Assembly (NCBI RefSeq): GCF_023223645.1
Contig: NZ_JALKBY010000002.1
Location: 62,001-126,000 of the forward strand
Origin: Natroniella sulfidigena
Lineage (GTDB): Bacteria > Bacillota > Halanaerobiia > Halobacteroidales > Halobacteroidaceae
Direction of reading: 5' to 3'
DNA: 64,000 bases
In this document: positions 1-64,000 of the stretch, piece by piece
Layout of the letters: each line of letters starts with the position of its first letter
Numbering within the stretch: position 1 is the first letter of the stretch
Notes under the pieces: generated by a model
Databases searched by the model: none
Told to the model about the DNA's origin: nothing
What the model saw: the letters and a program-made list of their open reading frames with translations, nothing else
Made by a program: the position numbers and the translations under genes

Positions 1-140
1 ATCCCCAAGTCCTTTAAACGTTCTATATAAGACTCCTTCAATCTCATACCAGAATTGAGCAATATATTCCCATCCGCTGTATAAACCGTCTTAGCTACTT
101 TCATTCCAGCCTCTAAACTACCAACAGGAACTCGCTTCAT
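1..140 (-). CDS. HD-GYP-type signalling protein, N-terminal fragment (runs off the left edge)
   Basis: The first 46 codons of a minus-strand gene are visible; the rest lies beyond base 1. The peptide starts MKRVPVGSLEAGMKVAKTVY and continues with a stretch ending RLKDLG. In clostridial genomes this opening (a short beta-rich leader containing LxxGMxxAKxxY) commonly precedes an HD-GYP cyclic-di-GMP phosphodiesterase domain. The catalytic HD-GYP part is not in view, so the function is inferred from the leader alone. The ATG at 138-140 is the only plausible start. Confidence 0.55.
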   Translation of the reverse strand, partial: MKRVPVGSLEAGMKVAKTVYTADGNILLNSGMRLKESYIERLKDLG

Positions 141-239
141 TATTTATCCCACCATTTCTGAATCGAAATTACTCTTTTAATACCTTCTCATCTCCTATGC
201 TACTCTAACTCTCCAAGATAACCTTTTTAATTTTATCAT

Positions 240-509
240 TCAAGCTTTTGTTTCAAAATCATCAGTAATAACTTCCTCAATTTTAGCCAATGCCTCCTCA
301 GCATCCTTACCCTTAGCCTGTAATTTAATCTTCTCACCACAGCCAACTGCTAAACTCATTATACTAATAATACTCTTCAAATTAGCTTCTTGATTACCTC
401 GAATAATAATAATCTCTGCTTCAAATTGATTAGCAATCTCAACTAAAACAGAAACTGGTCTAGCATGAAGGCCAAGTTGATTAGTAATTGTCACCTCTTT
501 AGTCAGCAT
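240..509 (-). CDS. ptsH: Phosphocarrier protein HPr
   Basis: HPr carries phosphate from enzyme I to sugar-specific EII proteins in the cytoplasm. In Firmicutes it is also phosphorylated by HPr kinase to act in catabolite control. Using the ATG at 509 gives 89 residues, with His15 in GLHARP and Ser46 in LKSIISIMSL, exactly at the canonical numbers. This ATG is preceded by AGGTG at good spacing, while the in-frame GTG three codons upstream is itself part of that ribosome site, so the ATG was chosen. Both regulatory residues are intact. No enzyme I or EII gene is nearby. Confidence 0.93.
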   Translation of the reverse strand: MLTKEVTITNQLGLHARPVSVLVEIANQFEAEIIIIRGNQEANLKSIISIMSLAVGCGEKIKLQAKGKDAEEALAKIEEVITDDFETKA

Positions 510-539
510 AAATGTCACCTACTCTATATTGTTCAAGAT

Positions 540-880
540 AAATTAGTAAAAACCTTCTTAGAATAGTTAAAACTATCCTGCTACAGTTAATTTTTCATCT
601 TCAAAAGAACAAGTTTTTTGATTCATAATTTAATTGCTCTTTATCCCTTGCTTCCTAACTGCACATTACTCCTCATCTCTCTTTTTTATGCTTCTTATTT
701 CTTATGATTTTGAACTCCACTATTCACTATTAATTGCTCTTTATCTCTCCGGGTTCTTTGAACCCTTCGTGTTAGAAAAAATCCACTCTTAGATTTTTTT
801 ATCATCCTCTGTCCCTTGACTCTTAACTGTACACTGTAAACTGTAAACTGTAAACTATAAACTGATTTCCTACTTCTCCC
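540..880. repeat. Intergenic region with heptad arrays and the first copy of a GAACCC hairpin repeat
   Basis: No gene is seen between ptsH and rlmD. The stretch contains short 7-bp periodic runs, for example repeated TGTAAAC units near 833-862 and CTATTCA units near 720. It also contains the recurring phrase TAATTGCTCTTTAT at about 650 and 731, and a first copy of the GGGTTC/GAACCC hairpin repeat at 747-801. The same pieces recur in other intergenic regions of the window. Confidence 0.7.
747..801. repeat. GAACCC hairpin repeat, copy 1
   Basis: This unit of about 55 bp begins CTCCGGGTTCTTTGAACCC and ends in a run of T after CTCTTAGA. It has two small inverted repeats: GGGTTC/GAACCC with a 3-base loop, and an AAAAAATC/GATTTTTT type pair. 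Three further copies lie at 880-934, 15605-15657 and 37272-37327, all in the same orientation. Confidence 0.8.
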
Positions 881-934
881 TCCGAGTTCTTCGAACCCTT
901 CGTGTTAGAAAAAATCCGCTCTTAGATTTTTTCT
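880..934. repeat. GAACCC hairpin repeat, copy 2, overlapping the 3' end of rlmD
   Basis: This is the second copy of the unit seen at 747-801. It overlaps the last codons of rlmD, whose stop codon at 922-924 lies inside the AAAAAATC half of the repeat. Read on the minus strand, the AAAAAATC/GATTTTTT hairpin ends in a T run, so it could also terminate rlmD transcription. Confidence 0.8.
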
Positions 935-2286
935 AGCACTACCACGGTCTCAACATGGAATGTCTGCGGGAACATATCAACCGGTTGAATCTCTTCCACC
1001 TGATAACCTACCTCAGTTAAGTACTTTAAGTCCCTAGCCAAACTCGCTGGATCACAAGAGACATAAACAATCCGCTCTGGCTCTAATTCAGCAAAGGTAG
1101 CTAAAACCTCTTGATGGCAACCCTTCCGTGGTGGATCAACAACAATAACCTCTGGTTTCAACTCTTCTTTTAATCTCGGTAGAACATTTCTCACCTTGCC
1201 TACTTTAAATTTACAGTTATCTATTCCATTCAATTCAGCATTCTCCTTAGCTGCTTTAATTGCTTCTTCTACGACTTCAATCCCCCACACTTCTTTAGCA
1301 AACCGAGCCAAATAAAGGGCAATTGAACCGACACCACAATAAGCATCAAGTACTCGCTCTGACCCTGAAAGTTGGGCATACTCAACAACTTGATCGTATA
1401 ATACTTTAGCTTGTAAGGTATTGACCTGAAAGAAAGCTAAGGGGGATATCTTATACTTAATTGGCCCGATATAATCTATAATATGGTCTTGTCCTACTAA
1501 CTGCTTAGTCCTTCTTCCTAATACAACATTTGTCTCTTCAGGATTGATATTTTGATTAATACTGACTAATTCAGGTATTCGCTCTAGTAATTCAGTAGCT
1601 ATCTCCACTCCTGCTGGAAATTCTTCATCCTTAGTCACAAAGATCAACATCGCTTGATTGGTACAGACTCCAACTCTGACTACTAAATGGCGTAGTAATC
1701 CTTGGTGTTGCTGCTCATCATAGATTGAAACTTCATATTCTTCAATCAGCTCAATTGCCTCTCTGATCACTCGATTAATCAGAGGGTGCTGAATCCGACA
1801 ATCATCCAATTCAATCAACTGATGGGTTCCTAAGGCATAAAAACCTGTAATCACCTCTTCTTCTTGCATAGCCACTGGAAATTGAGCCTTATTCCGATAA
1901 AAGAAAGGATTATCCATTCCTTTGACCGGGTTAACTTCAACTTCTGTCAATTTAGCAATCCGTTCTATAGTATCTCTAACAATCTTTCTTTTATATTTTA
2001 GTTGAGCTTGATAATCAAGATAAGAAATCTGACACCCACCACAATCTTCATCTTCTTGACAACTAGGCTGAACCCGCTCAGCAGATTGCTCGATTACTTC
2101 AATAATTTTGGCCCGGCCATAACTCTTTTTGACTTGAGTTATTTCAACCTTGACCGTCTCCCCAGGAATCCCCCCAGGAATAAAGATTACAAAGCCATCA
2201 ACTCTTCCTACTGCATCTCCCCCAGTTGCTAAATCTTCTAGTTCAATAATTATCTCTTCTCCAACTTTTATTGGTTTAGCACCCAT
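922..2286 (-). CDS. rlmD: 23S rRNA (uracil-5-)-methyltransferase, RlmD/RumA family
   Basis: This is a 454-residue SAM-dependent RNA m5U methyltransferase. A TRAM domain (about residues 8-66) is followed by the Fe-S cysteines C76, C82 and C85, with a further Cys in LDDCRI. The SAM-binding motif is LDAYCGVGSIALYL and the catalytic cysteine sits in YVSCDPASLARDL. The length and order fit the RlmD/RlmC family. The site modified (U1939 or U747) cannot be told from sequence. The ATG at 2286 has an AAGGAGAGG ribosome site. The stop codon lies inside a dispersed repeat, so the last codons are repeat-derived. Confidence 0.9.
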   Translation of the reverse strand: MGAKPIKVGEEIIIELEDLATGGDAVGRVDGFVIFIPGGIPGETVKVEITQVKKSYGRAKIIEVIEQSAERVQPSCQEDEDCGGCQISYLDYQAQLKYKRKIVRDTIERIAKLTEVEVNPVKGMDNPFFYRNKAQFPVAMQEEEVITGFYALGTHQLIELDDCRIQHPLINRVIREAIELIEEYEVSIYDEQQHQGLLRHLVVRVGVCTNQAMLIFVTKDEEFPAGVEIATELLERIPELVSINQNINPEETNVVLGRRTKQLVGQDHIIDYIGPIKYKISPLAFFQVNTLQAKVLYDQVVEYAQLSGSERVLDAYCGVGSIALYLARFAKEVWGIEVVEEAIKAAKENAELNGIDNCKFKVGKVRNVLPRLKEELKPEVIVVDPPRKGCHQEVLATFAELEPERIVYVSCDPASLARDLKYLTEVGYQVEEIQPVDMFPQTFHVETVVVLEKI

Positions 2287-2445
2287 ACAAACCTCTCCTT
2301 AACTTCTATATTAATGTAATTCATCTATTATGTAGTTATTTATCTTTAGGTCTTTTTTTAGTTTTACTAATCACCAGTCACTAATTACAAGTCACTATCT
2401 CTATTATTTGATTAATCATTAAATCTCATTCTATCATTCGCGATC

Positions 2446-2622
2446 AAAGATAAAGTTCCTTGCTTTAAGGTGAAATAATATTGATATTTAGTGTCAGTGT
2501 GAGTAGTGTGTGTAAGTAAAAGCAAAACCTTAGCCCTTATGGTTTTGACCTCACTCACACTCACACACATAACTAACACATAATTGTAATTAAGTTTTTA
2601 CTTTTCCACTATTAATTGCTTT
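2446..2622. repeat. Palindromic intergenic element with GTGTGAG/CTCACAC arms
   Basis: The left end contains ATATTGATATTTAGTGTCA and leads into a GTGTGAG-rich arm. After a loop of about 40 bp, a complementary CTCACACTCACACACATAA arm follows, then ACACATAATTGTAATTAAGT. The ends match those of the elements at 14663, 33063, 41750 and 57655 while the arm sequence differs. A short heptad run based on CTAATCA units lies just before it, at about 2366-2400. Confidence 0.65.
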
Positions 2623-2689
2623 CCCAACAAGGAATTTTTAACTTCAATCGCTAATTTATTATGTAATAAAACACTAGGAGGAACTTACA

Positions 2690-2965
2690 ATGAACCGCAA
2701 AACAATAATCTGGTGCTTAATTGGTATACATCTTTGGTATGCTATCTATTTTTTATTAGATTTCGGTCAAAAACTACAGGAATCATTCATGCACAGCAAA
2801 CTAGTCAATATCTCATTTCTAGAAGAAAACACTTTAAGAAATCTTTATTTATTCAGCTTAGTCATTTTCTTAATTAGTACCATCTTTGAATGGAGAGAGA
2901 ATAAAAAATCAGCTATGAAAAAACCCAAATATAAAGAAAAAAGGAGGAAATATTATTCCTCCTAA
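2690..2965 (+). CDS. Small membrane protein of unknown function
   Basis: I do not recognise this 91-residue protein. It has two probable transmembrane helices (about residues 6-24 and 50-68) and a very basic tail rich in Lys and Arg, which predicts an N-in, C-in hairpin. The ATG at 2690 has a clean AGGAGG site nine bases upstream, which supports a real gene. It is one of only four plus-strand genes and converges on the idh-like gene with a 6-bp gap. Its last codons double as half of that gene's terminator hairpin. Confidence 0.6.
   Translation: MNRKTIIWCLIGIHLWYAIYFLLDFGQKLQESFMHSKLVNISFLEENTLRNLYLFSLVIFLISTIFEWRENKKSAMKKPKYKEKRRKYYSS
2942..2963 (-). terminator. Intrinsic terminator of the NifV-like/idh-like pair
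   Basis: On the minus strand AGGAGGAA and TTCCTCCT form an 8-bp stem followed by a run of T. It lies nine bases after the dehydrogenase stop codon and inside the 3' end of the convergent plus-strand gene. Confidence 0.75.
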
Positions 2966-2971
2966 TCTCTA

Positions 2972-3970
2972 CTAGTTTATTTTGTTAATAATCTCTTCTG
3001 TTATTTCTGTAGTCTTAGCTTGCCCTCCTAAATCAGCAGTCAACACTTCTGCTTCAACTAGGACTTGACCGATAGCATCTTCTATCTTATCAGCTGCCTG
3101 TGTCTCATCTAAATACCTCAACATCAATACTGCTGATAATAACAAGGCGATTGGATTTGCCTTATCTTCTCCTGCAATATCAGGTGCCGAACCATGAACA
3201 GCTTCAAAGACAGCAAGCTCATCATTTAGGTTGGCCCCTGGTGTTACTCCTAAACCACCAATTAATCCTGCACACAAATCAGATACAATATCACCATAGA
3301 GGTTAGGTAAGACTAAAACATCATAATCTTCAGGATATTGAACTAACTGCATACACATATTATCAACAATCTTATTATCAAATTCAACCTCTGGATAATC
3401 TTGAGCAACCTCTTCTGCTACAGACTTAAATAAGCCATCTGTCAGTTTTAAGATATTTGCTTTATGAACAGCAGTTACTTTATCTCGATTATGCTTTTTA
3501 GCATATTCAAAAGCAGCTCTTACAATCCGCTCAGAAGCTTTCCGAGTTGTAATCTTAATACTCTCTGCTGCATCATCACCAACCATATGTTCAATTCCAG
3601 CATATAATCCTTCAGTATTCTCTCTAAAGATAACAACATCTAAATTTTCAAATTGTGTCGGTGCTCCTGGCAAAATCTTAGCCGGTCGTAAATTAATATA
3701 TAAATCTAATTTCTGCCGAATAGCTACATTAACACTTCTAAACCCACTACCTACTGGTGTTGTAATTGGCCCTTTTAAAGCTACTTGATTCTTTTTGATT
3801 GAATCTAGTACCTTCTCAGGAAGTGGAGTTCCTTCTTCTTCCATTACGTTGGCCCCTGCATTTACTATCTCCCAATTAACATCAACACCTGCCGCTGCAA
3901 TAATCTCACGGACAGACTTTGTTACCTCCGGGCCAATTCCATCACCGGGAATTAAAGTAATATTATACAT
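2972..3970 (-). CDS. NAD-dependent isocitrate/homoisocitrate/isopropylmalate dehydrogenase family protein
   Basis: This is a 332-residue beta-decarboxylating dehydrogenase that oxidises a 2-hydroxy acid with NAD. The start GDGIGPEV, the substrate loop [20 protein letters not shown], and the metal and cofactor segments [12 protein letters not shown] and HGSAPDIAG are all present. The serine-containing RSVNVAIR loop is typical of isocitrate and homoisocitrate enzymes rather than isopropylmalate dehydrogenase. It lies 36 bp downstream of a homocitrate-synthase-type gene, so the pair could make 2-oxoglutarate via citrate or 2-oxoadipate via homocitrate. The substrate cannot be decided from sequence. 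An AAGGAGTGAG site precedes the ATG. Confidence 0.85.
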
Positions 3971-4006
3971 TGCTTCTCACTCCTTAATTACTTAGTTATT
4001 ACTTTA

Positions 4007-5152
4007 TTAATTTGCTTGACTTTGATTCTCTTGTTCTGCCTTATAATCTTCATAAATATACATCAACTCTTTATCAAATAAAGCTCTTTTGAATTCAACA
4101 GCTGTCCTTCTTACTCGTGGCAATAAAGCCTCTGCTTCCTGTGCTGTCAATTCAATTCCATACTCCAAGAACTTATTAACAATCGCTTTCTTCCCAGAGT
4201 GCTTACCAATAATAATCTGTCGCTCCAATCCTACTTCTTCTGGAGCAAAGACTTCATACGTTGAAGCATTCTTTAAGACTCCATCAGCGTGAATACCAGA
4301 TTCATGAGCAAACATATTAGTTCCTACAATTGCTTTCCAAGCTGGCAATTCTCGTGAAGAAGCTCGTGATACATATTCAGATAACTCTCTGAAATCCTTA
4401 GTAGAGAATTCCATATTAACATCGTACAGATGTTTAAGAGCCATCACTATCTCTTCAATTGCTGCATTTCCAGCTCGCTCTCCTAACCCATTAACGGTAA
4501 CTCCAATATAGTTGGCCCCTGCCTTAACACCAGCTAAAGCATTTGCTGCTGCTAAACCAAAGTCATTATGAGTATGCATCTCTACATCAATACCAACCTC
4601 ATCAATTAGTGCTTTAACTCTATCATAAATATCAAACGGCTCCATAATTCCTACAGTATCACAATATCTCAATCGATCTGCTCCTGCTTCCTTAGCTTCC
4701 TTAGCAAACTTAAATAAAAATTCCTCATCACTTCGCGAAGCATCCTCAGCATTAACAGATACATATAGTCCATTCTTTTTAGCAAATTCAACAGCCTTAA
4801 CCATATTAGATAAGACCCAATCTCTATCTTCTTCTAACTTATGTTCAATATGAATATCAGATGTAGATATAGAAATAGCTACTGCATCAGCTCCGCAATT
4901 TAAAGAAGCCTTAACATCAGAAACAACAGCTCGATTCCAAGCCATAATACTAGCATCTAAATCAGCTTCTACAATTGTCTTAATTGCCTTTTGTTCATCT
5001 CCACCCATTACTGGAATACCTGCTTCTATCTGATCAACACCAATCTGATCTAATAACTTAGCAATTCTAATCTTCTCTTGGTTAGCAAAAACCACTCCAG
5101 CAGTCTGTTCTCCATCACGTAAAGTTGTGTCAACTATTTTGACATCCTCCAT
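4007..5152 (-). CDS. NifV-like homocitrate synthase / alpha-isopropylmalate synthase superfamily enzyme
   Basis: This 381-residue TIM-barrel enzyme condenses acetyl-CoA with a 2-oxo acid. DTTLRDGEQTAGVVF forms the first strand and metal site, and HTHNDFGLAAAN carries the metal HxH. The middle segment WNRAVVSDVKASLNCGADAV resembles NifV. There is no C-terminal leucine-binding regulatory domain, so it is not a classical LeuA. Pairing with an NAD isocitrate-type dehydrogenase also allows a Re-citrate synthase role, as known for related enzymes in strict anaerobes. The ATG at 5152 has AAGGAGTG upstream. A promoter and a leader hairpin precede the gene. Confidence 0.82.
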   Translation of the reverse strand: MEDVKIVDTTLRDGEQTAGVVFANQEKIRIAKLLDQIGVDQIEAGIPVMGGDEQKAIKTIVEADLDASIMAWNRAVVSDVKASLNCGADAVAISISTSDIHIEHKLEEDRDWVLSNMVKAVEFAKKNGLYVSVNAEDASRSDEEFLFKFAKEAKEAGADRLRYCDTVGIMEPFDIYDRVKALIDEVGIDVEMHTHNDFGLAAANALAGVKAGANYIGVTVNGLGERAGNAAIEEIVMALKHLYDVNMEFSTKDFRELSEYVSRASSRELPAWKAIVGTNMFAHESGIHADGVLKNASTYEVFAPEEVGLERQIIIGKHSGKKAIVNKFLEYGIELTAQEAEALLPRVRRTAVEFKRALFDKELMYIYEDYKAEQENQSQAN

Positions 5153-5260
5153 ACTCTCACACTCCTTAATTAGTCAATTATTTTATAGATATTCAATTAT
5201 ATACCACTATAAAAGAATCAAAAAACACCATCTTTAAGTAAAAAGAAATAAAAAAATCTA

Positions 5261-5292
5261 TGCTACCCACTATTAACCAATTGTGGGTAGCA
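5261..5292 (-). terminator. Leader hairpin upstream of the NifV-like gene (possible attenuator)
   Basis: TGCTACCCAC and GTGGGTAGCA form a perfect 10-bp stem with a 12-base loop. On the minus strand it is followed four bases later by seven T. It lies between the promoter at 5378-5407 and the NifV-like start, so it may attenuate that gene. It is also about 150 bp beyond the end of the antiporter operon and could end that transcript. I do not recognise a known riboswitch in the leader. Confidence 0.65.
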
Positions 5293-5377
5293 CTTAAAGT
5301 TGGATACCTATTATTATCAATATTAACCAAATACAACTAATAGTTAACATATATATTACATATGCCTAGTATCTTAT

Positions 5378-5407
5378 ATTATAACATTTCACTAGCATAT
5401 TTGTCAA
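5378..5407 (-). promoter_or_regulatory. SigmaA-type promoter for the NifV-like/idh-like operon
   Basis: On the minus strand TTGACA (5402-5407) and TATAAT (5378-5383) are both perfect and are separated by 18 bases. This would give a leader of about 220 nt ahead of the NifV-like gene. Confidence 0.75.
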
Positions 5408-5445
5408 TACGTGATGTATATTAGTTAACCTCCCTGAATATTAAT

Positions 5446-6999
5446 TCAAGCTAAAAAACTAACCCATACAACAGCAAGAGTAGTCAATAGCCATAAGATA
5501 TATCTACTTACATCACCATTTTGCACCTTACTTAAAACTCCACCTACATAATTTACTCCATAGCCAACGAAAGGATAAATATCTCTATCCACTTCATCAT
5601 GCTCATGAGGTTCAATAATATCATGGGCCAACTTAAAGATAACTGCCGCTATCAAGATCGGCTGTGAACTCTCCCATAAATAAGCTAATGAGAAATAATC
5701 AACTCCAGTCTCTAAATTAGCAATTGACTCTAAAACGCCAGGCACAAGTCCAATCAATATAATTACTCCAGCAACCAGACCCATTCCCAACTTCATTATC
5801 ATTGTCGGCTTACGCTCTACTTCAACCTCTCTTTCTCTAAAGAATCCGAAATACATAAACTTCATAAAAGAAAGAGCCGTTCCAATTCCTGCTATATATA
5901 AACCCCACTGTAAAACAGGATCTTCTAATCCACTCTTAATGACTAACTTACTGACATAACCATTAAAGAAAGGAGCTCCAGCGATTGCTAAAGAGGCTAC
6001 TACTCCACAAAAAGTAGTAAATGGTAACTTTTTAGATAATCCTCCTAGATCAATCAAATCACCTTTCCCTGTAGCATAAATCACTACTCCAATTACCATA
6101 AATAGTAATCCTTTATAGAGAATATGGTTGAATAAATGGAACATTCCACCAGCAACTCCCAAGGTCGTTCCTACTCCAATACCTGCAATCATATAACCGA
6201 TCTGACTAATAATATGATACGAAAGTAAACGACGTGCCTCTGTCTGTTTCAAGGCAAAGATTACCCCTACGATAGCAGAAATCGTACCTGCATATCCTAA
6301 ACTAACTGCTCCTAAGAGGCGATATAAGGCATAAACCCCCGCCTTAGTAGTAAAGGCTGATAAAACAACACTAGTATAGAATGGAACATTAGAATAGTTT
6401 TTAGGTAACCAAGTATGAACTCCAATAAAGGCCAACTTGATTCCTACTGCCACGATGAAGAATGGTAAGCCATGCTCAATAGTAGTTAAGGCAATACTTC
6501 CTGTCACACTGTAATTTAGTAAAATCCCCCACAGCAGACTGACTCCTCCTACTAAATGCATGATAAAATAGTAATAACTTGTCTGTTCTGTAATTGGCTT
6601 AGTTCGATCAAAGATCAAAAAGTAAGAACTGATCGTCATTAACTCCCAGAAGAAATAGAAAGAAAACAAATCTCCCACAAAGACAAGAGTTATTGAACTT
6701 CCAATATAAATATGAGATAGAACATAAAATTTCCGCTCAGCAAAGAGTAAAGCATAAAGTACAGCACACAATCCAAAGAATGCAAAGACTATTCCTGTTA
6801 ATCTGCTCATATCAGTAACACTAACAAGAATTAAATCCAGATCTAAAAAGGCCACTTTCATTCCTTCACCTACAGGTAAATTATAAACCCATAGCAAACC
6901 AACTACAGAGATCGCAACTGCCAAAAATTGTCTTAATTTACCCTTGGTAAAATATAAAAACACTGCTCCTAGCAGATATATAAGTCCAGGATTAACCAC
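5446..6999 (-). CDS. Proton-translocating antiporter subunit, second MrpD/NuoL-like protein
   Basis: This 517-residue polytopic membrane protein belongs to the NuoL/M/N-MrpA/D family that moves protons or Na+. The key membrane glutamate is in FYFFWELMTISSY and the paired lysine in VGIKLAFIGVHTWLP, so the ion channel residues are intact. It is the last gene of the operon, five bases after mrpD. A second large antiporter-like subunit may take the place of the missing N-terminal part of MrpA. A GTG start follows GGGAGG. Its C-terminal helix (about residues 495-515) resembles the trailing segment of NuoL-type subunits. Confidence 0.85.
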   Translation of the reverse strand: MVNPGLIYLLGAVFLYFTKGKLRQFLAVAISVVGLLWVYNLPVGEGMKVAFLDLDLILVSVTDMSRLTGIVFAFFGLCAVLYALLFAERKFYVLSHIYIGSSITLVFVGDLFSFYFFWELMTISSYFLIFDRTKPITEQTSYYYFIMHLVGGVSLLWGILLNYSVTGSIALTTIEHGLPFFIVAVGIKLAFIGVHTWLPKNYSNVPFYTSVVLSAFTTKAGVYALYRLLGAVSLGYAGTISAIVGVIFALKQTEARRLLSYHIISQIGYMIAGIGVGTTLGVAGGMFHLFNHILYKGLLFMVIGVVIYATGKGDLIDLGGLSKKLPFTTFCGVVASLAIAGAPFFNGYVSKLVIKSGLEDPVLQWGLYIAGIGTALSFMKFMYFGFFREREVEVERKPTMIMKLGMGLVAGVIILIGLVPGVLESIANLETGVDYFSLAYLWESSQPILIAAVIFKLAHDIIEPHEHDEVDRDIYPFVGYGVNYVGGVLSKVQNGDVSRYILWLLTTLAVVWVSFLA

Positions 7000-7004
7000 T
7001 TAAT

Positions 7005-8465
7005 TTACCTCCCTAATAAAAGATTGATATAGTTACTGCTATCTAGTAAAAATTTAGGAATATTCTCAATTAATGCTAGTGACAAACCAGGAATAATTCC
7101 CATTACTAAACAAGCAGCTGATAATACATAAGTTGGTACTCTCAATTTCCAATCGATCGGTTTTACTTCTATTTCTCTTTCTGGTCTTGAATATAAAGCC
7201 TTAATTACCTTCAAATAATAAGCCAAAGATAATAAACTACCAACTGGAATGAAGAAAGCAGCAACTATATACTCAGTTTCCCACGCTGCCTGCAAAATCA
7301 ACCATTTACTGATAAAGCCATTAAATGGTGGTAGTCCAATAATTGCTAAAGTGGCAATTACAAAAGCAAATGAAATCTTAGGCATAGAAAAACCTAATCC
7401 TCTTAAGTCATCTATTTTAGAAGCACCAACAGCATAACTAAAAATTCCAACTCCTAAAAATAGTGTTGCCTTCATTAAACCATCATTAAATATGTGATAA
7501 CTTCCTGCTATAATCCCACTTTCTGTTCCTAAACCAATAGCCAATAAAATATATCCTATCTGAGCAATACTTGAATAACCTAGTAATCGTTTTAAACTTT
7601 CTTGTTGATAAGCCAATGTATGGGCAACTAAGAATGTAATTACACCCCAATAGATCAGAATTTGACCTATTCCTGCAGTCATCCCAAATAATAAGAAAAC
7701 AATTCTAATAAAGGCATATAAAGATGCTTTGATTACTATACCAGATGATAAAGCATTAAAGCTAGCTGGAGCACCACAATAAACATCTGGTAACCAAGCA
7801 TGTAATGGAACTAAACAGAACTTTGTTCCAAATCCGATCAAGAAGAAGACAAAGATGGTCTGTCTAACTAACATAGGTGCATCTCCAAAGTTAGCTGCAA
7901 CTTGAGCAAAATTCAAAGCTCCTGTTACTTGGTAAGTCAAAATAATAGCCAATAGTACAAAAGTTCCACTCAACATTCCCATTACTAAGTACTTAAATGC
8001 CCCTTCAAAACTTGCTTCCTCTTCTTTAATAGCCACCAAAGCATAGGAAGTAATAGAAACAATTTCAAAAAAGACATATAAGTTAAATAAATCTCCAGTT
8101 AATGACATCCCCATTACTCCAGCAATCAATAAAAATGATAAAACATAGTACTTTAGTTCATGAAAATCAACATAGACTAAAGAATAAATTATCACACCAT
8201 ACGACAAGACTCCAACCAATAAAGCCATCATTGCTGAAAAGGAATCTATAACCAATGAAATTCCTAATAAATTATCCCAATCACCTAAATGATAAACGAT
8301 TGGACTCTGCATAGCTTCCCTAACTACACTAATTATTAACGCTAGATGGACAGTAGCACTTATGACAGTAACAGCCTTTACCAGCTTCTTACTGAATGTT
8401 TTGATGATTCCTAAACTGAAAGCAGTAAGGAGTGGTAAAACTACTAATAATACAGGTGTATCCAT
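7005..8465 (-). CDS. mrpD: Na+/H+ antiporter subunit MrpD (MnhD)
   Basis: This 486-residue membrane protein with about 14 helices is one of the two channel-forming subunits of the Mrp complex. The conserved Glu lies in YVFFEIVSITSYAL and the conserved Lys in GFGTKFCLVPLHAWLPDVY. It sits between mrpC and a second MrpD/NuoL-like gene with very short gaps, so the subunits are likely made together. In a salt-loving anaerobe this complex would expel Na+ and regulate pH. An ATG start with GGGGGT upstream was used. Confidence 0.9.
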   Translation of the reverse strand: MDTPVLLVVLPLLTAFSLGIIKTFSKKLVKAVTVISATVHLALIISVVREAMQSPIVYHLGDWDNLLGISLVIDSFSAMMALLVGVLSYGVIIYSLVYVDFHELKYYVLSFLLIAGVMGMSLTGDLFNLYVFFEIVSITSYALVAIKEEEASFEGAFKYLVMGMLSGTFVLLAIILTYQVTGALNFAQVAANFGDAPMLVRQTIFVFFLIGFGTKFCLVPLHAWLPDVYCGAPASFNALSSGIVIKASLYAFIRIVFLLFGMTAGIGQILIYWGVITFLVAHTLAYQQESLKRLLGYSSIAQIGYILLAIGLGTESGIIAGSYHIFNDGLMKATLFLGVGIFSYAVGASKIDDLRGLGFSMPKISFAFVIATLAIIGLPPFNGFISKWLILQAAWETEYIVAAFFIPVGSLLSLAYYLKVIKALYSRPEREIEVKPIDWKLRVPTYVLSAACLVMGIIPGLSLALIENIPKFLLDSSNYINLLLGR

Positions 8466-8490
8466 TTTTTACCCCCTATCCAATATATTC

Positions 8491-8835
8491 TTAACCTTTT
8501 AATTTTTTAATTTCATCAATATATAACGTATTGTATCTATTATAAATTTTGATTATTAAAGCCAACATTAATGCTGTTGTACCAGCACCAATTACAATTG
8601 CTGTCAAAGATAACGCCTGGGGAATAGGATCAACAATCAAATCATAAGCTTGAGCATCAGCATCCAAGATTGGAGCAGTTCCACCTGGTCTGTAGCTTAA
8701 TATGATAAACAATAAAATTATTGCTGATTCCATTACTCCAATTCCCATCGCAATCTTAATTAAATTTTGATGAGTTAAAATTATATACAGTCCCAATCCG
8801 AACAATACTGCAATTGCCAGAAATGTCTGTTCCAC
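8491..8835 (-). CDS. mrpC: Na+/H+ antiporter subunit MrpC (NuoK-like)
   Basis: This 114-residue protein with three helices corresponds to NuoK/MrpC. The segment GGTAPILDADAQAYDLIVDP IPQALSLTAIVIGAG contains the typical DPIPQALxLTAIVIG signature of MrpC. It starts with GTG behind GGAGGAG and lies one base after mrpB. A short charged tail follows the third helix. Confidence 0.9.
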   Translation of the reverse strand: MEQTFLAIAVLFGLGLYIILTHQNLIKIAMGIGVMESAIILLFIILSYRPGGTAPILDADAQAYDLIVDPIPQALSLTAIVIGAGTTALMLALIIKIYNRYNTLYIDEIKKLKG

Positions 8836-8836
8836 T

Positions 8837-9526
8837 TTACTCCTCCTTTATCAAACTATTAAACATAATTGATAGACCAGCTGCTACCTTAAGGCCAGTC
8901 ATTAAGTTGATATGAGGTATAATCCCTGAACTAATTAACTCTCCTTTTACTCCTAAATCAAGAGTTGAATTAGCATTAGCCAAGAAGTTTCCTCCCAACA
9001 CAATTCCGATAAATCCAAGTAGCACAAATCCCATTGCACCAAAACTCTCCATGAATGACTTAATCTCCGGTCTAACCTGTCGGTCAGAATATCTAATTCC
9101 GAAGGTAACCGTAATTAAGATTGTAATTACTGCTAAGATTACACCACCAGCAAAACCACCACCTGGTGAAATATGTCCATAAGCAATTATATAAGCTCCA
9201 ATCATGAATAAAAAAGGAATCAATAAACTAGTAGTCTGCTGCATAATTATAGAAAATCGAGCTGAAATCATGCTTGCCGTTCGCTTAGGAACTAAAAATG
9301 CAATCGTTGAAGCCACAGCAAAAACAACCGTTGCCTCTCCTAAGGTATCAAAAGCACGATAATCAAATAAAATAGCTGTTACTAAATTGAGTGCTTTTGT
9401 CTCTTCAGCTCCATGATTGATATAATGTTCACTTAAATCATAATCTGCAGTTGACAAGCTTAAAAAAGTCATAAGTAATAAACCACTCAGTAGTACTACT
9501 ATTATTAAGCTAGCAAACTTTCTCAT
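8837..9526 (-). CDS. mrpB: Na+/H+ antiporter subunit MrpB with an MbhE-like N-terminal domain
   Basis: This 229-residue membrane protein is longer than a stand-alone MrpB (about 140). The first 80 residues match the MbhE part of hydrogenase-type Mrp modules (ILFDYRAFDTLGEATVVFAV). The rest is the MrpB core with GGGFAGGVILA. In MrpA-containing complexes the MbhE segment is the C-terminal tail of MrpA, so here part of MrpA appears fused to MrpB. The gene overlaps the MbhD-like gene by four bases (ATGA type), which suggests translational coupling. Confidence 0.87.
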   Translation of the reverse strand: MRKFASLIIVVLLSGLLLMTFLSLSTADYDLSEHYINHGAEETKALNLVTAILFDYRAFDTLGEATVVFAVASTIAFLVPKRTASMISARFSIIMQQTTSLLIPFLFMIGAYIIAYGHISPGGGFAGGVILAVITILITVTFGIRYSDRQVRPEIKSFMESFGAMGFVLLGFIGIVLGGNFLANANSTLDLGVKGELISSGIIPHINLMTGLKVAAGLSIMFNSLIKEE

Positions 9527-9762
9527 TCAATCCCCTCCAACTTGTTGATCGTTACTATAAAAAAGCCTGTACTAATGCCACTAGAAACTATCACTTCTAC
9601 TAAAGCAACATCAGGTGCCTGTAAAATTATAAATAAAGCTATTAAATTCCCACTAAAAACCCCCAAGGCAATTATCGCATTCAATAAATTATGCGTAAAT
9701 AACGCATAAGCAGCAGATATAACCATAAATACTAGTAGAAAATTATAGATAATTTCCATCAT
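9523..9762 (-). CDS. MbhD-like antiporter subunit (DUF4040 type)
   Basis: This 79-residue, three-helix protein contains NAIIALGVFSGNLIALFIILQAPDVALVEVIV. The APDVALxE motif is typical of the MbhD/DUF4040 segment that forms part of the C-terminal tail of MrpA in Bacillus. Here it is a free-standing gene, overlapping its neighbours on both sides by 4 bp. The order G-MbhD-B-C-D matches archaeal membrane-bound hydrogenase antiporter modules rather than the classical MrpABCDEFG order. Confidence 0.85.
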   Translation of the reverse strand: MMEIIYNFLLVFMVISAAYALFTHNLLNAIIALGVFSGNLIALFIILQAPDVALVEVIVSSGISTGFFIVTINKLEGIE

Positions 9763-10112
9763 ACATTATCACCCATTTCCATTTCCCTCAACTCATCTTT
9801 AATTACCTCTTTAGGCTTAAGCCCAACCTTATGAGCTGCTCGAGCAATAGCATGACCTGTAGCTGGATTTGTTAAGACTAAGAAAGCTGATAATAGTAAC
9901 AGTTTGAACGAGTCAAATGGTCTGCCTTCTAAAAACATCAAGCCAGCTAATCCAGCTAACATAAATAAAGCACCACCAGTTAAGCATTTAGAACTAGCGT
10001 GCAGTCTAGTGTAAAAATCTGGAAATCTCAGCATAGCTATTGCCGTAACAGCAAAAAAGAATGCTCCAATAATAATGAGAAGATTACTTAGTAACTGAAT
10101 TAATGAACTAAT
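9759..10112 (-). CDS. mrpG: Na+/H+ antiporter subunit MrpG, probable ATT start
   Basis: The MrpG core is clear from MLRFPDFYTRLHASSK. The first ATG in frame (10034) lies immediately before this core and would remove the first helix. Reading upstream in frame gives a hydrophobic segment (LLSNLLIIIGAFFFAVTAIA) like the normal MrpG N terminus, with no ATG, GTG or TTG. An ATT at 10110-10112 lies seven bases after GGAGGG and overlaps the mrpF stop as ATTAG. I therefore propose a rare ATT start and a 117-residue protein. A frameshift or other start cannot be ruled out. Confidence 0.75.
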   Translation of the reverse strand: MSSLIQLLSNLLIIIGAFFFAVTAIAMLRFPDFYTRLHASSKCLTGGALFMLAGLAGLMFLEGRPFDSFKLLLLSAFLVLTNPATGHAIARAAHKVGLKPKEVIKDELREMEMGDNV

Positions 10113-10371
10113 TTCTCTTCCCTCCCTTTTTCTCTTCGAAGTATTTAGCCATAATTAATACCTCAATAAAGAGTAATAAACCAAATATAAATGCTACATC
10201 AACAAATACTGAACGTTCAAAATAAAGACTTAATAAGACTAAAATCACCAAAAACATAGCTCCTATGGCATCTGCAGCAGCAATTCTATCAAAGACTGTT
10301 GGCCCTTTTACTAACCGAAAAAAGACCGCTGCAGCAGAAACTAGAATTACTAACATTATTATTTCAATCAT
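10108..10371 (-). CDS. mrpF: Na+/H+ antiporter subunit MrpF
   Basis: This 87-residue, three-helix subunit carries the MrpF signature RLVKGPTVFDRIAAADAIG. It begins four bases inside the end of mrpE and its stop overlaps the proposed start of mrpG, so E, F and G are probably translated together. The C terminus is basic (KKGGKRN), as expected for the cytoplasmic side. Confidence 0.92.
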   Translation of the reverse strand: MIEIIMLVILVSAAAVFFRLVKGPTVFDRIAAADAIGAMFLVILVLLSLYFERSVFVDVAFIFGLLLFIEVLIMAKYFEEKKGGKRN

Positions 10372-10913
10372 TTAAATGCCCTCCTAATAGCCGTCTCTAG
10401 ACTACCAAACATTTTTTCTCGCAAATCATCCTTATCTTCAGCTTCAATAACGTCTAAAGAGTGAATATAAAATACTTTCTCACCTGGATCAACTTCAATA
10501 GTTAATGTTCCAGGAGTTAGGGTAATAGAGTTCCCTAAGATAACCATAGTAACTAGTTTGTTCTCATCTTCTACAATTGTAGGCACTTTCTCAATGGTCG
10601 GCCTAAAAGAAAGCTTTGGTTGAAGAGCCAACCTAGCTACCGCAATACTAGATAAAATTACTTCTTTCACTAATGTAATCGCATAAGCAACAAAATAAAA
10701 GAATCTAGTAACAATACTCTTTGATACCTTCCTTGTAAAATAACTATGAATAACCAACACTGCTACATAAGATATTATAAGACCTAACAGCAATGAACTT
10801 AAAGATGTATCAGCTGCTATAATAATCCATGTGATATATAATAAAATCACAGTAAATATATCTTCTGTAGCACGCAACTTAAACTTACTTAATAAATCCT
10901 TTAAAGTTTTCAT
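10368..10913 (-). CDS. mrpE: Na+/H+ antiporter subunit MrpE
   Basis: This 181-residue first gene of the antiporter operon has two or three N-terminal helices and a cytoplasmic domain. The motif GNSITLTPGTLTIEVDPGEK is diagnostic for MrpE. An ATG follows two stacked GGAGG sites, suggesting strong translation. A promoter (TTGCAA, 17 bases, TAAAAT) lies about 60-90 bases upstream. The sequence is about 20 residues longer than many MrpE proteins because of an N-terminal amphipathic leader. Confidence 0.92.
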   Translation of the reverse strand: MKTLKDLLSKFKLRATEDIFTVILLYITWIIIAADTSLSSLLLGLIISYVAVLVIHSYFTRKVSKSIVTRFFYFVAYAITLVKEVILSSIAVARLALQPKLSFRPTIEKVPTIVEDENKLVTMVILGNSITLTPGTLTIEVDPGEKVFYIHSLDVIEAEDKDDLREKMFGSLETAIRRAFK

Positions 10914-10974
10914 TGAATCCTCCTTTCCTCCCTTACAGATAATTGATAATTATTAATAGATTTTTCCCAAATTA

Positions 10975-11003
10975 ATTTTATCACTTTTCAAACCTTTTTG
11001 CAA
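10975..11003 (-). promoter_or_regulatory. Promoter of the Mrp antiporter operon
   Basis: On the minus strand TTGCAA (10998-11003) and TAAAAT (10975-10980) are separated by 17 bases, about 60 bases before the mrpE start. Confidence 0.5.
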
Positions 11004-11044
11004 GAATTATAGCATTAAATCGAATCTCTTCAATATTTAACTAA

Positions 11045-11130
11045 TTGATAATAAAATGACCTTCGGTCATAGTTCAAGTTTAAGTTTGAGTCTAAGTAAA
11101 CCATAAAAAAACTTAAAACATAATTTCTTA
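11045..11130. repeat. Intergenic 6-bp periodic element
   Basis: A small GACC/GGTC hairpin (GACCTTCGGTC) is followed by a run of 6-bp units of the type AAGTTT (AGTTCA AGTTTA AGTTTG AGTCTA). Related runs lie at about 28175, 30220 and 41810-41940. Confidence 0.55.
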
Positions 11131-11142
11131 AATAACAAAAAA

Positions 11143-11167
11143 GCTCTTAGCTACAGTAGCTAAGAGC
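11143..11167 (-). terminator. Intrinsic terminator of gatCAB
   Basis: GCTCTTAGCTAC and GTAGCTAAGAGC form a perfect 12-bp stem, with six A on one side and six T on the other. It lies eight bases beyond the gatB stop and could work in both directions. Confidence 0.9.
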
Positions 11168-11174
11168 TTTTTTG

Positions 11175-12623
11175 TTACCCTTCTAATTTCTCCCTTAAAA
11201 TTTTATTAACTAGTTGTGGATTGGCTTTTCCTTTAGTAGCTTGCATTGTTTGACCGACTAAGAAACCAATTACGTTTTTATTACCATCATTATAATCATC
11301 TACTGCTGATTGATTATCAGCTAATACATCTTCAATAATTCCTTCTAACTCACTTGAATCACTGATCTGTTTTAATCCCTTCTCTTCTACCACTGTATCT
11401 GGATCTTTACCAGTAGCAAACATCTCTTCAAATACCGTTTTAGCAATCTTACTTGAAATAGTACCGTCATCCATCATTTGTAACATCTTAGCTAAATCTT
11501 GGGGAGTAAATTTAACCTCCGTAATTGAGATATCCTCTTCATTAAGTAGTCTTAAAAACTCTCCCATCATCCAGTTACTTACTGCCTTAGCATCATCATA
11601 ATCTGCTACAACCGCTTCAAAGAAGTCTGCCATTTCGCGATCAGCAGTAATTACCCCTGCATCATAGGCAGGAATTTCTAACTCTGTTACATAACGTTCT
11701 TGGCGAACATCTGGTAATTCAGGCAAAGTATCTTTAATCTCAGCAACCCATTGATCATCGACAACAACAGGTACCAAATCAGGCTCCGGGAAGTAACGAT
11801 AATCATGAGCTTCCTCTTTGGTTCTCATTGGAATCGTCTTACCTGTTTCATCATCCCAAGTCAGTGTTCCTTGAATAATCTCCCCTCCTGATTCTAACAC
11901 CTTCTTCTGTCGTTTAGGCTCATAGATTAAAGCTCGCTCAATCGCTTTAAAGGAGTTCATATTCTTAAGCTCAGTTCTAGTACCTAATTCATCAGCTCCA
12001 ATTGGTGCGATAGAGACATTTACATCAGCCCGCATTGAACCTTGCGACATCTCACAATCAGATACACCTATGTATTCCAAAACACTCTTTAATTTCTTAA
12101 GATAAGCAATAGCTTGAGCTGGTGAGTGAATATCTGGCTCACTTACAATCTCAATTAAAGGAGTTCCTACACGATTATAATCTACCAGACTAGAATTAGC
12201 CTGAGCAATATCCCCAGCATGAGTTAACTTTCCTGCATCTTCTTCTAAGTGAATTCTTGTAATTCCAATAGTTACTTCCTCTTCATCTTCAGGTTGAATT
12301 ACAACCTCTCCTTTTTCACAGAAAGGAAGATCAAATTGAGAAATCTGATAAGCTTTAGGTAAATCAGCATAAAAATAATTCTTCCGATCAAATTTACTGA
12401 ATGTTGCTATTTCACAATTTAAAGCTAAACCTGCTTTAATAATATACTCCACTGCTCTTTCATTTAAAACAGGTAATGTCCCTGGTAACCCTAAACAGAT
12501 TGGACAGGTATGAGTATTAGGTTCAGCACCAAACTCATTCTTACAACCACAGAATATCTTTGTATTTGTATCCAACTGGGCATGAACCTCCAACCCAATC
12601 GTTATTTGATAATCATCTAACAT
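11175..12623 (-). CDS. gatB: Aspartyl/glutamyl-tRNA amidotransferase subunit B
   Basis: This 482-residue subunit binds misacylated tRNA and performs the kinase and amidation steps that turn Glu-tRNA(Gln) or Asp-tRNA(Asn) into the correct amide form. The opening IGLEVHAQLDTNTKIFC, the Zn-site cysteines (CGCKNEF and THTCPICLG) and the C-terminal YqeY-like tail are all present. The ATG at 12623 follows GGAGGTG by six bases, which is better than the TTG one codon upstream. It is the last gene of gatCAB, with a strong terminator after it and an intergenic heptad repeat before it. Confidence 0.95.
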   Translation of the reverse strand: MLDDYQITIGLEVHAQLDTNTKIFCGCKNEFGAEPNTHTCPICLGLPGTLPVLNERAVEYIIKAGLALNCEIATFSKFDRKNYFYADLPKAYQISQFDLPFCEKGEVVIQPEDEEEVTIGITRIHLEEDAGKLTHAGDIAQANSSLVDYNRVGTPLIEIVSEPDIHSPAQAIAYLKKLKSVLEYIGVSDCEMSQGSMRADVNVSIAPIGADELGTRTELKNMNSFKAIERALIYEPKRQKKVLESGGEIIQGTLTWDDETGKTIPMRTKEEAHDYRYFPEPDLVPVVVDDQWVAEIKDTLPELPDVRQERYVTELEIPAYDAGVITADREMADFFEAVVADYDDAKAVSNWMMGEFLRLLNEEDISITEVKFTPQDLAKMLQMMDDGTISSKIAKTVFEEMFATGKDPDTVVEEKGLKQISDSSELEGIIEDVLADNQSAVDDYNDGNKNVIGFLVGQTMQATKGKANPQLVNKILREKLEG

Positions 12624-12639
12624 CAATTACACCTCCGCT

Positions 12640-12703
12640 TTTCATTACTATTAACTAACCTCTAATCACTAGTCACTAATTACTAGTTACTAATCACTAA
12701 TCC
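12640..12703. repeat. Heptad array between gatA and gatB
   Basis: The gap holds a tandem run of 7-bp units of the type CTAATCA, CTAGTCA, CTAATTA and CTAGTTA. It sits inside the gat operon and must be transcribed with it. Confidence 0.7.
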
Positions 12704-12704
12704 T

Positions 12705-14165
12705 CTATAAATTCGGTCTTTTTTTATGGAATTCAGTTGCCTGTTCAAAAGCATAAGCAACCTGTAATATCTTCTCTTCAGCAAAATGATCTCCAATAAT
12801 TTGTAGTCCAATTGGTAAACCCTCATTGTCTAAACCACAAAGCATGGATAAAGCAGGAATACCTGCTAAGTTAATTGGAATAGTACAGATATCAGATAAG
12901 TACATCTGTAATGGATCATTTGACTTATCGCCAACTTTAAAAGCAGTCGTTGGAGAAGTTGGTGAAATTAAGACATCATACTCTTCAAATGCTTTTTCAA
13001 AATCCTCTTTAATTAAAGTTCTCACCTGTTGAGCTTTCTTATAGTAAGCATCATAATATCCAGAACTTAAAGCATAAGTTCCCAACATAATTCTTCGCTT
13101 AACTTCATCTCCAAAACCATCTTGCCTCGTCTTTTTATACATATCAATCAATCCATTGGCTTCCTGATTACGATATCCATAACGTACTCCATCATAACGG
13201 GCCAAATTTGAACTCGCTTCTGCAGGAGCAATCAAATAATAAGCAGATAAAGCATAATCAGTATGTGGTAAAGAAACCTCCTCATACTCTGCTCCAAGCT
13301 CCTCTAACTTATGAATTGCATTCCAGACTGCTTCTTTAACTTCCTGGTCAATTCCATCACCAAAGTATTCTACTGGAACACCGATCTTCATCCCCTCAAC
13401 ATCTTCCTTCAAGCTTTCAGTATAATCAGGAACTTCTACATCTGCAGATGTAGAGTCATATTGATCATGACCTGCTATGTAATTTAGGGCCAACGCACAA
13501 TCTTTAATATCTCTTGTAAAAGGACCAATTTGATCTAAAGATGAAGCAAATGCTACTAAACCAAAACGTGATACCAAACCATAAGTTGGCTTCATTCCTA
13601 CAATTCCACAAAAAGATGCAGGTTGACGAATAGAACCACCTGTATCAGAGCCTAAAGCAATCGTTGCCTCACCAGCGGCAACTGCTGCTGCAGAACCTCC
13701 ACTTGAACCACCCGGAACATATTCTAAATCCCATGGGTTCTTAGTCGTCTTGATTCCAGAGTTCTCTGTCGAAGAACCCATCGCAAATTCATCCATATTT
13801 GTCTTACCGGTCATCACAACATCCTCAGCCGCTAACTTCTTAACAACAGTAGCATCGTAAGGTGGTTTATAACCATCTAAAATCTGTGATGAACAAGTAG
13901 TTTCAATCCCTTTTGTAGACATATTATCTTTAAAAGCAACTGGAATCCCTGCTAACGGGCCAACCTCTTCGCCATTAGCTATCTTTTGATCAACTTGCTT
14001 TGCTTGCTCTAAAGCTTCTTCTTTAGTCACTGTTACATAAGCTTGTACATCATCTTCAACTTCACCAATCCGCTCATAAATCGATTCAACTATATCTTGT
14101 GCTTTAATCTCTTTCTGCTCTAGTTTTTCATGCAGTTGATGAGCAGTTAATTCATAAAGTTCCAT
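12705..14165 (-). CDS. gatA: Aspartyl/glutamyl-tRNA amidotransferase subunit A
   Basis: This 486-residue amidase-signature enzyme releases ammonia from glutamine for GatB. The catalytic Lys is in [13 protein letters not shown]. The cis-Ser and nucleophile Ser lie in [16 protein letters not shown] and [16 protein letters not shown]. The length is normal. The gene is separated from gatC by an unusual 179-bp gap filled by a palindromic repeat, and from gatB by a heptad array. The ATG at 14165 has GGGAGGGGAAG upstream. Confidence 0.96.
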
Positions 14166-14186
14166 TTCTTCCCCTCCCTATAAATA

Positions 14187-14342
14187 AGTTTACAGTTTCT
14201 AATTGACAATTGACAGTTAAGTTCAAAAAAACAAAGCTTAGATCAATACCATCAACTAATGAAACCTTAACCCTTTTTAAACAGAAATAATTTTAACTTA
14301 AGATTTCTAATCAATAAATTATCAACTATCAATTGCACTAAT
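14187..14342. repeat. Palindromic intergenic element between gatC and gatA
   Basis: The left arm includes TTTACAGTTTCTAATTGACA and further TTGACAA/TTGACAG heptads. The right arm includes AAATTATCAACTATCAATTG, which is largely complementary. The loop is about 90 bp. It interrupts a conserved operon without a visible effect on the flanking frames. Confidence 0.65.
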
Positions 14343-14344
14343 GA

Positions 14345-14632
14345 TTATTCCACAATCTGTGGCACCTTAAACATTCCTTGATCTTTGGCAGGAGCATTAG
14401 CTAACGCATCTTCCCGCTCTAATGACTCTCTAACCTCATCTTTTCTAAAGACATTTTTGATTGGTAATGCATGAGCTGTTGGCTCTACATTCTCTGTATC
14501 AAGCTCATTTAATTTTTCAGCATGCTCTAAAATATCACTTAACTGATTAGCAAAAGCTTCTTTTTCTTCCTCACTAACATCCAAACGAGCTAAATGAGCA
14601 ATCTTTTCTACAGTTTCTTGATCGATCTTCAT
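14345..14632 (-). CDS. gatC: Aspartyl/glutamyl-tRNA amidotransferase subunit C
   Basis: This 95-residue linker subunit wraps around GatA and stabilises the GatAB complex. The motif VEKIAHLARLDVSEEEKEAF near the start and NVFRKDEVRESLEREDALANAP near the end are typical. It is the first gene of gatCAB. The ATG at 14632 follows AAGGGGTG. The long upstream gap (14633-14959) contains a full copy of the MITE-like element and no gene. Confidence 0.95.
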   Translation of the reverse strand: MKIDQETVEKIAHLARLDVSEEEKEAFANQLSDILEHAEKLNELDTENVEPTAHALPIKNVFRKDEVRESLEREDALANAPAKDQGMFKVPQIVE

Positions 14633-14662
14633 CTATTTCACCCCTTCTTTTTGATAATTAAT

Positions 14663-14885
14663 CTAAAGTGAAAGTTATTTGATATAAAGTGGCACTTTGC
14701 CACTTTATATCAGTTGACAGTGAACAGTTGACGGTTGACAGTTAAAAACCTAAACTCAAAACCACTCTAAACCCCTAAACATAAGACTTTGACCTTCAAC
14801 TGTCAACTGTAAACCGTAAACTGTCAACTCAATATTGTGGCACTGAAAGTGCCACAATATTGTAATAAAACCTCACTTTAAAGTT
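14663..14885. repeat. MITE-like palindromic element with CAGTTTA/TAAACTG heptad arms (best copy)
   Basis: Outer ends are imperfect inverted repeats: TAAAGTGAAAGTTATTTGAT on the left, and TAAAGTGAGGTTTTATTACA read inward from the right. Next come perfect small hairpins (AAAGTGGCA/TGCCACTTT on the left, TTGTGGCAC/GTGCCACAA on the right). Inside are heptad arms CAGTTGACAGTGAACAG and AACTGTAAACCGTAAACTG around a loop of about 80 bp. The same ends with a different core occur at 33063-33240. Confidence 0.75.
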
Positions 14886-14959
14886 AATTAACGCCGTTTA
14901 ATCAACAACTAATCATTATACCATATGGAATTTTTAACCGCAACAAAATCAGCTTAAGA

Positions 14960-15397
14960 CTAATCTTCACTGATTTCTATCTTCTCAATTACATCTCCTG
15001 CTTCAATTTCATCAATCACATCAAGTCCTTCCACAACCTTACCAAAACATGTATGCTTACCATCTAAATGGGCTGTTCTCTCTCGTCCATGACAGATGAA
15101 AAACTGCGAACCACCTGTATCTTTCCCAGCATGGGCCATTGATAATACTCCCCGCTCATGATACTGCTTGTCCCCATCTACTTCACAATCAATAGTATAA
15201 CCTGGGCCACCAGTACCAGTTCCTTTAGGACAGCCACCTTGAATTACAAAATTAGGAATGACTCGATGAAAAGTTAATCCATCATAAAAACCTTCTTCAG
15301 CTAATTTACAAAAATTATCCGCTGTATTTGGTGTAGCCTCATCATAAAGCTCAACCTTCATTGTTCCTTTTTCAGTCTTTATCTCTGCTTTTCTCAT
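14960..15397 (-). CDS. Cyclophilin-type peptidyl-prolyl cis-trans isomerase
   Basis: This 145-residue single-domain cytoplasmic cyclophilin catalyses cis-trans isomerisation of prolyl bonds. The active-site segments [13 protein letters not shown] and GSQFFICHG are present with the expected spacing. There is no signal peptide. The ATG at 15397 follows AAGGGAGG. Dispersed repeats lie on both sides, so it is probably a single-gene unit. Confidence 0.93.
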
Positions 15398-15417
15398 TTT
15401 TTATTCCTCCCTTAATA

Positions 15418-15600
15418 TAATTTACAATTTATATTTGATAATTGACAGTTAAGTTCAAGAGCTTGAAATTTTCAAGTCTAAGGGCGAACACATACAAAAA
15501 ATATTATTTTGCAGTGAGATCTAGATTTTTAATTGCTCTTTATTACTTGATTTTTAACTGTACACTGTACATTGTAAATTGTACATTTATTTCTTACCTT
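15418..15600. repeat. Palindromic intergenic element next to the cyclophilin gene
   Basis: Left arm units TTGATAA/TTGACAG pair with right arm units of the type TGTACAC/TGTACAT. The middle contains GCAGTGAGATCTAGATTTTT, which recurs with one change at about 39830. No gene is seen between 15398 and 15666. Confidence 0.65.
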
Positions 15601-15604
15601 CTCC

Positions 15605-15657
15605 CTCCGGGTTCTTCGAACCCTTCGTGATGAAAAAATCCGCTCTTAGATTTTTTC
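15605..15657. repeat. GAACCC hairpin repeat, copy 3, after ligA
   Basis: Same unit as at 747-801, with CTCCGGGTTCTTCGAACCC and then the AAAAAATC/GATTTTTT pair. It ends ten bases from the ligA stop codon. Confidence 0.8.
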
Positions 15658-15666
15658 TATCCACTG

Positions 15667-17643
<1,977 letters not shown>

Positions 17644-17761
17644 TTATTTCACCCCAAAACTAACACTAATTTTTAGTATGTTCAATTTATAAACAACCAT
17701 ACATCATCATTATTAATTTAAAGATTACTCACTAAACTCCTTTCTTTTTCCCAAATTAAAA

Positions 17762-17792
17762 AAAGCTTTAGGGAATCTCCCCCAAAGCTTTT
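17762..17792 (-). terminator. Intrinsic terminator after the rubrerythrin gene
   Basis: AAAGCTTTGGG and CCCTAAAGCTTT pair around a short loop and run into T on the minus strand, six bases beyond the stop codon of the gene at 17798. Confidence 0.85.
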
Positions 17793-17797
17793 TTAGC

Positions 17798-18214
17798 TTA
17801 TCCAAAATATCTATCTAATAGACCTTTCAATGCTCGAGCGTGACGAGCTTCATCTTTAGCTGATTCATCAAAATAATCATGTGCAGGATCAATATCCTCT
17901 TCCTTAGCTGTTACTGCAGCTTGCCTCTTACCTTTATTAGCTCCCTGTTCACCTTTTAACATCTTCTCTAAATTCTCTTGAGTAGAATCAATCATCCCAT
18001 TTAACTCTGCAAATCTAGCTGCATGTTCAGCTTCTTCCCAAGCGATTGTTTTCAATACCTCTGCTATTTCAGGATATCCTTCTCTTTGTGCTTGACGGGC
18101 CATTGCTAAGTATAATCCTACCTCTTTTGTCTCACCATCAAAATTCATCTCCACTGCATCTTCCAACTTAGTTCCTTTAGTCACACCCAACTTGTTTTCA
18201 ACTGCAAATTCCAT
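17798..18214 (-). CDS. Rubrerythrin-family diiron protein without a rubredoxin domain
   Basis: This 138-residue ferritin-like four-helix protein probably acts as a peroxide scavenger in an anaerobe. Diiron ligands can be seen in [24 protein letters not shown] and [13 protein letters not shown]. The C-terminal rubredoxin Fe(Cys)4 domain of classical rubrerythrin is absent, so an external electron donor is needed. It lies 50 bp downstream of a Cys-rich gene of unknown function and probably shares its promoter and palindromic operator. AGGAGG precedes the ATG. Confidence 0.87.
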
Positions 18215-18264
18215 TTTAAATTCCTCCTTTTAATTCTTGATTATTATTTACTTCTTACAAAAAT

Positions 18265-18648
18265 TTATTCTTTAAACTCAAGCCCATCCCAAGGCTTAAT
18301 CTCTCCATACAACAATATCTGTAAAGCTTCGCGAGTATTATTCAAGAAGCATTTCTCAGTATGATAGACTCCACATTCTTGGCAACAATCATGCACTGAC
18401 TCATAAATCCTTTCCAACTCATCTCGATCAAATTTAGTAAACTCACTTTGATCATAATCATCAAAAGTTTCCTTTTTAAACTTTTCATCAAGTTGAGATT
18501 CATACTTGCTATAATCCAATAGATTCTTCTTCGATTTATGTAATAAACAACTAGCACAATTTTTATCACTACAATTAACACAAGCATCATTTGCTAGGTT
18601 ATAAGCCTTTAACACCTTAACTTTAGGAATTTCGAACAATTTAATCAC
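18265..18648 (-). CDS. Cys-rich protein of unknown function, co-transcribed with rubrerythrin
   Basis: I do not recognise this 127-residue protein. It has two cysteine clusters, CVNCSDKNCASC near residues 23-34 and CCQECGVYHTEKC near residues 87-99, separated by an acidic, Lys-rich stretch. The spacing suggests zinc or Fe-S binding. There is no signal or membrane segment. Two starts are possible: GTG at 18648, or TTG at 18639 with a better placed AGGTGA site. It is the first gene after a strong promoter with a palindrome and lies just upstream of a rubrerythrin, so a role in redox or metal stress is a reasonable guess. Confidence 0.75.
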   Translation of the reverse strand: MIKLFEIPKVKVLKAYNLANDACVNCSDKNCASCLLHKSKKNLLDYSKYESQLDEKFKKETFDDYDQSEFTKFDRDELERIYESVHDCCQECGVYHTEKCFLNNTREALQILLYGEIKPWDGLEFKE

Positions 18649-18657
18649 CTCATCCTT

Positions 18658-18676
18658 ATTAGTAATTGTTACTAAT
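18658..18676. promoter_or_regulatory. Palindromic operator ATTAGTAA-TTG-TTACTAAT
   Basis: A perfect 8-3-8 palindrome lies immediately downstream of the -10 box of the Cys-rich/rubrerythrin promoter, over the likely transcription start. Its position suggests a repressor site. The regulator is unknown. Confidence 0.65.
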
Positions 18677-18705
18677 AGTATACTGGAAAATTATCCTTTT
18701 GTCAA
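18677..18705 (-). promoter_or_regulatory. SigmaA-type promoter of the Cys-rich/rubrerythrin unit
   Basis: On the minus strand TTGACA (18700-18705) is followed after 17 bases by TATACT (18677-18682), a near-perfect promoter. Confidence 0.8.
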
Positions 18706-18769
18706 GGAATAAATAGAAAAAATTTCTGTAAATAATTTTAGAGTCTTTTTCTAACATAATCTAAAAAAA

Positions 18770-18792
18770 CTCAGATCTTAAAAAGATCTGAG
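18770..18792 (-). terminator. Intrinsic terminator of the ClC-kinase fusion gene
   Basis: CTCAGATCTT and AAGATCTGAG form a perfect stem followed by seven T on the minus strand, 18 bases beyond the stop codon. Confidence 0.9.
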
Positions 18793-18809
18793 CTTTTACT
18801 TGAATAGTA

Positions 18810-21080
18810 TTAATTTGTAAAAGGTCTTAAAGCAAACGTAAAGGTAGATCCTTTACCAACTTCACTCTCAACCCAAATTCGACCATCATGATCTTCAATA
18901 ATTTCTTTACTGATTGTTAGCCCTAGACCACTTTTAGAACTGCTCTTTCTTTCTGATAAACTTACGTATCTTTCAAAAATCTTCTCTTGATATTGCGGAG
19001 GAATCCCTTCACCATTATCTATCACTGAAATACAGATCCAATCATCTTTTCTTTTAGCAGAAACTGTAATTTCTCCTCCCTCTTCTGTATAACGAATAGC
19101 ATTTACTAATAAGTGAGTCAATACCCAACTGACCTTATGGCTATCAACATGAATAGCTGGCAAATCATCTTCTATCTCTAAATTTGCATTAATATCTTTA
19201 GCTTGAATCTCTTGTTCTAAAGCATTGACAGAAAAATCAACTAAGTTCTTGATGGCAACAGTTGTTTTAGTCGAAGAGTCAACCTTTGATTCTTCAGGAC
19301 TGACTGAGACATTATCTTGATAAGCTGTAGTTATATCTTCTTGTCTCAAAACTCCTATTAGTTTATAGGATTCTTCATCCTCTACAACTGGGATTTTTTG
19401 CAATTTAACCTTATTCATAATCTGCATAGCATTTAATAAATTATCATCTTTATAGATCACACCAGGAGATGGAAAGGTAAGTTTCTGTACAGTTTCTCCA
19501 ACTTCTTGCCTTACATCCCAATATTTAAAGACACGATGATGATTTAACATTCCAATCAGCTCATCAGTTGCTTCATCAACGACAGGTAACCAAGAATAAA
19601 GTGTCTTATCAAAAACCTCTTTTGCCTCTTTAATAGTATCATTTCTTGTCATTGTAATTGGATCATTATTCATCACATCATCAACTTGAACATTCTTTAA
19701 AACCTTTTCTTTCTCAATCGCATCAATATCTAAACCTTTATCAAAAAACTTGGTTGTATAAATATTCTGCTTTTGAATATGAGAAGCAACTACTGTACTA
19801 ATAATACAAGATAGCATCAATGGTAAAATAATCTCCGGTTCCTGTGTTAGCTCAAATAAAATAATTATGGATGTTAATGGAGCATGAGCAGCCCCTGCAA
19901 AAACTGCCCCCATACCTATTACAGCATAAGAACTAGCTCCAGCTGTAACTGTAGGGAATAAAGAATGAACCATGATTCCATACGCACTACCAAGCATTGC
20001 TCCAATAAATAATGAAGGAGCAAAATCACCACCTGAGCCACCACTACCTAAGGTTAAATTAGTAGCTAAAATCTTAGCAAAGACCAAAATAATAGCCGTC
20101 TGCAAAGGCAATCTACCATGTAATGCCTCTTCCATTATTGAATAACCAATAGCATATACTTCAGGAACTGCAAGAGCCATTATTCCAACTAATAATCCTC
20201 CAATAGCTGGCTTTATAGAATCTGCTAGAGGAAGTTTTTTGAAAAAACCCTTAAAAGAATAAAGAGAGTTTTGAAATAAAATAGCTACAAAAGCTGCTAT
20301 AATCCCTAATAATAAATAAGGGATCACTTCCCAAAGGCTAACTAATGTATGTTGGGGAACATCGAAAATAGCTCCTCTAGTGCCTAATAAAACTTTAGCT
20401 ATACCTGTTCCTGCTACTGAAGAAACTACAATAGGAGTAAAGTTACTTACCTTAACATCTCTAAGAATAATCTCTAAACTAAATATTACTCCACCGAGTG
20501 GTGAATTAAAAGTAGCTCCAATTCCAGCTGCAACCCCTGCTCCTAATAAAGCTTCCACCTTTTCAGGACTTAACTTAAAGAGTTGACCAAAAAAAGAACC
20601 GATAGCCCCTCCAATCTGTACAACTGGCCCCTCACTTCCTGCTGAACCACCAGTACCAATAGTAATTGCAGATGCAATTGCTTCAAATGGAGCTACCCGG
20701 GCTCGAATCTTTCCTCCTTTTAAAGCAGCAGCCTCCATTACTGCAGAAACCCCATTATCTTTTAACTCTGGAGCCAGATAATTAATTAAAGGCCCTACAA
20801 TTAAACCACCTACTGCCGGGGCAATAATACGATAATACCAAGGTAAACCTCTTACAACATCTAACAAACCATCTGCTACATCCGGGCCAAAAAATATTTC
20901 TTGTACAATATTGATCGAACTATAAAAAATAACTGCTCCTACTCCTCCTACCACTCCCACAATAGCACCTAAAATAACCATTTGAGGCATATCAACCTGG
21001 ATTAAAGAGTTAATCAACTTTAAAAGTTGATTTATACTCTGTTTATATCTATTAGTAAGATGATTTCGTTCAGGTTTCAC
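18810..21080 (-). CDS. ClC chloride channel/transporter fused to a CBS pair and a histidine-kinase-type ATPase domain
   Basis: A single uninterrupted 756-residue frame holds three parts. Residues 30-435 are a ClC membrane domain: GSEGP with gating Glu150, then GGDFAPSLFIG near 350-360. Residues 465-585 are two CBS motifs (VDDVMNNDPI and KIPVVEDEE). Residues 600-752 are a GHKL/HATPase domain with an N-box Asn660 (HLLVNAIRYT), the G1 box DNGEGIP (688-694) and SGLGL (717-721). No phospho-acceptor His motif is seen between CBS and ATPase. The second proton glutamate of ClC-ec1 (in IIEEM) appears replaced by Ile203. It is probably an ion-responsive signalling or ATP-gated channel; the output is unknown. 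A GTG start follows AAAGGAG. Confidence 0.93.
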   Translation of the reverse strand: MKPERNHLTNRYKQSINQLLKLINSLIQVDMPQMVILGAIVGVVGGVGAVIFYSSINIVQEIFFGPDVADGLLDVVRGLPWYYRIIAPAVGGLIVGPLINYLAPELKDNGVSAVMEAAALKGGKIRARVAPFEAIASAITIGTGGSAGSEGPVVQIGGAIGSFFGQLFKLSPEKVEALLGAGVAAGIGATFNSPLGGVIFSLEIILRDVKVSNFTPIVVSSVAGTGIAKVLLGTRGAIFDVPQHTLVSLWEVIPYLLLGIIAAFVAILFQNSLYSFKGFFKKLPLADSIKPAIGGLLVGIMALAVPEVYAIGYSIMEEALHGRLPLQTAIILVFAKILATNLTLGSGGSGGDFAPSLFIGAMLGSAYGIMVHSLFPTVTAGASSYAVIGMGAVFAGAAHAPLTSIIILFELTQEPEIILPLMLSCIISTVVASHIQKQNIYTTKFFDKGLDIDAIEKEKVLKNVQVDDVMNNDPITMTRNDTIKEAKEVFDKTLYSWLPVVDEATDELIGMLNHHRVFKYWDVRQEVGETVQKLTFPSPGVIYKDDNLLNAMQIMNKVKLQKIPVVEDEESYKLIGVLRQEDITTAYQDNVSVSPEESKVDSSTKTTVAIKNLVDFSVNALEQEIQAKDINANLEIEDDLPAIHVDSHKVSWVLTHLLVNAIRYTEEGGEITVSAKRKDDWICISVIDNGEGIPPQYQEKIFERYVSLSERKSSSKSGLGLTISKEIIEDHDGRIWVESEVGKGSTFTFALRPFTN

Positions 21081-21156
21081 ATTCTTACTCCTTTCCCTTC
21101 TGAAGTGCTACTAAAAAATGCTAAATCTCTCCTGGAAATACTTAAACTCTAGTTTG

Positions 21157-21185
21157 ATTATAACGACAATAAATATAAAAAACAA
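21157..21185 (-). promoter_or_regulatory. Downstream promoter of the ClC fusion gene
   Basis: On the minus strand TTGTTT (21180-21185) and a perfect TATAAT (21157-21162) are 17 bases apart, about 75 bases before the GTG start. Confidence 0.6.
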
Positions 21186-21197
21186 AGCTTAAAATAA

Positions 21198-21217
21198 GAA
21201 TACCCTCGAGGGTATTC
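21198..21217. promoter_or_regulatory. Perfect 20-bp palindrome in the ClC fusion leader
   Basis: GAATACCCTCGAGGGTATTC lies about five bases after the likely start of the upstream promoter, so a transcript from it would begin with a strong hairpin. It could be an operator, an mRNA stabiliser or a weak terminator (TTATTTT follows on the minus strand). Confidence 0.6.
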
Positions 21218-21228
21218 TTGCGTTCTAT

Positions 21229-21257
21229 AGTTTATCATTTTTTATCTACTTTGTCTA
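21229..21257 (-). promoter_or_regulatory. Upstream promoter of the ClC fusion gene
   Basis: On the minus strand TAGACA (21252-21257) and TAAACT (21229-21234) are separated by 17 bases. Confidence 0.45.
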
Positions 21258-21329
21258 CGCTTATAGCAAAAAAAACACCTTCAAAAGCAGCCGATCATAA
21301 TTTGTTTTACTTTCTCAAGCATAAAAAAA

Positions 21330-21350
21330 AGAGCCTATTAATAGGCTCTT
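21330..21350 (-). terminator. Intrinsic terminator of ppaC
   Basis: AGAGCCTATT and AATAGGCTCT pair and run into T on the minus strand, about 17 bases after the ppaC stop codon. Confidence 0.9.
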
Positions 21351-21366
21351 TTGATTAAATCTAAAA

Positions 21367-22290
21367 TTAAGCTGTTAAATAATCAGATAAGACAGGAATG
21401 ATCTGTTTCTTTCGTGATAGTACTCCATCTAGATAAACCTCAGAACGATCAGCTTCTACATCAAAAGCTTCAGCAACAGTTTGCTCTGCTCCTGGAGTAA
21501 ATAATAATAAACTTCCTTCTGCTAAAATATCTGTTACCATTAAGATTAAAAACTTATAATCATTCTCAACTACCAACTTTTCACTAGCAGCTAAGATATC
21601 ATCTTTAATTCCATCTACTTCAGCTAGATCCATTACTTCAATTTGACCAACACCGATCGTTTCACCAGCAAATTCATACTCTTTATAGTCATTTTGAACT
21701 AACTCTCTTGGAGATAACTTAGTAACTACTGAACCAGCTTTAAATAACTTCTTTCCATACTCTTCAACATCAACTCCTAGCTGCTCAGCTAAAGCTGTTG
21801 CCATCTCTTCATCTTCAGCAGTAGAAGTTGGAGATCGGAAGATAACTGTATCAGATAAGATAGCTGATAATAATAATCCTGCCATAGTATCTGTTATCTC
21901 TACATCATTTTCTTGGTATAGCTTAGTAACTATTGTACAAGTACAACCAACCGGCTCGTTTCTAAAATAGATCGGATTTCCTGTCTCTATATCACCAATT
22001 CGGTGATGATCAATTACCTCTAATACTTCCGCCTCATCTAACCCAGCGATTGATTGACTAATTTCATTGTGATCAACCAAGATCACCTGATCATCTGCAC
22101 CAACCTCTTCTTTTAATGTTGGCCCTTCAACCTCAAACTTCTCCAATACAAATTCAGTCTCTGAATTGATCTTACCAGTTCTAATTGCTGTTGCCTCTAC
22201 TCCTAGCTCCTGCTTCAAATTAGCATAAGCAATCGCAGCACAAATAGAATCTGTGTCAGGATTTTGATGTCCCACTACATAAATACTCAT
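21367..22290 (-). CDS. ppaC: Manganese-dependent inorganic pyrophosphatase
   Basis: This 307-residue family II pyrophosphatase (DHH plus DHHA2 domains) hydrolyses PPi to phosphate in the cytoplasm. Metal ligands are in VVGHQNPDTDSICAA, ILVDHNEISQS and VIDHHRIGD, and SRKKQIIP near the C terminus is the DHHA2 phosphate-binding segment. There are no CBS insertions, so it is the unregulated form. By removing PPi it would help pull the Sat and DNA ligase-type reactions elsewhere. An ATG follows AGGGGGG. Confidence 0.95.
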   Translation of the reverse strand: MSIYVVGHQNPDTDSICAAIAYANLKQELGVEATAIRTGKINSETEFVLEKFEVEGPTLKEEVGADDQVILVDHNEISQSIAGLDEAEVLEVIDHHRIGDIETGNPIYFRNEPVGCTCTIVTKLYQENDVEITDTMAGLLLSAILSDTVIFRSPTSTAEDEEMATALAEQLGVDVEEYGKKLFKAGSVVTKLSPRELVQNDYKEYEFAGETIGVGQIEVMDLAEVDGIKDDILAASEKLVVENDYKFLILMVTDILAEGSLLLFTPGAEQTVAEAFDVEADRSEVYLDGVLSRKKQIIPVLSDYLTA

Positions 22291-22305
22291 TATAATTCCC
22301 CCCTG

Positions 22306-22424
22306 AAATAATTTACAATGTACAATTTAAAATTTACAATTAAAGATCAAACCCTTTCAATCAAGGCTTTTAATGTTTTTTTAATTGCAAATTGTACATT
22401 TCGTCAATTGTCAATTAATTTTAG
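22306..22424. repeat. Palindromic intergenic element between ppaC and pcrA
   Basis: Left units of the type TTTACAATGTACAATTTAAA pair with right units AAATTGTACATTTCGTCAAT. The arms are heptad-like as in the other elements. The right arm overlaps the last codons of pcrA. Confidence 0.6.
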
Positions 22425-24501
22425 TAAGTTTAGCATACTCTGCTGCTAACTCCTTAACTCCAACTTCCTTAAAGAAAACAACTATCTTCTCTCTTCCATG
22501 CTCAGCAATTATATCACGAACTTCCCCTTGGCCCCACTGCTTATGTACAACCTTATCTCCCGGGCCAAATTGACTTCTTTCCACTCTACTAACCTCATTT
22601 TGCTGAAATAAACTGTTAGAAATCTCACTAATAAATCGAGATGGACTATTATATTTAGTCTGTCCATAAACCTTACGCCGTTTAGCATGGGTTAAATATA
22701 GCTTCTCTTCCGCTCTAGTAATTCCTACATAACATAATCTCCGCTCTTCAGCAATTCCACCCTCTTCTGCCAAAGAACGACTATGCGGAAATAACTCCTC
22801 TTCCATTCCTGCTAAGAAGACGATTGGAAACTCTAAACCTTTAGCACTATGAAGGGTCATTAAGACTACTCCATCAGCCTCTTCATCTAAGTTATCAACA
22901 TCAGCAACTAAAGCTACTTCTTCTAAAAACGATCCTAGTGCTCCAGCTTCCTCTCCAAACTCTTCCATACTAGCTAGTAATTCATTCAAGTTATCAATTC
23001 TACTCTCAGCTTGCTCTGTACCTGCTGCCTTTAATTGGGCCAAATAACCAGTCTGCTCTAATAACTCCTGAGTTAAATTTGCTACTGAAAGTTTTGGCTG
23101 ACGGTGTTGCAAATCAGTGATTAACTCCCCAAATGCTCTAACTTTATTACTGAATCGAGCACTGATACTGTCTATCTCTTCAACCCGCTTAACAGCTTCT
23201 AGTAAAGAAATCTCTTCTTGAGTAGCAAATTCTTGCAATCGAGCTAGAGTCGTCTTTCCAATACCCCGCTTAGGAATATTGATCACCCGCTGTAGACTGA
23301 TATCATCAGCAGGGTTATAAATCAACCTTAGATAAGCTAAGATATCCTTAATCTCTTTACGGTCATAAAACTTCAACCCACCGATCATCCGATAAGGAAT
23401 CTCTTTTCTGATTAAAGTCTGTTCTAAACGACGAGATTGAGCATTGGTTCGATACAAAATTGCAATATCATGCCACGAATAACCTTCTTGTTCTAATTTT
23501 AAAATCTCTTGAGCAATATAATCAGCTTCTTGGTGACCAGTCTTAGCTTGATGTAAAGCAAGTGGCTCTCCTTCAGGATTTTCAGTCCACAACTTCTTTG
23601 CCTTACGCTGAGGGTTATTACTGATCACACTAAAGGCTGCTGTCAGGATATTTTGAGTTGAACGATAATTCTGCTCTAGTTTAATAACTTCTGCCTTAGG
23701 ATAATCATTTTCAAAATTTAAAATATTGGTAATATCTGCTCCGCGAAATCGATAAATACTCTGATCATCATCACCAACCACACATATATTATTATGTTTA
23801 GCTGCTAATAGATTAATTAATTGATATTGGGCATGGTTCACATCTTGATACTCATCTACTAGTATGTATTTAAACTTCTCTTGATAATAATCTAATACTG
23901 CTGGATATTTCCTAAATAATTGTACAGTCTTCATAATTAAATCCCCAAAGTCTAAAGCATTATTCTCTTTTAGTCTGGCTTGATAACACGGATAGACCTC
24001 TTCTACTACTTGAGAAAAATAATCGGTTGCTTGATAATCTTGTGGAGTAATTAATTTATTTTTAGCTTGACTTATTCTACCTAATATAGCTCGTGGCTTG
24101 AAATTCTTAGGGTCTAAATCTAACTCCTGTAAAATATTCTTGACTAAAGTCTTTTGATCAGAAGTATCAAAGATAACAAAGTTAGATTCATAATCTAATT
24201 TTGTTATCTCTCTTCTTAAAATCCTGACACAACTTGAATGAAAAGTACTGATCCAGATTGAATCACTAGCAGTAGTAACTAAATTAGCAATCCTTTCTTT
24301 CATTTCAGCAGCTGCTTTATTAGTAAATGTAACTGCTAAAATATTAGTTGGTGCAACATCATATTGATAGATTAAATAAGCAATTCGATGGGTTAAAACC
24401 CTTGTCTTGCCACTACCTGCACCTGCTAGGATCAGGATTGGCCCTTCTTGGTGTACAACTGCTTTTTTCTGTTCTTCATTTAAATTTTGTAAAATTTCCA
24501 T
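22411..24501 (-). CDS. pcrA: ATP-dependent 3'-5' DNA helicase PcrA/UvrD
   Basis: This 696-residue superfamily 1A helicase acts in repair and in clearing recombination and rolling-circle intermediates. Motif I is AGAGSGKTRVLTHR, motif II VDEYQDVN, motif III GDDDQSIYRFRGAD, motif IV EQNYRST and motif VI CYVGITRAEEKLYL. The C-terminal segment GDKVVHKQWGQGEV is the Tudor-like domain of PcrA that contacts RNA polymerase. The length is slightly short of Bacillus PcrA (about 740). It is preceded by GGGGAAGTGAG. Confidence 0.94.
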   Translation of the reverse strand: MEILQNLNEEQKKAVVHQEGPILILAGAGSGKTRVLTHRIAYLIYQYDVAPTNILAVTFTNKAAAEMKERIANLVTTASDSIWISTFHSSCVRILRREITKLDYESNFVIFDTSDQKTLVKNILQELDLDPKNFKPRAILGRISQAKNKLITPQDYQATDYFSQVVEEVYPCYQARLKENNALDFGDLIMKTVQLFRKYPAVLDYYQEKFKYILVDEYQDVNHAQYQLINLLAAKHNNICVVGDDDQSIYRFRGADITNILNFENDYPKAEVIKLEQNYRSTQNILTAAFSVISNNPQRKAKKLWTENPEGEPLALHQAKTGHQEADYIAQEILKLEQEGYSWHDIAILYRTNAQSRRLEQTLIRKEIPYRMIGGLKFYDRKEIKDILAYLRLIYNPADDISLQRVINIPKRGIGKTTLARLQEFATQEEISLLEAVKRVEEIDSISARFSNKVRAFGELITDLQHRQPKLSVANLTQELLEQTGYLAQLKAAGTEQAESRIDNLNELLASMEEFGEEAGALGSFLEEVALVADVDNLDEEADGVVLMTLHSAKGLEFPIVFLAGMEEELFPHSRSLAEEGGIAEERRLCYVGITRAEEKLYLTHAKRRKVYGQTKYNSPSRFISEISNSLFQQNEVSRVERSQFGPGDKVVHKQWGQGEVRDIIAEHGREKIVVFFKEVGVKELAAEYAKLTKIN

Positions 24502-24618
24502 CTCACTTCCCCCTCAGCTTCCACTTAATAATTATATCCAAAAATTCATCTCTTGTCTAATTAAGTTATATTTTAATTGCAATCTTCATATCTTTTACAA
24601 AAAAGGAGGACAAATTTA

Positions 24619-25158
24619 ATGAAAAAGCTCATCCTCTTATTGGTCATTACCTTATTAGTCATCAGCTTCATAATCGGAGGAATTTTAAATTTAATCTTTA
24701 ACTTTAGAAATAATAATCCAACCATCACATCGGAACAAGAATACTACTTACCCGAAATCACTCTTAATACTCTAGAGGAAGAAAAGATTAAATTTAATGA
24801 GATCACCCAACCAACAATTCTGCTCTTTTGGCTTCCTCAGTCTAAAAGTTGCCAACAACAATTAGAAGTTCTAACTACAATTAATAATAAATATTCAGAG
24901 CAAATCAAAATCTTAGCCGTTGGTATAGGAGCTTTATCTAGTACAGAGTTAAAAGAGGTTGCAGAACAAAGAGAACTTGATTTTCAGATTGTAATTGATT
25001 CACAAGCAGAATTAACTGAAAAGTTAAAGGTAACTACTATCCCTACCTTACTTCTTTATCATCCCCAACAGGAAAGCCAAAAATTAGTCGGCTTTAAAAA
25101 TGAATCTGAATTAGAAGAAAAGTTAAAGCAGTACTTCTCTAAATTAACCCCTTCCTAA
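24619..25158 (+). CDS. Membrane-anchored thioredoxin-like (TlpA/ResA-type) protein with a degenerate active site
   Basis: This 179-residue protein has one N-terminal transmembrane helix (about residues 4-27) and an extracellular thioredoxin fold of the AhpC-TSA/TlpA type. The cis-proline loop VTTIPTLLLY is normal. The usual WCxxC after the first strand is replaced by FWLPQSKSC, leaving a single cysteine, so a disulfide reductase role is doubtful. The ATG at 24619 follows AAAAGGAGGA. It is divergent from pcrA and converges with the AbrB gene through a shared terminator. Confidence 0.83.
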   Translation: MKKLILLLVITLLVISFIIGGILNLIFNFRNNNPTITSEQEYYLPEITLNTLEEEKIKFNEITQPTILLFWLPQSKSCQQQLEVLTTINNKYSEQIKILAVGIGALSSTELKEVAEQRELDFQIVIDSQAELTEKLKVTTIPTLLLYHPQQESQKLVGFKNESELEEKLKQYFSKLTPS

Positions 25159-25165
25159 AAAAAAC

Positions 25166-25195
25166 AAATCAGAGTTGAGATCTCAACTCTGATTT
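25166..25195. terminator. Bidirectional terminator between convergent genes
   Basis: A perfect 30-bp palindrome built on AAATCAGAGTTGAGA and TCTCAACTCTGATTT lies between the thioredoxin-like gene and the AbrB gene, with A and T runs on both sides. Confidence 0.9.
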
Positions 25196-25220
25196 ACTAT
25201 AATTAAATCTCACTATTAAG

Positions 25221-25481
25221 TTAAGCAGTTTTTTCTGCTTCTTTGCCAGTCATCTCTTCTAGACACTCAGCACAAATAACTTTCCCTTTAAATTCAACCG
25301 TCTCTTCTGCACTTTGACAGAAAATACAAGCTGGTTCATACTTTTTAAGTATTATTTTTTCACTATCAACATAAATTTCTAAAGGATCTTTTGTTTCAAT
25401 CCCAAGCGTCCTTCTTAATTCAATTGGGATTACCATTCTACCTAAGTTATCTACTTTTCTTACTATTCCTGTTGATTTCAT
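25221..25481 (-). CDS. abrB: AbrB-family transition-state regulator
   Basis: This 86-residue DNA-binding protein has the swapped-hairpin AbrB domain (STGIVRKVDNLGRMVIPIEL) and a C-terminal half with two CxxC pairs (CIFC and CAEC) that could hold zinc, as in clostridial AbrB proteins. It probably represses stationary-phase or sporulation genes. It has its own promoter and a TCGAGGAGGA ribosome site. It shares a terminator with the convergent gene. Confidence 0.9.
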   Translation of the reverse strand: MKSTGIVRKVDNLGRMVIPIELRRTLGIETKDPLEIYVDSEKIILKKYEPACIFCQSAEETVEFKGKVICAECLEEMTGKEAEKTA

Positions 25482-25525
25482 TATTTTCCTCCTCGATTTG
25501 ACATATTTCGACTTTGTTTCACTTA

Positions 25526-25554
25526 ATTATATCAGTAATCCCAAAATATCGCAA
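25526..25554 (-). promoter_or_regulatory. SigmaA-type promoter of abrB
   Basis: On the minus strand TTGCGA (25549-25554) is followed after 17 bases by TATAAT (25526-25531). Confidence 0.7.
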
Positions 25555-25584
25555 CCTAATTTTTATAAACTTTCTATTTTTGAC

Positions 25585-26961
25585 CTATTTTTTGATATCC
25601 TGACCAATCACAATTCCTGAAACTGAAGCTTGTAATAGACCCCGTGTAATCCCTGCTCCATCACCAGCTACATATAAATTATCTACTTTTGTCTCTAAAT
25701 TATTATTAACCTCTAAACGGGAAGAATAAAACTTAACCTCAACACCATACAATAATGTATGACGCGAATAAACTCCTGGACAGATCTTATCTAAAGCCTG
25801 TAGCATCTCATCAATTGCAACTAAATGTCGATATGGTAAGACCAAGCTCAAATCACCTGGTGTAGCATCTTGCAAGGTCGGCTCTACTAATCCCCTTTCT
25901 ATTCTTTCCTCAGTAGATCTTCTACCATCTAAAAAGTCACCAAGTCGTTGAACTAAAACCCTACCTCCTAATAAATTTGCTAACTTAGCTATATTCTGAC
26001 CATAAGTGATTGGCTCTTTAAAAGGTTCAGTAAATGTCTTACTGACTAATAAAGCAAAATTAGTATTGTTAGTCTTATTAGTAGCATGGCTATGACCATT
26101 AACAGTAATTAAGCCATTATTGTTTTCATTAACTACCTCGCCATTTGGACACATACAAAAAGTTCGTACTTTATCATCAAATGTAGGTGTGTAATGAATG
26201 AATTTCGATTCATAAAGAACATCAGTCAACTCTTCCATAATTGCTGCTGGCAGCTCTACCCTAACTCCTATATCTACAGGATTGATTGCAGTCTGAATTT
26301 CTAACTTTTGAGCCTCTTTAAGTAACCACTCAGAGTTTTCTCGACCAGGGGCTACTACTACTATCTCACTTTTTATCTCTTCTCCCTGCTCTGTCCTTAC
26401 CCCTATCGCTTTACCACTAGCAGTTAAAATCTCTTCTGCCTTAACTCCAGTTCTCACTTCTACACCCTTTTCTAGTAAATATTCCTTCATCTTTGTCAAT
26501 ACTTCTTTACTATAACCTGTCCCTAGATGCCTAATTTGGGAAGGAATAAATTTCAGCTCAGCCTTCATTGCTTGATTATAAATATCTTGAGCTGCTTCAT
26601 TAGAAGGACCATACACCTTATCTGGAGCTCCAAATTTACAATAAACACCATCAGCATACTTGATTAATTCTTCTAGCCTTTCTTGACCAATATACTTATC
26701 TAAGTTACCACCAATCTCACTCGATAAGGTTAGTTTTCCATCACTAAAAGAACCTGCTCCACCCCAGCCACAGACAATTGAACAGTTATTACATTTTAAA
26801 CAATCAGTTCCTCTAGATTTCATAGGGCATTCTCTATTAGTAATATCTCGACCTTTTTCTAAGATTAATATATCAAGTTCACTCTCTTTTACTAATTCTA
26901 AAGCAGTAAAGATTCCTGCTGGCCCTCCTCCTACTATCACCACATCATAATTGTCAGCCAT
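25585..26961 (-). CDS. FAD-dependent oxidoreductase (COG2509-like, function unknown)
   Basis: This 458-residue flavoprotein begins with the Rossmann motif DVVIVGGGPAGIFTALEL and ends with the second FAD contact LYVAGDGAGITRGLLQASVSG. An internal four-Cys segment (CLKCNNCSIVCGWGG) follows the first domain and may bind a metal or cluster. It resembles the uncharacterised NAD(FAD)-utilising dehydrogenases common in anaerobes. The substrate is unknown. A promoter carrying a palindromic operator precedes it, and AAGGAGATG is the ribosome site. Confidence 0.85.
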   Translation of the reverse strand: MADNYDVVIVGGGPAGIFTALELVKESELDILILEKGRDITNRECPMKSRGTDCLKCNNCSIVCGWGGAGSFSDGKLTLSSEIGGNLDKYIGQERLEELIKYADGVYCKFGAPDKVYGPSNEAAQDIYNQAMKAELKFIPSQIRHLGTGYSKEVLTKMKEYLLEKGVEVRTGVKAEEILTASGKAIGVRTEQGEEIKSEIVVVAPGRENSEWLLKEAQKLEIQTAINPVDIGVRVELPAAIMEELTDVLYESKFIHYTPTFDDKVRTFCMCPNGEVVNENNNGLITVNGHSHATNKTNNTNFALLVSKTFTEPFKEPITYGQNIAKLANLLGGRVLVQRLGDFLDGRRSTEERIERGLVEPTLQDATPGDLSLVLPYRHLVAIDEMLQALDKICPGVYSRHTLLYGVEVKFYSSRLEVNNNLETKVDNLYVAGDGAGITRGLLQASVSGIVIGQDIKK

Positions 26962-27023
26962 TAAATCATCTCCTTATTAAATAATAATTTTAAAGTTCGT
27001 CTTTATAACCAAAACCAGTAATT

Positions 27024-27052
27024 ATACTACCATATATAATGATGGTAGTCAA
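27024..27052 (-). promoter_or_regulatory. Promoter with embedded operator upstream of the FAD oxidoreductase
   Basis: On the minus strand TTGACT (27047-27052) and TAGTAT (27024-27029) are 17 bases apart. The inverted repeat ACTACCAT-N8-ATGGTAGT (27026-27049) fills almost the whole spacer, as expected for a repressor site. The regulator is unknown. Confidence 0.6.
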
Positions 27053-27095
27053 TTATATGCTAACAATTTTGCTTAAAAACAAAATAATATTTGTG

Positions 27096-27758
27096 TTATT
27101 TAAAAGGAGATACCTGTAAAGCTTTCCTGATTAAATGTGTTAAATACAAGTATAGTAAAATAATAATTCCAAACATAACATAATTAGGAACCAGTCCACC
27201 TAAGATTAAAAAGTCATAAATTCCATGTAATAAAACAACCTGTACTAACCCAATAGTAATCAAGTTCGATCTCTTTTCACACTTAGCCTTACCCAAATAA
27301 AAACCCATAATCCCTGAAAAAGAAGCATGAACTAAACTAGTAACAACCGCTCGCACAACTCCTACTCGAAATCCAAAAACAAAAGCATATAACAAATTTT
27401 CAACAGCTGCAAATCCTAAAGCCACTGAAATTGAATAAATAATTCCATCCATCACTTCATTAAACTCATCAGAATCATAGATTGTATACCATACAACTGC
27501 AAATTTCCCCACTTCTTCTGTTAAGCCAATTACAAAAATTGATAAGCCTAGTAACACAGTTAAACTGGGAGGATTAGCGATTAAACCTGCAAAAGGCGCT
27601 TCAATTAATCCAACTGGAATGACCAACAAGGCTCCATATAAAAATGACCTTAATACTAAACGAACTGGTTCAGGCTCATACTTATCCTTACGATAGAAAA
27701 AATAGACCCACAATAATCCAGGTATAATTGAAATAATTACTAGATATAGTAGATTCAT
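27096..27758 (-). CDS. PrsW-like intramembrane metalloprotease
   Basis: This 220-residue membrane protein has about seven helices. The conserved residues of the PrsW/CPBP-like group are present: TEEVGKF, ALGFAAVENLLYA, LVHASFSGIMG and HGIYDFLI. These supply the glutamates and histidines thought to bind catalytic zinc. In Bacillus, PrsW performs the first cut of an anti-sigma factor; no such partner is seen here. The ATG at 27758 was chosen because AGGAGTGG lies just upstream. The upstream gene ends 13 bases before it. Confidence 0.82.
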   Translation of the reverse strand: MNLLYLVIISIIPGLLWVYFFYRKDKYEPEPVRLVLRSFLYGALLVIPVGLIEAPFAGLIANPPSLTVLLGLSIFVIGLTEEVGKFAVVWYTIYDSDEFNEVMDGIIYSISVALGFAAVENLLYAFVFGFRVGVVRAVVTSLVHASFSGIMGFYLGKAKCEKRSNLITIGLVQVVLLHGIYDFLILGGLVPNYVMFGIIILLYLYLTHLIRKALQVSPFK

Positions 27759-27771
27759 CTCTATTCCACTC

Positions 27772-27999
27772 CTAGCTAAAGTTTTTAAGTTGATCAAGTT
27801 GTGAGTTGGCTATAAATAAAATAGTATCATTTGATTGTATTGAATAATCATCAGGCTCATAAAATCCATTGATTAAAACTTCATAATCACTAGGTACCTC
27901 TAGCTTTTCTCTTAGTTTTGCTAATTTGATCTGATTCTCAATTAATAATTTGATTCGTCTAAATTTATTGAAGTCTATTATCTCCAAATTAACTAACAT
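27772..27999 (-). CDS. Small protein with possible beta-grasp fold
   Basis: I do not recognise this 75-residue protein with confidence. The pattern PSDYEVLINGFYEPDDYSIQ followed by NDTILFI looks like the central part of MoaD/ThiS or ubiquitin-like beta-grasp proteins, but the C-terminal GG is missing. It starts with ATG after AAGGAGG. It is the first gene of a pair with a PrsW-like protease, whose ribosome site lies next to its stop codon, so the two are probably co-expressed. Confidence 0.65.
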   Translation of the reverse strand: MLVNLEIIDFNKFRRIKLLIENQIKLAKLREKLEVPSDYEVLINGFYEPDDYSIQSNDTILFIANSQLDQLKNFS

Positions 28000-28136
28000 T
28001 GTTTCCTCCTTAGTGCCTAATAAATAATTTTTATTTTAAATTGAATACTTACCTATTAATATATCTCAATTTAAGTTAACTATACTTATTTTCAAACCCT
28101 TTATAAAGTTATTAATAACCTGAGGTAAATATGAAA

Positions 28137-28164
28137 AAACTTTAGCCTGTACAGGCTAAAGTTT
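28137..28164 (-). terminator. Intrinsic terminator after the metallo-hydrolase gene
   Basis: AAACTTTAGCCTG and CAGGCTAAAGTTT form a perfect stem followed by T on the minus strand. It lies about 90 bases after the stop codon, beyond a repeat. Confidence 0.85.
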
Positions 28165-28169
28165 AAAAG

Positions 28170-28262
28170 TTATAGGTTAAATCTAAGTTTGAGTAAGAGC
28201 TACATCTTTATTGATTTCACAATTGATTCAACCTCAAACTCAACCTTAAACTAAAATTTTAT
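28170..28262. repeat. Intergenic palindromic element with 6-bp periodic arms
   Basis: A left arm TAAATCTAAGTTTGAGTAAG and a right arm CAACCTCAAACTCAACCTTA are partly complementary around a short loop. The right arm runs into the 3' end of the metallo-hydrolase gene. Confidence 0.55.
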
Positions 28263-29009
28263 CGTCAAACCATCATAAGCAGGTAAAACATGATCAGGTA
28301 ATTTATCTTTTAGATTGTTATGTTCAAATTTATGGGATAAATGGGTCAGATAAGCTTGCGGAACATTTAATCTTTCAATAACTTCTAATGACTCTTCTAA
28401 ATTAAAGTGAGTTGGATGGGGTCGATAACGTAATGTTCCCAAGATTAAAAGTTGAACCCCCTCTAATAATTTAAAGGTCTCCTCTGGGATAAAACTACAG
28501 TCAGTTATATAGGCAAAATCATTAATTCGATATCCTAAAATATCAATATTCCCATGTTTAACAACTAAAGGCGTTATCTTCATATTGCCAAGTTCAAACG
28601 GAGAAGACTTATGGTGTAGTCTTGCCTGAGGCAACCCACCTTTTTGTTGATTAGCAGTAAAGATATAACTAAAAGCCTTTCTAATTTCTTGTAATGCTTG
28701 CTTATTTCCATAACAAGGAATACTACTTTGTTGTAAATAATTAATCGCTCTAATATCATCAAAACCCATTATATGATCGGCATGGGCATGAGTGAAAAGA
28801 ATGGTGTCTATCTTTTTAATTTTGTTTTTTAACAGTTGTAATCTCAACTCTGGCGGAGTATCTATTAAGATTGATAGCTCTTCTGACTCTAAATAAATAG
28901 AAGAACGATAACGTCTATTCCTCGGGTCTTGTGAAGTACAGGTCGGACAATCACAATTAAGCACAGGAACCCCACGGGAAGTAGCTGTTCCTAAAAAGGT
29001 AATCTTCAA
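28251..29009 (-). CDS. Metallo-beta-lactamase-fold hydrolase, PhnP-like
   Basis: This 252-residue binuclear metal hydrolase has the signature THAHADHIMGFDDI and further metal ligands in KHGNID, ITDCSF and LTHLSH. The early CDCPTC segment matches the extra structural zinc site of PhnP-type phosphodiesterases. Known relatives act on cyclic phosphates in phosphonate breakdown or on unknown substrates. No phn lyase genes are nearby, so the substrate is open. The ATG at 29009 follows GGGGGG. Confidence 0.83.
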   Translation of the reverse strand: MKITFLGTATSRGVPVLNCDCPTCTSQDPRNRRYRSSIYLESEELSILIDTPPELRLQLLKNKIKKIDTILFTHAHADHIMGFDDIRAINYLQQSSIPCYGNKQALQEIRKAFSYIFTANQQKGGLPQARLHHKSSPFELGNMKITPLVVKHGNIDILGYRINDFAYITDCSFIPEETFKLLEGVQLLILGTLRYRPHPTHFNLEESLEVIERLNVPQAYLTHLSHKFEHNNLKDKLPDHVLPAYDGLTIKF

Positions 29010-29025
29010 TTCAAATCCCCCCCTT

Positions 29026-29200
29026 TCTAAATATCAGTGTACAGTTTACAGTTGGCGGTTGACAGTTAAAGACCTTAAAATTATAAAACCAAAACTAATC
29101 TAAACCCCTAGGTATAAAGCATTTCAGAAGCCTTTGTCTTTATTGTTTTGAATTTTAACTGTAAACTGTAAACCGTAAACTATCAACTCAATAATGTTTC
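29026..29200. repeat. Palindromic intergenic element with CAGTTTA/TAAACTG heptad arms
   Basis: The left end TAAATATCAGTGTACAGTTT leads into heptads. The right end is TAACTGTAAACTGTAAACCG. The loop contains AAACTAATCTAAACCCCTA, closely matching the loops at 14755 and 54005. It fills the gap between the metallo-hydrolase and the tail-anchored gene. Confidence 0.7.
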
Positions 29201-29204
29201 GCTT

Positions 29205-30188
29205 TTACAAACTAGATACTAGCATAACCGCTAAAATAATAATTATCACTACCACTCCACCTATTAAAAATAATAGGTTCTTATCAACTGTCATCTTAGC
29301 TACATCATTTTGACCAGGATTCTCTTCTTGCTCGCTTAATTCATCATTTTTTGTTAGATAAGTAAGTTTAACTTCAGGATCAACGATCAACTTTCCATAA
29401 ATATCAGGGCCAAATTTAATTCGAATCGAGTAACGCTCAGATTCTTCTTTAAGATTAATCTCCATAATAGAGCCTACTGCCCGTCCTTGTTTTTTCTGTA
29501 ATAAACCACTTAAGTACTGCCCCACCTCTCTTTCATCAGTTACCTTTACTACTAACTTATCCCCTATCTTTAAGTCATTAGCCTTTTTACCCCTAGTTGG
29601 AGAAATAATTGGAGAGCAGTTTAAAGTTATCTCTAATCCTAACTTATCATCCTCTTCTGTTTCTTCTGTCTCAGCAGTATCTTCCTCTTCTTCATTTAAT
29701 TCCTGCTCAGGAAATATGTCAGGATAGATACCCCGCAATTCTTTCCTTTCTTTAAGAGTAAACTTGACTTCTAATCCAATCTGTTCTTGAATTAAGTCTT
29801 CCACCTTTTCTTTAAACAAGCTCTCAATCTCAGCCTTAGCTTCAAGTTGGGCCAACTTTAATAACTCAGCTATCTTTTCTTCAGTAAAACTTCTTTTCAA
29901 ATCACTAGTAAATTCTTGGCTATCATGATCTTCTTGTTCAGAAATCAACCTTATCTGTTCGATAAATTTTTGATTATCAAGATCTAATTTAATATTCTTT
30001 AATTCAGATTTACTATTTAAAGCAACGTCTAATTTAATAAGTTTTCGTTCTTTACAATCTATAACTACAACAAACAGACCATAAGTCTTACTATAGCCAC
30101 CATAACTGAACCTTCCATAAGTAACTAAAATATCCTCTACCAATCGAACATCCTTATCTTCCTGTTCTAGCTCATTTTTTTTTACCAT
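29205..30188 (-). CDS. Acidic tail-anchored protein of unknown function
   Basis: I do not recognise this 327-residue protein. It has no signal peptide. A strongly acidic linker (EEEEDTAETEETEEDD, about residues 168-185) separates two soluble domains. One C-terminal membrane helix (about residues 303-325) is followed by almost nothing, which is a tail-anchor arrangement with the bulk in the cytoplasm. The second domain contains SPIISPTRGKKANDLKIGDK. It stands alone between repeats. Confidence 0.75.
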   Translation of the reverse strand: MVKKNELEQEDKDVRLVEDILVTYGRFSYGGYSKTYGLFVVVIDCKERKLIKLDVALNSKSELKNIKLDLDNQKFIEQIRLISEQEDHDSQEFTSDLKRSFTEEKIAELLKLAQLEAKAEIESLFKEKVEDLIQEQIGLEVKFTLKERKELRGIYPDIFPEQELNEEEEDTAETEETEEDDKLGLEITLNCSPIISPTRGKKANDLKIGDKLVVKVTDEREVGQYLSGLLQKKQGRAVGSIMEINLKEESERYSIRIKFGPDIYGKLIVDPEVKLTYLTKNDELSEQEENPGQNDVAKMTVDKNLLFLIGGVVVIIIILAVMLVSSL

Positions 30189-30214
30189 GATCCACCAACC
30201 CTTTTTCTTTATTT

Positions 30215-30300
30215 CAACTAAATTTAAGTAAGATCTAAACCCTTATGTTCTTGATGATTGACTTAACCTCAACCTTAAACTTAAGCTATCTTGTATAATA
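30215..30300. repeat. Intergenic 6-bp periodic element upstream of the tail-anchored gene
   Basis: Units of the type AAATTTAAGTAAGATC on the left and AACCTCAACCTTAAACTTAA on the right form a partial palindrome, followed by TTGTATAATAATATTATAAC. Confidence 0.5.
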
Positions 30301-30364
30301 ATATTATAACGTCAAATCAGACCCAATGTCCAATAATTCTTGTAATTCAATCCAAACACAAACT

Positions 30365-30394
30365 AAAATAAGATGCCCTAGGGCATCTTATTTT
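30365..30394 (-). terminator. Intrinsic terminator of metNIQ
   Basis: AAAATAAGATGCCC and GGGCATCTTATTTT form a perfect 30-bp palindrome, 15 bases beyond the metQ stop codon. Confidence 0.9.
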
Positions 30395-30408
30395 AGAGAA
30401 TATTAACT

Positions 30409-31218
30409 TTAAAATGCAGGTACAATAGAACCTCCATACTCCTCTGCAATATATTCTTTAACTTCTTGTGAATTCAAAGCAGCTGCTAGCTTATTTAATA
30501 ACTCATCATCTTGTTCCGCCCCTCTAACTGCTAAAACATTAGCATAAGGTGATTCGCTACCTTCGATTATCAATGAATCCTCAGTTGGAACTAAATCAGC
30601 CTCTAAAGCATAATTAGTATTGATCACTGCTGCTGTAACATCAGGTAAAGAGCGAGGTAATTGAGCTGCTTCTAGCTCTCTAAACTCTAACCCTTTAGGA
30701 TTAGCAATAATATCAACTGGCGTAGCTTCTAAACCAGCCTCAGAACTCAATTCAATCAAGCCTGCCTCTTCTAATAATAAAAGTGCTCTTCCTTCATTAG
30801 TTGTATCATTAGGAATTGCAATTAATGCCCCTTCCTCAAGCTGCTCTAGACTATTAATCTGCTCTGAATAAAGACCGATCGGCTCAATATGAACACTAGC
30901 AATATCTACTAAATCTAGCTCTCTTTCAGTACTGAAGTTCTCTAAGTAAGGAGTGTGTTGAAAGAAGTTAGCATCAATACTTCCATCATCCAAAGCAAGG
31001 TTAGGAGTTGTATAATCAGTAAATTCCTCAATCTCCAATTCAATCCCTTCCTCCGCTAATAATGGCTTAACTACATCCTCCAAAATCTCAGCATGTGGAA
31101 CAGGAGTAGCTCCTATTGTTATCTTATCTACATCTGCCGTTGCTTCTTCAGCTCCTCCACAACCTATTACCAATCCTGCTACTACTAATAAACTCAAAAC
31201 TATTAATAATTTCTTCAT
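30409..31218 (-). CDS. metQ: Methionine ABC transporter substrate-binding lipoprotein
   Basis: This 269-residue NlpA/MetQ-family lipoprotein captures methionine outside the membrane. The signal peptide ends with the lipobox LVIGC (Cys20). The mature start KITIGATPVPHAEIL and internal FFQHTPYLENF and NTNYALEADL are family hallmarks. It is the last gene of metNIQ, separated from metI by a repeat-filled gap of about 120 bp. The SAM riboswitch at the head of the operon supports methionine as the substrate. Confidence 0.94.
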   Translation of the reverse strand: MKKLLIVLSLLVVAGLVIGCGGAEEATADVDKITIGATPVPHAEILEDVVKPLLAEEGIELEIEEFTDYTTPNLALDDGSIDANFFQHTPYLENFSTERELDLVDIASVHIEPIGLYSEQINSLEQLEEGALIAIPNDTTNEGRALLLLEEAGLIELSSEAGLEATPVDIIANPKGLEFRELEAAQLPRSLPDVTAAVINTNYALEADLVPTEDSLIIEGSESPYANVLAVRGAEQDDELLNKLAAALNSQEVKEYIAEEYGGSIVPAF

Positions 31219-31243
31219 TACTTCTCTCCCCCTTCATTTTTAA

Positions 31244-31336
31244 TTTACAATTGATAATTGACAATTGACAGTTAAAATCAACTTCTTCAAGATTTTAAAA
31301 ATTGTACATTGTTCATTCTTCATTGTCAATTGGTTT
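31244..31336. repeat. Palindromic intergenic element between metI and metQ
   Basis: Heptads TTGATAA, TTGACAA and TTGACAG on the left pair with CATTGTCAATTGG-type sequence on the right. It lies inside the met operon. Confidence 0.65.
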
Positions 31337-32007
31337 TATTTGTTATCTAGCTTTGCTGCTAGCCAATTCCCAAAACCTTGTACACCTTGCACCATAATAA
31401 TCAATAACAACACAGTTTTAAACATTACATCTGTTTGGAAACGTTGATATCCATATCTGATTGCAATATCTCCCAAACCACCTCCACCAACTGCTCCAAC
31501 TATCGCAGAAAAACTGACTAATGTAATAGCAGTTATAGTCAAACCTAAAATTAATGAAGGCAATGCTTCAGGAATTAAGACCTTGATTATAACCTCCCAG
31601 GGAGTAGCTCCCATAACCAAAGCAGCTTCTATTACTCCTTGTTCAACCTCTTTGATAGCACTCTCAACAATTCTACCAGTAAAAGGGATAGCTGCTATCG
31701 TCAACGGAACAATTGCTGCTTCAGTACCAATTGAAGTTCCAACTAATAAACGGGTAAATGGAATAATAGCTACCATTAGAATAATAAAAGGAATTGAACG
31801 AACAACATTAATGATTGTACTTAAGACAAAATTAATATATTTATTTTCTAATAAATTATCCTGTTCTGTAACGACTACCCCTACTCCTAATAATAACCCA
31901 AAGATAGTAGAAATCGCCATTGAAAGACCGACCATATAAATTGTTTCTTGTAATCCACCCCATAATAATTCACTATCACTAACTAATATTTCTAACAGAC
32001 TCTGCAT
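31336..32007 (-). CDS. metI: Methionine ABC transporter permease
   Basis: This 223-residue integral membrane permease has about five or six helices. The coupling loop EAALVMGATPWEVIIKVLIPEAL is the EAA motif that contacts MetN. The ATG at 32007 lies seven bases after GGAGGTG. The gene overlaps the end of metN by 29 bases, a sign of tight translational coupling. Confidence 0.94.
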   Translation of the reverse strand: MQSLLEILVSDSELLWGGLQETIYMVGLSMAISTIFGLLLGVGVVVTEQDNLLENKYINFVLSTIINVVRSIPFIILMVAIIPFTRLLVGTSIGTEAAIVPLTIAAIPFTGRIVESAIKEVEQGVIEAALVMGATPWEVIIKVLIPEALPSLILGLTITAITLVSFSAIVGAVGGGGLGDIAIRYGYQRFQTDVMFKTVLLLIIMVQGVQGFGNWLAAKLDNK

Positions 32008-33028
32008 CACGAAGCACCTCCACTTCTACCTCAGCTAGATTAAGCAATTCCTTAATTGCCTCTTTAACTTGTAAACCATTCCCTTCAATCCCAATCACTA
32101 AGGTTCCAAAGCTAATCCCTTGGATCTTATCGATATTACCATATAAAATATTAACCTTAATCTGATATTGATGGATTAAATCAGAGATAAGTGATTGCTT
32201 GGCAGATTGGCCAATATAAGATACCTTAACTAAACTATCATTTCTAGTAGCATTATCTACTGGATTTAAAAACTCTTCTGGCAGATCAGCATTGATTACA
32301 CCTTGAACAAACCTTTTAGTTACTTCTTGCTGTGGATTTAAGAATATATCAATTACAGCACCCTCTTCAACAATCTGTCCTCCTTCTAAAACTGCAACTT
32401 TAGTACAGATCTCTTTGATTACTTCCATCTCATGAGTAATTAAGACGATAGTAATCTCTAACTTCTGATTGATATCCTTTAATAACTCCAGAATTGATTG
32501 GGTCGTTTCTGGATCTAAAGAAGAGGTTGCTTCATCACATAATAAAACTTGAGGATCATTAGCTAATGCTCTAGCAATTCCTACTCGTTGTTGTTGGCCC
32601 CCACTTAATTGACTAGGATAGCTATCTGCTTTATCTGCTAATCCAACTAACTTAAGTAATTCATCTACCTTATCTTTAATCTTACTTTTTTTCTCCCCTG
32701 CAAGCTCTAACGGAAATGCTACATTTTGAGCTACAGTTCGTGACTTTAATAGGTTGAAATTTTGAAAGATCATTCCGAGCTCTTTTCTAGCTTCTCGTAA
32801 TTCTTCGCTTGTCAACTCAGTCAGATCTTGACCTGCTATTATCACATCTCCACTAGTTGGCTCTTCTAATAGATTCAAACACCGAATCAAAGTACTCTTA
32901 CCTGCTCCACTCGGGCCAATGATCCCAAAGATCTCTCCAGTTTCTATTTTTAGATCTATCTTTTCTAGAGCAATAACTTCCTGCTCAGCAGTTCGATAAA
33001 TCTTTTGTAAGTTATTGATTTTGATCAT
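31979..33028 (-). CDS. metN: Methionine ABC transporter ATP-binding protein
   Basis: This 349-residue ATPase has Walker A GPSGAGKSTLIRC, signature LSGGQQQRVGIARAL, Walker B VLLCDEATSSLDP and an H-loop His. The last 75 residues (KVSYIGQSAKQSLISDLIHQ onward) form the NIL domain that senses methionine and inhibits transport. The ATG at 33028 follows AAGGAGAG; the longer frame from TTG would bury this ribosome site. It is the first gene after the SAM riboswitch, but a repeat element lies between them. Confidence 0.95.
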   Translation of the reverse strand: MIKINNLQKIYRTAEQEVIALEKIDLKIETGEIFGIIGPSGAGKSTLIRCLNLLEEPTSGDVIIAGQDLTELTSEELREARKELGMIFQNFNLLKSRTVAQNVAFPLELAGEKKSKIKDKVDELLKLVGLADKADSYPSQLSGGQQQRVGIARALANDPQVLLCDEATSSLDPETTQSILELLKDINQKLEITIVLITHEMEVIKEICTKVAVLEGGQIVEEGAVIDIFLNPQQEVTKRFVQGVINADLPEEFLNPVDNATRNDSLVKVSYIGQSAKQSLISDLIHQYQIKVNILYGNIDKIQGISFGTLVIGIEGNGLQVKEAIKELLNLAEVEVEVLRDAESVRNIS

Positions 33029-33062
33029 TTTGCTTCTCTCCTTCTTCAATTTCTAATTATAG

Positions 33063-33240
33063 AATTAAACTTATTTGATATTTAGTGTCACTTTTCGTTC
33101 GTGAAAGAATGTGTTTTGTAGGGGCGACTCTCCGTGGTCGCCCGTGATTTAACATGGGCAGGCACAGAGACCTGCCCCTACAAATATCATTTCTACCCGC
33201 CAAATCAAAAGTGCCACATTATTGTAATAAAATGCAACTA
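33063..33240. repeat. MITE-like element with a GGGGCGA core, inserted between the SAM riboswitch and metN
   Basis: The ends (TTATTTGATATTTAGTGTCA on the left, GTGCCACATTATTGTAATAA on the right) match the element at 14663. The core (33115-33186) is unrelated. It is a GC-rich double hairpin, TGTAGGGGCGACTCTCCG and TGGTCGCCC, then GGGCAGG and GACCTGCCCCTACA. GC-rich cores of this style are known from intergenic repeats in several bacterial groups. A metN transcript would contain the whole element. Confidence 0.75.
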
Positions 33241-33263
33241 TATTATAAATTATTTACACAAAC

Positions 33264-33292
33264 AAAAAAACTTCCCCTCAAAGAGAAGAAGT
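33264..33292 (-). terminator. Riboswitch-controlled terminator of metNIQ
   Basis: On the minus strand ACTTCTTCTC and GAGGGGAAGT pair around a 3-base loop and run into seven T. It follows the SAM aptamer directly, as expected for an off-switch. Confidence 0.9.
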
Positions 33293-33309
33293 AAAATAAT
33301 TAGCTTCCC

Positions 33310-33403
33310 CCCTTATCTATCAGGAATTAGCACCGGGCACTTAAATGAAAGTGCTGGTTGCTGGGCTTCATTGGGCCAGTCCCTCCGCCACTCTGGATAA
33401 GAG
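33310..33403 (-). ncRNA. SAM-I (S-box) riboswitch
   Basis: The minus strand shows the S-box core: CTTATC at the 5' side of P1, CAGAGTGGCGGAGGGACTGG, CCAATGAAGCCCAGCAACC, a P3 hairpin (CACTTTCATTTAAGTG), then GGTGCTAATTCC and GATAGATAAG closing P1. These are the conserved blocks of the family that binds S-adenosylmethionine and stops transcription of methionine genes. Confidence 0.96.
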
Positions 33404-33430
33404 AATCCAAAACTTTATTAAGTTATATGT

Positions 33431-33460
33431 ATCATAACAAATTAATCTATAGTTTGTCAA
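33431..33460 (-). promoter_or_regulatory. Promoter of the SAM riboswitch/metNIQ operon
   Basis: On the minus strand TTGACA (33455-33460) and TATGAT (33431-33436) are separated by 18 bases. The -35 box overlaps the stop codon of the upstream TSCPD gene. Confidence 0.75.
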
Positions 33461-33714
33461 ACAGTTTTATTTTCCTCTTCTACTAAATCTTGTAAAGCCT
33501 TACTCAATTGATCTGGGCAAGAAGTTCCATTTCTGCAAGCTATCCCCTTTAATTTCTCAACTACCTCCTCTATCGGTTGGCCCTCAACTAAAGTAGCTAT
33601 CCCAGTCAAACTACCATTACAACCACCAACAAAGTCAACCTTTTCAATTACTCCATCTTTAATCTCAAATCTAATCTCATCTGCACAAGTCCCACTTGTT
33701 TTAAAAATCTTCAT
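33457..33714 (-). CDS. TSCPD-domain protein
   Basis: This 85-residue protein carries cysteines in KTSGTCADEIRF, GGCNGSL, IACRNGTSCPDQL and belongs to the small stand-alone TSCPD family (four conserved Cys). The same domain sits at the end of some ribonucleotide reductases. The stand-alone form has no proven function and is likely metal-binding. It ends inside the met promoter. A GAGGTAGTAACG site precedes the ATG. Confidence 0.88.
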   Translation of the reverse strand: MKIFKTSGTCADEIRFEIKDGVIEKVDFVGGCNGSLTGIATLVEGQPIEEVVEKLKGIACRNGTSCPDQLSKALQDLVEEENKTV

Positions 33715-33732
33715 CGTTACTACCTCCTCTAT

Positions 33733-33935
33733 TAGATTTAATATTTAATATCTAATATTGAATAATTGAAGCTCACAAAAAAACATACACAAATAAACAA
33801 TAACTTATAAATCAAAAAACTCTCCGTGAGCCGCTGGAAACTACTACTTTAAAATTGTAATCTCCTACTAACCGCTCTTCAATGCTTTTATCTATTCACT
33901 ATTCATTATTAAATATTCACTGCTTTTTATTATAG
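33733..33935. repeat. Intergenic heptad element upstream of the TSCPD gene
   Basis: The left side has TTTAATA, TCTAATA and TTGAATA units and the right side has TATTCAC and TATTCAT units, which are complementary in part. No gene or clear terminator for modC is seen between 33715 and 33974. Confidence 0.55.
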
Positions 33936-33974
33936 CATCTATCAAAAATAAATTGCAAGTTAAAATATATTTCG

Positions 33975-35054
33975 TTATTTAAAAATTAAATGAATTTTAT
34001 TTTGTGGTAATTTAAATAAAATCTCGGAATCTTTCTTCAATTCACTAGCAAAAACTGTAGATATATCAATTATAAAATCAAATTTTTGTTGGCTAAAAGA
34101 ACTAACAAATAATCTTGTTATTGCACCTTTAGATAACTTCTTTTTTATAATCCCAGAAAACATATTATCTTCTTTAAGTTTTGACTTATCTTTTATCATC
34201 TCAATAAATTCTGGTCTTATAACAGTTATCACTTGTTGACCTTCTTTTAAATCTTGTTTACTTTCAATTAATAATTTGAATTTATCATTTTTCAACCTTG
34301 CTTTTTCTGCTGAAATTTGATCAACCTCTAGATCAAAAATATTTTTCCCTTCTACAAAACGAGCTACATTTCTGGTCTGTGGACGATAAAAAACATCTTC
34401 TTTAGATCCAATTTGTTCTATCTTACCTTGATTATAAACTGCTACCCTATCAGCTAACTCAAAAACATCAGTTATATTATGGGTTACATAAATAACTGGG
34501 ATTTCAAAATCAGCATGTATTCGTAATAAATCCTGCCTTAACTTTTCCCGCACTAAAGTATCCAATGCAGAAAAAGGTTCATCCAATAATAATAATTCAG
34601 GTTCTATAATTAAGGCTCTAGCGATCGCCACTCGTTGCTGTTGTCCTCCTGATAACTGACTAGGATATTTATCTGCTAAACCTTCTAATCTTAACTTAAT
34701 TAATAAATCCTCGACCTTTTTTTTAATTTGTGACTTATCTAACCCCTGCCCTTCAATTCCGAAAGCAATATTTTTAAAAACAGTCATATGAGGAAATAAA
34801 CTATAATCCTGAAATACATAACCAATATTTCGCTGGTTAATTGGCAGATTCACCTTACTAGATTGATTGAAAAATTCAACCCCTTGATTAATTACTAAAC
34901 CTTGGTCTGGTTCTTTTAAACCTGCTATCAATTTTAAAGTGGTACTTTTACCACTTCCGCTAGGACCAAAGAGAACTAATATTTCATTCTCAACTATAAA
35001 TTTTACTTTCACTTCAAAGTTATCAAACTTTTTTTCTAAATCAACCTTTAGCAT
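33975..35054 (-). CDS. modC: Molybdate/tungstate ABC transporter ATP-binding protein
   Basis: This 359-residue ATPase has Walker A FGPSGSGKSTTLKLIAG, signature LSGGQQQRVAIARAL and Walker B LLLLDEPFSALD. The C-terminal 120 residues form a TOBE/molybdate-binding-like domain. It is the last gene of the cofactor and transport block. An unusual run of repeated TAGG (GTAGGTAGGTAGGTGAGG) precedes the ATG and may serve as a multiple ribosome site. The choice of molybdate over tungstate cannot be made from sequence. Confidence 0.92.
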   Translation of the reverse strand: MLKVDLEKKFDNFEVKVKFIVENEILVLFGPSGSGKSTTLKLIAGLKEPDQGLVINQGVEFFNQSSKVNLPINQRNIGYVFQDYSLFPHMTVFKNIAFGIEGQGLDKSQIKKKVEDLLIKLRLEGLADKYPSQLSGGQQQRVAIARALIIEPELLLLDEPFSALDTLVREKLRQDLLRIHADFEIPVIYVTHNITDVFELADRVAVYNQGKIEQIGSKEDVFYRPQTRNVARFVEGKNIFDLEVDQISAEKARLKNDKFKLLIESKQDLKEGQQVITVIRPEFIEMIKDKSKLKEDNMFSGIIKKKLSKGAITRLFVSSFSQQKFDFIIDISTVFASELKKDSEILFKLPQNKIHLIFK

Positions 35055-35086
35055 AACCTCACCTACCTACCTACCATAAAATAATT

Positions 35087-35746
35087 TCACCATTTTTTTA
35101 GATCAAGAAATTGATTTAATAATACTAAACTGAAAATACTAATACCACTGATTAGAATCACTAAAAAATTAGCTAATTGATAATTTCCTCCTTGTACAGC
35201 ATCATAGATGGCAATTGATAAAGTCTGAGTTTTGCCTGGAATATTTCCTGCTACCATTAGTGTTGCACCAAACTCTCCTATAGCCCTAGCAAAAGAAAGT
35301 ACTACACCTACAACAATTCCTTTCCATGATAAAGGTAGTGTGATCTTAAAAAATATAATTAACTCTGATTTACCTAAAGTTCGTGCTACATTCTCTAGAT
35401 TCTGATCTATATTCTCAATACTTGACTGAACAGCTCTAACCATCAAAGGTAAAGAGACTATTATAGAAGCAAGCACTGCCCCTTGCCATGTAAAGACTAA
35501 ACTGATATTAAAAGTTTCTTGCAAAAACCTACCAATTAAACTATGCTTTCCTACGGAGAGCAATAAATAATAACCTAACACAGTAGGAGGCAAAACCATT
35601 GGTAAGGTAATTATAGCTGACAGTATATTCTTACCAACAAAATCACTACGGGCCAACATCCAACCAAGTAAAGTACCAATAATTGCAGTAATCATTGTAG
35701 AATAAAAAGCTACCTTTAAAGACAAATATATCGGTGACCAATACAC
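35087..35746 (-). CDS. modB: Molybdate/tungstate ABC transporter permease
   Basis: This 219-residue permease has about five helices and the coupling segment NVARTLGKSELIIFFKITLPLSW. FARAIGEFGATLMVAGNIPGKTQT is diagnostic of ModB/CysT-type permeases. The GTG at 35746 was chosen because AAGGAGGTG lies six bases upstream; the longer frame would run through modA. That ribosome site overlaps the end of modA. Confidence 0.92.
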   Translation of the reverse strand: MYWSPIYLSLKVAFYSTMITAIIGTLLGWMLARSDFVGKNILSAIITLPMVLPPTVLGYYLLLSVGKHSLIGRFLQETFNISLVFTWQGAVLASIIVSLPLMVRAVQSSIENIDQNLENVARTLGKSELIIFFKITLPLSWKGIVVGVVLSFARAIGEFGATLMVAGNIPGKTQTLSIAIYDAVQGGNYQLANFLVILISGISIFSLVLLNQFLDLKKW

Positions 35747-35759
35747 TTTAGGCACCTCC

Positions 35760-36548
35760 TTAGGGTAGATAAAACCCATATTTCTCCATAATCTCTCTTC
35801 CTTGAGGACTATTAATAAATTCAGCAAATTCTTTAGCTGAATCTTGCTCATTGGAGTGACTAACAACTCCTAACATCTGTTCTAATCGATTGTGATACTT
35901 TTCATCAATCAGAGTATAATCAAGCTCTTTTACTTCGGCAATAGATAAAGCAATAATCCCCACCGGAGCACTACCTGTTCGTACAAACTGCATAGCCTGA
36001 CTAACATTCTCACCATAGACTAATTTCTCTTTAACTGATTTCCATAACCCTTTACTTTCCAAAGCCTCCTTGCCCGCTAATCCATAAGGAGCATGGCTAG
36101 GATTTGCAAGAGCAATATTCTCTATCTCAGCCGATGTTAGTTCCTCTAATGATCTTACATCTAAGTTAGAATCTTTATTTACAGCTAACACAATCCTTCC
36201 AATAGCATAAAGAGCCTTTGTTTCCTCAACAATATCACCACTTTTAACTAACTTATCTACAAACTCTTTATTAGCTGAAGCAAATAGATCAATAGGAGCA
36301 CCATTAGCAATCTGTTGAGCTAGATTTCCTGAAGAACCGAATTGAAAGACTACCTTTGTACCATTTTCTTCCTCAAATATCTCACCTAACTCTTCAAAGG
36401 CAAACCTTAAATCAGAAGCTGCTGCCACATGTAATTCATCTTCTTGAGCTGACTTATCTTCTTGATTATCACCTAGATTACAAGCACTCATTAAAGTAGC
36501 TGAAATCAGCAACAACATTATAATTTGTATCAAATTTTTCTTTCTCAT
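35760..36548 (-). CDS. modA: Molybdate/tungstate-binding lipoprotein
   Basis: This 262-residue lipoprotein has a signal peptide ending in LMSAC (Cys22). The oxyanion-binding pattern VAAASDLRFAFEEL, FQFGSSGNLAQQI and AIGRIVLAVNKDS matches ModA. It lies upstream of modB and 39 bp after mobB, inside the cofactor operon. It probably binds molybdate or tungstate at the cell surface. Confidence 0.93.
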   Translation of the reverse strand: MRKKNLIQIIMLLLISATLMSACNLGDNQEDKSAQEDELHVAAASDLRFAFEELGEIFEEENGTKVVFQFGSSGNLAQQIANGAPIDLFASANKEFVDKLVKSGDIVEETKALYAIGRIVLAVNKDSNLDVRSLEELTSAEIENIALANPSHAPYGLAGKEALESKGLWKSVKEKLVYGENVSQAMQFVRTGSAPVGIIALSIAEVKELDYTLIDEKYHNRLEQMLGVVSHSNEQDSAKEFAEFINSPQGREIMEKYGFYLP

Positions 36549-36587
36549 AAGCTAACTGTCTCCTTCCATGTAATCTATTTGCTACAT

Positions 36588-37085
36588 TTATTTATTAAAA
36601 TCATTAAGTATAATCTTCTCTTCAATCAGATCAGCTACCTCTGCCACCTTCTTTGCTAATAATTCTGGCTGTTGATAGTCATTGATAATTCTTGTTAATA
36701 ACTTATCCTCTGGTAAAGCAGGCTGATCATGAACTGCTGGTCTAAAGATCTCAATCTTAGGCTTATCCCCTGTCTTATAACCTTCTGTAATCACCAGATC
36801 AAACTCTTCGTCAATATAATGCTCCATAATATAATCAAGCTCAACCTGCTCAGTTACCTCCTTGATCAAAGCCAACTTCTCATGGGAAGTCAACACAACC
36901 TGCTCAGCGCCAGCTTTTCGATGTCGCCAGCTATCCTTACCAGGCTTATCTATCTCAAATTTATGAGCATCATGCTTGATTGTCGCTATCTTATACCCTC
37001 GCTTCTTTAACTCAGGAATTAAATATGTAACAAAGGTTGTCTTACCTGAATTAGACCAACCAATGATCGAAACAACTGGAATCAT
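36588..37085 (-). CDS. mobB: Molybdopterin-guanine dinucleotide biosynthesis protein B
   Basis: This 165-residue GTP-binding protein supports MobA in making bis-MGD cofactor. The P-loop is GWSNSGKTTFVTYL; IATIKHDAHKFEIDKPGKDS and VITEGYK are family motifs. The ATG at 37085 lies seven bases after AGGGGG. MobB implies that the cell makes the guanine dinucleotide form of the cofactor used by formate dehydrogenase and related enzymes. Confidence 0.92.
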   Translation of the reverse strand: MIPVVSIIGWSNSGKTTFVTYLIPELKKRGYKIATIKHDAHKFEIDKPGKDSWRHRKAGAEQVVLTSHEKLALIKEVTEQVELDYIMEHYIDEEFDLVITEGYKTGDKPKIEIFRPAVHDQPALPEDKLLTRIINDYQQPELLAKKVAEVADLIEEKIILNDFNK

Positions 37086-37103
37086 ATACAAACCCCCTTT
37101 TTA

Positions 37104-37268
37104 GTTGATAATTGATAATTGAAAATTGACAGTTAAAATCAAACAACAAAACAAACCTGCTGATTTTTAACTTCCTTTATAATTTTAATTTATTTTATGC
37201 TTTTAACCTCTTCTACTATCAATTATCAATTGAAAACTATCAATTGTTTTTAAGCTATTCTCTGCTTT
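37104..37268. repeat. Palindromic intergenic element between mog and mobB
   Basis: Units TTGATAA, TTGATAA, TTGAAAA and TTGACAG on the left pair with TATCAATTATCAATTGAAAA on the right around a loop of about 80 bp. Confidence 0.65.
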
Positions 37269-37271
37269 TCC

Positions 37272-37327
37272 CCTCCGGGTTCTGCGAACCCTTCGTGATG
37301 AAAAAAATCCGCTCTTAGATTTTTTTC
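37272..37327. repeat. GAACCC hairpin repeat, copy 4, after mog
   Basis: Same unit as at 747-801, with loop TGC in the GGGTTC/GAACCC hairpin. It abuts the stop codon of mog. Confidence 0.8.
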
Positions 37328-37815
37328 TATCTTGCGCAGTCTTCTACTTGATCCTGTAACAGTCCAACAGCGTGAGGAATCGCCGGTAAGATGACCTCTA
37401 AACACTCCTCAACTGCTATTGGACTGCCAGGTAAATTAATAATCAATGACTTATTTCTAATCCCACAGACAGCTCTTGATAGCATCGCATGTGGTGTCTT
37501 TTTGATACTTTCAGCTCGCATTGCTTCAACTAAACCTGGTACCTCCTTATCGATCACCTCTAAAGTAGCATCAGGAGTAAAATCTCGCGGTGCTAAACCT
37601 GTTCCTCCTGTCGTCAAGATCAGATTAAGCTCTAGATCATCAGCTTGCTTCTTTAACTCTTCAATAATTAGCTCCTTATCATCAGGAATTACCTCATAGT
37701 ACTCAACAACCCCATCAATCTCTTCTACAATCCGTTCAATCGTTGGCCCGCTCTTATCTTCCCGCTTTCCAGCAGCACCTTTATCACTTAAGGTTAAAAC
37801 ACCTACTTTAATCAT
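37327..37815 (-). CDS. mog: Molybdopterin adenylyltransferase, MogA/MoaB family
   Basis: This 162-residue enzyme activates molybdopterin by adenylation before metal insertion. [19 protein letters not shown] and [13 protein letters not shown] are the substrate-binding signatures. It overlaps the end of moaC-MOSC by eight bases, so translation is coupled. The last codons touch a dispersed GAACCC repeat. Confidence 0.92.
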
Positions 37816-38728
37816 TGATCAACACCTCCAACTTAGTTCCTGGCTTAACCGTTCCACCTTTGATCACCTTAGCAAAGATACCTCTCCGAGGCATAATACA
37901 ATCCCCTACTTGATGATAAATATTACAACGATCATGGCACTCTTTACCAATCTGAGTCACTTCTAAGATTATTTCCTTTCCTAACTTTAGCCTTCTACCA
38001 ACTGGTAATTCAGGTAGTTTCAATCCTTTCGTGATTACATTCTCTCCAAAAGCACCTAGCTCTAAATCTAATCCTTGCTCTCGCATAAAATCAATATCCT
38101 CAATAGCTAAAAGACTGACTTGACGATGCCAGTCTCCAGCATGGGCATCCCCTTCTAGACCATAGTCCTCCTTGAAAGTTGCTTCAGCTATCTCCTCTTT
38201 GGCAGTTCCCTTCTCTGGACTGCTACAGAAAGCAATCGCCTCTCCTATCAACTCTTGATCTAGATAAATTCCACTCTTTCCACCAGTCTTCTTCAACAAT
38301 TTAATCTCCCCTATCTCAATCCCTTTATCGACTGCTTTACACATATCATAAATTGTCAATCCAGCTACCGAAACAGCAGTCAATGCTTCCATCTCCACTC
38401 CTGTCTTACCTGTAATCTTAGTAGTAGCAAGAATCTCAATCGTTGCTGTTGGTTCAATAATATTAAACTTCAAATCGACTCCACCAATCAACAGTGGATG
38501 GCACATCGGAATTAGATCAGGTGTTCTCTTAACCCCCATAATTCCAGCTACTCGTGCTACTTCTAAGACATCTCCTTTTTCGATCTCTTGATCCTTAATC
38601 AGCTCTAAAGTCTTGGGACTGACCTTAACCTTACCCTGAGCAATAGCTATTCGTTTAGTCTCTTTCTTATCTGTTACATCGACCATTCGTGAACGGCCTT
38701 CCTCATCAAAATGACTAAATTCACCCAT
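37808..38728 (-). CDS. moaC: MoaC (cyclic pyranopterin monophosphate synthase) fused to a MOSC domain
   Basis: This 306-residue fusion has MoaC at residues 1-155 and a MOSC domain at 160-305. MoaC signatures are [35 protein letters not shown] and [12 protein letters not shown]. The MOSC half contains [16 protein letters not shown] and the conserved Cys263 in IGKECHDRC. MoaC makes cPMP with MoaA. MOSC domains bind Moco or carry sulfur, so the second half may add sulfur to or deliver the cofactor. It lies two bases after moaA. Confidence 0.92.
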
Positions 38729-38730
38729 CT

Positions 38731-39714
38731 TTATCCTCCTATCTGTGACATATGCTTGGCCAAATTATCCTCTTGGCCTAATTGATGCTGATCTGGTTTA
38801 TAACCAATCGCTTCCATAAATCTTGCTGCTAATTTCTCTTCACTACTATTATTCCTAATTAGCTCTTTTAAATTAATCTCATCATCACTACAAAGGCAAG
38901 GCCGTAACCAACCAGTTGCCGTCAATCTAATCCGATTACAACTACTACAGAAATGATTACTGATCGGACTGATAAAGCCAACTGTACCCAACCCTTCCCT
39001 AACTTGATAATAATAAGCCGGCCCATTACCCGTAGCAAATTGGCTTGGTAATAACTGCTCCTTACCTTTAATCTTCCTCTTTAGATTCTCTATACTCATA
39101 TATTTCTCTTCTTGCTCTAATTTCTTACCACCCATCGGCATAAATTCAATAAATCTAACGTGGAGTGGATATTCTCTTGTTAGATCGATAAAATCAAATA
39201 TCTCATCATCATTAACCCCTCTCATCAAGACCGTATTGATCTTAATTGGGGCCAACTCCAACCGCAATGCCTCCTCAATTCCTCTCCAAACCTGCTCAAA
39301 CTCTCCAACCCTAGTAATCTCCCTAAACTTATCCCGCTGTAAAGTGTCAAGGCTGATATTAACCCGATCCAATCCTGCTTCAACCAAAGCTTCACCTTTC
39401 TCTTCTAACAAGATTCCATTGGTCGTCAGTGAAACCTCTTCAATCCCCTCTATCTCCTTTAACATCCTTACAAAATCTACTACTCCCTTTCTAACCAATG
39501 GATCACCACCAGTCAGCCTGATCTTTTTAACTCCTAAACGAGCAGCAACACGAACAACCTTGATCAGTTCTTCATAACGTAAGATCTCTTGATGCTTAAT
39601 CTGGTTAACCCCACCTTCAGGCATACAGTATTGGCAGCGTAAATTACATCTATCAGTTATTGAAATTCGTAAATAATCTATCTTGCGACCCAGTTGATCG
39701 ATTAATTTGCTCAT
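38731..39714 (-). CDS. moaA: GTP 3',8-cyclase (radical SAM)
   Basis: This 327-residue enzyme performs the first step of molybdenum cofactor synthesis. The N-terminal cluster motif is [11 protein letters not shown] and the C-terminal cluster motif is [30 protein letters not shown] binds SAM. The ATG at 39714 was chosen because GGAGGTG lies just upstream. The C terminus lacks the usual final GG pair and ends MSQIGG, with GG present after a short extension, so it is intact. Confidence 0.94.
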
Positions 39715-39729
39715 CTTTCTCACCTCCGC

Positions 39730-40050
39730 TAAATATCAGTGTACAGTTTACAGTTTACGGTTGACAGTTAAAATCATTAAAAACCATAAAAACACAACTA
39801 AATCTCATGAGGAATATTTCGCAGTGACATCTAGATTTTTTCGTTTAGTTTCTTGGCGAACTGGAAATCAAATCAGAGCATGAATTAGTTAATTTTCCTA
39901 TTTTAAAATTAACTTGCTCTTATTTGATTGTAGGTGAGTCTTACAAGCTCAGAAAAAATCTTTAAGAACGAGAAACTTTCCTCATGTCAATACCATATCG
40001 AAAGTAACACAATATTATAACAAAGCTTCACTTCAAAAAGATTGTAGTAC
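39730..40050. repeat. Large nested palindromic region between moeA-PBP and moaA
   Basis: No gene is seen. The part next to moaA starts ATATCAGTGTACAGTTTACA. The centre holds AAATCAAATCAGAGCA and TTAGTTAATTTT, paired with AAAATTAACT and GCTCTTATTTGATT. Outer TCTAGATTTTTTC pairs with GAAAAAATCTTT. The opposite end, ACACAATATTATAAC, matches the terminal sequence of the other MITE-like elements. Confidence 0.65.
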
Positions 40051-40056
40051 CTTCTT

Positions 40057-41730
40057 TTAACTGAAAATACCCTGTCCCATTTGATAACCATCCAGATTAT
40101 TGATCTCTTCTTTCAATCCCTCTTCATCCAGCTGCTCTAACAACTTCTCTACCCTCTCATCTGACAGATATTCTTGCGGAATGATCAGATCATATCTAAC
40201 CTCTGTCAACCCTTCTTCACTGCTAGTCAATAGATCATCTGCAGCCAACAAATTAAGTTCCTTCCGCTTACTTGCTCCTCCTACTTCAACCTCACGACTA
40301 GCTAGATTAACTGCTACAAACTCTCGCTTACCTAAAAACTTCTCTACTTCAGAATAATCAGCTCCAACCGGTAGATGAACCCCAGCTAGATGAACCTCTC
40401 CTCTTCTTAAAGCAGTCAAGCCACCTCTACTACCGACATGCTGTGCAGTTAAGGTAACTCCTGTCATTTGTAGTCGGTTCTTTAATAGGTCTAAACTCAA
40501 ATCATCACTTCCAGTAACCAATAGACAATCAGCACCACTAGCTTCCTTTAATAAATCAACCTCTACTTCCTCTCCACTATCTAAACCTTCACTATACTCT
40601 GATATCGCTAATAATCCATCCGCTTCCACAACCGAACCTAAGACCCCAGCCGATCTAGCTAAAGGACTGGCTACAAGCCCACCATCAAGCTCAGCTAACT
40701 TAACCCGAACAAACTCTCTATATCCTAAAGATGAGACCAACTTCTTACTCAACTTAGCCTTCTTTTTCTTACTTGGTGGTACTTTAACTCCTGCCAATCG
40801 GTAGATCACAGAACGAGCAAATAATCTAAAGGTCAATGCTGCTGCTACTGGATAGCCTGGCACTCCCATCACAGGAGTATCATCTATCACCCCTAGAATT
40901 GTTGGCCCGCCTGGTCTGATACTAACCCCATGAACCAAGACTTTACCTAATTCATCAATAACCTGGGCTGTATAATCCTCTCTTCCAGCAGAAGAACCTG
41001 CAATGATCACCACAAAATCTCTCTCAGCTACTGCTTCCTTAACCCTCTTTTTTATCTGTTGATAATCATCGACTACAATCCCCTCACGGATCGGGTTGGC
41101 TCCCCACTCTTTTGCTAAACCACCCAAGACATGAGAGTTGAATTCAATAATATCTCCTGCTTTTAACTCTTCTTTATCTTCAACCAACTCAGTTCCTGTT
41201 GGAATGATCTCTACTTTGGGCTCTGCATAAACTGTTACCTGCTTGACATTACCTTCTAGAGTAAGCCCAATCGCATAAGGGGTAATCTCTTCTCCTGCAG
41301 TCAATATTACCTCTCCTGCAATCAAACTCTCACCGACCTTTCTGATGTGTTGGCCCGGTGCAGCAGGCTTTTCAATCTGAGCTGACCCATCTTCTAAAAT
41401 ATTGACATTTTCAATCATAATCACAGCATCAAACTGCTCAGCAACTGGATCGCCAGTATCAATCAGTTGATAATCCTCTTCTTTAGTCAATTTGATTGGA
41501 TTCTTCTCCGAAGCACCTGCAGTCAACTCTGCCTTGACAGCAATTCCATCCATCGCAGAAGCAGGATAATGAGGCGAGGAAATATTAGCCACTACTTTTT
41601 CAGCTAACCTACGACCTAATGCTTCCCTAATATCTATTTTCTCAATCTTAGGCTCTAAATCCAATTGAGAGTACCATTTATCTTGAGCTTGATCAAGTGG
41701 TAAATTATCTAAATAAATATTTCGTTTCAT
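40057..41730 (-). CDS. MoeA-type molybdenum insertase with a shortened C-terminal PBP-like domain
   Basis: Residues 1-395 are a complete MoeA (SPHYPASAMDGIAV, VEIIPTGTELV, GSSAGREDYT, GVPGYPVAAALTF). From about 400 a PBP-like domain starts with CLLVTGSDDLSLDLLKNRL and HVGSRGGLTALRRGEVH, and ends with YDLIIPQEYLSDERVEKLL. Related proteins that I know are about 640 residues; here the middle of the PBP domain seems replaced by a short polar stretch (about 490-515). The family may sense or select the metal. It is second in the operon after a standard moeA. Confidence 0.88.
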   Translation of the reverse strand: MKRNIYLDNLPLDQAQDKWYSQLDLEPKIEKIDIREALGRRLAEKVVANISSPHYPASAMDGIAVKAELTAGASEKNPIKLTKEEDYQLIDTGDPVAEQFDAVIMIENVNILEDGSAQIEKPAAPGQHIRKVGESLIAGEVILTAGEEITPYAIGLTLEGNVKQVTVYAEPKVEIIPTGTELVEDKEELKAGDIIEFNSHVLGGLAKEWGANPIREGIVVDDYQQIKKRVKEAVAERDFVVIIAGSSAGREDYTAQVIDELGKVLVHGVSIRPGGPTILGVIDDTPVMGVPGYPVAAALTFRLFARSVIYRLAGVKVPPSKKKKAKLSKKLVSSLGYREFVRVKLAELDGGLVASPLARSAGVLGSVVEADGLLAISEYSEGLDSGEEVEVDLLKEASGADCLLVTGSDDLSLDLLKNRLQMTGVTLTAQHVGSRGGLTALRRGEVHLAGVHLPVGADYSEVEKFLGKREFVAVNLASREVEVGGASKRKELNLLAADDLLTSSEEGLTEVRYDLIIPQEYLSDERVEKLLEQLDEEGLKEEINNLDGYQMGQGIFS

Positions 41731-41749
41731 TACTAACTACCTCCCAGAT

Positions 41750-41955
41750 TTACATCAGTTTACAGTGAATAGTTTATAATTAAAATTTTAAAATATTTTG
41801 ATATAAAGCTTAAGTTTAAGGCTGAGGAAATGGTTTTTATACGAAAGATTTTTATAAACCCGAAGGTAAGTTTAAGTCAACCACTAAAAACATAAGGACT
41901 TAGCTCTTACTTAGACTTAGACTCAAACTTAAACTGAATTGTAATTAAGTATAAT
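41750..41955. repeat. Palindromic intergenic element between moeA and moeA-PBP
   Basis: A left end containing TTTTGATATAAAGCTTAAGT and a right end ACTTAAACTGAATTGTAATT enclose 6-bp periodic arms (ACTTAG, ACTCAA, ACTTAA). A short heptad run CATCAGTTTACAGTGAATAG precedes it. Confidence 0.65.
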
Positions 41956-43191
41956 TTAAAACATCAAAACTTGAACTTCTGCTCCTTGCTCTAACCCTTC
42001 CGTCCCTAAATCAATCTTAACCAAACCATCAGCTTCAACCATCGTCGTTACCAAGCTTGACTTTCCAAGCACCGGTATTGCCTCTAAAAAACCATCCTGC
42101 TCTTCTAACTTAACCCGAATATATTCTTCTCTTCCCTTGTCAGAAGCAACATTCCGACTCAACTTAGCCGTTAAGTAATTATCTTCCTTATCAATCTTAT
42201 CCTTTAAACCAGCCAACAGCTTAACTAATGGCTTAACTACAATCTTAAAGACGGTCATTGCTGAAGTAGGATGCCCTGGCAAACCAATAATTGGTGTCCC
42301 GTCAACCAAAGCCAATACTGTCGGCTTACCTGGCTTAATCGAAATTCCATGTACCAATACACCAGGCTCCCCAAGCTCATCTACAACTTCTAAGGTCAAA
42401 TCCTTAGTACCAACCGAACTTCCTCCTGATAAGATTATTAAGTCACTCTCTGCTAGAGCCTCTTTTAATTTATCTTTTAACTCCTGCTTCTCGTCTCTAA
42501 TAATCCCCCCATAATTGACCACTGCTAAATCCTGACTAAAGCTGGCAATCGAATAAGAATTAATATCTCTAATCTCACCTTGCTGTGGAGTTTGGGAAGG
42601 AGGAACTAATTCATTTCCCGTTGCAAAGACAGTAACTTTAGGTTGGCTAAAGACTTCAACTTCCGTGATACCCAAGCCAGCTAAAGCTCCTATGTCTTGA
42701 GCTCTAAGTTGAGACCCTGCTGTCAATAATATCTCATCGCAAGCTATATCTTCCCCTTGTTGAACAACATTTTCACCACTAGCTACCGCTCGACTGATCT
42801 CTACTAAATCACCACCCAATTGCTCAGTATACTCAACCATTAGGACTGCATCTGCTCCCTCTGGTAACATACCTCCTGTACTGATCTTAATTGCTTGTCC
42901 ACTTTCAAGACGTTGAGTAGCTTCTTCTCCCATTAAGACTTCACCAACAAGATCAAGATAAACCGTTTTAGTTTCAGAAGCACCAAAAGTATCTTCAGCC
43001 TTAACTGCATAACCATCCATTGTTGATCTAGTAAATGGAGGTAAATCAATCGGTGAATTAATATCTCGGGCCAATACTCTACCTGTAGCTTCTGTTAAAT
43101 CTATTTGTTCTGTAGTTAATTCTTGCTCTAGCTTATTAGTAAAAATTTGATCAACTTCCTTTGGATCGATCAAGTTAAATAAATTTGACAT
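41956..43191 (-). CDS. moeA: Molybdopterin molybdenumtransferase MoeA
   Basis: This 411-residue protein is a standard MoeA that inserts molybdate or tungstate into adenylated molybdopterin. DLPPFTRSTMDGYAVKAED, FATGNELV, SGGSSVGTKDLTL and GLPGHPTSAMTVF are in the expected places. It follows mobA by 27 bp. Two MoeA-type proteins in one operon are known in anaerobes that handle both Mo and W. Confidence 0.95.
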   Translation of the reverse strand: MSNLFNLIDPKEVDQIFTNKLEQELTTEQIDLTEATGRVLARDINSPIDLPPFTRSTMDGYAVKAEDTFGASETKTVYLDLVGEVLMGEEATQRLESGQAIKISTGGMLPEGADAVLMVEYTEQLGGDLVEISRAVASGENVVQQGEDIACDEILLTAGSQLRAQDIGALAGLGITEVEVFSQPKVTVFATGNELVPPSQTPQQGEIRDINSYSIASFSQDLAVVNYGGIIRDEKQELKDKLKEALAESDLIILSGGSSVGTKDLTLEVVDELGEPGVLVHGISIKPGKPTVLALVDGTPIIGLPGHPTSAMTVFKIVVKPLVKLLAGLKDKIDKEDNYLTAKLSRNVASDKGREEYIRVKLEEQDGFLEAIPVLGKSSLVTTMVEADGLVKIDLGTEGLEQGAEVQVLMF

Positions 43192-43218
43192 CTAACCACC
43201 CCTTATATCACTTCACAA

Positions 43219-43803
43219 CTAACTATTAATTTCATTAACTAATTCCTTTAAATCAGCTTGATAATTAACATTATAAAAATTTCTTTTAAGATCAGTAACT
43301 TTTTTTATCTTCTCTTTACCAATTGTCCTAACTGTAACCTCAGGAAAGAAACTGATTAGTTTTAACTGCTTCTGATCTAACATTCTCTTAACAGAATCCA
43401 GGCAATTCTTACTATACACTGCAGCTAATGGCTCTAAATACCCTTCTTGCTTAGGAATTAAGACGTCATAATCTTTCGGCTCTTCTTTCAAAAGATTTAG
43501 ATAATTGGGGTCGATACATGGCATATCACAAGCCATCAAAAAGTTATATTGAGCAGAAGAATAAGTTAATCCAGTATATAAACCACCTAATGGTCCCTGA
43601 TGAGGAATAATATCCTTAACAAGTTTAACCCCTGTCAAAAAAGAATAAGTCGATTTATCATTAACAACTACATATACCTCATCAAATACTTCTTGTAATC
43701 TATTACTGATTCTTTCAATTAATCTTTCCCCGTCTAATCTAGCCAATGCTTTATTTTTACCAAACCGTGAGCTTTTACCCCCAGCCAATAAGATTGCATT
43801 CAT
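43219..43803 (-). CDS. mobA: Molybdenum cofactor guanylyltransferase
   Basis: This 194-residue nucleotidyltransferase attaches GMP to molybdopterin. LAGGKSSRFGKNKALARLDG is the GTP-binding start, and MACDMPCIDPNYL provides the metal-binding Asp. It is the first gene after the riboswitch and its terminator, so its product is probably limiting when the switch is off. Confidence 0.93.
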   Translation of the reverse strand: MNAILLAGGKSSRFGKNKALARLDGERLIERISNRLQEVFDEVYVVVNDKSTYSFLTGVKLVKDIIPHQGPLGGLYTGLTYSSAQYNFLMACDMPCIDPNYLNLLKEEPKDYDVLIPKQEGYLEPLAAVYSKNCLDSVKRMLDQKQLKLISFFPEVTVRTIGKEKIKKVTDLKRNFYNVNYQADLKELVNEINS

Positions 43804-43835
43804 AATTTAAACCCCTCAGATTTAAGATTGTAAAT

Positions 43836-43883
43836 TAGCCTCTAGCTATTAACTATTAACCAACAACTAATAGCTAGAGGCTA
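43836..43883. repeat. 16-bp perfect hairpin in the mobA leader
   Basis: TAGCCTCTAGCTATTA and TAATAGCTAGAGGCTA pair perfectly around a heptad-like loop (ACTATTAACCAACAAC). It lies between the riboswitch terminator and mobA. No T run follows on the minus strand, so it is more likely a repeat than a terminator. Confidence 0.7.
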
Positions 43884-43934
43884 GTTACCTATATTTTAAG
43901 CTAAAAATCAATTTAATATTTAAAAATAACAAAA

Positions 43935-43976
43935 GCCAATAAATTTCCTTACTACTTGGAAAGGAAATTTATTGGC
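43935..43976 (-). terminator. Riboswitch-linked terminator of the Moco operon
   Basis: GCCAATAAATTTCCTT and AAGGAAATTTATTGGC form a perfect 16-bp stem with a 10-base loop, followed by TTTTG on the minus strand. It begins nine bases beyond the aptamer. Confidence 0.88.
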
Positions 43977-43985
43977 TTCAATCCC

Positions 43986-44093
43986 TAACTGTCCCCTTTC
44001 CAACTCTGGGAGGGCTTAAGATTTCTCTTAAACCCCTATCGGCTAACATACCATAGAACTTAATCGACAGGTAAAATAGCTCGAAGACAGTTA
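43986..44093 (-). ncRNA. Moco/Tuco RNA motif riboswitch
   Basis: On the minus strand TAACTGTC and GACAGTTA close P1. Inside are CGAGCTATTTTACCTGTCGA, GCCGATAGGGG, a P4 hairpin TTTAAGA-GAAA-TCTTAA, and the conserved CCCTCCCAGAGTTGGAAAGG. These match the conserved blocks of the molybdenum cofactor riboswitch as I remember them from E. coli moaA. The P3 region is only about 20 nt without a clear long stem, a feature associated with the tungsten-cofactor variant. Confidence 0.88.
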
Positions 44094-44111
44094 TTTAATT
44101 TTATTCAATTC

Positions 44112-44495
44112 TTAGTTAGCTAAAGCGTCTGCAACAGCTTCCATAATAGCTTCACTACTATAAGTTGCTCCACTAGCTGCATCAACATCAGTTGATTGAG
44201 CATCAATAATTGCTGCAGGAACTTCGTCAAAAGCAGGATCTGCAATGCCTTCAGTCTCATCATGATCTCCAATTGCAATGTCAGTAATTTCTCCATCTGC
44301 AACTGTAACTTCTAATTCAACATCTCCTCCATTACCTTCTCCAACTCCATCATAAGTTCCATCTGCTACATCTGCTACATTAACCTCAGCAGCTGCAGTT
44401 TCTTCTGCTGCATCTTCACCAGCATCATCACCAGCACAACCGATTAGTACAAAAGCCATTAATGAAATACAAAGTACTACTGCGAGTTTTTTCAT
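44112..44495 (-). CDS. Acidic FMN-binding-domain lipoprotein
   Basis: This 127-residue lipoprotein has a signal peptide ending FVLIGC (Cys20) and a very acidic Ala-rich linker. An FMN-binding domain follows, with DGEITDIAIGDHDETEGIAD and SGATYSSEAIMEAV. In this family the Thr of SGAT carries covalent FMN added by ApbE. It probably carries electrons outside the membrane. It lies just upstream of the Moco riboswitch and downstream of tatC. Confidence 0.87.
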   Translation of the reverse strand: MKKLAVVLCISLMAFVLIGCAGDDAGEDAAEETAAAEVNVADVADGTYDGVGEGNGGDVELEVTVADGEITDIAIGDHDETEGIADPAFDEVPAAIIDAQSTDVDAASGATYSSEAIMEAVADALAN

Positions 44496-44578
44496 TTTTT
44501 CCCCTCCTGTATTGTAAGATTATTCACTATTATATATTATAACATAAGTCATTATAAGATTAAAGATTTTTTTTGATT

Positions 44579-45271
44579 TTACTCAATTATTTTAGCAATT
44601 AAAATACTTCCTTCATACAATACGATCAACGGTAGAGCCATCATCGTTTGGGAAACAATATCTGGTGGAGTCAAAATTGCTCCAAAAAGAAAGATCAAAA
44701 CTATTACATACTTCCGATTTCTAGTTAAAAATTTATGGGTAATTAATTTCAGTTTAACAAGCAAAGTAATCAGTAATGGCAACTCAAAAATTAGACCAAA
44801 AGGAATTAATAGACTGATTACAAAAGAAATATAGTTACTTAAAGAAAACATTGCCTGCAAATTTTCCGAAGTAAAGCTTAAAAAGAAACTAACTCCCAGT
44901 GGAATCACTATAAATTGAGCAAACGCAACTCCTATTAAGAAGAAAATTACTGATAATGGTAATAAAATTCTAATGTACTTCTTTTCACCATGCTTAAGCC
45001 CTGGCAAAACAAAACTCCAAGCTTGGTATAACACAACCGGTAATGCAATTAAAAAACCAGTAAACACTGCAACCTTAATCTCTGTAAAGAAAGCTTCAGT
45101 AGGTGTTAGATAAACTAACTCCTGTCCTACTGGCTCAATTAAAAAGTCTATAATCTCCGTAGCATAAACATAGCTTCCTAATGCTAAGACAATTATTGCT
45201 CCAATTGCTATCAATAACCTTTTTCTTAATTCACCGAGATGCTCAACTAATGACATTTGAGTATCAGACAT
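44579..45271 (-). CDS. tatC: Twin-arginine translocase subunit TatC
   Basis: This 230-residue, six-helix receptor of the Tat system exports folded proteins. The start MSLVEHLGELRKRLLIAIGA and the segment PTEAFFTEIKVAVFTGFLIALP are TatC hallmarks. It follows tatA by 80 bases. The Tat genes next to Moco synthesis fit export of a folded molybdenum or tungsten enzyme. Confidence 0.95.
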   Translation of the reverse strand: MSDTQMSLVEHLGELRKRLLIAIGAIIVLALGSYVYATEIIDFLIEPVGQELVYLTPTEAFFTEIKVAVFTGFLIALPVVLYQAWSFVLPGLKHGEKKYIRILLPLSVIFFLIGVAFAQFIVIPLGVSFFLSFTSENLQAMFSLSNYISFVISLLIPFGLIFELPLLITLLVKLKLITHKFLTRNRKYVIVLIFLFGAILTPPDIVSQTMMALPLIVLYEGSILIAKIIE

Positions 45272-45351
45272 TCAAATTCTCCTCCATCCTAAATATAATT
45301 CTATATTTGTAGATTTGAAAATATAGAATTATTAAGCATTATACTTCTAGC

Positions 45352-45516
45352 TTAATTACTATTATCTGTATCCTCTTCTATATCTTCAGCTGCTTTCTTA
45401 AATTCTTTAATTCCTTTCCCAATAGACTCTCCAATTTCAGGTAACTTACTAGGGCCAAAGATCACCAATGCAATTACTAAGATTAATATTAACTCTGGAA
45501 CACCTAATCCAAACAT
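45352..45516 (-). CDS. tatA: Twin-arginine translocase subunit TatA
   Basis: This short 54-residue protein starts [20 protein letters not shown], followed by [20 protein letters not shown] and an acidic tail. One N-terminal helix, the FGPxKLP hinge and an amphipathic helix are exactly those of TatA/TatE. The ATG at 45516 follows AAGGGGGAG. It lies upstream of tatC and 18 bp downstream of the Fe-S protein gene, so the three are probably co-transcribed. Confidence 0.95.
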
Positions 45517-45534
45517 GTTAACTCCCCCTTAAAA

Positions 45535-46698
45535 TTAATTATTAGCAGCAATCAATCTTTCTTGAAATGAACAGCCAAAACACTTAACCTCATCACCTTG
45601 CTGAGCAGTGATAAACTCTTGCTCGCATTGTGAGCAATTACGTTTACTACCTTTTAATAAAACTTCCTCTTCTTGACAAAGATTTATCTTTTGAGCTTTC
45701 ACCAGCTCAATCGCATCAACAACACAGATATCTTGACATAAATTACAGCCTGTACAAAATAACTGCTGATAAGAAATTTCTTCTTCATCCTCCCCCTCCT
45801 TTTTTAACTGCAAAGCAGAGGTAGGACATAATTTAACACAACTACCACAAAATGAACAATCACTAGAAATATTCAAGCTCCACAACAAAGATTGTGCTTG
45901 TTCATTAAATTCAATTTTATCTATTGAAATCTGCTCTAAAAAATTAATTATCTTCTTTCTATCAAACGAAACTTTTTTAGCTAACTGCTCTTCTTGTTCT
46001 TCTTGTTTACTAAAACTCTTCTTCACTTCAGAGCTTAACACACTGAAAACCTCTCTACGATCAGTTACTTCTGCAGAAACATTTGAATTATCAACAGTTA
46101 CTGCTGATAAAAAATCAATCCCTGTTTGAGGAGCACTTTCAGCTTCAAATTGATTAAACCAAATTCTATTTTCCTCTCCTACAGCTTTTAATAAACTATC
46201 TGTATCTGTAATTATCCCATTAATTAATTCTTCTGCTGCTTGTTGACACTGAATACAATTTTCCGTTTTAAGTACTAAATAATTAAAACCAAGACCTAAA
46301 AATTCTAATAATAACCCTGGAGTTAATCTTCCCAAACAGTTAACCTTAATTGCTGACTGTTTTTCTTTCCGTTGTAATCGATTTTCTTGACAATTAATAA
46401 TTAACTTATCATTAGCATCAGCAATCCTAGTTGCCTCAGTAATTAATTTAGCATCAGAACCTTCCTGAATTTGAAAAACACCAACGGGGCAACTACTATA
46501 ACATTGACCACAATTATCACATTTAGAATAACTAATTTTTACTTCCTTGTCAATAGTAATTGCTCCTTGAGGACAGGCTTCTATACAGTTTTGGCAGTTA
46601 TTATGAGGTGAACGTAATTTTGTACAACTAGAGGAATTAATTTTAATTGGAGCAAAATCAATTTCAGTTATCAGATCAAATAATTTTTTGATTAACAA
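45535..46698 (-). CDS. Multi-cluster Fe-S protein next to tatAC
   Basis: This protein of about 387 residues has two pairs of 4Fe-4S motifs. The N-terminal pair is CQNCIEACP and CDNCGQCYSSCP, and the C-terminal pair CSFCGSCVKLCP and CTGCNLCQDIC. Between them is a region with CIQCQQAAEELI, and a final CxxC pair (CSQC and CFGC) looks like a zinc ribbon. No Tat or Sec signal is seen, so it is cytoplasmic. I chose the TTG at 46698 because GGGAGGTG lies six bases upstream. It may be an electron carrier or maturation partner for a Tat substrate. Confidence 0.82.
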   Translation of the reverse strand: MLIKKLFDLITEIDFAPIKINSSSCTKLRSPHNNCQNCIEACPQGAITIDKEVKISYSKCDNCGQCYSSCPVGVFQIQEGSDAKLITEATRIADANDKLIINCQENRLQRKEKQSAIKVNCLGRLTPGLLLEFLGLGFNYLVLKTENCIQCQQAAEELINGIITDTDSLLKAVGEENRIWFNQFEAESAPQTGIDFLSAVTVDNSNVSAEVTDRREVFSVLSSEVKKSFSKQEEQEEQLAKKVSFDRKKIINFLEQISIDKIEFNEQAQSLLWSLNISSDCSFCGSCVKLCPTSALQLKKEGEDEEEISYQQLFCTGCNLCQDICVVDAIELVKAQKINLCQEEEVLLKGSKRNCSQCEQEFITAQQGDEVKCFGCSFQERLIAANN

Positions 46699-46791
46699 CC
46701 TTTTCACCTCCCTGAATTTAACTCTCAAGCAAACCAAACAAAATTTCAAATTCATTATATCATAATTTAGTAGTTGATTAAAATTCAATTT

Positions 46792-48159
46792 TTAGGAATC
46801 AACTTTCATCTTCTTAAAGATCTTGCGTAATGTAGTTGTTAACCAGACTGAAATTAAAATTACAGTTATTAATTCAGAAATAGGAAAGGCAAACCATAAA
46901 ACATCTAAGCCATAAAATTGACCTAATAAATACATGATCGGCAATAATAAGATTATTTGGCGTAAAAAAGAAATAACCAAACTTGGTACCCCTTTCCCTA
47001 AAGCTTGAAAAGTAGTTGAAGCAATAATTGCCGGGCCAATAATAGGAAAAGCAAGACTAATCCTCTGTAGAGCAACCACTCCTATCTCCAACAGCTCTGG
47101 AGTATCATTAAACAGTAAGATCAACTCTCGTGAAAATAACTGAAAAACAATAAACCCAACTCCAGTAAATACAGAACTGACAATTAAACCATACCTAATT
47201 ACCTTTTTCATTCTTTCTGGTTTTTGGTAACCATAATTATAGCCAAGAATTGGCATATAAGCTTGTCCCAAACCAAAAATCGGCATAAAGAAAAAAGACT
47301 GCAACCTAAAATAAATCCCTGCTACTGCAACTGCAGTAGTACTGAAACTACCAACAATAATATTCATTATAGCAATCATAATACTCGATAACAACTGCAT
47401 TATCATTGCTGGCAAACCAACATTATAGATTTCTTTAATAATTTTAAAATCAAATTCAAAATCCTTAAAATTAAATTTAATCTGCGTTTTGGGACTAAAA
47501 AGTATAAAGCTAATCACCACTCCCCCAACAAATTTAGAAAAAATACTGGCAATTGCAGCCCCTTCAATCCCTAATTCAGGAAAGATACCGAACCCAAATA
47601 TTAAAAAAGGATCAATAATAATATTCAATATCCCTCCAACTACTAAACCTAACATTGGAGCAAAGGTATTACCTTCCCCCCTCAATATATTATTTGCAAT
47701 CATTGGATAAAATAGGGCTACTGAACCAATCAACATAATCCTAATATAGCGTTTTCCCATATCGATTAGTATCTGTTCAGAAGTAAATAGACTGATTAAA
47801 TTTTCAGAATAAAAATAACCTACCAGCCCAATAATCACACTATAAATTAAAATAATAAAAATAGTATGTTCTGCTACTTGGTTGGCCCTACTTTCTTTCC
47901 CTTCACCTAACAGTCGTGAAATTAAAGAACTAGTTCCAACTCCTGTTCCTACTGCAATTGCAATTAAGACTATCTGAATCGGAAAGGCTAAAGACAAAGC
48001 AGATAAAGCTTCTTGGCTACTACGACCAACATAGATACTATCTACTACATTATATAAAGCCTGTGTGCTCATTCCAATAATTGAAGGTACTGATAACTTA
48101 AATAGTAATTTTAAAATCTTTTCTTCCCCTAATTGCTCAGAATCACTATTGACTATCAC
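46792..48159 (-). CDS. MATE-family multidrug/Na+ antiporter
   Basis: This 455-residue membrane protein has 12 helices in two six-helix halves. SVPSIIGMSTQALYNVVDSIYVGR at the start and GLPAMIMQLLSS in the middle are the repeated MATE motifs. It would export cationic compounds in exchange for Na+ or H+. It lies upstream of the Fe-S gene with a 93-bp gap and is divergent from the cytochrome b gene. Confidence 0.92.
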   Translation of the reverse strand: MIVNSDSEQLGEEKILKLLFKLSVPSIIGMSTQALYNVVDSIYVGRSSQEALSALSLAFPIQIVLIAIAVGTGVGTSSLISRLLGEGKESRANQVAEHTIFIILIYSVIIGLVGYFYSENLISLFTSEQILIDMGKRYIRIMLIGSVALFYPMIANNILRGEGNTFAPMLGLVVGGILNIIIDPFLIFGFGIFPELGIEGAAIASIFSKFVGGVVISFILFSPKTQIKFNFKDFEFDFKIIKEIYNVGLPAMIMQLLSSIMIAIMNIIVGSFSTTAVAVAGIYFRLQSFFFMPIFGLGQAYMPILGYNYGYQKPERMKKVIRYGLIVSSVFTGVGFIVFQLFSRELILLFNDTPELLEIGVVALQRISLAFPIIGPAIIASTTFQALGKGVPSLVISFLRQIILLLPIMYLLGQFYGLDVLWFAFPISELITVILISVWLTTTLRKIFKKMKVDS

Positions 48160-48439
48160 TTCAAACTCTCCTTTTATTGTTAATTAACTATAACTTATTA
48201 TATCTTATTTACTTGAGATTTAAAGCTAATCTGCTAAATTGTACTATAAAAATTTTCAAAGCTGACCAATAAGTTTAGCTTAGGTGGTTTCTGGCGATTT
48301 ATTACATAATTATAATAAATTAAGCTTTTTAATCTTTTTTAGGTTTTGATGATATAACTCATTATTAAGCTAACAACAGTTATAATTAGAAAAATAGAGT
48401 TATATTGAGTTAATAGAATATATTTAAATTTTATAAGGT

Positions 48440-48467
48440 TTGTGATAAATCCAGATTTTGTTATAAT
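48440..48467 (+). promoter_or_regulatory. Promoter of the cytochrome b gene
   Basis: TTGTGA (48440-48445) and TATAAT (48462-48467) are separated by 16 bases, about 70 bases before the start codon. Confidence 0.65.
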
Positions 48468-48475
48468 AATAACAA
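48458..48475. promoter_or_regulatory. Probable Rex (NADH-sensing repressor) operator
   Basis: TTGTTATAATAATAACAA is an 18-bp perfect palindrome. It matches the clostridial Rex consensus TTGTTAANNNNTTAACAA at all but the two innermost arm positions. It overlaps the -10 box, the expected place for repression. Confidence 0.65.
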
Positions 48476-48538
48476 GCATGAATAAAATATAAGAATCAAG
48501 TATTAGAGGCTATTAAAAAAAATGAGGAGGTGAAAAAG

Positions 48539-49195
48539 ATGGCTAAAAAAGTACAAAGAAACTCCCTTGCAGCTCAAATACTGCATGGATCCCATACTAT
48601 TACTTGCTTTATCTTACTTATTACAGGATTTGCTTTTACTTTTGATTACTTTGACCTCTTAGGAGGAGTTCAACGAGTACAATCTATACATCGTACTACA
48701 GGGTATATCTTTATTCTTGTACCTCTAGTTATAGTTATCTTTAGATTTAAAGGATTTCTTCACTTTATGAAAGACATGCTTACATGGTATAAAGAAGATA
48801 TCCAATGGCTAGGAAAAATGCATTCTTATTTGCTTGACTATGAGAATACAGAGATGCCACTTGTCAAAGGTTCTCATAACCCTGGACAGAAATTAACTGG
48901 AACTATTATGATCTTTGCATCAGTTATAATAGCTATTACTGGAGCACTTATAATTTTCTATCCGCAATTGATGGCTGATATAGACTTATTAACTATCCAT
49001 AGGTGGTCAGTCTATGTATTAGCAGCAATCTTAGTTGGGCATACCTTCTTAGGTTTAGGAGGCCTTAAGCAATATCGAGGTATGTGGAGAGCAATGTTAG
49101 GTGGTAAGTTAGATGCAAAGTTTGCTAAGAAACACTGGCCTGTATGGTATGAAGAGTATATGGAGAAAGAAAAAGAGAAAGAATCTGGAAATTAA
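48539..49195 (+). CDS. Formate dehydrogenase gamma-type cytochrome b
   Basis: This 218-residue membrane protein with four helices is of the FdnI/FdoI cytochrome b type. Candidate haem-binding histidines are in ILHGSHTITCF, IHRTTGYIF, IHRWSVYVL and GHTFLGLGG. It would pass electrons between an outside dehydrogenase and the quinone pool or another carrier. No catalytic formate dehydrogenase gene is next to it. The ATG at 48539 lies six bases after GGAGGTG. Confidence 0.87.
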   Translation: MAKKVQRNSLAAQILHGSHTITCFILLITGFAFTFDYFDLLGGVQRVQSIHRTTGYIFILVPLVIVIFRFKGFLHFMKDMLTWYKEDIQWLGKMHSYLLDYENTEMPLVKGSHNPGQKLTGTIMIFASVIIAITGALIIFYPQLMADIDLLTIHRWSVYVLAAILVGHTFLGLGGLKQYRGMWRAMLGGKLDAKFAKKHWPVWYEEYMEKEKEKESGN

Positions 49196-49292
49196 ATTGC
49201 CTAATTATTTTTAAAAAGGTTTAGTTTTTGGCTTAATAAGTAATTTTATTTAAACCTTATAAGCTAGATAGGCATTATTTTAGAATTATCAG

Positions 49293-49336
49293 ACGTAAGC
49301 TTCAGTTGCTTAAGATTAAGCAACTGAAGTTTACGT
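49293..49336. terminator. Terminator between cytochrome b and YeeE-like genes
   Basis: ACGTAAGCTTCAGTTGCTTA and TAAGCAACTGAAGTTTACGT form a near-perfect 20-bp stem followed by seven T on the plus strand. It could serve both convergent genes. Confidence 0.9.
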
Positions 49337-49364
49337 TTTTTTATTGAGTATTATATATAATTTT

Positions 49365-49796
49365 TTATAAAAGTAATTTCTTTATAATCTTACTACCCAA
49401 ATAAGCACCAATACAAACTGAACCAAAAAAAATCAATCCATGAATTGATAAAGATGCTGTTTCATTAACCATAACTCCAATGTTACACCCGCCAACAATC
49501 CGAAGACCATAGCCCATTAAAAAACCACCTAATAACAAATAAACCCCACGTTTTAATTTACAGACCTGTCTTAATCTAAATTGTCCAGCTAAAAGGGTTG
49601 AAAGAAAAGAACCAGTAATAATTCCTAGATTCAAGATTAATTTATCATAGTTAAAGTTGTCTATTACAAAAGCTCCAGCTATTCCCCACGGTCTCCCAGT
49701 ATAAATTAATATAACAATATTTAAACATGCCAATAATAAGGCTCCTAACCAATAAGGCCAATGATTAAATAACACCTTCTTAGAAGACCGATCCAT
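49365..49796 (-). CDS. YeeE/YedE-family half transporter (C-terminal half)
   Basis: This 143-residue, four-helix protein of the YeeE/YedE family has the conserved cysteine motif GLRIVGGCNIGVMV. Full-length YeeE proteins (TsuA type) are about 350 residues and import thiosulfate or a related sulfur compound through relay cysteines. Here the two halves are separate genes with tusA between them. It is the last gene of the three. Confidence 0.85.
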   Translation of the reverse strand: MDRSSKKVLFNHWPYWLGALLLACLNIVILIYTGRPWGIAGAFVIDNFNYDKLILNLGIITGSFLSTLLAGQFRLRQVCKLKRGVYLLLGGFLMGYGLRIVGGCNIGVMVNETASLSIHGLIFFGSVCIGAYLGSKIIKKLLL

Positions 49797-49814
49797 TTAA
49801 GCCCTCCTTAAAGT

Positions 49815-50036
49815 TCAATTATAAACTTCAATCTCCCAAAGCCCAACTTCAACATCTTCAACTTCAAAATCATAATTCTTTTTCTCCAATAAATTCATAA
49901 TATTTCGTACCGCTTGAGTATGATCGGTTATAATAATCAGTTTTTGCTCCGAAGTCAATTCGTTAAGCTTCTTCTTAACCTTCAGTAATGGAATCGGGCA
50001 TACTTCACCTAGTAAGTCTAACCTGATTTCTGTCAT
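49815..50036 (-). CDS. TusA-family sulfur carrier
   Basis: This 73-residue sulfurtransferase carries persulfide on the Cys of EVCPIPLLKVKKKL. The fold pattern (IRLDLLGEVCPIPL, KLIIITDH) is typical. The ATG at 50036 follows GGAGGAG. It sits between two YeeE-like halves, so it probably receives sulfur from the transporter. Confidence 0.93.
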   Translation of the reverse strand: MTEIRLDLLGEVCPIPLLKVKKKLNELTSEQKLIIITDHTQAVRNIMNLLEKKNYDFEVEDVEVGLWEIEVYN

Positions 50037-50059
50037 TTGTACTCCTCCATCCAAAAGTT

Positions 50060-50635
50060 TCAATCCATTAATTTAGTTAGTATATAATAAATTATAATTA
50101 AAATCCCAAAATGTAATATTCCAGATTTAAACCAACCTAAAATATCAGGTAAATATACTATCTGAACTGTAAAATATTCTTGCCACCAATAAAGGTGAAA
50201 AGAACCTAGATTACTTCCTATAATCACTCCAACTAAGACAATCAAAAAGTTAACTGATCCTTCTCCAATTCTCATCAACATTCCCAGAACACATCCACCA
50301 GCTAATACCATCCCTAATCCAAACAACAAGCCTCCTATAATTGTATATCCTCCCCACGGCAAGACATAACTAGGCAATTGTTCTGGAAATTTTACTATAT
50401 TATATAGCATAAATCCTACTGTAGATACTCCAATTAAGATTAATATAGCTTTTATAAGTTGTACATCTTTAAAGAAAAAGAAATTCACCAATCCTCCAGC
50501 AAAACAAAAGTTACTCCGTTGTAATACAACTCCTATTATTATTCCTAATAATAATATAACCAGCAAGCTCCAATTGAAGATTAATCCAACAACTAAAAGT
50601 ATACACCAGATTAGATAAACTAGTTTTGGATTCAT
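50060..50635 (-). CDS. YeeE/YedE-family half transporter (N-terminal half)
   Basis: This 191-residue, five-helix protein has the YeeE motifs GVVLQRSNFCFAGGLVNFF and LAGGCVLGMLMRIGEG. Both carry cysteines equivalent to those in thiosulfate transporters. The ATG at 50635 follows AAGAAGGG. It is the first gene of the yeeE-tusA-yeeE unit and is divergent from a LysR regulator. Confidence 0.87.
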   Translation of the reverse strand: MNPKLVYLIWCILLVVGLIFNWSLLVILLLGIIIGVVLQRSNFCFAGGLVNFFFFKDVQLIKAILILIGVSTVGFMLYNIVKFPEQLPSYVLPWGGYTIIGGLLFGLGMVLAGGCVLGMLMRIGEGSVNFLIVLVGVIIGSNLGSFHLYWWQEYFTVQIVYLPDILGWFKSGILHFGILIIIYYILTKLMD

Positions 50636-50793
50636 TTTAATCCCTTCTTTAAAAAATTTATATCTAATAAAAGCTTGCAAAAAAATAAAATCTCTGATTT
50701 AATGTAAGTATCTGCAACAAAGTTCTTTATTTCACTATCATTTTAACATATCTAGGTTCAAATTTCTAGTAATTTAAAGGAAAGGGGATTAAA

Positions 50794-51705
50794 ATGAAAA
50801 TTTATCATTTTGAAATCTTTATCACAGTAGTCAGGGCCAAAAGTTTTTCAAAAGCTGCTAAATTATTATACTTAAGTCAACCTGCTGTCAGTAAACATAT
50901 TAAGTCAATGGAGGAATACTATGGAACCGAACTCTTTAATCGGAGTAACCAAGGAGTTACATTAAATCCTGCTGGTAAGTTGGTTTATGATTATGCCCAA
51001 AAAATATTGAAGGTTCATGATGAATTAGATCAAAAAATTGATAACTATCTCCATCCAGAAGAACGTGATTTAACAGTAGGAGCTAGCATAACACCTGGTG
51101 GCTACTTACTCCCATGCACCCTGTGGGCTTTTAAAGATAAGCATCCACAAATAAATATAAAATTAAAGGTAGATTATAGTAAAACTATTTTAGAGAAAGT
51201 AATGAATAATCAATTGGCCCTAGGAATTATTGAAGGTAACATTCCTGCTAATTGTGATCTTAATACAGAATTAATCATAACTGATCAGTTAAAAATTATA
51301 ACTGCTCCTCAGGAAGAGAAAGAACAGGCTATTTCAATAACAGAATTAAAGAAGTTGCCTTTAATTTTACCTAGCCAAGATTTTTATATCAGGAAAAAGT
51401 TTGAACAGTTTTTAGCCGATCATAACTTAAATTTAAATCAACTCAATATAGTTGCTGAAATGGAAAGTATTAGTGCTATTAAGTCAGCAGTTGAAGCAAA
51501 TTTAGGAGTTTCAATTCTTTCTTACTCTTCAATTAAAAAGGCTGCTTATCAAAACACAATCAGTATTATTGATTTTAAAGAAGATTTAATTGACCAATTA
51601 AGGCTAGACATTACCCTCATTCACAATAATAGTCTCAACCAACCAAGTATTATAACCAAATTTATTTCCTTTTTAACTCTACAGCATAAACATACTTTTT
51701 GCTAA
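50794..51705 (+). CDS. LysR-type transcriptional regulator
   Basis: This 303-residue regulator has an N-terminal winged helix (FEIFITVVRAKSFSKAAKLL and SQPAVSKHIKSMEEYYG) and a type 2 periplasmic-like effector domain. It is divergent from the YeeE-TusA operon with 158 bp between the start codons, so it probably controls that operon in response to a sulfur compound. The ATG follows AAAGGGG. Confidence 0.92.
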   Translation: MKIYHFEIFITVVRAKSFSKAAKLLYLSQPAVSKHIKSMEEYYGTELFNRSNQGVTLNPAGKLVYDYAQKILKVHDELDQKIDNYLHPEERDLTVGASITPGGYLLPCTLWAFKDKHPQINIKLKVDYSKTILEKVMNNQLALGIIEGNIPANCDLNTELIITDQLKIITAPQEEKEQAISITELKKLPLILPSQDFYIRKKFEQFLADHNLNLNQLNIVAEMESISAIKSAVEANLGVSILSYSSIKKAAYQNTISIIDFKEDLIDQLRLDITLIHNNSLNQPSIITKFISFLTLQHKHTFC

Positions 51706-51738
51706 TGATCTTAAAATTTTATTCGCTTAATTTAAAAA

Positions 51739-51793
51739 AAGCATAAGTTGGTTAATCTATTTAATTAAATAAATTAAAAATCAACTCATGCTT
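51739..51793. terminator. Terminator after the LysR gene
   Basis: AAGCATAAGTTG and CAACTCATGCTT pair with one mismatch around an AT-rich loop, with A and T runs outside. It may also serve the convergent ahbB. Confidence 0.65.
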
Positions 51794-51903
51794 ATTTATT
51801 TTAACTTCCTTTAGAAACTTTTTTTAAATTATCTATATTATTGATTTAAAAATTTCTCTGCCTAACAAGTAACCCTTCTTCTTTAAATTGTCTCGACAAG
51901 AGG

Positions 51904-52389
51904 TTACTCATCTTCAGAGAAATATTTCATGCTGATCTTCTTTAGTTCTTCAGTACTATATAGTATTGTATAATCTGTAATCCCTGTCTTTTCTGAAATC
52001 TGACGGGCTACCTCTTCAACATCTGCTTGACTATGCCCGTGAATCATCGAAAATAAATTATAGGGCCAATCAGGATAAGTCGGTCGCTCATAAACATGGC
52101 TTATCTCTTCATAGCTAGCCATCAATTCTCCTACCTCATCTCGACGTTCAGCAGGTACTATCCAAGCTCCCATCCCATTAAATTGATAACCTGCTTGGCG
52201 ATGGTATAAGATAAGACCCATCCGCCGCAATTTACCTTCTTCATTTAGGCTTTTAAGCCGGGCCAACAACTTTTCTTCAGTGATCCCTAGCTCATCTGCT
52301 ATCTTTTGATAAGGGCGTTCAACTAAAGGTAGGTCTTCTTGTACAGCTTTAATAATTTCTTGGTCTAATTGACTAATCTCTATCTCCAT
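51904..52389 (-). CDS. ahbB: Siroheme decarboxylase subunit AhbB-like
   Basis: This 161-residue Lrp/AsnC-related protein, with AhbA, turns siroheme into 12,18-didecarboxysiroheme. The winged-helix start ERPYQKIADELGITEEKLL and the active-site segment RRMGLILYHRQAGYQFNGMG match AhbB/NirL. PTYPDWPYNLFSMIHG is the second hallmark. The ATG at 52389 follows AGGAGGG. It overlaps the end of ahbA by 17 bases. Confidence 0.9.
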   Translation of the reverse strand: MEIEISQLDQEIIKAVQEDLPLVERPYQKIADELGITEEKLLARLKSLNEEGKLRRMGLILYHRQAGYQFNGMGAWIVPAERRDEVGELMASYEEISHVYERPTYPDWPYNLFSMIHGHSQADVEEVARQISEKTGITDYTILYSTEELKKISMKYFSEDE

Positions 52390-52861
52390 CTTGACCCTCC
52401 TGTTCCAAGTTAAGTTTAACACCTAACTTATAAAATCGCTTAGCAGGTAACCTTCTTAAAACTTCAAGTCCCTCTATCTCTTCAATCTCAGCCAACTGCT
52501 CTTCTAAACTCTTTTGAGTCGGAGCAATTAAGGTAAACCAGAGATTAAAATCATGATTACGTCGATAATTATGAGTTACGCCTAGATATTGATTGATCTT
52601 ATCTGCCACCTGATAAAATCGCTCTTCAGTTACTTTAGCAGCTGCTAAAGTACTGATATAACCTAGCTTTTTGGAACTAAAAATCCCACCTAATCTCCGA
52701 ACATAACCTGCTTCTTTTAAACTCTTAATCCGCTCAATAACTTCTTGAGCACTCAACCCTAACTTCTCGCCTAGCTTTTGATAAGGTCTAGCTGTTATCG
52801 GAAACTCACGCTGGGCTAAGGTCAATAACTTCTTGTCTAATTCATCTAATTGCTTCGCCAT
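52373..52861 (-). CDS. ahbA: Siroheme decarboxylase subunit AhbA-like
   Basis: This 162-residue partner of AhbB has ARPYQKLGEKLGLSAQEVIE, then VRRLGGIFSSKKLGYISTLA and VTHNYRRNHDFNLWFTL, as in AhbA/NirD proteins. The ATG at 52861 follows GAGGAGG. It begins right at the stop codon of ahbD. Confidence 0.9.
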   Translation of the reverse strand: MAKQLDELDKKLLTLAQREFPITARPYQKLGEKLGLSAQEVIERIKSLKEAGYVRRLGGIFSSKKLGYISTLAAAKVTEERFYQVADKINQYLGVTHNYRRNHDFNLWFTLIAPTQKSLEEQLAEIEEIEGLEVLRRLPAKRFYKLGVKLNLEQEGQDGDRD

Positions 52862-52862
52862 C

Positions 52863-53855
52863 TTAACATCCTCCTCGATGACACCATGGCTCTCCTGCCA
52901 TATAATCTCCATCTGAGTAATAATAAGCTCGTGCTCGACAACCTCCACAGACTTCAGTATAGTTACAGCTACCACAGCTACCATCATAGTCCATCGTTCT
53001 TAATTCCTCAAAGACTTCAGCTTCAGCCCAGATCTTAGAGAATGGAGTTTCTTTAACATTTCCTACTTCAACCGGTAAGTAAGGGCAGATATGTACATCG
53101 CCATTTGGTAAGATACAACAATAATCAGTTCCTGCCAAACAACCCCGAGTAAATCGCATATCCATATCTTTCTCCTTAGCAACCGCCATAAACTGTGGTG
53201 CACAAGTCGGTTTAAGCTCAATATCAACCTCTTTTTGCTTCTCCATAATTCGATCAATCAACTGGTGATATCTTTTAGAACGAACTGAATCTTGTTCAAT
53301 ATCCTTCCCTCTACCTGTAGGTACTAAGAAGAAAGGATGATGAGCCTTAACCCCTAAATCAATTACAAAATCCGTAATCTCTTCAAATTCATCATAATTT
53401 AAATCTGTAATAGTAGTATTAACCTGAACACGCAATCCAGCGTCAATACAGTTTTTAATCCCAGCTACCGCCTTCTCCCAAGCCCCCTCTACCTGTCTAA
53501 ATTCATCATGCACTTCAGACTTCACACTATCTAAACTGATCCCCATTCCTGCTGCTCCAGCCTCTTTCAACTGCTGAGCAACCTCAGGGGTAATATACAT
53601 TCCATTAGTCCCAAAGACTGGACGCATACCCAAGCTTGCTGCATGTTCAACCAATTCATAAATATCATCTCTTAGTAATGGCTCTCCACCACTAAAGATC
53701 ATGATTTTAAAACCAGCTTTAGCTATCTCATCTAATAACTCTTTCCCTTCAGCAGTTGTCAACTCATCTTTCTCCTTCTCTTTTGGCCCGGAATCTCGAT
53801 AACAGTGCTTACAATATAAATTACATTCTTTGGTAGTATTCCAAGAAATAATCAC
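52863..53855 (-). CDS. ahbD: Radical SAM haem synthase AhbD-like
   Basis: This 330-residue radical SAM enzyme should convert iron-coproporphyrin III to haem b by oxidative decarboxylation. The SAM cluster is TTKECNLYCKHC, and the C-terminal SPASM-like cysteines are CGSCNYTEVCGGCRARA. FSGGEPLLRDD binds SAM. It starts with GTG after GGGAGG. It is upstream of ahbA and ahbB and downstream of an unknown B12-radical SAM gene, with a repeat element between. Confidence 0.88.
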   Translation of the reverse strand: MIISWNTTKECNLYCKHCYRDSGPKEKEKDELTTAEGKELLDEIAKAGFKIMIFSGGEPLLRDDIYELVEHAASLGMRPVFGTNGMYITPEVAQQLKEAGAAGMGISLDSVKSEVHDEFRQVEGAWEKAVAGIKNCIDAGLRVQVNTTITDLNYDEFEEITDFVIDLGVKAHHPFFLVPTGRGKDIEQDSVRSKRYHQLIDRIMEKQKEVDIELKPTCAPQFMAVAKEKDMDMRFTRGCLAGTDYCCILPNGDVHICPYLPVEVGNVKETPFSKIWAEAEVFEELRTMDYDGSCGSCNYTEVCGGCRARAYYYSDGDYMAGEPWCHRGGC

Positions 53856-53904
53856 TAGCCGATTCCTCCCTCAAATTTTCAATACATTTTTACTTCTTGC
53901 TAAG

Positions 53905-54112
53905 TAAAATGAAACTTACTTGCTATAAAGTGGCACTTTGCCACTTTATAGCAGTTGACAGTGAACAGTTGACGGTTGACAGTTAAAACCATTTAAAACT
54001 TAAACCCAAAACCAATCTAAACCTATAATTCTAAAGCTTTTCATAGCTCTTAAGATTTTAAGATTTTGATCTTAACTGTAAACTGTAAACCGTAAACTGT
54101 CAACTCAATATT
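53905..54112. repeat. MITE-like palindromic element between the B12-radical SAM gene and ahbD
   Basis: It resembles the element at 14663 very closely: AAAGTGGCACTTTGCCACTT hairpin, CAGTTGACAGTGAACAGTTG arm, a loop with AAACCAATCTAAACC, and TAACTGTAAACTGTAAACCG arm. The far end is cut short by the 3' end of the radical SAM gene. Confidence 0.75.
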
Positions 54113-55883
54113 ACTTACCTCCAGCCCGCTTGCCAGTAGAACCAAACTTCCCTTTCACTTCTTGCCAGAAAAGCCTAGCCGTCAAACTACCTAAAGCAAA
54201 TACATTCCGTAATCCACTACTATTAGGCCATTTCATTTCATCTTGATCACAGATACTATACTTTCCAAAATCACTCAATCGCTTCTGTAAACTCTCCAAC
54301 CTATCATCCCGCTTCTCTGAAGGGAGTTCATAGATAGCATCAATCTCCTCTAAAATCTGACGAGATTCGGTGATTTTTTCCTTAACTTCAACATATACTT
54401 CTTCATCTAATAAATCCAGTTCATACTTTAATTCATTCAATCCTAAAGCAGAATCATAAGTGGCATTAGCAATTTCATCCCGTGTCATCGAGTCAGTCTC
54501 AAAGCTTAACATATGCTTCCAACTAGGCTGTAATAAAGCCTGACGATGATCTTCTAAAGAATGACAAAGTTTATGGTAACCATACTCCTCTGGGTTCTCA
54601 AAAGCAGGAGAACCAGGATCAAGAAATGGAGCTAACGGAGCTACAAAAGGTACAATCTTACCCTCTCCTATTTCTGGTAGAAGCTCACGACAATAATCAA
54701 CAACATCAACAGCATCCTCATAAGTCTGTTCTGGTAGTCCAACCATAAAGAAGATATCGATCTTGCGACAGCCATTCTCTAATGCCTTTACTAAAGTATC
54801 TTCAAACTTCTCATTAGAAACAGGAAACTTACCACCTTTCCCCTTTCTAATTCGCTCTAAATGAGACTCTACACTTATCTGTAAGCTATAACGATCAGTG
54901 GCATCATCTAAACGCTTAAGATAATCTTCCGAAGCTGGAGCAAAGAGTTCAAAGACAAACTCATTATCAATATCTTCCTTACTTAAGAGATCAAGAAATT
55001 CATTAGCATAATCTTCTCCTCCCATTCGTGGATCATGAACCACAAAGATAGGTGCTTTGGAGAAAGAAGAAATAAACCTAACATCTTCTATCAGCTTACT
55101 AGGCGAACGGAAAGCTGGACCTTTTTTTCTATTAGATACATCTTTGATTGCAGAGCCACAACCTCCGCAGATAGGACAATTAATTGCACATCCTCGAGAG
55201 ATCAATAACATAGTTGTAGGATAGTCAAACCAACCTTGATAAGGAACGACATTCTTCATACTACCATACTTCATCACAGCCTTAAAAACATAATTATAAG
55301 CAGGTAGGGAAGCATAATCCAAATCTTCAGGAACAAACTCAAAATCGTTGACTACCGTCTCCCCATCAGACTTCCAAGTCAAGTTAGGAACAGTACTTAA
55401 ATCCCCACCCTTGTCCAAAGTCTCTAGTAGCTGAAGTAGTGGTTCTTCAGTCGAATCTCCTCTAATCACAAAATCAACTTGAGGATAATCAATCAACTCA
55501 TCATGATAATAAGAAGAACTATACCCCCCAAAAATAACCGGTTTATCAGGGTGATATTTCTTGATCAATTTAGCTATTTCTAAACTTCCATGTGCATGAG
55601 GAAGCCAATGTAAATCAACACCAAAATAACGAGCTTTAGAATTTTTAATAACCTCCTCAGGATCATAACTAGAAGAATCAAGCATTCGATATGCTAAGTT
55701 AATTATTTGAGCATTATACCCATGCCGCTCTAGGTATTCAGCCAGACTAGTAATTCCAATTGGATACATCTCAAAGATAGAAGATGAAGGAATTACATCA
55801 CTGATCGGGCCAAAAACCTCAGGTCGTTCTCGAAAATCATAAACACTGGGTGGATGAAAGAAAATCATATCTTTCCGAAACAT
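54111..55883 (-). CDS. B12-binding radical SAM protein of unknown function
   Basis: This 590-residue protein has an N-terminal cobalamin-binding-like domain (about 10-190, PVIFGGYSSSYYHDELI). A radical SAM barrel follows, with cluster motif SRGCAINCPICGGCG near residue 232, and then a C-terminal region rich in helices. It resembles a B12-radical SAM family that I associate with the name Ta0216 (from memory). The substrate is unknown. Its place between ahbD and ahbC suggests tetrapyrrole chemistry such as methylation or rearrangement. An AGGGAGG-like site precedes the ATG. Confidence 0.83.
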   Translation of the reverse strand: MFRKDMIFFHPPSVYDFRERPEVFGPISDVIPSSSIFEMYPIGITSLAEYLERHGYNAQIINLAYRMLDSSSYDPEEVIKNSKARYFGVDLHWLPHAHGSLEIAKLIKKYHPDKPVIFGGYSSSYYHDELIDYPQVDFVIRGDSTEEPLLQLLETLDKGGDLSTVPNLTWKSDGETVVNDFEFVPEDLDYASLPAYNYVFKAVMKYGSMKNVVPYQGWFDYPTTMLLISRGCAINCPICGGCGSAIKDVSNRKKGPAFRSPSKLIEDVRFISSFSKAPIFVVHDPRMGGEDYANEFLDLLSKEDIDNEFVFELFAPASEDYLKRLDDATDRYSLQISVESHLERIRKGKGGKFPVSNEKFEDTLVKALENGCRKIDIFFMVGLPEQTYEDAVDVVDYCRELLPEIGEGKIVPFVAPLAPFLDPGSPAFENPEEYGYHKLCHSLEDHRQALLQPSWKHMLSFETDSMTRDEIANATYDSALGLNELKYELDLLDEEVYVEVKEKITESRQILEEIDAIYELPSEKRDDRLESLQKRLSDFGKYSICDQDEMKWPNSSGLRNVFALGSLTARLFWQEVKGKFGSTGKRAGGK

Positions 55884-56234
55884 TGAATAAACCCTCCTTA
55901 ATTTAGATTGCCTATATTACTATATCTAAAACCAAATTATTATAATAAAAAATTATAAAGTGACTTTTATAACAATCCAAGATAAAATTACTACTACAAC
56001 AGCTAGGCAAACCTTATTTAAATCTTTTTGCATGCCCTATTATATCATATCAATGCAGTTATTTGAATATATTTCCCCTTGTAAAATTATCTACTCTGCT
56101 TTAAATATCTAACGAAATTCTTCAACCTTTCAATTCCACCCTTTATCCATGGTAATTTGCATTTAATATTTTTTGCCCTTGACTATTCATTATTCACTAT
56201 TCTCTATTAATTGCTCTTGATTAGTTGCTCTCTA
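55884..56234. repeat. Intergenic region with heptad run downstream of ahbC
   Basis: No gene is seen in about 350 bp. Near 56180-56235 there is a heptad run of CTATTCA/TTATTCA type units and the phrase TAATTGCTCTTGATTAG, as in other intergenic repeats. The rest is AT-rich without clear structure. Confidence 0.55.
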
Positions 56235-57434
56235 TTATTTATTTACTACTTTTCCCTTCGTCAACCCAATCTCTTCATCAGTCAGATAACAAGCTGGATC
56301 CTGATGCCAGAAATCTCCATAAATAGCTTCAGCACGTGCTCTAAAGTTACCATTACAGACACCTAGCCATTTACATTTACTACAACGACCCTTTAATAAA
56401 TTTTTACGATCTTTTAAGCCAGCTAAGATCTCATTCTGGGAAGAATCTGTCCAGATCTCACTAAATTTCCTCTCTCTTACATTACCAAAGGTATGGTTTT
56501 GAGTAAATTGATCAGGATGGACATTGCCTAACCAATCAACATTAGCAATCGCAATTCCTGTTCTGTTACCTTCATTTCTCTGTAACAATTCTAAAATCTT
56601 CTCTGCTCGAGCTGGATCTTCTTGCTTCATCTTTAAATAGAGATAGATCCCATCAGCATGATTATCGACCGTTAAGATCTCTTTATCAATTCCTCTCTTT
56701 TGAAAATCAAGTGTTCGTTCTATAATTAAATCCATCACTTTTCTTGACTCTTCTAGAGAAATATCCTCTTTAACCATCTCACTTCCTCGCCCAGAATAGA
56801 CTAAGTGATAGAAACAAGCCCGTGGAATCTGCTCCTCTTCTAATAAGTCAAAAATCTGATCTAATTCTTGGTAATTATGACGATTAATCGTAAAACGCAA
56901 ACCTACCTTCTGATCGATCTCTAAGCAGTTATGAATTCCTTCTAACGCTTTTTTGAAGGCTCCTTCTTTGCCTCTAAATTGATCATTCGTCTCTTCTAGA
57001 CCATCAAGACTGATTCCTACATAGCCAACTCCTATTCCTTTTAACCTCTGAGCAACATCCTTAGTAATCAAAGTTCCATTTGTCGAGATAGTAGGTCTTA
57101 TTCCTTTTTCAGCAGTATATTCAGCTAACTCAAAGATATCATCTCGAATTAAAGGCTCTCCTCCTGAAAATAATAAGACCGGTACATTAAAATCTGCCAG
57201 ATCATCAATAAACTCTTTAGCTTCAGCAGTGCTTAGCTCTCCACTATAATCCTTATAATCAGAATCAGAATAACAATGGGTACAACTTAAATTACAGGTC
57301 CTTGTCATATTCCAAACTACAACTGGCCCCCTATTTTCTAATGCTCCATGTTGTTGGCCCTTAGATTTCTTACTATAACGTAATTTATCTCCAAACTTCT
57401 CCTTACCACCTAGCAGCTTAGATACTCCAATCAT
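56235..57434 (-). CDS. ahbC: Radical SAM 12,18-didecarboxysiroheme deacetylase AhbC-like
   Basis: This 399-residue NirJ-family radical SAM protein should remove the acetate side chains from didecarboxysiroheme to give iron-coproporphyrin III. The first cluster is MTRTCNLSCTHC and the second CSKCKWLGVCNGNFRARAE. TVDNHADGIYLYL and HPDQF are family segments. The ATG at 57434 follows GGAG by six bases. With AhbA, AhbB and AhbD it completes the haem branch from siroheme. Confidence 0.9.
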   Translation of the reverse strand: MIGVSKLLGGKEKFGDKLRYSKKSKGQQHGALENRGPVVVWNMTRTCNLSCTHCYSDSDYKDYSGELSTAEAKEFIDDLADFNVPVLLFSGGEPLIRDDIFELAEYTAEKGIRPTISTNGTLITKDVAQRLKGIGVGYVGISLDGLEETNDQFRGKEGAFKKALEGIHNCLEIDQKVGLRFTINRHNYQELDQIFDLLEEEQIPRACFYHLVYSGRGSEMVKEDISLEESRKVMDLIIERTLDFQKRGIDKEILTVDNHADGIYLYLKMKQEDPARAEKILELLQRNEGNRTGIAIANVDWLGNVHPDQFTQNHTFGNVRERKFSEIWTDSSQNEILAGLKDRKNLLKGRCSKCKWLGVCNGNFRARAEAIYGDFWHQDPACYLTDEEIGLTKGKVVNK

Positions 57435-57654
57435 AATTAACTCCACTCCCTTTATCTAATTATCTAAAGTAACTTCTTAATAGTATATACTTTTACAATT
57501 CTTATAATATATACTTCCACACTATATACTTCTTACTTCTTGACTTTATATCCTGCCTCAGTAATTAAAAACATTCATTATCCTGCTTTGTTTGAATTTC
57601 TCATATAAGATATATAAATTGTAGGATATTCAACCTTCCAATTTTCAGATGCCT

Positions 57655-57712
57655 TATGCTTTTGACCTCACTCACACTCCCACACATAACTGACACAATA
57701 TTGTATATAAAG
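57655..57712. repeat. Intergenic element end with CTCACAC arm
   Basis: GACCTCACTCACACTCCCAC followed by ACACAATATTGTATATAAAG matches the right end of the element at 2446 and the common terminal sequence. No gene is seen between 57435 and 57753. Confidence 0.55.
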
Positions 57713-57718
57713 AAAAAA

Positions 57719-57737
57719 GATACGGTTGGCCCGTACC
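57719..57737 (-). terminator. Intrinsic terminator of the PhnCDE-type transporter operon
   Basis: GGTACGG and CCGTATC pair around GCCAA and run into six T on the minus strand, 17 bases after the stop codon. It contains the iterated TTGGCCC motif in its loop. Confidence 0.8.
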
Positions 57738-57753
57738 TTTAGCTACTACTAGC

Positions 57754-58488
57754 TTAAGAATAAATCCGCTCTAACATCTTCTTATTTAAGTTATCAGGTG
57801 AATCATTATAGACTATCTTCCCGTGCTTAATCCCGATTATTCTATTAGCAAAGCTCTTAGCTAATTCAACATTATGAATAGAGATCAACATAGTAATCTT
57901 CTGTTTTTGGTTAATTTCTGTCAATAAACTCATGATTTTTTCTGCCGTTACAGGATCTAAACTAGAAACCGGCTCATCACCTAAGATTAATCTAGGCTCT
58001 TGGGTTAAAGCTCTAGCAATACCAACCCTTTGGCGTTGGCCCCCACTTAAATCTCTAACCTTAGCAGTTTCATATCCAGCTAACCCTACTCTAGCCAATG
58101 CTTCTTGGGCTAATTTAATTTCACCCTCTGAATAATTTTGTAATAATATCTTCAAGTAATTTAAATAACCAAACCTACCAACTAAAACATTAGTTAAAAC
58201 TGATAAACGCTCTATGAGATTATATTCTTGAAAGATCATCCCTACATCTCTTCTATACCTTCTTAAATCATTCTTCTTTAATTTTCTAATATTCTTTTCA
58301 TACCAATATAGTTGACCAGAATTAGGCTCAATCAATCGATTAATACAACGAATTAATGTTGATTTTCCCGCACCACTCGTACCTAAGATTACTACAAACT
58401 CACCTTGCTTAACCTCTAAATTAATATCCTTTAAAACATAATCCTCTTTCTTAGAGTACCTCTTTGCTAAAGATTCAATTGCTAACAT
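57754..58488 (-). CDS. PhnC-type ABC transporter ATP-binding protein
   Basis: This 244-residue ATPase has Walker A LGTSGAGKSTLIRCINRL, signature LSGGQRQRVGIARAL and Walker B LILGDEPVSSLDP. The GDEPVSSLDP form and the insert after the Q-loop are typical of PhnC. Its start codon touches the phnE stop codon. Relatives transport phosphonate, phosphite or related oxyanions. The position after aprBA makes a sulfur oxyanion possible. Confidence 0.9.
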   Translation of the reverse strand: MLAIESLAKRYSKKEDYVLKDINLEVKQGEFVVILGTSGAGKSTLIRCINRLIEPNSGQLYWYEKNIRKLKKNDLRRYRRDVGMIFQEYNLIERLSVLTNVLVGRFGYLNYLKILLQNYSEGEIKLAQEALARVGLAGYETAKVRDLSGGQRQRVGIARALTQEPRLILGDEPVSSLDPVTAEKIMSLLTEINQKQKITMLISIHNVELAKSFANRIIGIKHGKIVYNDSPDNLNKKMLERIYS

Positions 58489-59256
58489 TTAAATCACCTT
58501 CGTTCTAATTAATGAACTTATATAATCAATTCCAATCACCATAATTAAAATTATCAAGGTATCGACTAATACCTTCTGATAGGCAAAAATTCTAAAGTGA
58601 ATAAATAATAATTGTCCAATTCCACCAGCACCAATGAGCCCTAAGATTAAAGAAGCTCTAATATTAACTTCAAATCTATAAAAAGTCTCCGAAAGAATAT
58701 CAGGCATTATCTGGGGTAAAATACCAAAGGTAATTACTGAAAGATTAGAAGCACCTACACTCAAAATTGCTTCTTGACTACCCTTATCGGCAGCTTCTAT
58801 CTTCTCTGAAATTAATTTACCTAAAACACCTATATTATGAAATATTAAAGCTAAAGCACCTGCAAAAGGTCCTAATCCTAAAGCCGGAATTAAAACTAAA
58901 GCAAATACTATCTCAGGAACTGATCTTAAAAAACTTAAAAAACCCCTGACTAAACTATAAATTCCTTCCCAAGGAGTCGTATTCTTAGCAGCTAAAAAAC
59001 TAAGTGGTAAAGCTACCAATAATGAAAAAGAGGTTCCTACTATAGCAATCTGTAAGGTGATTATCGCCTCTCCTAAGACCTTATTTAAAATTGACCAATC
59101 AGGAGGAAACCATCTTGTAGCAATAAATTCTATCGTATTTCCAATCTTAAGTAACCTTCTAAGATCAAACCCTACTCCTCTCAAACTCCAAAGATGTACT
59201 ATAGCAATCAAAGAAATAATTAAAACAGTTTTCACTTTCTTATTCTCTAAATCCAT
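58489..59256 (-). CDS. PhnE-type ABC transporter permease
   Basis: This 255-residue permease has about six helices and the coupling segment KGSQEAILSVGASNLSVITFGILPQ. IEFIATRWFPPDWSILNKVLGEAIITLQIAI is a PhnE hallmark. The ATG at 59256 lies four bases after the phnD stop codon. The longer frame that would overlap phnD was rejected. Confidence 0.88.
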   Translation of the reverse strand: MDLENKKVKTVLIISLIAIVHLWSLRGVGFDLRRLLKIGNTIEFIATRWFPPDWSILNKVLGEAIITLQIAIVGTSFSLLVALPLSFLAAKNTTPWEGIYSLVRGFLSFLRSVPEIVFALVLIPALGLGPFAGALALIFHNIGVLGKLISEKIEAADKGSQEAILSVGASNLSVITFGILPQIMPDILSETFYRFEVNIRASLILGLIGAGGIGQLLFIHFRIFAYQKVLVDTLIILIMVIGIDYISSLIRTKVI

Positions 59257-59260
59257 CTCT

Positions 59261-60151
59261 TTAAATCCTACCTTCTTCTTTAGCTGCTTCCCTAATTGGT
59301 TCGTAATCTTCATCTACTGCTTTAGTAAAACCACTAGCTCCGAAAGCATCTAAAACCTCTTGATTATCAATCTTATAAAAGGCTTCTCTAATCTGATCAA
59401 TTAATTCTTCTTCAACATCTCTACTTACTGCCCAAGGATACTGAAATAATTTTTCTGATCTCCAAATCACCTTAAATTTATCCCCATCAATAACTTCATT
59501 TGCTACTAAAGTATCAAAGATAGCACTATCAATAGCCCCTGCATCAACTTGCTGATCTTGTACTGCTAAAGCTGTCGCATCATGAGAGCCAGTATATGTC
59601 AATGAGTTAAAAGCATCATCTATATTAATTCCATCTTCTTTAAAAGCTATATTAGGAATTAAACCTCCCGAGGTAGAGCTTGGATCACCAAAAGCTACAT
59701 CTAATTCATCAGCTTTTGCAATCAAATCATTTAAAGAATCGAGTGGGGAATCCTTATGAGTTACTATGTAGGAATAATAATATGGGGTATCATCTACTAG
59801 TTGAGTAATAATTGCTTGAGCCCCTACCTGCTGATTTGCTATAACATAAGTTAACGGGCCAAAATAAGCCATATCAATCTGTCCATAATTCATCGCCTCT
59901 ACTACCCCATTATAATCTGGATAAGTATCAATCTGTACTTGCTTGTCCAACTCTACTTTTAGATGATCCGTTAATTTTTCTATTGCTGGTGCCATCTCTC
60001 CCTGAGTTTGAGCAGGAATTAATCCTATAGTAAACTCCTCTTCTCCAACGCTAATTCCAAATAACCAATTAAGAAATCCAGCCCTTGCTACTGGAACCAC
60101 TATTAATGTTAATGATAAAACTAATACCACTGTTAATAATCTTTTCTTCAT
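59261..60151 (-). CDS. PhnD-type oxyanion-binding protein
   Basis: This 296-residue protein has a cleavable signal peptide (about residues 1-24, ending ARA) and no lipobox cysteine. TIGLIPAQTQGEMAPAIEKL, IDMAYFGPLTYVIA and GDPSSTSGGLIP are PhnD/PtxB-family segments; the last contacts the oxyanion. A soluble binding protein is unusual for a monoderm, so the cell may have an outer membrane as Halanaerobiales do. A ligand other than phosphonate, such as sulfate or sulfite, is possible from context. Confidence 0.88.
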   Translation of the reverse strand: MKKRLLTVVLVLSLTLIVVPVARAGFLNWLFGISVGEEEFTIGLIPAQTQGEMAPAIEKLTDHLKVELDKQVQIDTYPDYNGVVEAMNYGQIDMAYFGPLTYVIANQQVGAQAIITQLVDDTPYYYSYIVTHKDSPLDSLNDLIAKADELDVAFGDPSSTSGGLIPNIAFKEDGINIDDAFNSLTYTGSHDATALAVQDQQVDAGAIDSAIFDTLVANEVIDGDKFKVIWRSEKLFQYPWAVSRDVEEELIDQIREAFYKIDNQEVLDAFGASGFTKAVDEDYEPIREAAKEEGRI

Positions 60152-60275
60152 CTTCCCCCCCTAATTCAAAACAAAGATTAGAATATCTTATTATTAATAT
60201 AAAAAATTATAGAGCAAAGAATAAATTCACTCTATAATTCATAAATTCACTAAATTATTTAATTTTCCTGCTTCT

Positions 60276-60587
60276 TTAAACATTTATTTTGAACTTTTCA
60301 ACCGATCCATCAACTTTATTTAAATACCAAATAATTTTTCCATCTTTCTTCTCAGCTTGTAAAGTAGAACCCCTACCACCAATTTCAGCTGGCAAACAAA
60401 TCTCAATAGCCTGTTTTGGACACTCCTTAACACAAGCAGCACAGTCCCAACAGTCCCGCTTTTCTCTAATCTCTGCTTTATCTGTAGCGTTCTTATACAA
60501 TAGATTCCCTGGACAGATTCTAACACATAAAGGTTCCTTAGATTTACCACAGCCATTACACAGCTCCTTATTAATCTCAACTGCCAT
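60276..60587 (-). CDS. aprB: Adenylylsulfate reductase beta subunit, short form
   Basis: This 103-residue ferredoxin-like subunit passes electrons to AprA. Two clusters are bound by CNGCGKSKEPLCVRICPGN and CWDCAACVKECP. Classical dissimilatory AprB is about 150 residues with a longer tail; this short type resembles those in clostridial sulfate-assimilation operons. It overlaps the end of aprA by 11 bases. Confidence 0.9.
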   Translation of the reverse strand: MAVEINKELCNGCGKSKEPLCVRICPGNLLYKNATDKAEIREKRDCWDCAACVKECPKQAIEICLPAEIGGRGSTLQAEKKDGKIIWYLNKVDGSVEKFKINV

Positions 60588-62274
60588 CTAGATCACCCAG
60601 CTTAATATGTTCTCTTTCAACTATTTCAATCTGATCTCTTTTTTGATCATAAACGGAGTTAACAAATTTAAACCAATTTTGATCATCACGCTCAGGATAA
60701 TCAAGGCGCTGTTGATAAGACTTCCATCTAGTCTCTTTTCTATATAGTAAATGCTCCACAAGGACTCTTGCCACAATAACTCGATCTATAACTTCATGTA
60801 AATTCATTAATTGATGTAAATTTTCAGCTTTTCCAGAAGCTAAATCTTGATCTAAAATCTTTAATAATCTTCTAGCTTGTAATAGCTTCTCTTCATGTAA
60901 TTGATAATTAGTACTCAATCCACCAGCATACTCATCCATTATCTTCTGTAACCGCTCTTCAAGCTCAGATGGGCCAACACCTTCTTCGCATTCTAATGGA
61001 GCATAGACTCGCTCAAGCTCTTCTGACAACTCTTTAGATTGAGACTCTGTCAGATCAACCCCTTGAATATACTCTAACGCATCTAAGACTGCAATCTCAC
61101 CCTCAGCCATAGCACCAGTCACATACTTCTTAGGAGCTCCTCCAGCAACATCACCAGCAGCATATAAGCCATCTAAGGTCGTACGCCGCTTAGTATCAAT
61201 CCAGTAGCCAGCCTGGGCATGACCACCGACCAAATATGGTTCCGTACCATAGATCTCAACCGGTTCATCCTGTGGTTCTATCTCTCGATCAGCCCACTGT
61301 AAGATAATTCCTGGTGACATATTCAAAAACATCTCTTTGATCCTCTGATTATCCTCTTCATCTAAATGAGTAATATCCAAGTAACATGGCCCACGCCCTG
61401 CCTTATTCTCTTCTATAGTAGCATACAAACGTAAAGGAGTAGTATTTTTCTCATAATTAGTCTGATATTCTTCTCCTAAAGCATTGATCTGTCGAGCATT
61501 AAAACCTTGAGCAATCGTTCCGGTTGGAGAGATGACATCCTTAACCCGCAAAGCGATAAATCGCATCTCAAAGGTTGTCATTTCAGCTCCAGCTCTTAGA
61601 CCCATAGCATAGCCTGCTCCAGTATTAAATGGTGGGTACCACATCTTATGGCGTGCTTGCCCAGGATTATTAGGTCGATAGATTCCTGCAGCTCCACCAG
61701 TAGCACAGATCACCGCCTTAGCCTTAATCAGATAAAACTTATTATCACGAACCGAAAAACCATAAGCTCCCTTGATTTGATCATCTTCTACTAGATAATT
61801 AGTTATATTGACTCGGTTTAAAACATCTACTCCACTATCCCTGACAGCTTGAGCCATAATTGGCTTGATATTCTCCCCTTTAATCTGAACACTTCTCGTA
61901 CCCCGCGGAAGAAAATTACCATCTTCATCCTTCAAAAAAGGTAGGCCCCATTGATCCAACTTATCAGCAGCCCGATTCAGACCTTGAGCTAGAGTATAAA
62001 TTAGATCATCCCTAACCAACTCTTCTGAATCCTGCTTAATATAATCTAAAAAATCCTGAGGGCCAACACCAGGGTTCAAATAAGCATTGATGGCATTGAT
62101 TCCTGCTGCTAGACAACCACTCCGCTCAATATGGGCCTTGTCAACAATCAAAACATCAACTTCTGGGTCTTCTTCTTTGGCCCTTACTCCAGCATAACAA
62201 CCAGCAGCTCCACCACCAATAATTAAGATATCAGTTGTCAGTTCAACTACTTCAAATTGCTCCATCTTTATCAT
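60577..62274 (-). CDS. aprA: Adenylylsulfate reductase alpha subunit
   Basis: This 565-residue flavoprotein reduces APS to sulfite and AMP. The FAD motif is ILIIGGGAAGCYAGVRA, and FAD contacts follow in ERSGCLAAGINAINAYL and GLYAAGDVAGGAPKKYVTGA. It is shorter than the enzymes of sulfate reducers (about 620-670). It lies between cysC and aprB. The order sat-cysC-aprA-aprB with a transporter is like assimilation clusters known from Clostridium. Confidence 0.92.
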   Translation of the reverse strand: MIKMEQFEVVELTTDILIIGGGAAGCYAGVRAKEEDPEVDVLIVDKAHIERSGCLAAGINAINAYLNPGVGPQDFLDYIKQDSEELVRDDLIYTLAQGLNRAADKLDQWGLPFLKDEDGNFLPRGTRSVQIKGENIKPIMAQAVRDSGVDVLNRVNITNYLVEDDQIKGAYGFSVRDNKFYLIKAKAVICATGGAAGIYRPNNPGQARHKMWYPPFNTGAGYAMGLRAGAEMTTFEMRFIALRVKDVISPTGTIAQGFNARQINALGEEYQTNYEKNTTPLRLYATIEENKAGRGPCYLDITHLDEEDNQRIKEMFLNMSPGIILQWADREIEPQDEPVEIYGTEPYLVGGHAQAGYWIDTKRRTTLDGLYAAGDVAGGAPKKYVTGAMAEGEIAVLDALEYIQGVDLTESQSKELSEELERVYAPLECEEGVGPSELEERLQKIMDEYAGGLSTNYQLHEEKLLQARRLLKILDQDLASGKAENLHQLMNLHEVIDRVIVARVLVEHLLYRKETRWKSYQQRLDYPERDDQNWFKFVNSVYDQKRDQIEIVEREHIKLGDLDGS

Positions 62275-62280
62275 CCTTAA

Positions 62281-62823
62281 TTAAATATAATTCTGTTCTG
62301 CTAAGTAATCAATTACCTTCTGAGCACTCTCTTCTAATGTCTCTTGATCCGTTCTTAATTCCAAATCAGGGTTCTCTGGAGCCTGATAAGGATCAGAGAT
62401 ACCAGTAAAGTTAGCTATCTTACCATCCCTAGCCTGTTGATAAAGCCCCTTCACATCTCGCTCTTCACAGACCTCTAAAGGAGGATTGACAAAGACTTCA
62501 ACAAACTCCCCTACCTCTTCAATCTCCTGACGAGCATAATCACGTGCTGAACGATAAGGAGAGATAAAAGAACATAAAGTAACCACATCATGCTTAGTCA
62601 ATAACTTAGCCACAAAGGTATTTCTTTTTATATTTTCATTACGATCTTCCTTGCTAAAACCTAAATCACTAGTCAAAGATTCACGTACAATATCTCCATC
62701 CAAGCGCTGTACTCTAGTATTTCGCTTTTGTAATTGCTTCTCTACTTCTACAGCCACAGTCGTCTTACCAGCTCCACTTAAGCCAGTAAACCAGACAGTC
62801 ACACCACGATTAGTTTGACACAT
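62281..62823 (-). CDS. cysC: Adenylylsulfate kinase
   Basis: This 180-residue kinase phosphorylates APS to PAPS. The P-loop is WFTGLSGAGKTTVA, LDGDIVRESLTSDLGF binds APS, and the catalytic Ser lies in SFISPYRSAR. All key residues are present. With AprAB using APS directly, PAPS is not needed for reduction, so the kinase may serve another branch. It lies six bases upstream of aprA. Confidence 0.94.
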   Translation of the reverse strand: MCQTNRGVTVWFTGLSGAGKTTVAVEVEKQLQKRNTRVQRLDGDIVRESLTSDLGFSKEDRNENIKRNTFVAKLLTKHDVVTLCSFISPYRSARDYARQEIEEVGEFVEVFVNPPLEVCEERDVKGLYQQARDGKIANFTGISDPYQAPENPDLELRTDQETLEESAQKVIDYLAEQNYI

Positions 62824-62839
62824 ACTACCCCCACCTTTG

Positions 62840-63062
62840 AACTTCAGTTTATAGTTTATAATTGATAGTTGAATTCGAAACCTAAAAACCTACTAAACAA
62901 TTAAATTAACTGACTTTAATTTTAAGCTTTTTAATTCTTAATTGTACATTGTTCATTGTCAATTGTCCATTAGCTTTATCAACTATCAATTTATTTTAAC
63001 TATTCATTGCTATTCACTATTCACTATTCACTATTCACTCTTCACTCTTCTCTATTCTCTGC
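62840..63062. repeat. Palindromic and heptad intergenic element between sat and cysC
   Basis: Left units AATTGATAGTTGAATTCG pair with TCATTGTCAATTGTCC on the right. A long heptad run of TTCACTA units (about 63000-63060) follows and reaches the sat stop codon. Confidence 0.65.
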
Positions 63063-63064
63063 TC

Positions 63065-64000
63065 TTACTGCGCCATTCCCTGAATCAATACTTCAGCCAC
63101 TTCTGGTCTAGTCAATTCTTCAGGAGGTCGCTTACCATTTCTTAACAATCCTCTAACTCGAGTTCCACTTAATGAGACATGGTATTTCTCATCATGAGGA
63201 CAAGTTTTAGATGTAGCCATTGAAGCACACTTTTTACAATAGAAAGCATAATCAAAGCATAATGGCTCAATTCCTAGATCTCCACACCATTTGAACTCCT
63301 TAAATATTTCTTGAGAGTCATAAGTACCATAATAATCTCCTACCCCAGCATGATCACGACCTACTATAAAGTGAGTACAACCATAATTTTTACGGCATAA
63401 AGCATGGAAGACTGCCTCTCTTGGGCCAGCATATCTCATTGCTGCTGGAAAGACTGTTAAAGCAGTTCGATTTTGTGGATAAATCTTATCCATTACAACT
63501 TCATAGCTCTCAATTCGATATTCTACCGGTACATCACTGCTTTTAGTCTTACCTACTAAAGGAGTCAATAATAGACCATCACAAATCTCTAAAGCACACT
63601 TTTGAATATATTCATGAGCCCGATGAATTGGATTTCTAGTCTGAAAACCTACCACGCGATTCCAGCCTTTTTCTTTAATTAATGCTCTAGCATCCTTAGG
63701 ATCTAAGCGATACTGATTAAATTGCTCATGCCCTACTCTTCTTAATAAAGAGATCTTACCTCCTAATAAAACATCTCCATTTTGATATAACTTAGCTACT
63801 CCTGGATGTTCAGTCTCTGTTGTCCGATAAACCAGCTCTGCTTCTTTCTCTTTATCATAAGTATATTTATCTGCTAAATGTAAGATAGCATAAACCTGGC
63901 CTGCTTGATCTGTCAAAGCTACATCTTCTCCAATTGCCAACTGTTCAGCCCTCTCTTTAGTAACATCTAGTACAACAGGTATCGTCCAAGGTAGACCATT
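63065..64000 (-). CDS. sat: Sulfate adenylyltransferase, partial (N terminus beyond the right edge)
   Basis: Sat makes APS and PPi from ATP and sulfate. The visible C-terminal 311 codons include [30 protein letters not shown] and the zinc-type cysteines YCKKCASM and [18 protein letters not shown] completes the site. The frame stays open to the window edge, so an internal start near 63940 is not the real one. It heads the sat-cysC-aprBA-transporter unit. Confidence 0.96.

What the first reader, a model, noticed from the sequence alone, without database searches (positions are those of the whole stretch)
18810..21080. A ClC chloride channel fused to CBS domains and a histidine-kinase-type ATPase without a phospho-acceptor
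One uninterrupted 756-residue frame joins a full ClC domain (gating Glu150 kept, the ClC-ec1 proton glutamate site replaced by Ile203), two CBS motifs, and a GHKL ATPase domain with Asn660, DNGEGIP and SGLGL. Normal histidine kinases have a dimerising His domain before the ATPase; here that region has a Lys/Thr-rich stretch without the motif. In a salt-loving cell this could sense or gate chloride by ATP, or phosphorylate another protein. I know of no described system with this layout. Two promoters and a strong leader palindrome suggest regulated expression.
Basis: partly seen in the sequence, partly recalled or inferred. Interest (0 to 1): 0.87.

Follow-up and report, generated by a model that had tools for sequence, protein, structure and literature searches.

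The report
Chloride channel carrying kinase ATP domain
A chloride-channel-type membrane protein in salt-loving bacteria carries, at its inner end, only the ATP-binding half of a sensor kinase whose nearest relatives sit in potassium-uptake operons; the fusion is real, old and conserved, and looks like a way to tie chloride movement to the cell's energy or potassium control.

Summary
One open 756-residue frame (18810-21080, minus strand) joins a ClC domain (2e-95), two CBS domains and a HATPase_c domain (4e-29), with no HisKA/DHp. It is no local frameshift: 7 of the other 58 Halanaerobiia genomes searched carry the same fusion (5 complete, 2 at contig ends); none was seen in about 1,100 sampled genomes outside the class. 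No member has the phospho-acceptor domain. Trees of the two halves agree, so one old fusion is likely. The ATPase half groups with a sensor kinase that heads Trk potassium-uptake operons at all 16 loci annotated; in two genomes the fusion gene itself stands beside KtrB-KtrA. Best reading: the ATP-binding half of a potassium-operon kinase, reused as a nucleotide-sensing regulator of an anion transporter in KCl-accumulating cells; phosphorylation of a partner is the main rival. In two genomes the G2 lid motif is lost, yet the domain stays under purifying selection. The window's copy also has unusual anion-filter residues. No description was found in the papers searched. Function is inferred, not shown.

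The parts
18810..21080 (-). Complete fusion gene, 756 aa: ClC - CBS - CBS - GHKL/HATPase_c (CA) domain, GTG start
   Evidence: ORF list; Pfam; full-length relatives
19785..20810 (-). Voltage_CLC domain, residues 91-432 (first membrane helices begin about residue 30)
   Evidence: Pfam PF00654 2e-95; PDB 1kpl 8.7e-45
20745..20759 (-). DNGVS, residues 108-112, at the GSGIP/GHGVP anion-site motif: D108, N109 and S112 depart from Gly, His and Pro of relatives
20625..20639 (-). GSEGP, residues 148-152: gating Glu150 kept; the residue before it is Ser149 (Arg in 41 of 50 other sequences)
20013..20030 (-). GDFAPS, residues 351-356 (GxFxP motif): Asp352 where 50 of 51 other sequences have Val or Ile
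19521..19685 (-). CBS domain 1, residues 466-520
   Evidence: Pfam PF00571
19311..19469 (-). CBS domain 2, about residues 538-590 (bounds approximate)
   Evidence: Pfam counts two CBS stretches; alignment
19143..19307 (-). Linker, residues 592-646: joins CBS2 directly to the helix and strand that precede the CA core in kinases; no DHp, no His box
   Evidence: alignment with kinases
18825..19142 (-). HATPase_c (CA) domain, residues 647-752; N-box Asn660, G1 DNGEGIP 688-694, F box IFERY 701-705, G2 SGLGL 717-721
   Evidence: Pfam 4.1e-29; HK853 and YycG sequence matches; fold matches
21088..21093 (-). Shine-Dalgarno-like AAGGAG 7 nt before GTG
   Evidence: read from the sequence
21196..21219 (.). 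24-bp perfect palindrome AAGAATACCCTCGAGGGTATTCTT in the leader; possible operator or hairpin
   Evidence: RNA fold of the leader z -1.76

Best explanation
This is a real protein family confined, as far as sampled, to Halanaerobiia: a ClC-CBS anion transporter or channel that gained, once, the catalytic/ATP-binding (CA) domain of a sensor histidine kinase without its dimerisation/phospho-acceptor domain. The donor was probably of the kinase type that now heads Trk potassium-uptake operons in these bacteria. I propose that the CA domain works as a nucleotide-sensing regulator: ATP binding closes its lid, changes how it packs on the CBS pair, and so opens or closes the anion path, coupling Cl- movement (counter-ion to K+ in KCl-accumulating cells) to energy or potassium state. 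Shown: architecture, conservation, absence of DHp, single origin (trees), kinship to Trk-operon kinases, purifying selection in one pair. Inferred: ATP binding, regulation of the gate, direction of regulation, physiological role.
For: Domain calls. Fusion in 8 of 59 class genomes over four families. No DHp in any member; the join falls just after DHp helix 2 of the related kinases. The CA domains form one clade (100/99), the ClC-CBS parts one clade (SH-aLRT 88), with the same internal order. The closest kinases in the class head HK-RR-RR/TPR-TrkA_N-TrkA-TrkH operons; in the window's own genome the operon continues KtrB-KtrA-TrkA-like-ClC. The fusion gene stands beside KtrB-KtrA in G419 and G421, and between a TrkA-like gene and a second ClC in G431. 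The G1 Asp and N-box Asn are kept in 8 of 8, while G2 is lost in 2 and altered in 1, yet omega of the CA part is 0.17 in the G2-less pair: retained function that need not be catalysis. Precedents: Halanaerobiales balance salt with KCl (PMC2329653); nucleotides regulate CLCs through the CBS region (PMC10423218).
Against: No experiment shows ATP binding or flux control. The intact N, G1, F and G2 boxes in this copy and four relatives would also suit real catalysis. The grouping of fusion CA with Trk-operon kinases alone is moderate (85/63); the wider clade that also holds soluble PAS kinases of other Bacillota is firm (98/90). The genes next to the fusion differ among genomes, and in the window it is not beside potassium genes.
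Confidence: 0.5

Rival explanations
1. Kinase in trans: the CA domain phosphorylates a histidine (or other residue) on a separate protein, for example the DHp of the Trk-operon kinase or a partner linked to its response regulators, so that the ClC acts as an anion sensor for two-component signalling.
For: All nucleotide motifs are intact in this copy. The genome also has the Trk-operon kinase and two response regulators. In sister genome G428 an unfused ClC-CBS gene follows an RR-HK pair with a gap of about 24 bp. Transporter-kinase fusions that signal are known: Ks-Amt5, CbrA.
Against: Ks-Amt5 and CbrA keep their own DHp; this family has none. Five of the eight fusion genomes have no close copy of the Trk-operon kinase at E<=1e-90 (one of them, G432, is only 77% complete). 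G2 is lost in two members.
Confidence: 0.25
2. Sensor without transport (transceptor): in this species the ClC part has lost or changed its transport and only reads anion level, as Ks-Amt5 does for ammonium.
For: Five filter-motif residues depart from relatives, including Asp352 and Asp108, while Glu150 and Tyr441 stay. The query has the longest end branch in the fusion clade of the ClC tree (0.59). Ks-Amt5 lost transport and became a sensor (PMC5764959).
Against: The five other complete members have ordinary filter motifs, so this cannot be the role of the family. Substitutions alone do not prove loss of flux; selectivity may just have changed.
Confidence: 0.15
3. Passenger domain or accident: the CA domain has no function, or the fusion is a sequencing or frameshift product.
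For: The CA part is divergent between lineages (29-51% identical) and degenerate in two genomes.
Against: Eight genomes, congruent trees, one frame each, omega 0.17 for the CA part in the one measurable pair.
Confidence: 0.07

Closest known systems
Bacterial ClC-CBS proteins (ClcB-like, NCBIfam PRK01862)
   Same: ClC domain plus two CBS domains; PRK01862 covers residues 28-588 at 1e-110 (below its own equivalog cut-off); V/I at the ec1 Glu203 site
   Different: They end after CBS2; here a CA domain follows. Filter motifs of this copy differ
Trk-operon WalK-type sensor kinases of Halanaerobiia (HAMP-PAS-HisKA-HATPase_c)
   Same: Nearest CA domain by tree within the class; same N, G1 and F boxes
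   Different: They have sensor, HAMP, PAS and HisKA with the His; the fusion has none of these
Ks-Amt5 (ammonium transporter fused to histidine kinase, PMC5764959)
   Same: Channel/transporter domain with a C-terminal kinase module
   Different: Amt, not ClC; trimeric; keeps DHp and CA
CbrA / SLC5-STAC histidine kinases (PMC7096432)
   Same: Transporter domain fused to kinase parts
   Different: SLC5, STAC and PAS; keeps DHp with His766
Nucleotide-regulated CLCs, e.g. AtCLCa (PMC10423218)
   Same: Cytosolic ATP regulates anion flux through the CBS region
   Different: No CA domain; ATP sits between the N-terminus and CBS

Membership tests
ClC anion channel/transporter family | Full Voltage_CLC domain | tested here: met
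   PF00654 2e-95 over 345 of 346 positions
ClC anion channel/transporter family | Gating Glu and central Tyr | tested here: met
   Glu150, Tyr441
ClC anion channel/transporter family | Anion-site motifs G(S/H)G(I/V)P, GREGP, GxFxP | tested here: inconclusive
   Here DNGVS, GSEGP, GDFAP; the complete fusion relatives have GHGVP, GREGP, GIFAP
ClC anion channel/transporter family | Anion flux | not testable with these tools
   needs reconstitution
ClC-CBS subgroup | CBS pair after the ClC domain | tested here: met
   two CBS stretches
Histidine kinase | CA domain with N, G1, F and G2 boxes | tested here: met
   PF02518 4e-29; motifs present in this copy
Histidine kinase | DHp domain with phospho-acceptor His | tested here: not met
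   no HisKA match at E<=1; alignments show the whole DHp missing
Histidine kinase | Autophosphorylation | not testable with these tools
   needs assay
Transporter-kinase fusion of the Ks-Amt5 or CbrA kind | Own DHp between transporter and CA | tested here: not met

The most novel reading that the evidence does not exclude
A histidine-kinase CA domain, cut from a potassium-operon sensor kinase and stripped of its phospho-acceptor, has become an ATP-sensing gate of an anion channel or transporter: a kinase module working as a ligand-binding channel regulator, coordinating K+ and Cl- uptake in salt-in bacteria.
Probability: 0.4. Interest if true: 0.8.

Novelty: new variant of a known kind. Interest (0 to 1): 0.62.

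Why it matters
How salt-in fermenting bacteria coordinate K+ and Cl- uptake under tight energy budgets is little known. A ClC whose tail is kin to a kinase of potassium operons is a direct molecular candidate, testable by ATP-binding and flux assays. It would also show a kinase CA domain living on without its phospho-acceptor as a channel regulator, with a natural series from intact to G2-less copies.

Tried and rejected
Frameshift or two-gene artefact: rejected, full-length relatives in five other genomes. E203 replacement as a special trait: it is the rule in relatives. Fusion by read-through from a neighbouring HK gene: in G428 the HK lies upstream of the unfused ClC-CBS, the wrong order, and its CA falls in another kinase clade. 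Palindrome as an operator shared with the Trk operon: no second copy in the genome at up to 2 mismatches. The genome-contig scan with the single protein gave only kinase CA matches. AlphaFold from a single sequence gave a weak model (pLDDT 53) that still matches kinase DHp-CA structures, best HK853 (E 1e-8); used only as support. Literature searches found no ClC-HATPase fusion, but subscription papers and protein-architecture databases are not covered.

Full report
OBSERVATION. The frame at 18810-21080 on the minus strand is open for 756 codons from a GTG with AAGGAG 7 nt upstream. Pfam finds Voltage_CLC (residues 91-432, 2e-95), two CBS stretches (1.9e-17) and HATPase_c (647-752, 4.1e-29), all over their curated cut-offs, and no HisKA even at E<=1. 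PDB sequence search matches ClC structures over residues 21-456 and histidine kinases (HK853, a CovS/VicK-like protein, YycG) over the tail. A single-sequence AlphaFold model of the tail is weak (pLDDT 53), but its best fold matches are histidine-kinase DHp-CA structures, 1e-8.

CORRECTIONS. The residue at the ClC-ec1 Glu203 position is Ile204, and all 51 aligned ClC proteins with a residue there have V, I or L, so it is ordinary. Of the two promoters, only one weak TG-type site lies in the leader, and the scan finds fewer sites than shuffles do. The palindrome (24 bp, 21196-21219) is real, and its core has no second copy in the genome at up to 2 mismatches; its role is open.

SPREAD. In 59 genomes of the class, the fusion occurs in the window's genome, G431 (54% identity), G435 (51%), G349 (49%), G421 (46%), G419 (45%), and as contig-edge fragments in G434 and G432. 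Two close ClC-CBS genes in the same family as G431 end after CBS2 (G428, G429). No fusion appeared outside the class in a draw of 398 genomes of the phylum, 349 of the phylum of a Shewanella, 296 of the phylum of a Siphonobacter and 98 of another class of the window's phylum. These are samples, not censuses, and the thresholds (1e-60 to 1e-90) ask for a good ClC-CBS match.

ANATOMY OF THE JOIN. Aligned with kinases, the fusion tail begins just behind DHp helix 2: the SHEFR box and both DHp helices are missing, while the helix and strand before the N box and the whole CA core are present. The G1 Asp and the N-box Asn are kept in all eight. G2 reads GLGL in five, GLAL in G349, and is lost (DDLPLSS, EDLPLSS) in G419 and G421. 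Between those two, omega is 0.067 for ClC, 0.111 for CBS and 0.174 for the CA part (Nei-Gojobori), so the CA part is still selected although its lid motif is gone. This is one pair of genomes.

ORIGIN. The eight CA domains form one clade (100/99); the ClC-CBS parts do too, with the unfused G428/G429 as sisters (SH-aLRT 88), and the internal order is the same: (query,(G431,G434)) and (G435,(G349,(G419,G421))). One old fusion followed by joint descent fits. The nearest kinases within the class form the group around G000:C11:7818-9698, a HAMP-PAS-HisKA-HATPase_c protein. The grouping of fusion CA with these (plus one kinase of another class) has 85/63; the wider clade with soluble PAS kinases of other Bacillota has 98/90.

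POTASSIUM LINK. This kinase heads HK - RR - RR/TPR - TrkA_N - TrkA - TrkH at every one of the 16 loci annotated; in four of them a single gene (the short RR in three, TrkA in one) was not picked up by my simple ORF caller. In the window's genome the run continues KtrB - KtrA - TrkA-like - ClC without CBS. The fusion gene itself stands directly before KtrB-KtrA in G419 and G421, between a TrkA-like gene and a second ClC in G431, and about 5.6 kb from a KtrB gene in G349. In the window its neighbours are a pyrophosphatase and PcrA on one side and a small Cys-rich ORF and a rubrerythrin-like gene on the other (names by my reading of the sequences). Halanaerobiales are described as balancing salt with KCl (PMC2329653), so joint control of K+ and Cl- makes sense.

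MECHANISM. I favour a nucleotide-sensing regulator: ATP binding to the CA domain acts through the CBS pair on the ClC gate. For: no DHp in any member; survival of the domain after loss of G2; no close Trk-operon kinase in five of the eight fusion genomes (G432 is incomplete), which speaks against that kinase as a fixed partner; nucleotide control of CLCs through CBS is known. Against: nothing here shows ATP binding, and five copies have all motifs for catalysis. Rivals are trans-phosphorylation (0.25) and a sensor without transport (0.15).

THIS COPY. The window protein departs from every aligned relative at Asp108 (Gly in all 50 others with a residue there) and Asp352 (Val or Ile in 50 of 51 others), and from most at N109, S112 and S149, while Glu150 and Tyr441 stay. 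An Asp in GxFxP next to the anion site is unexpected for an anion carrier. Either selectivity changed, or this copy conducts poorly and senses. Ks-Amt5, an ammonium transporter fused to a kinase, is a precedent for such a change.

KNOWN KINDS. It is a member of the ClC family by domain and key residues. It is not a histidine kinase: the DHp test failed. It resembles transporter-kinase fusions (Ks-Amt5, CbrA) in layout but lacks their DHp. I found no description of ClC plus HATPase_c. I call it a new variant of a known kind.

Noticed in passing
window 20745-20759, 20625-20639, 20013-20030: Anion-filter motifs of this ClC (DNGVS, GSEGP, GDFAP) differ from those of its complete fusion relatives (GHGVP, GREGP, GIFAP), two of the changes being to Asp.
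   Followed up: partly
L092 93-9698 (G000:C11): Long potassium operon in the window's genome: HAMP-PAS kinase, single receiver, receiver-TPR, TrkA_N, TrkA, TrkH, KtrB, KtrA, TrkA-like, ClC. The receiver-TPR protein has no DNA-binding domain hit, so this two-component system may act on the transporters directly.
   Followed up: partly
L085 3676-8004 (G428): Unfused sister ClC-CBS gene follows a response regulator and a sensor kinase with a gap of about 24 bp; the kinase is from a different clade than the fusion's CA domain.
   Followed up: partly
L070 and L071 (G419, G421): CA domain has lost the G2 glycine motif but stays under purifying selection: a pseudo-ATPase or altered-lid copy.
   Followed up: partly
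window 21196-21219: 24-bp perfect palindrome in the leader, unique in the genome; possible operator.
   Followed up: partly
window 18265-18648: 127-aa Cys-rich ORF downstream on the same strand, its start 28 bases behind a strong promoter-like site (TTGACA-17-TATACT, 18705-18677); function not examined.
   Followed up: no
L142, L143, L144, L146, L148, L150, L152, L157 (other Bacillota): Soluble PAS kinases of 350-395 aa, most paired with a single-receiver gene, are close kin of the Trk-operon kinase.
   Followed up: no
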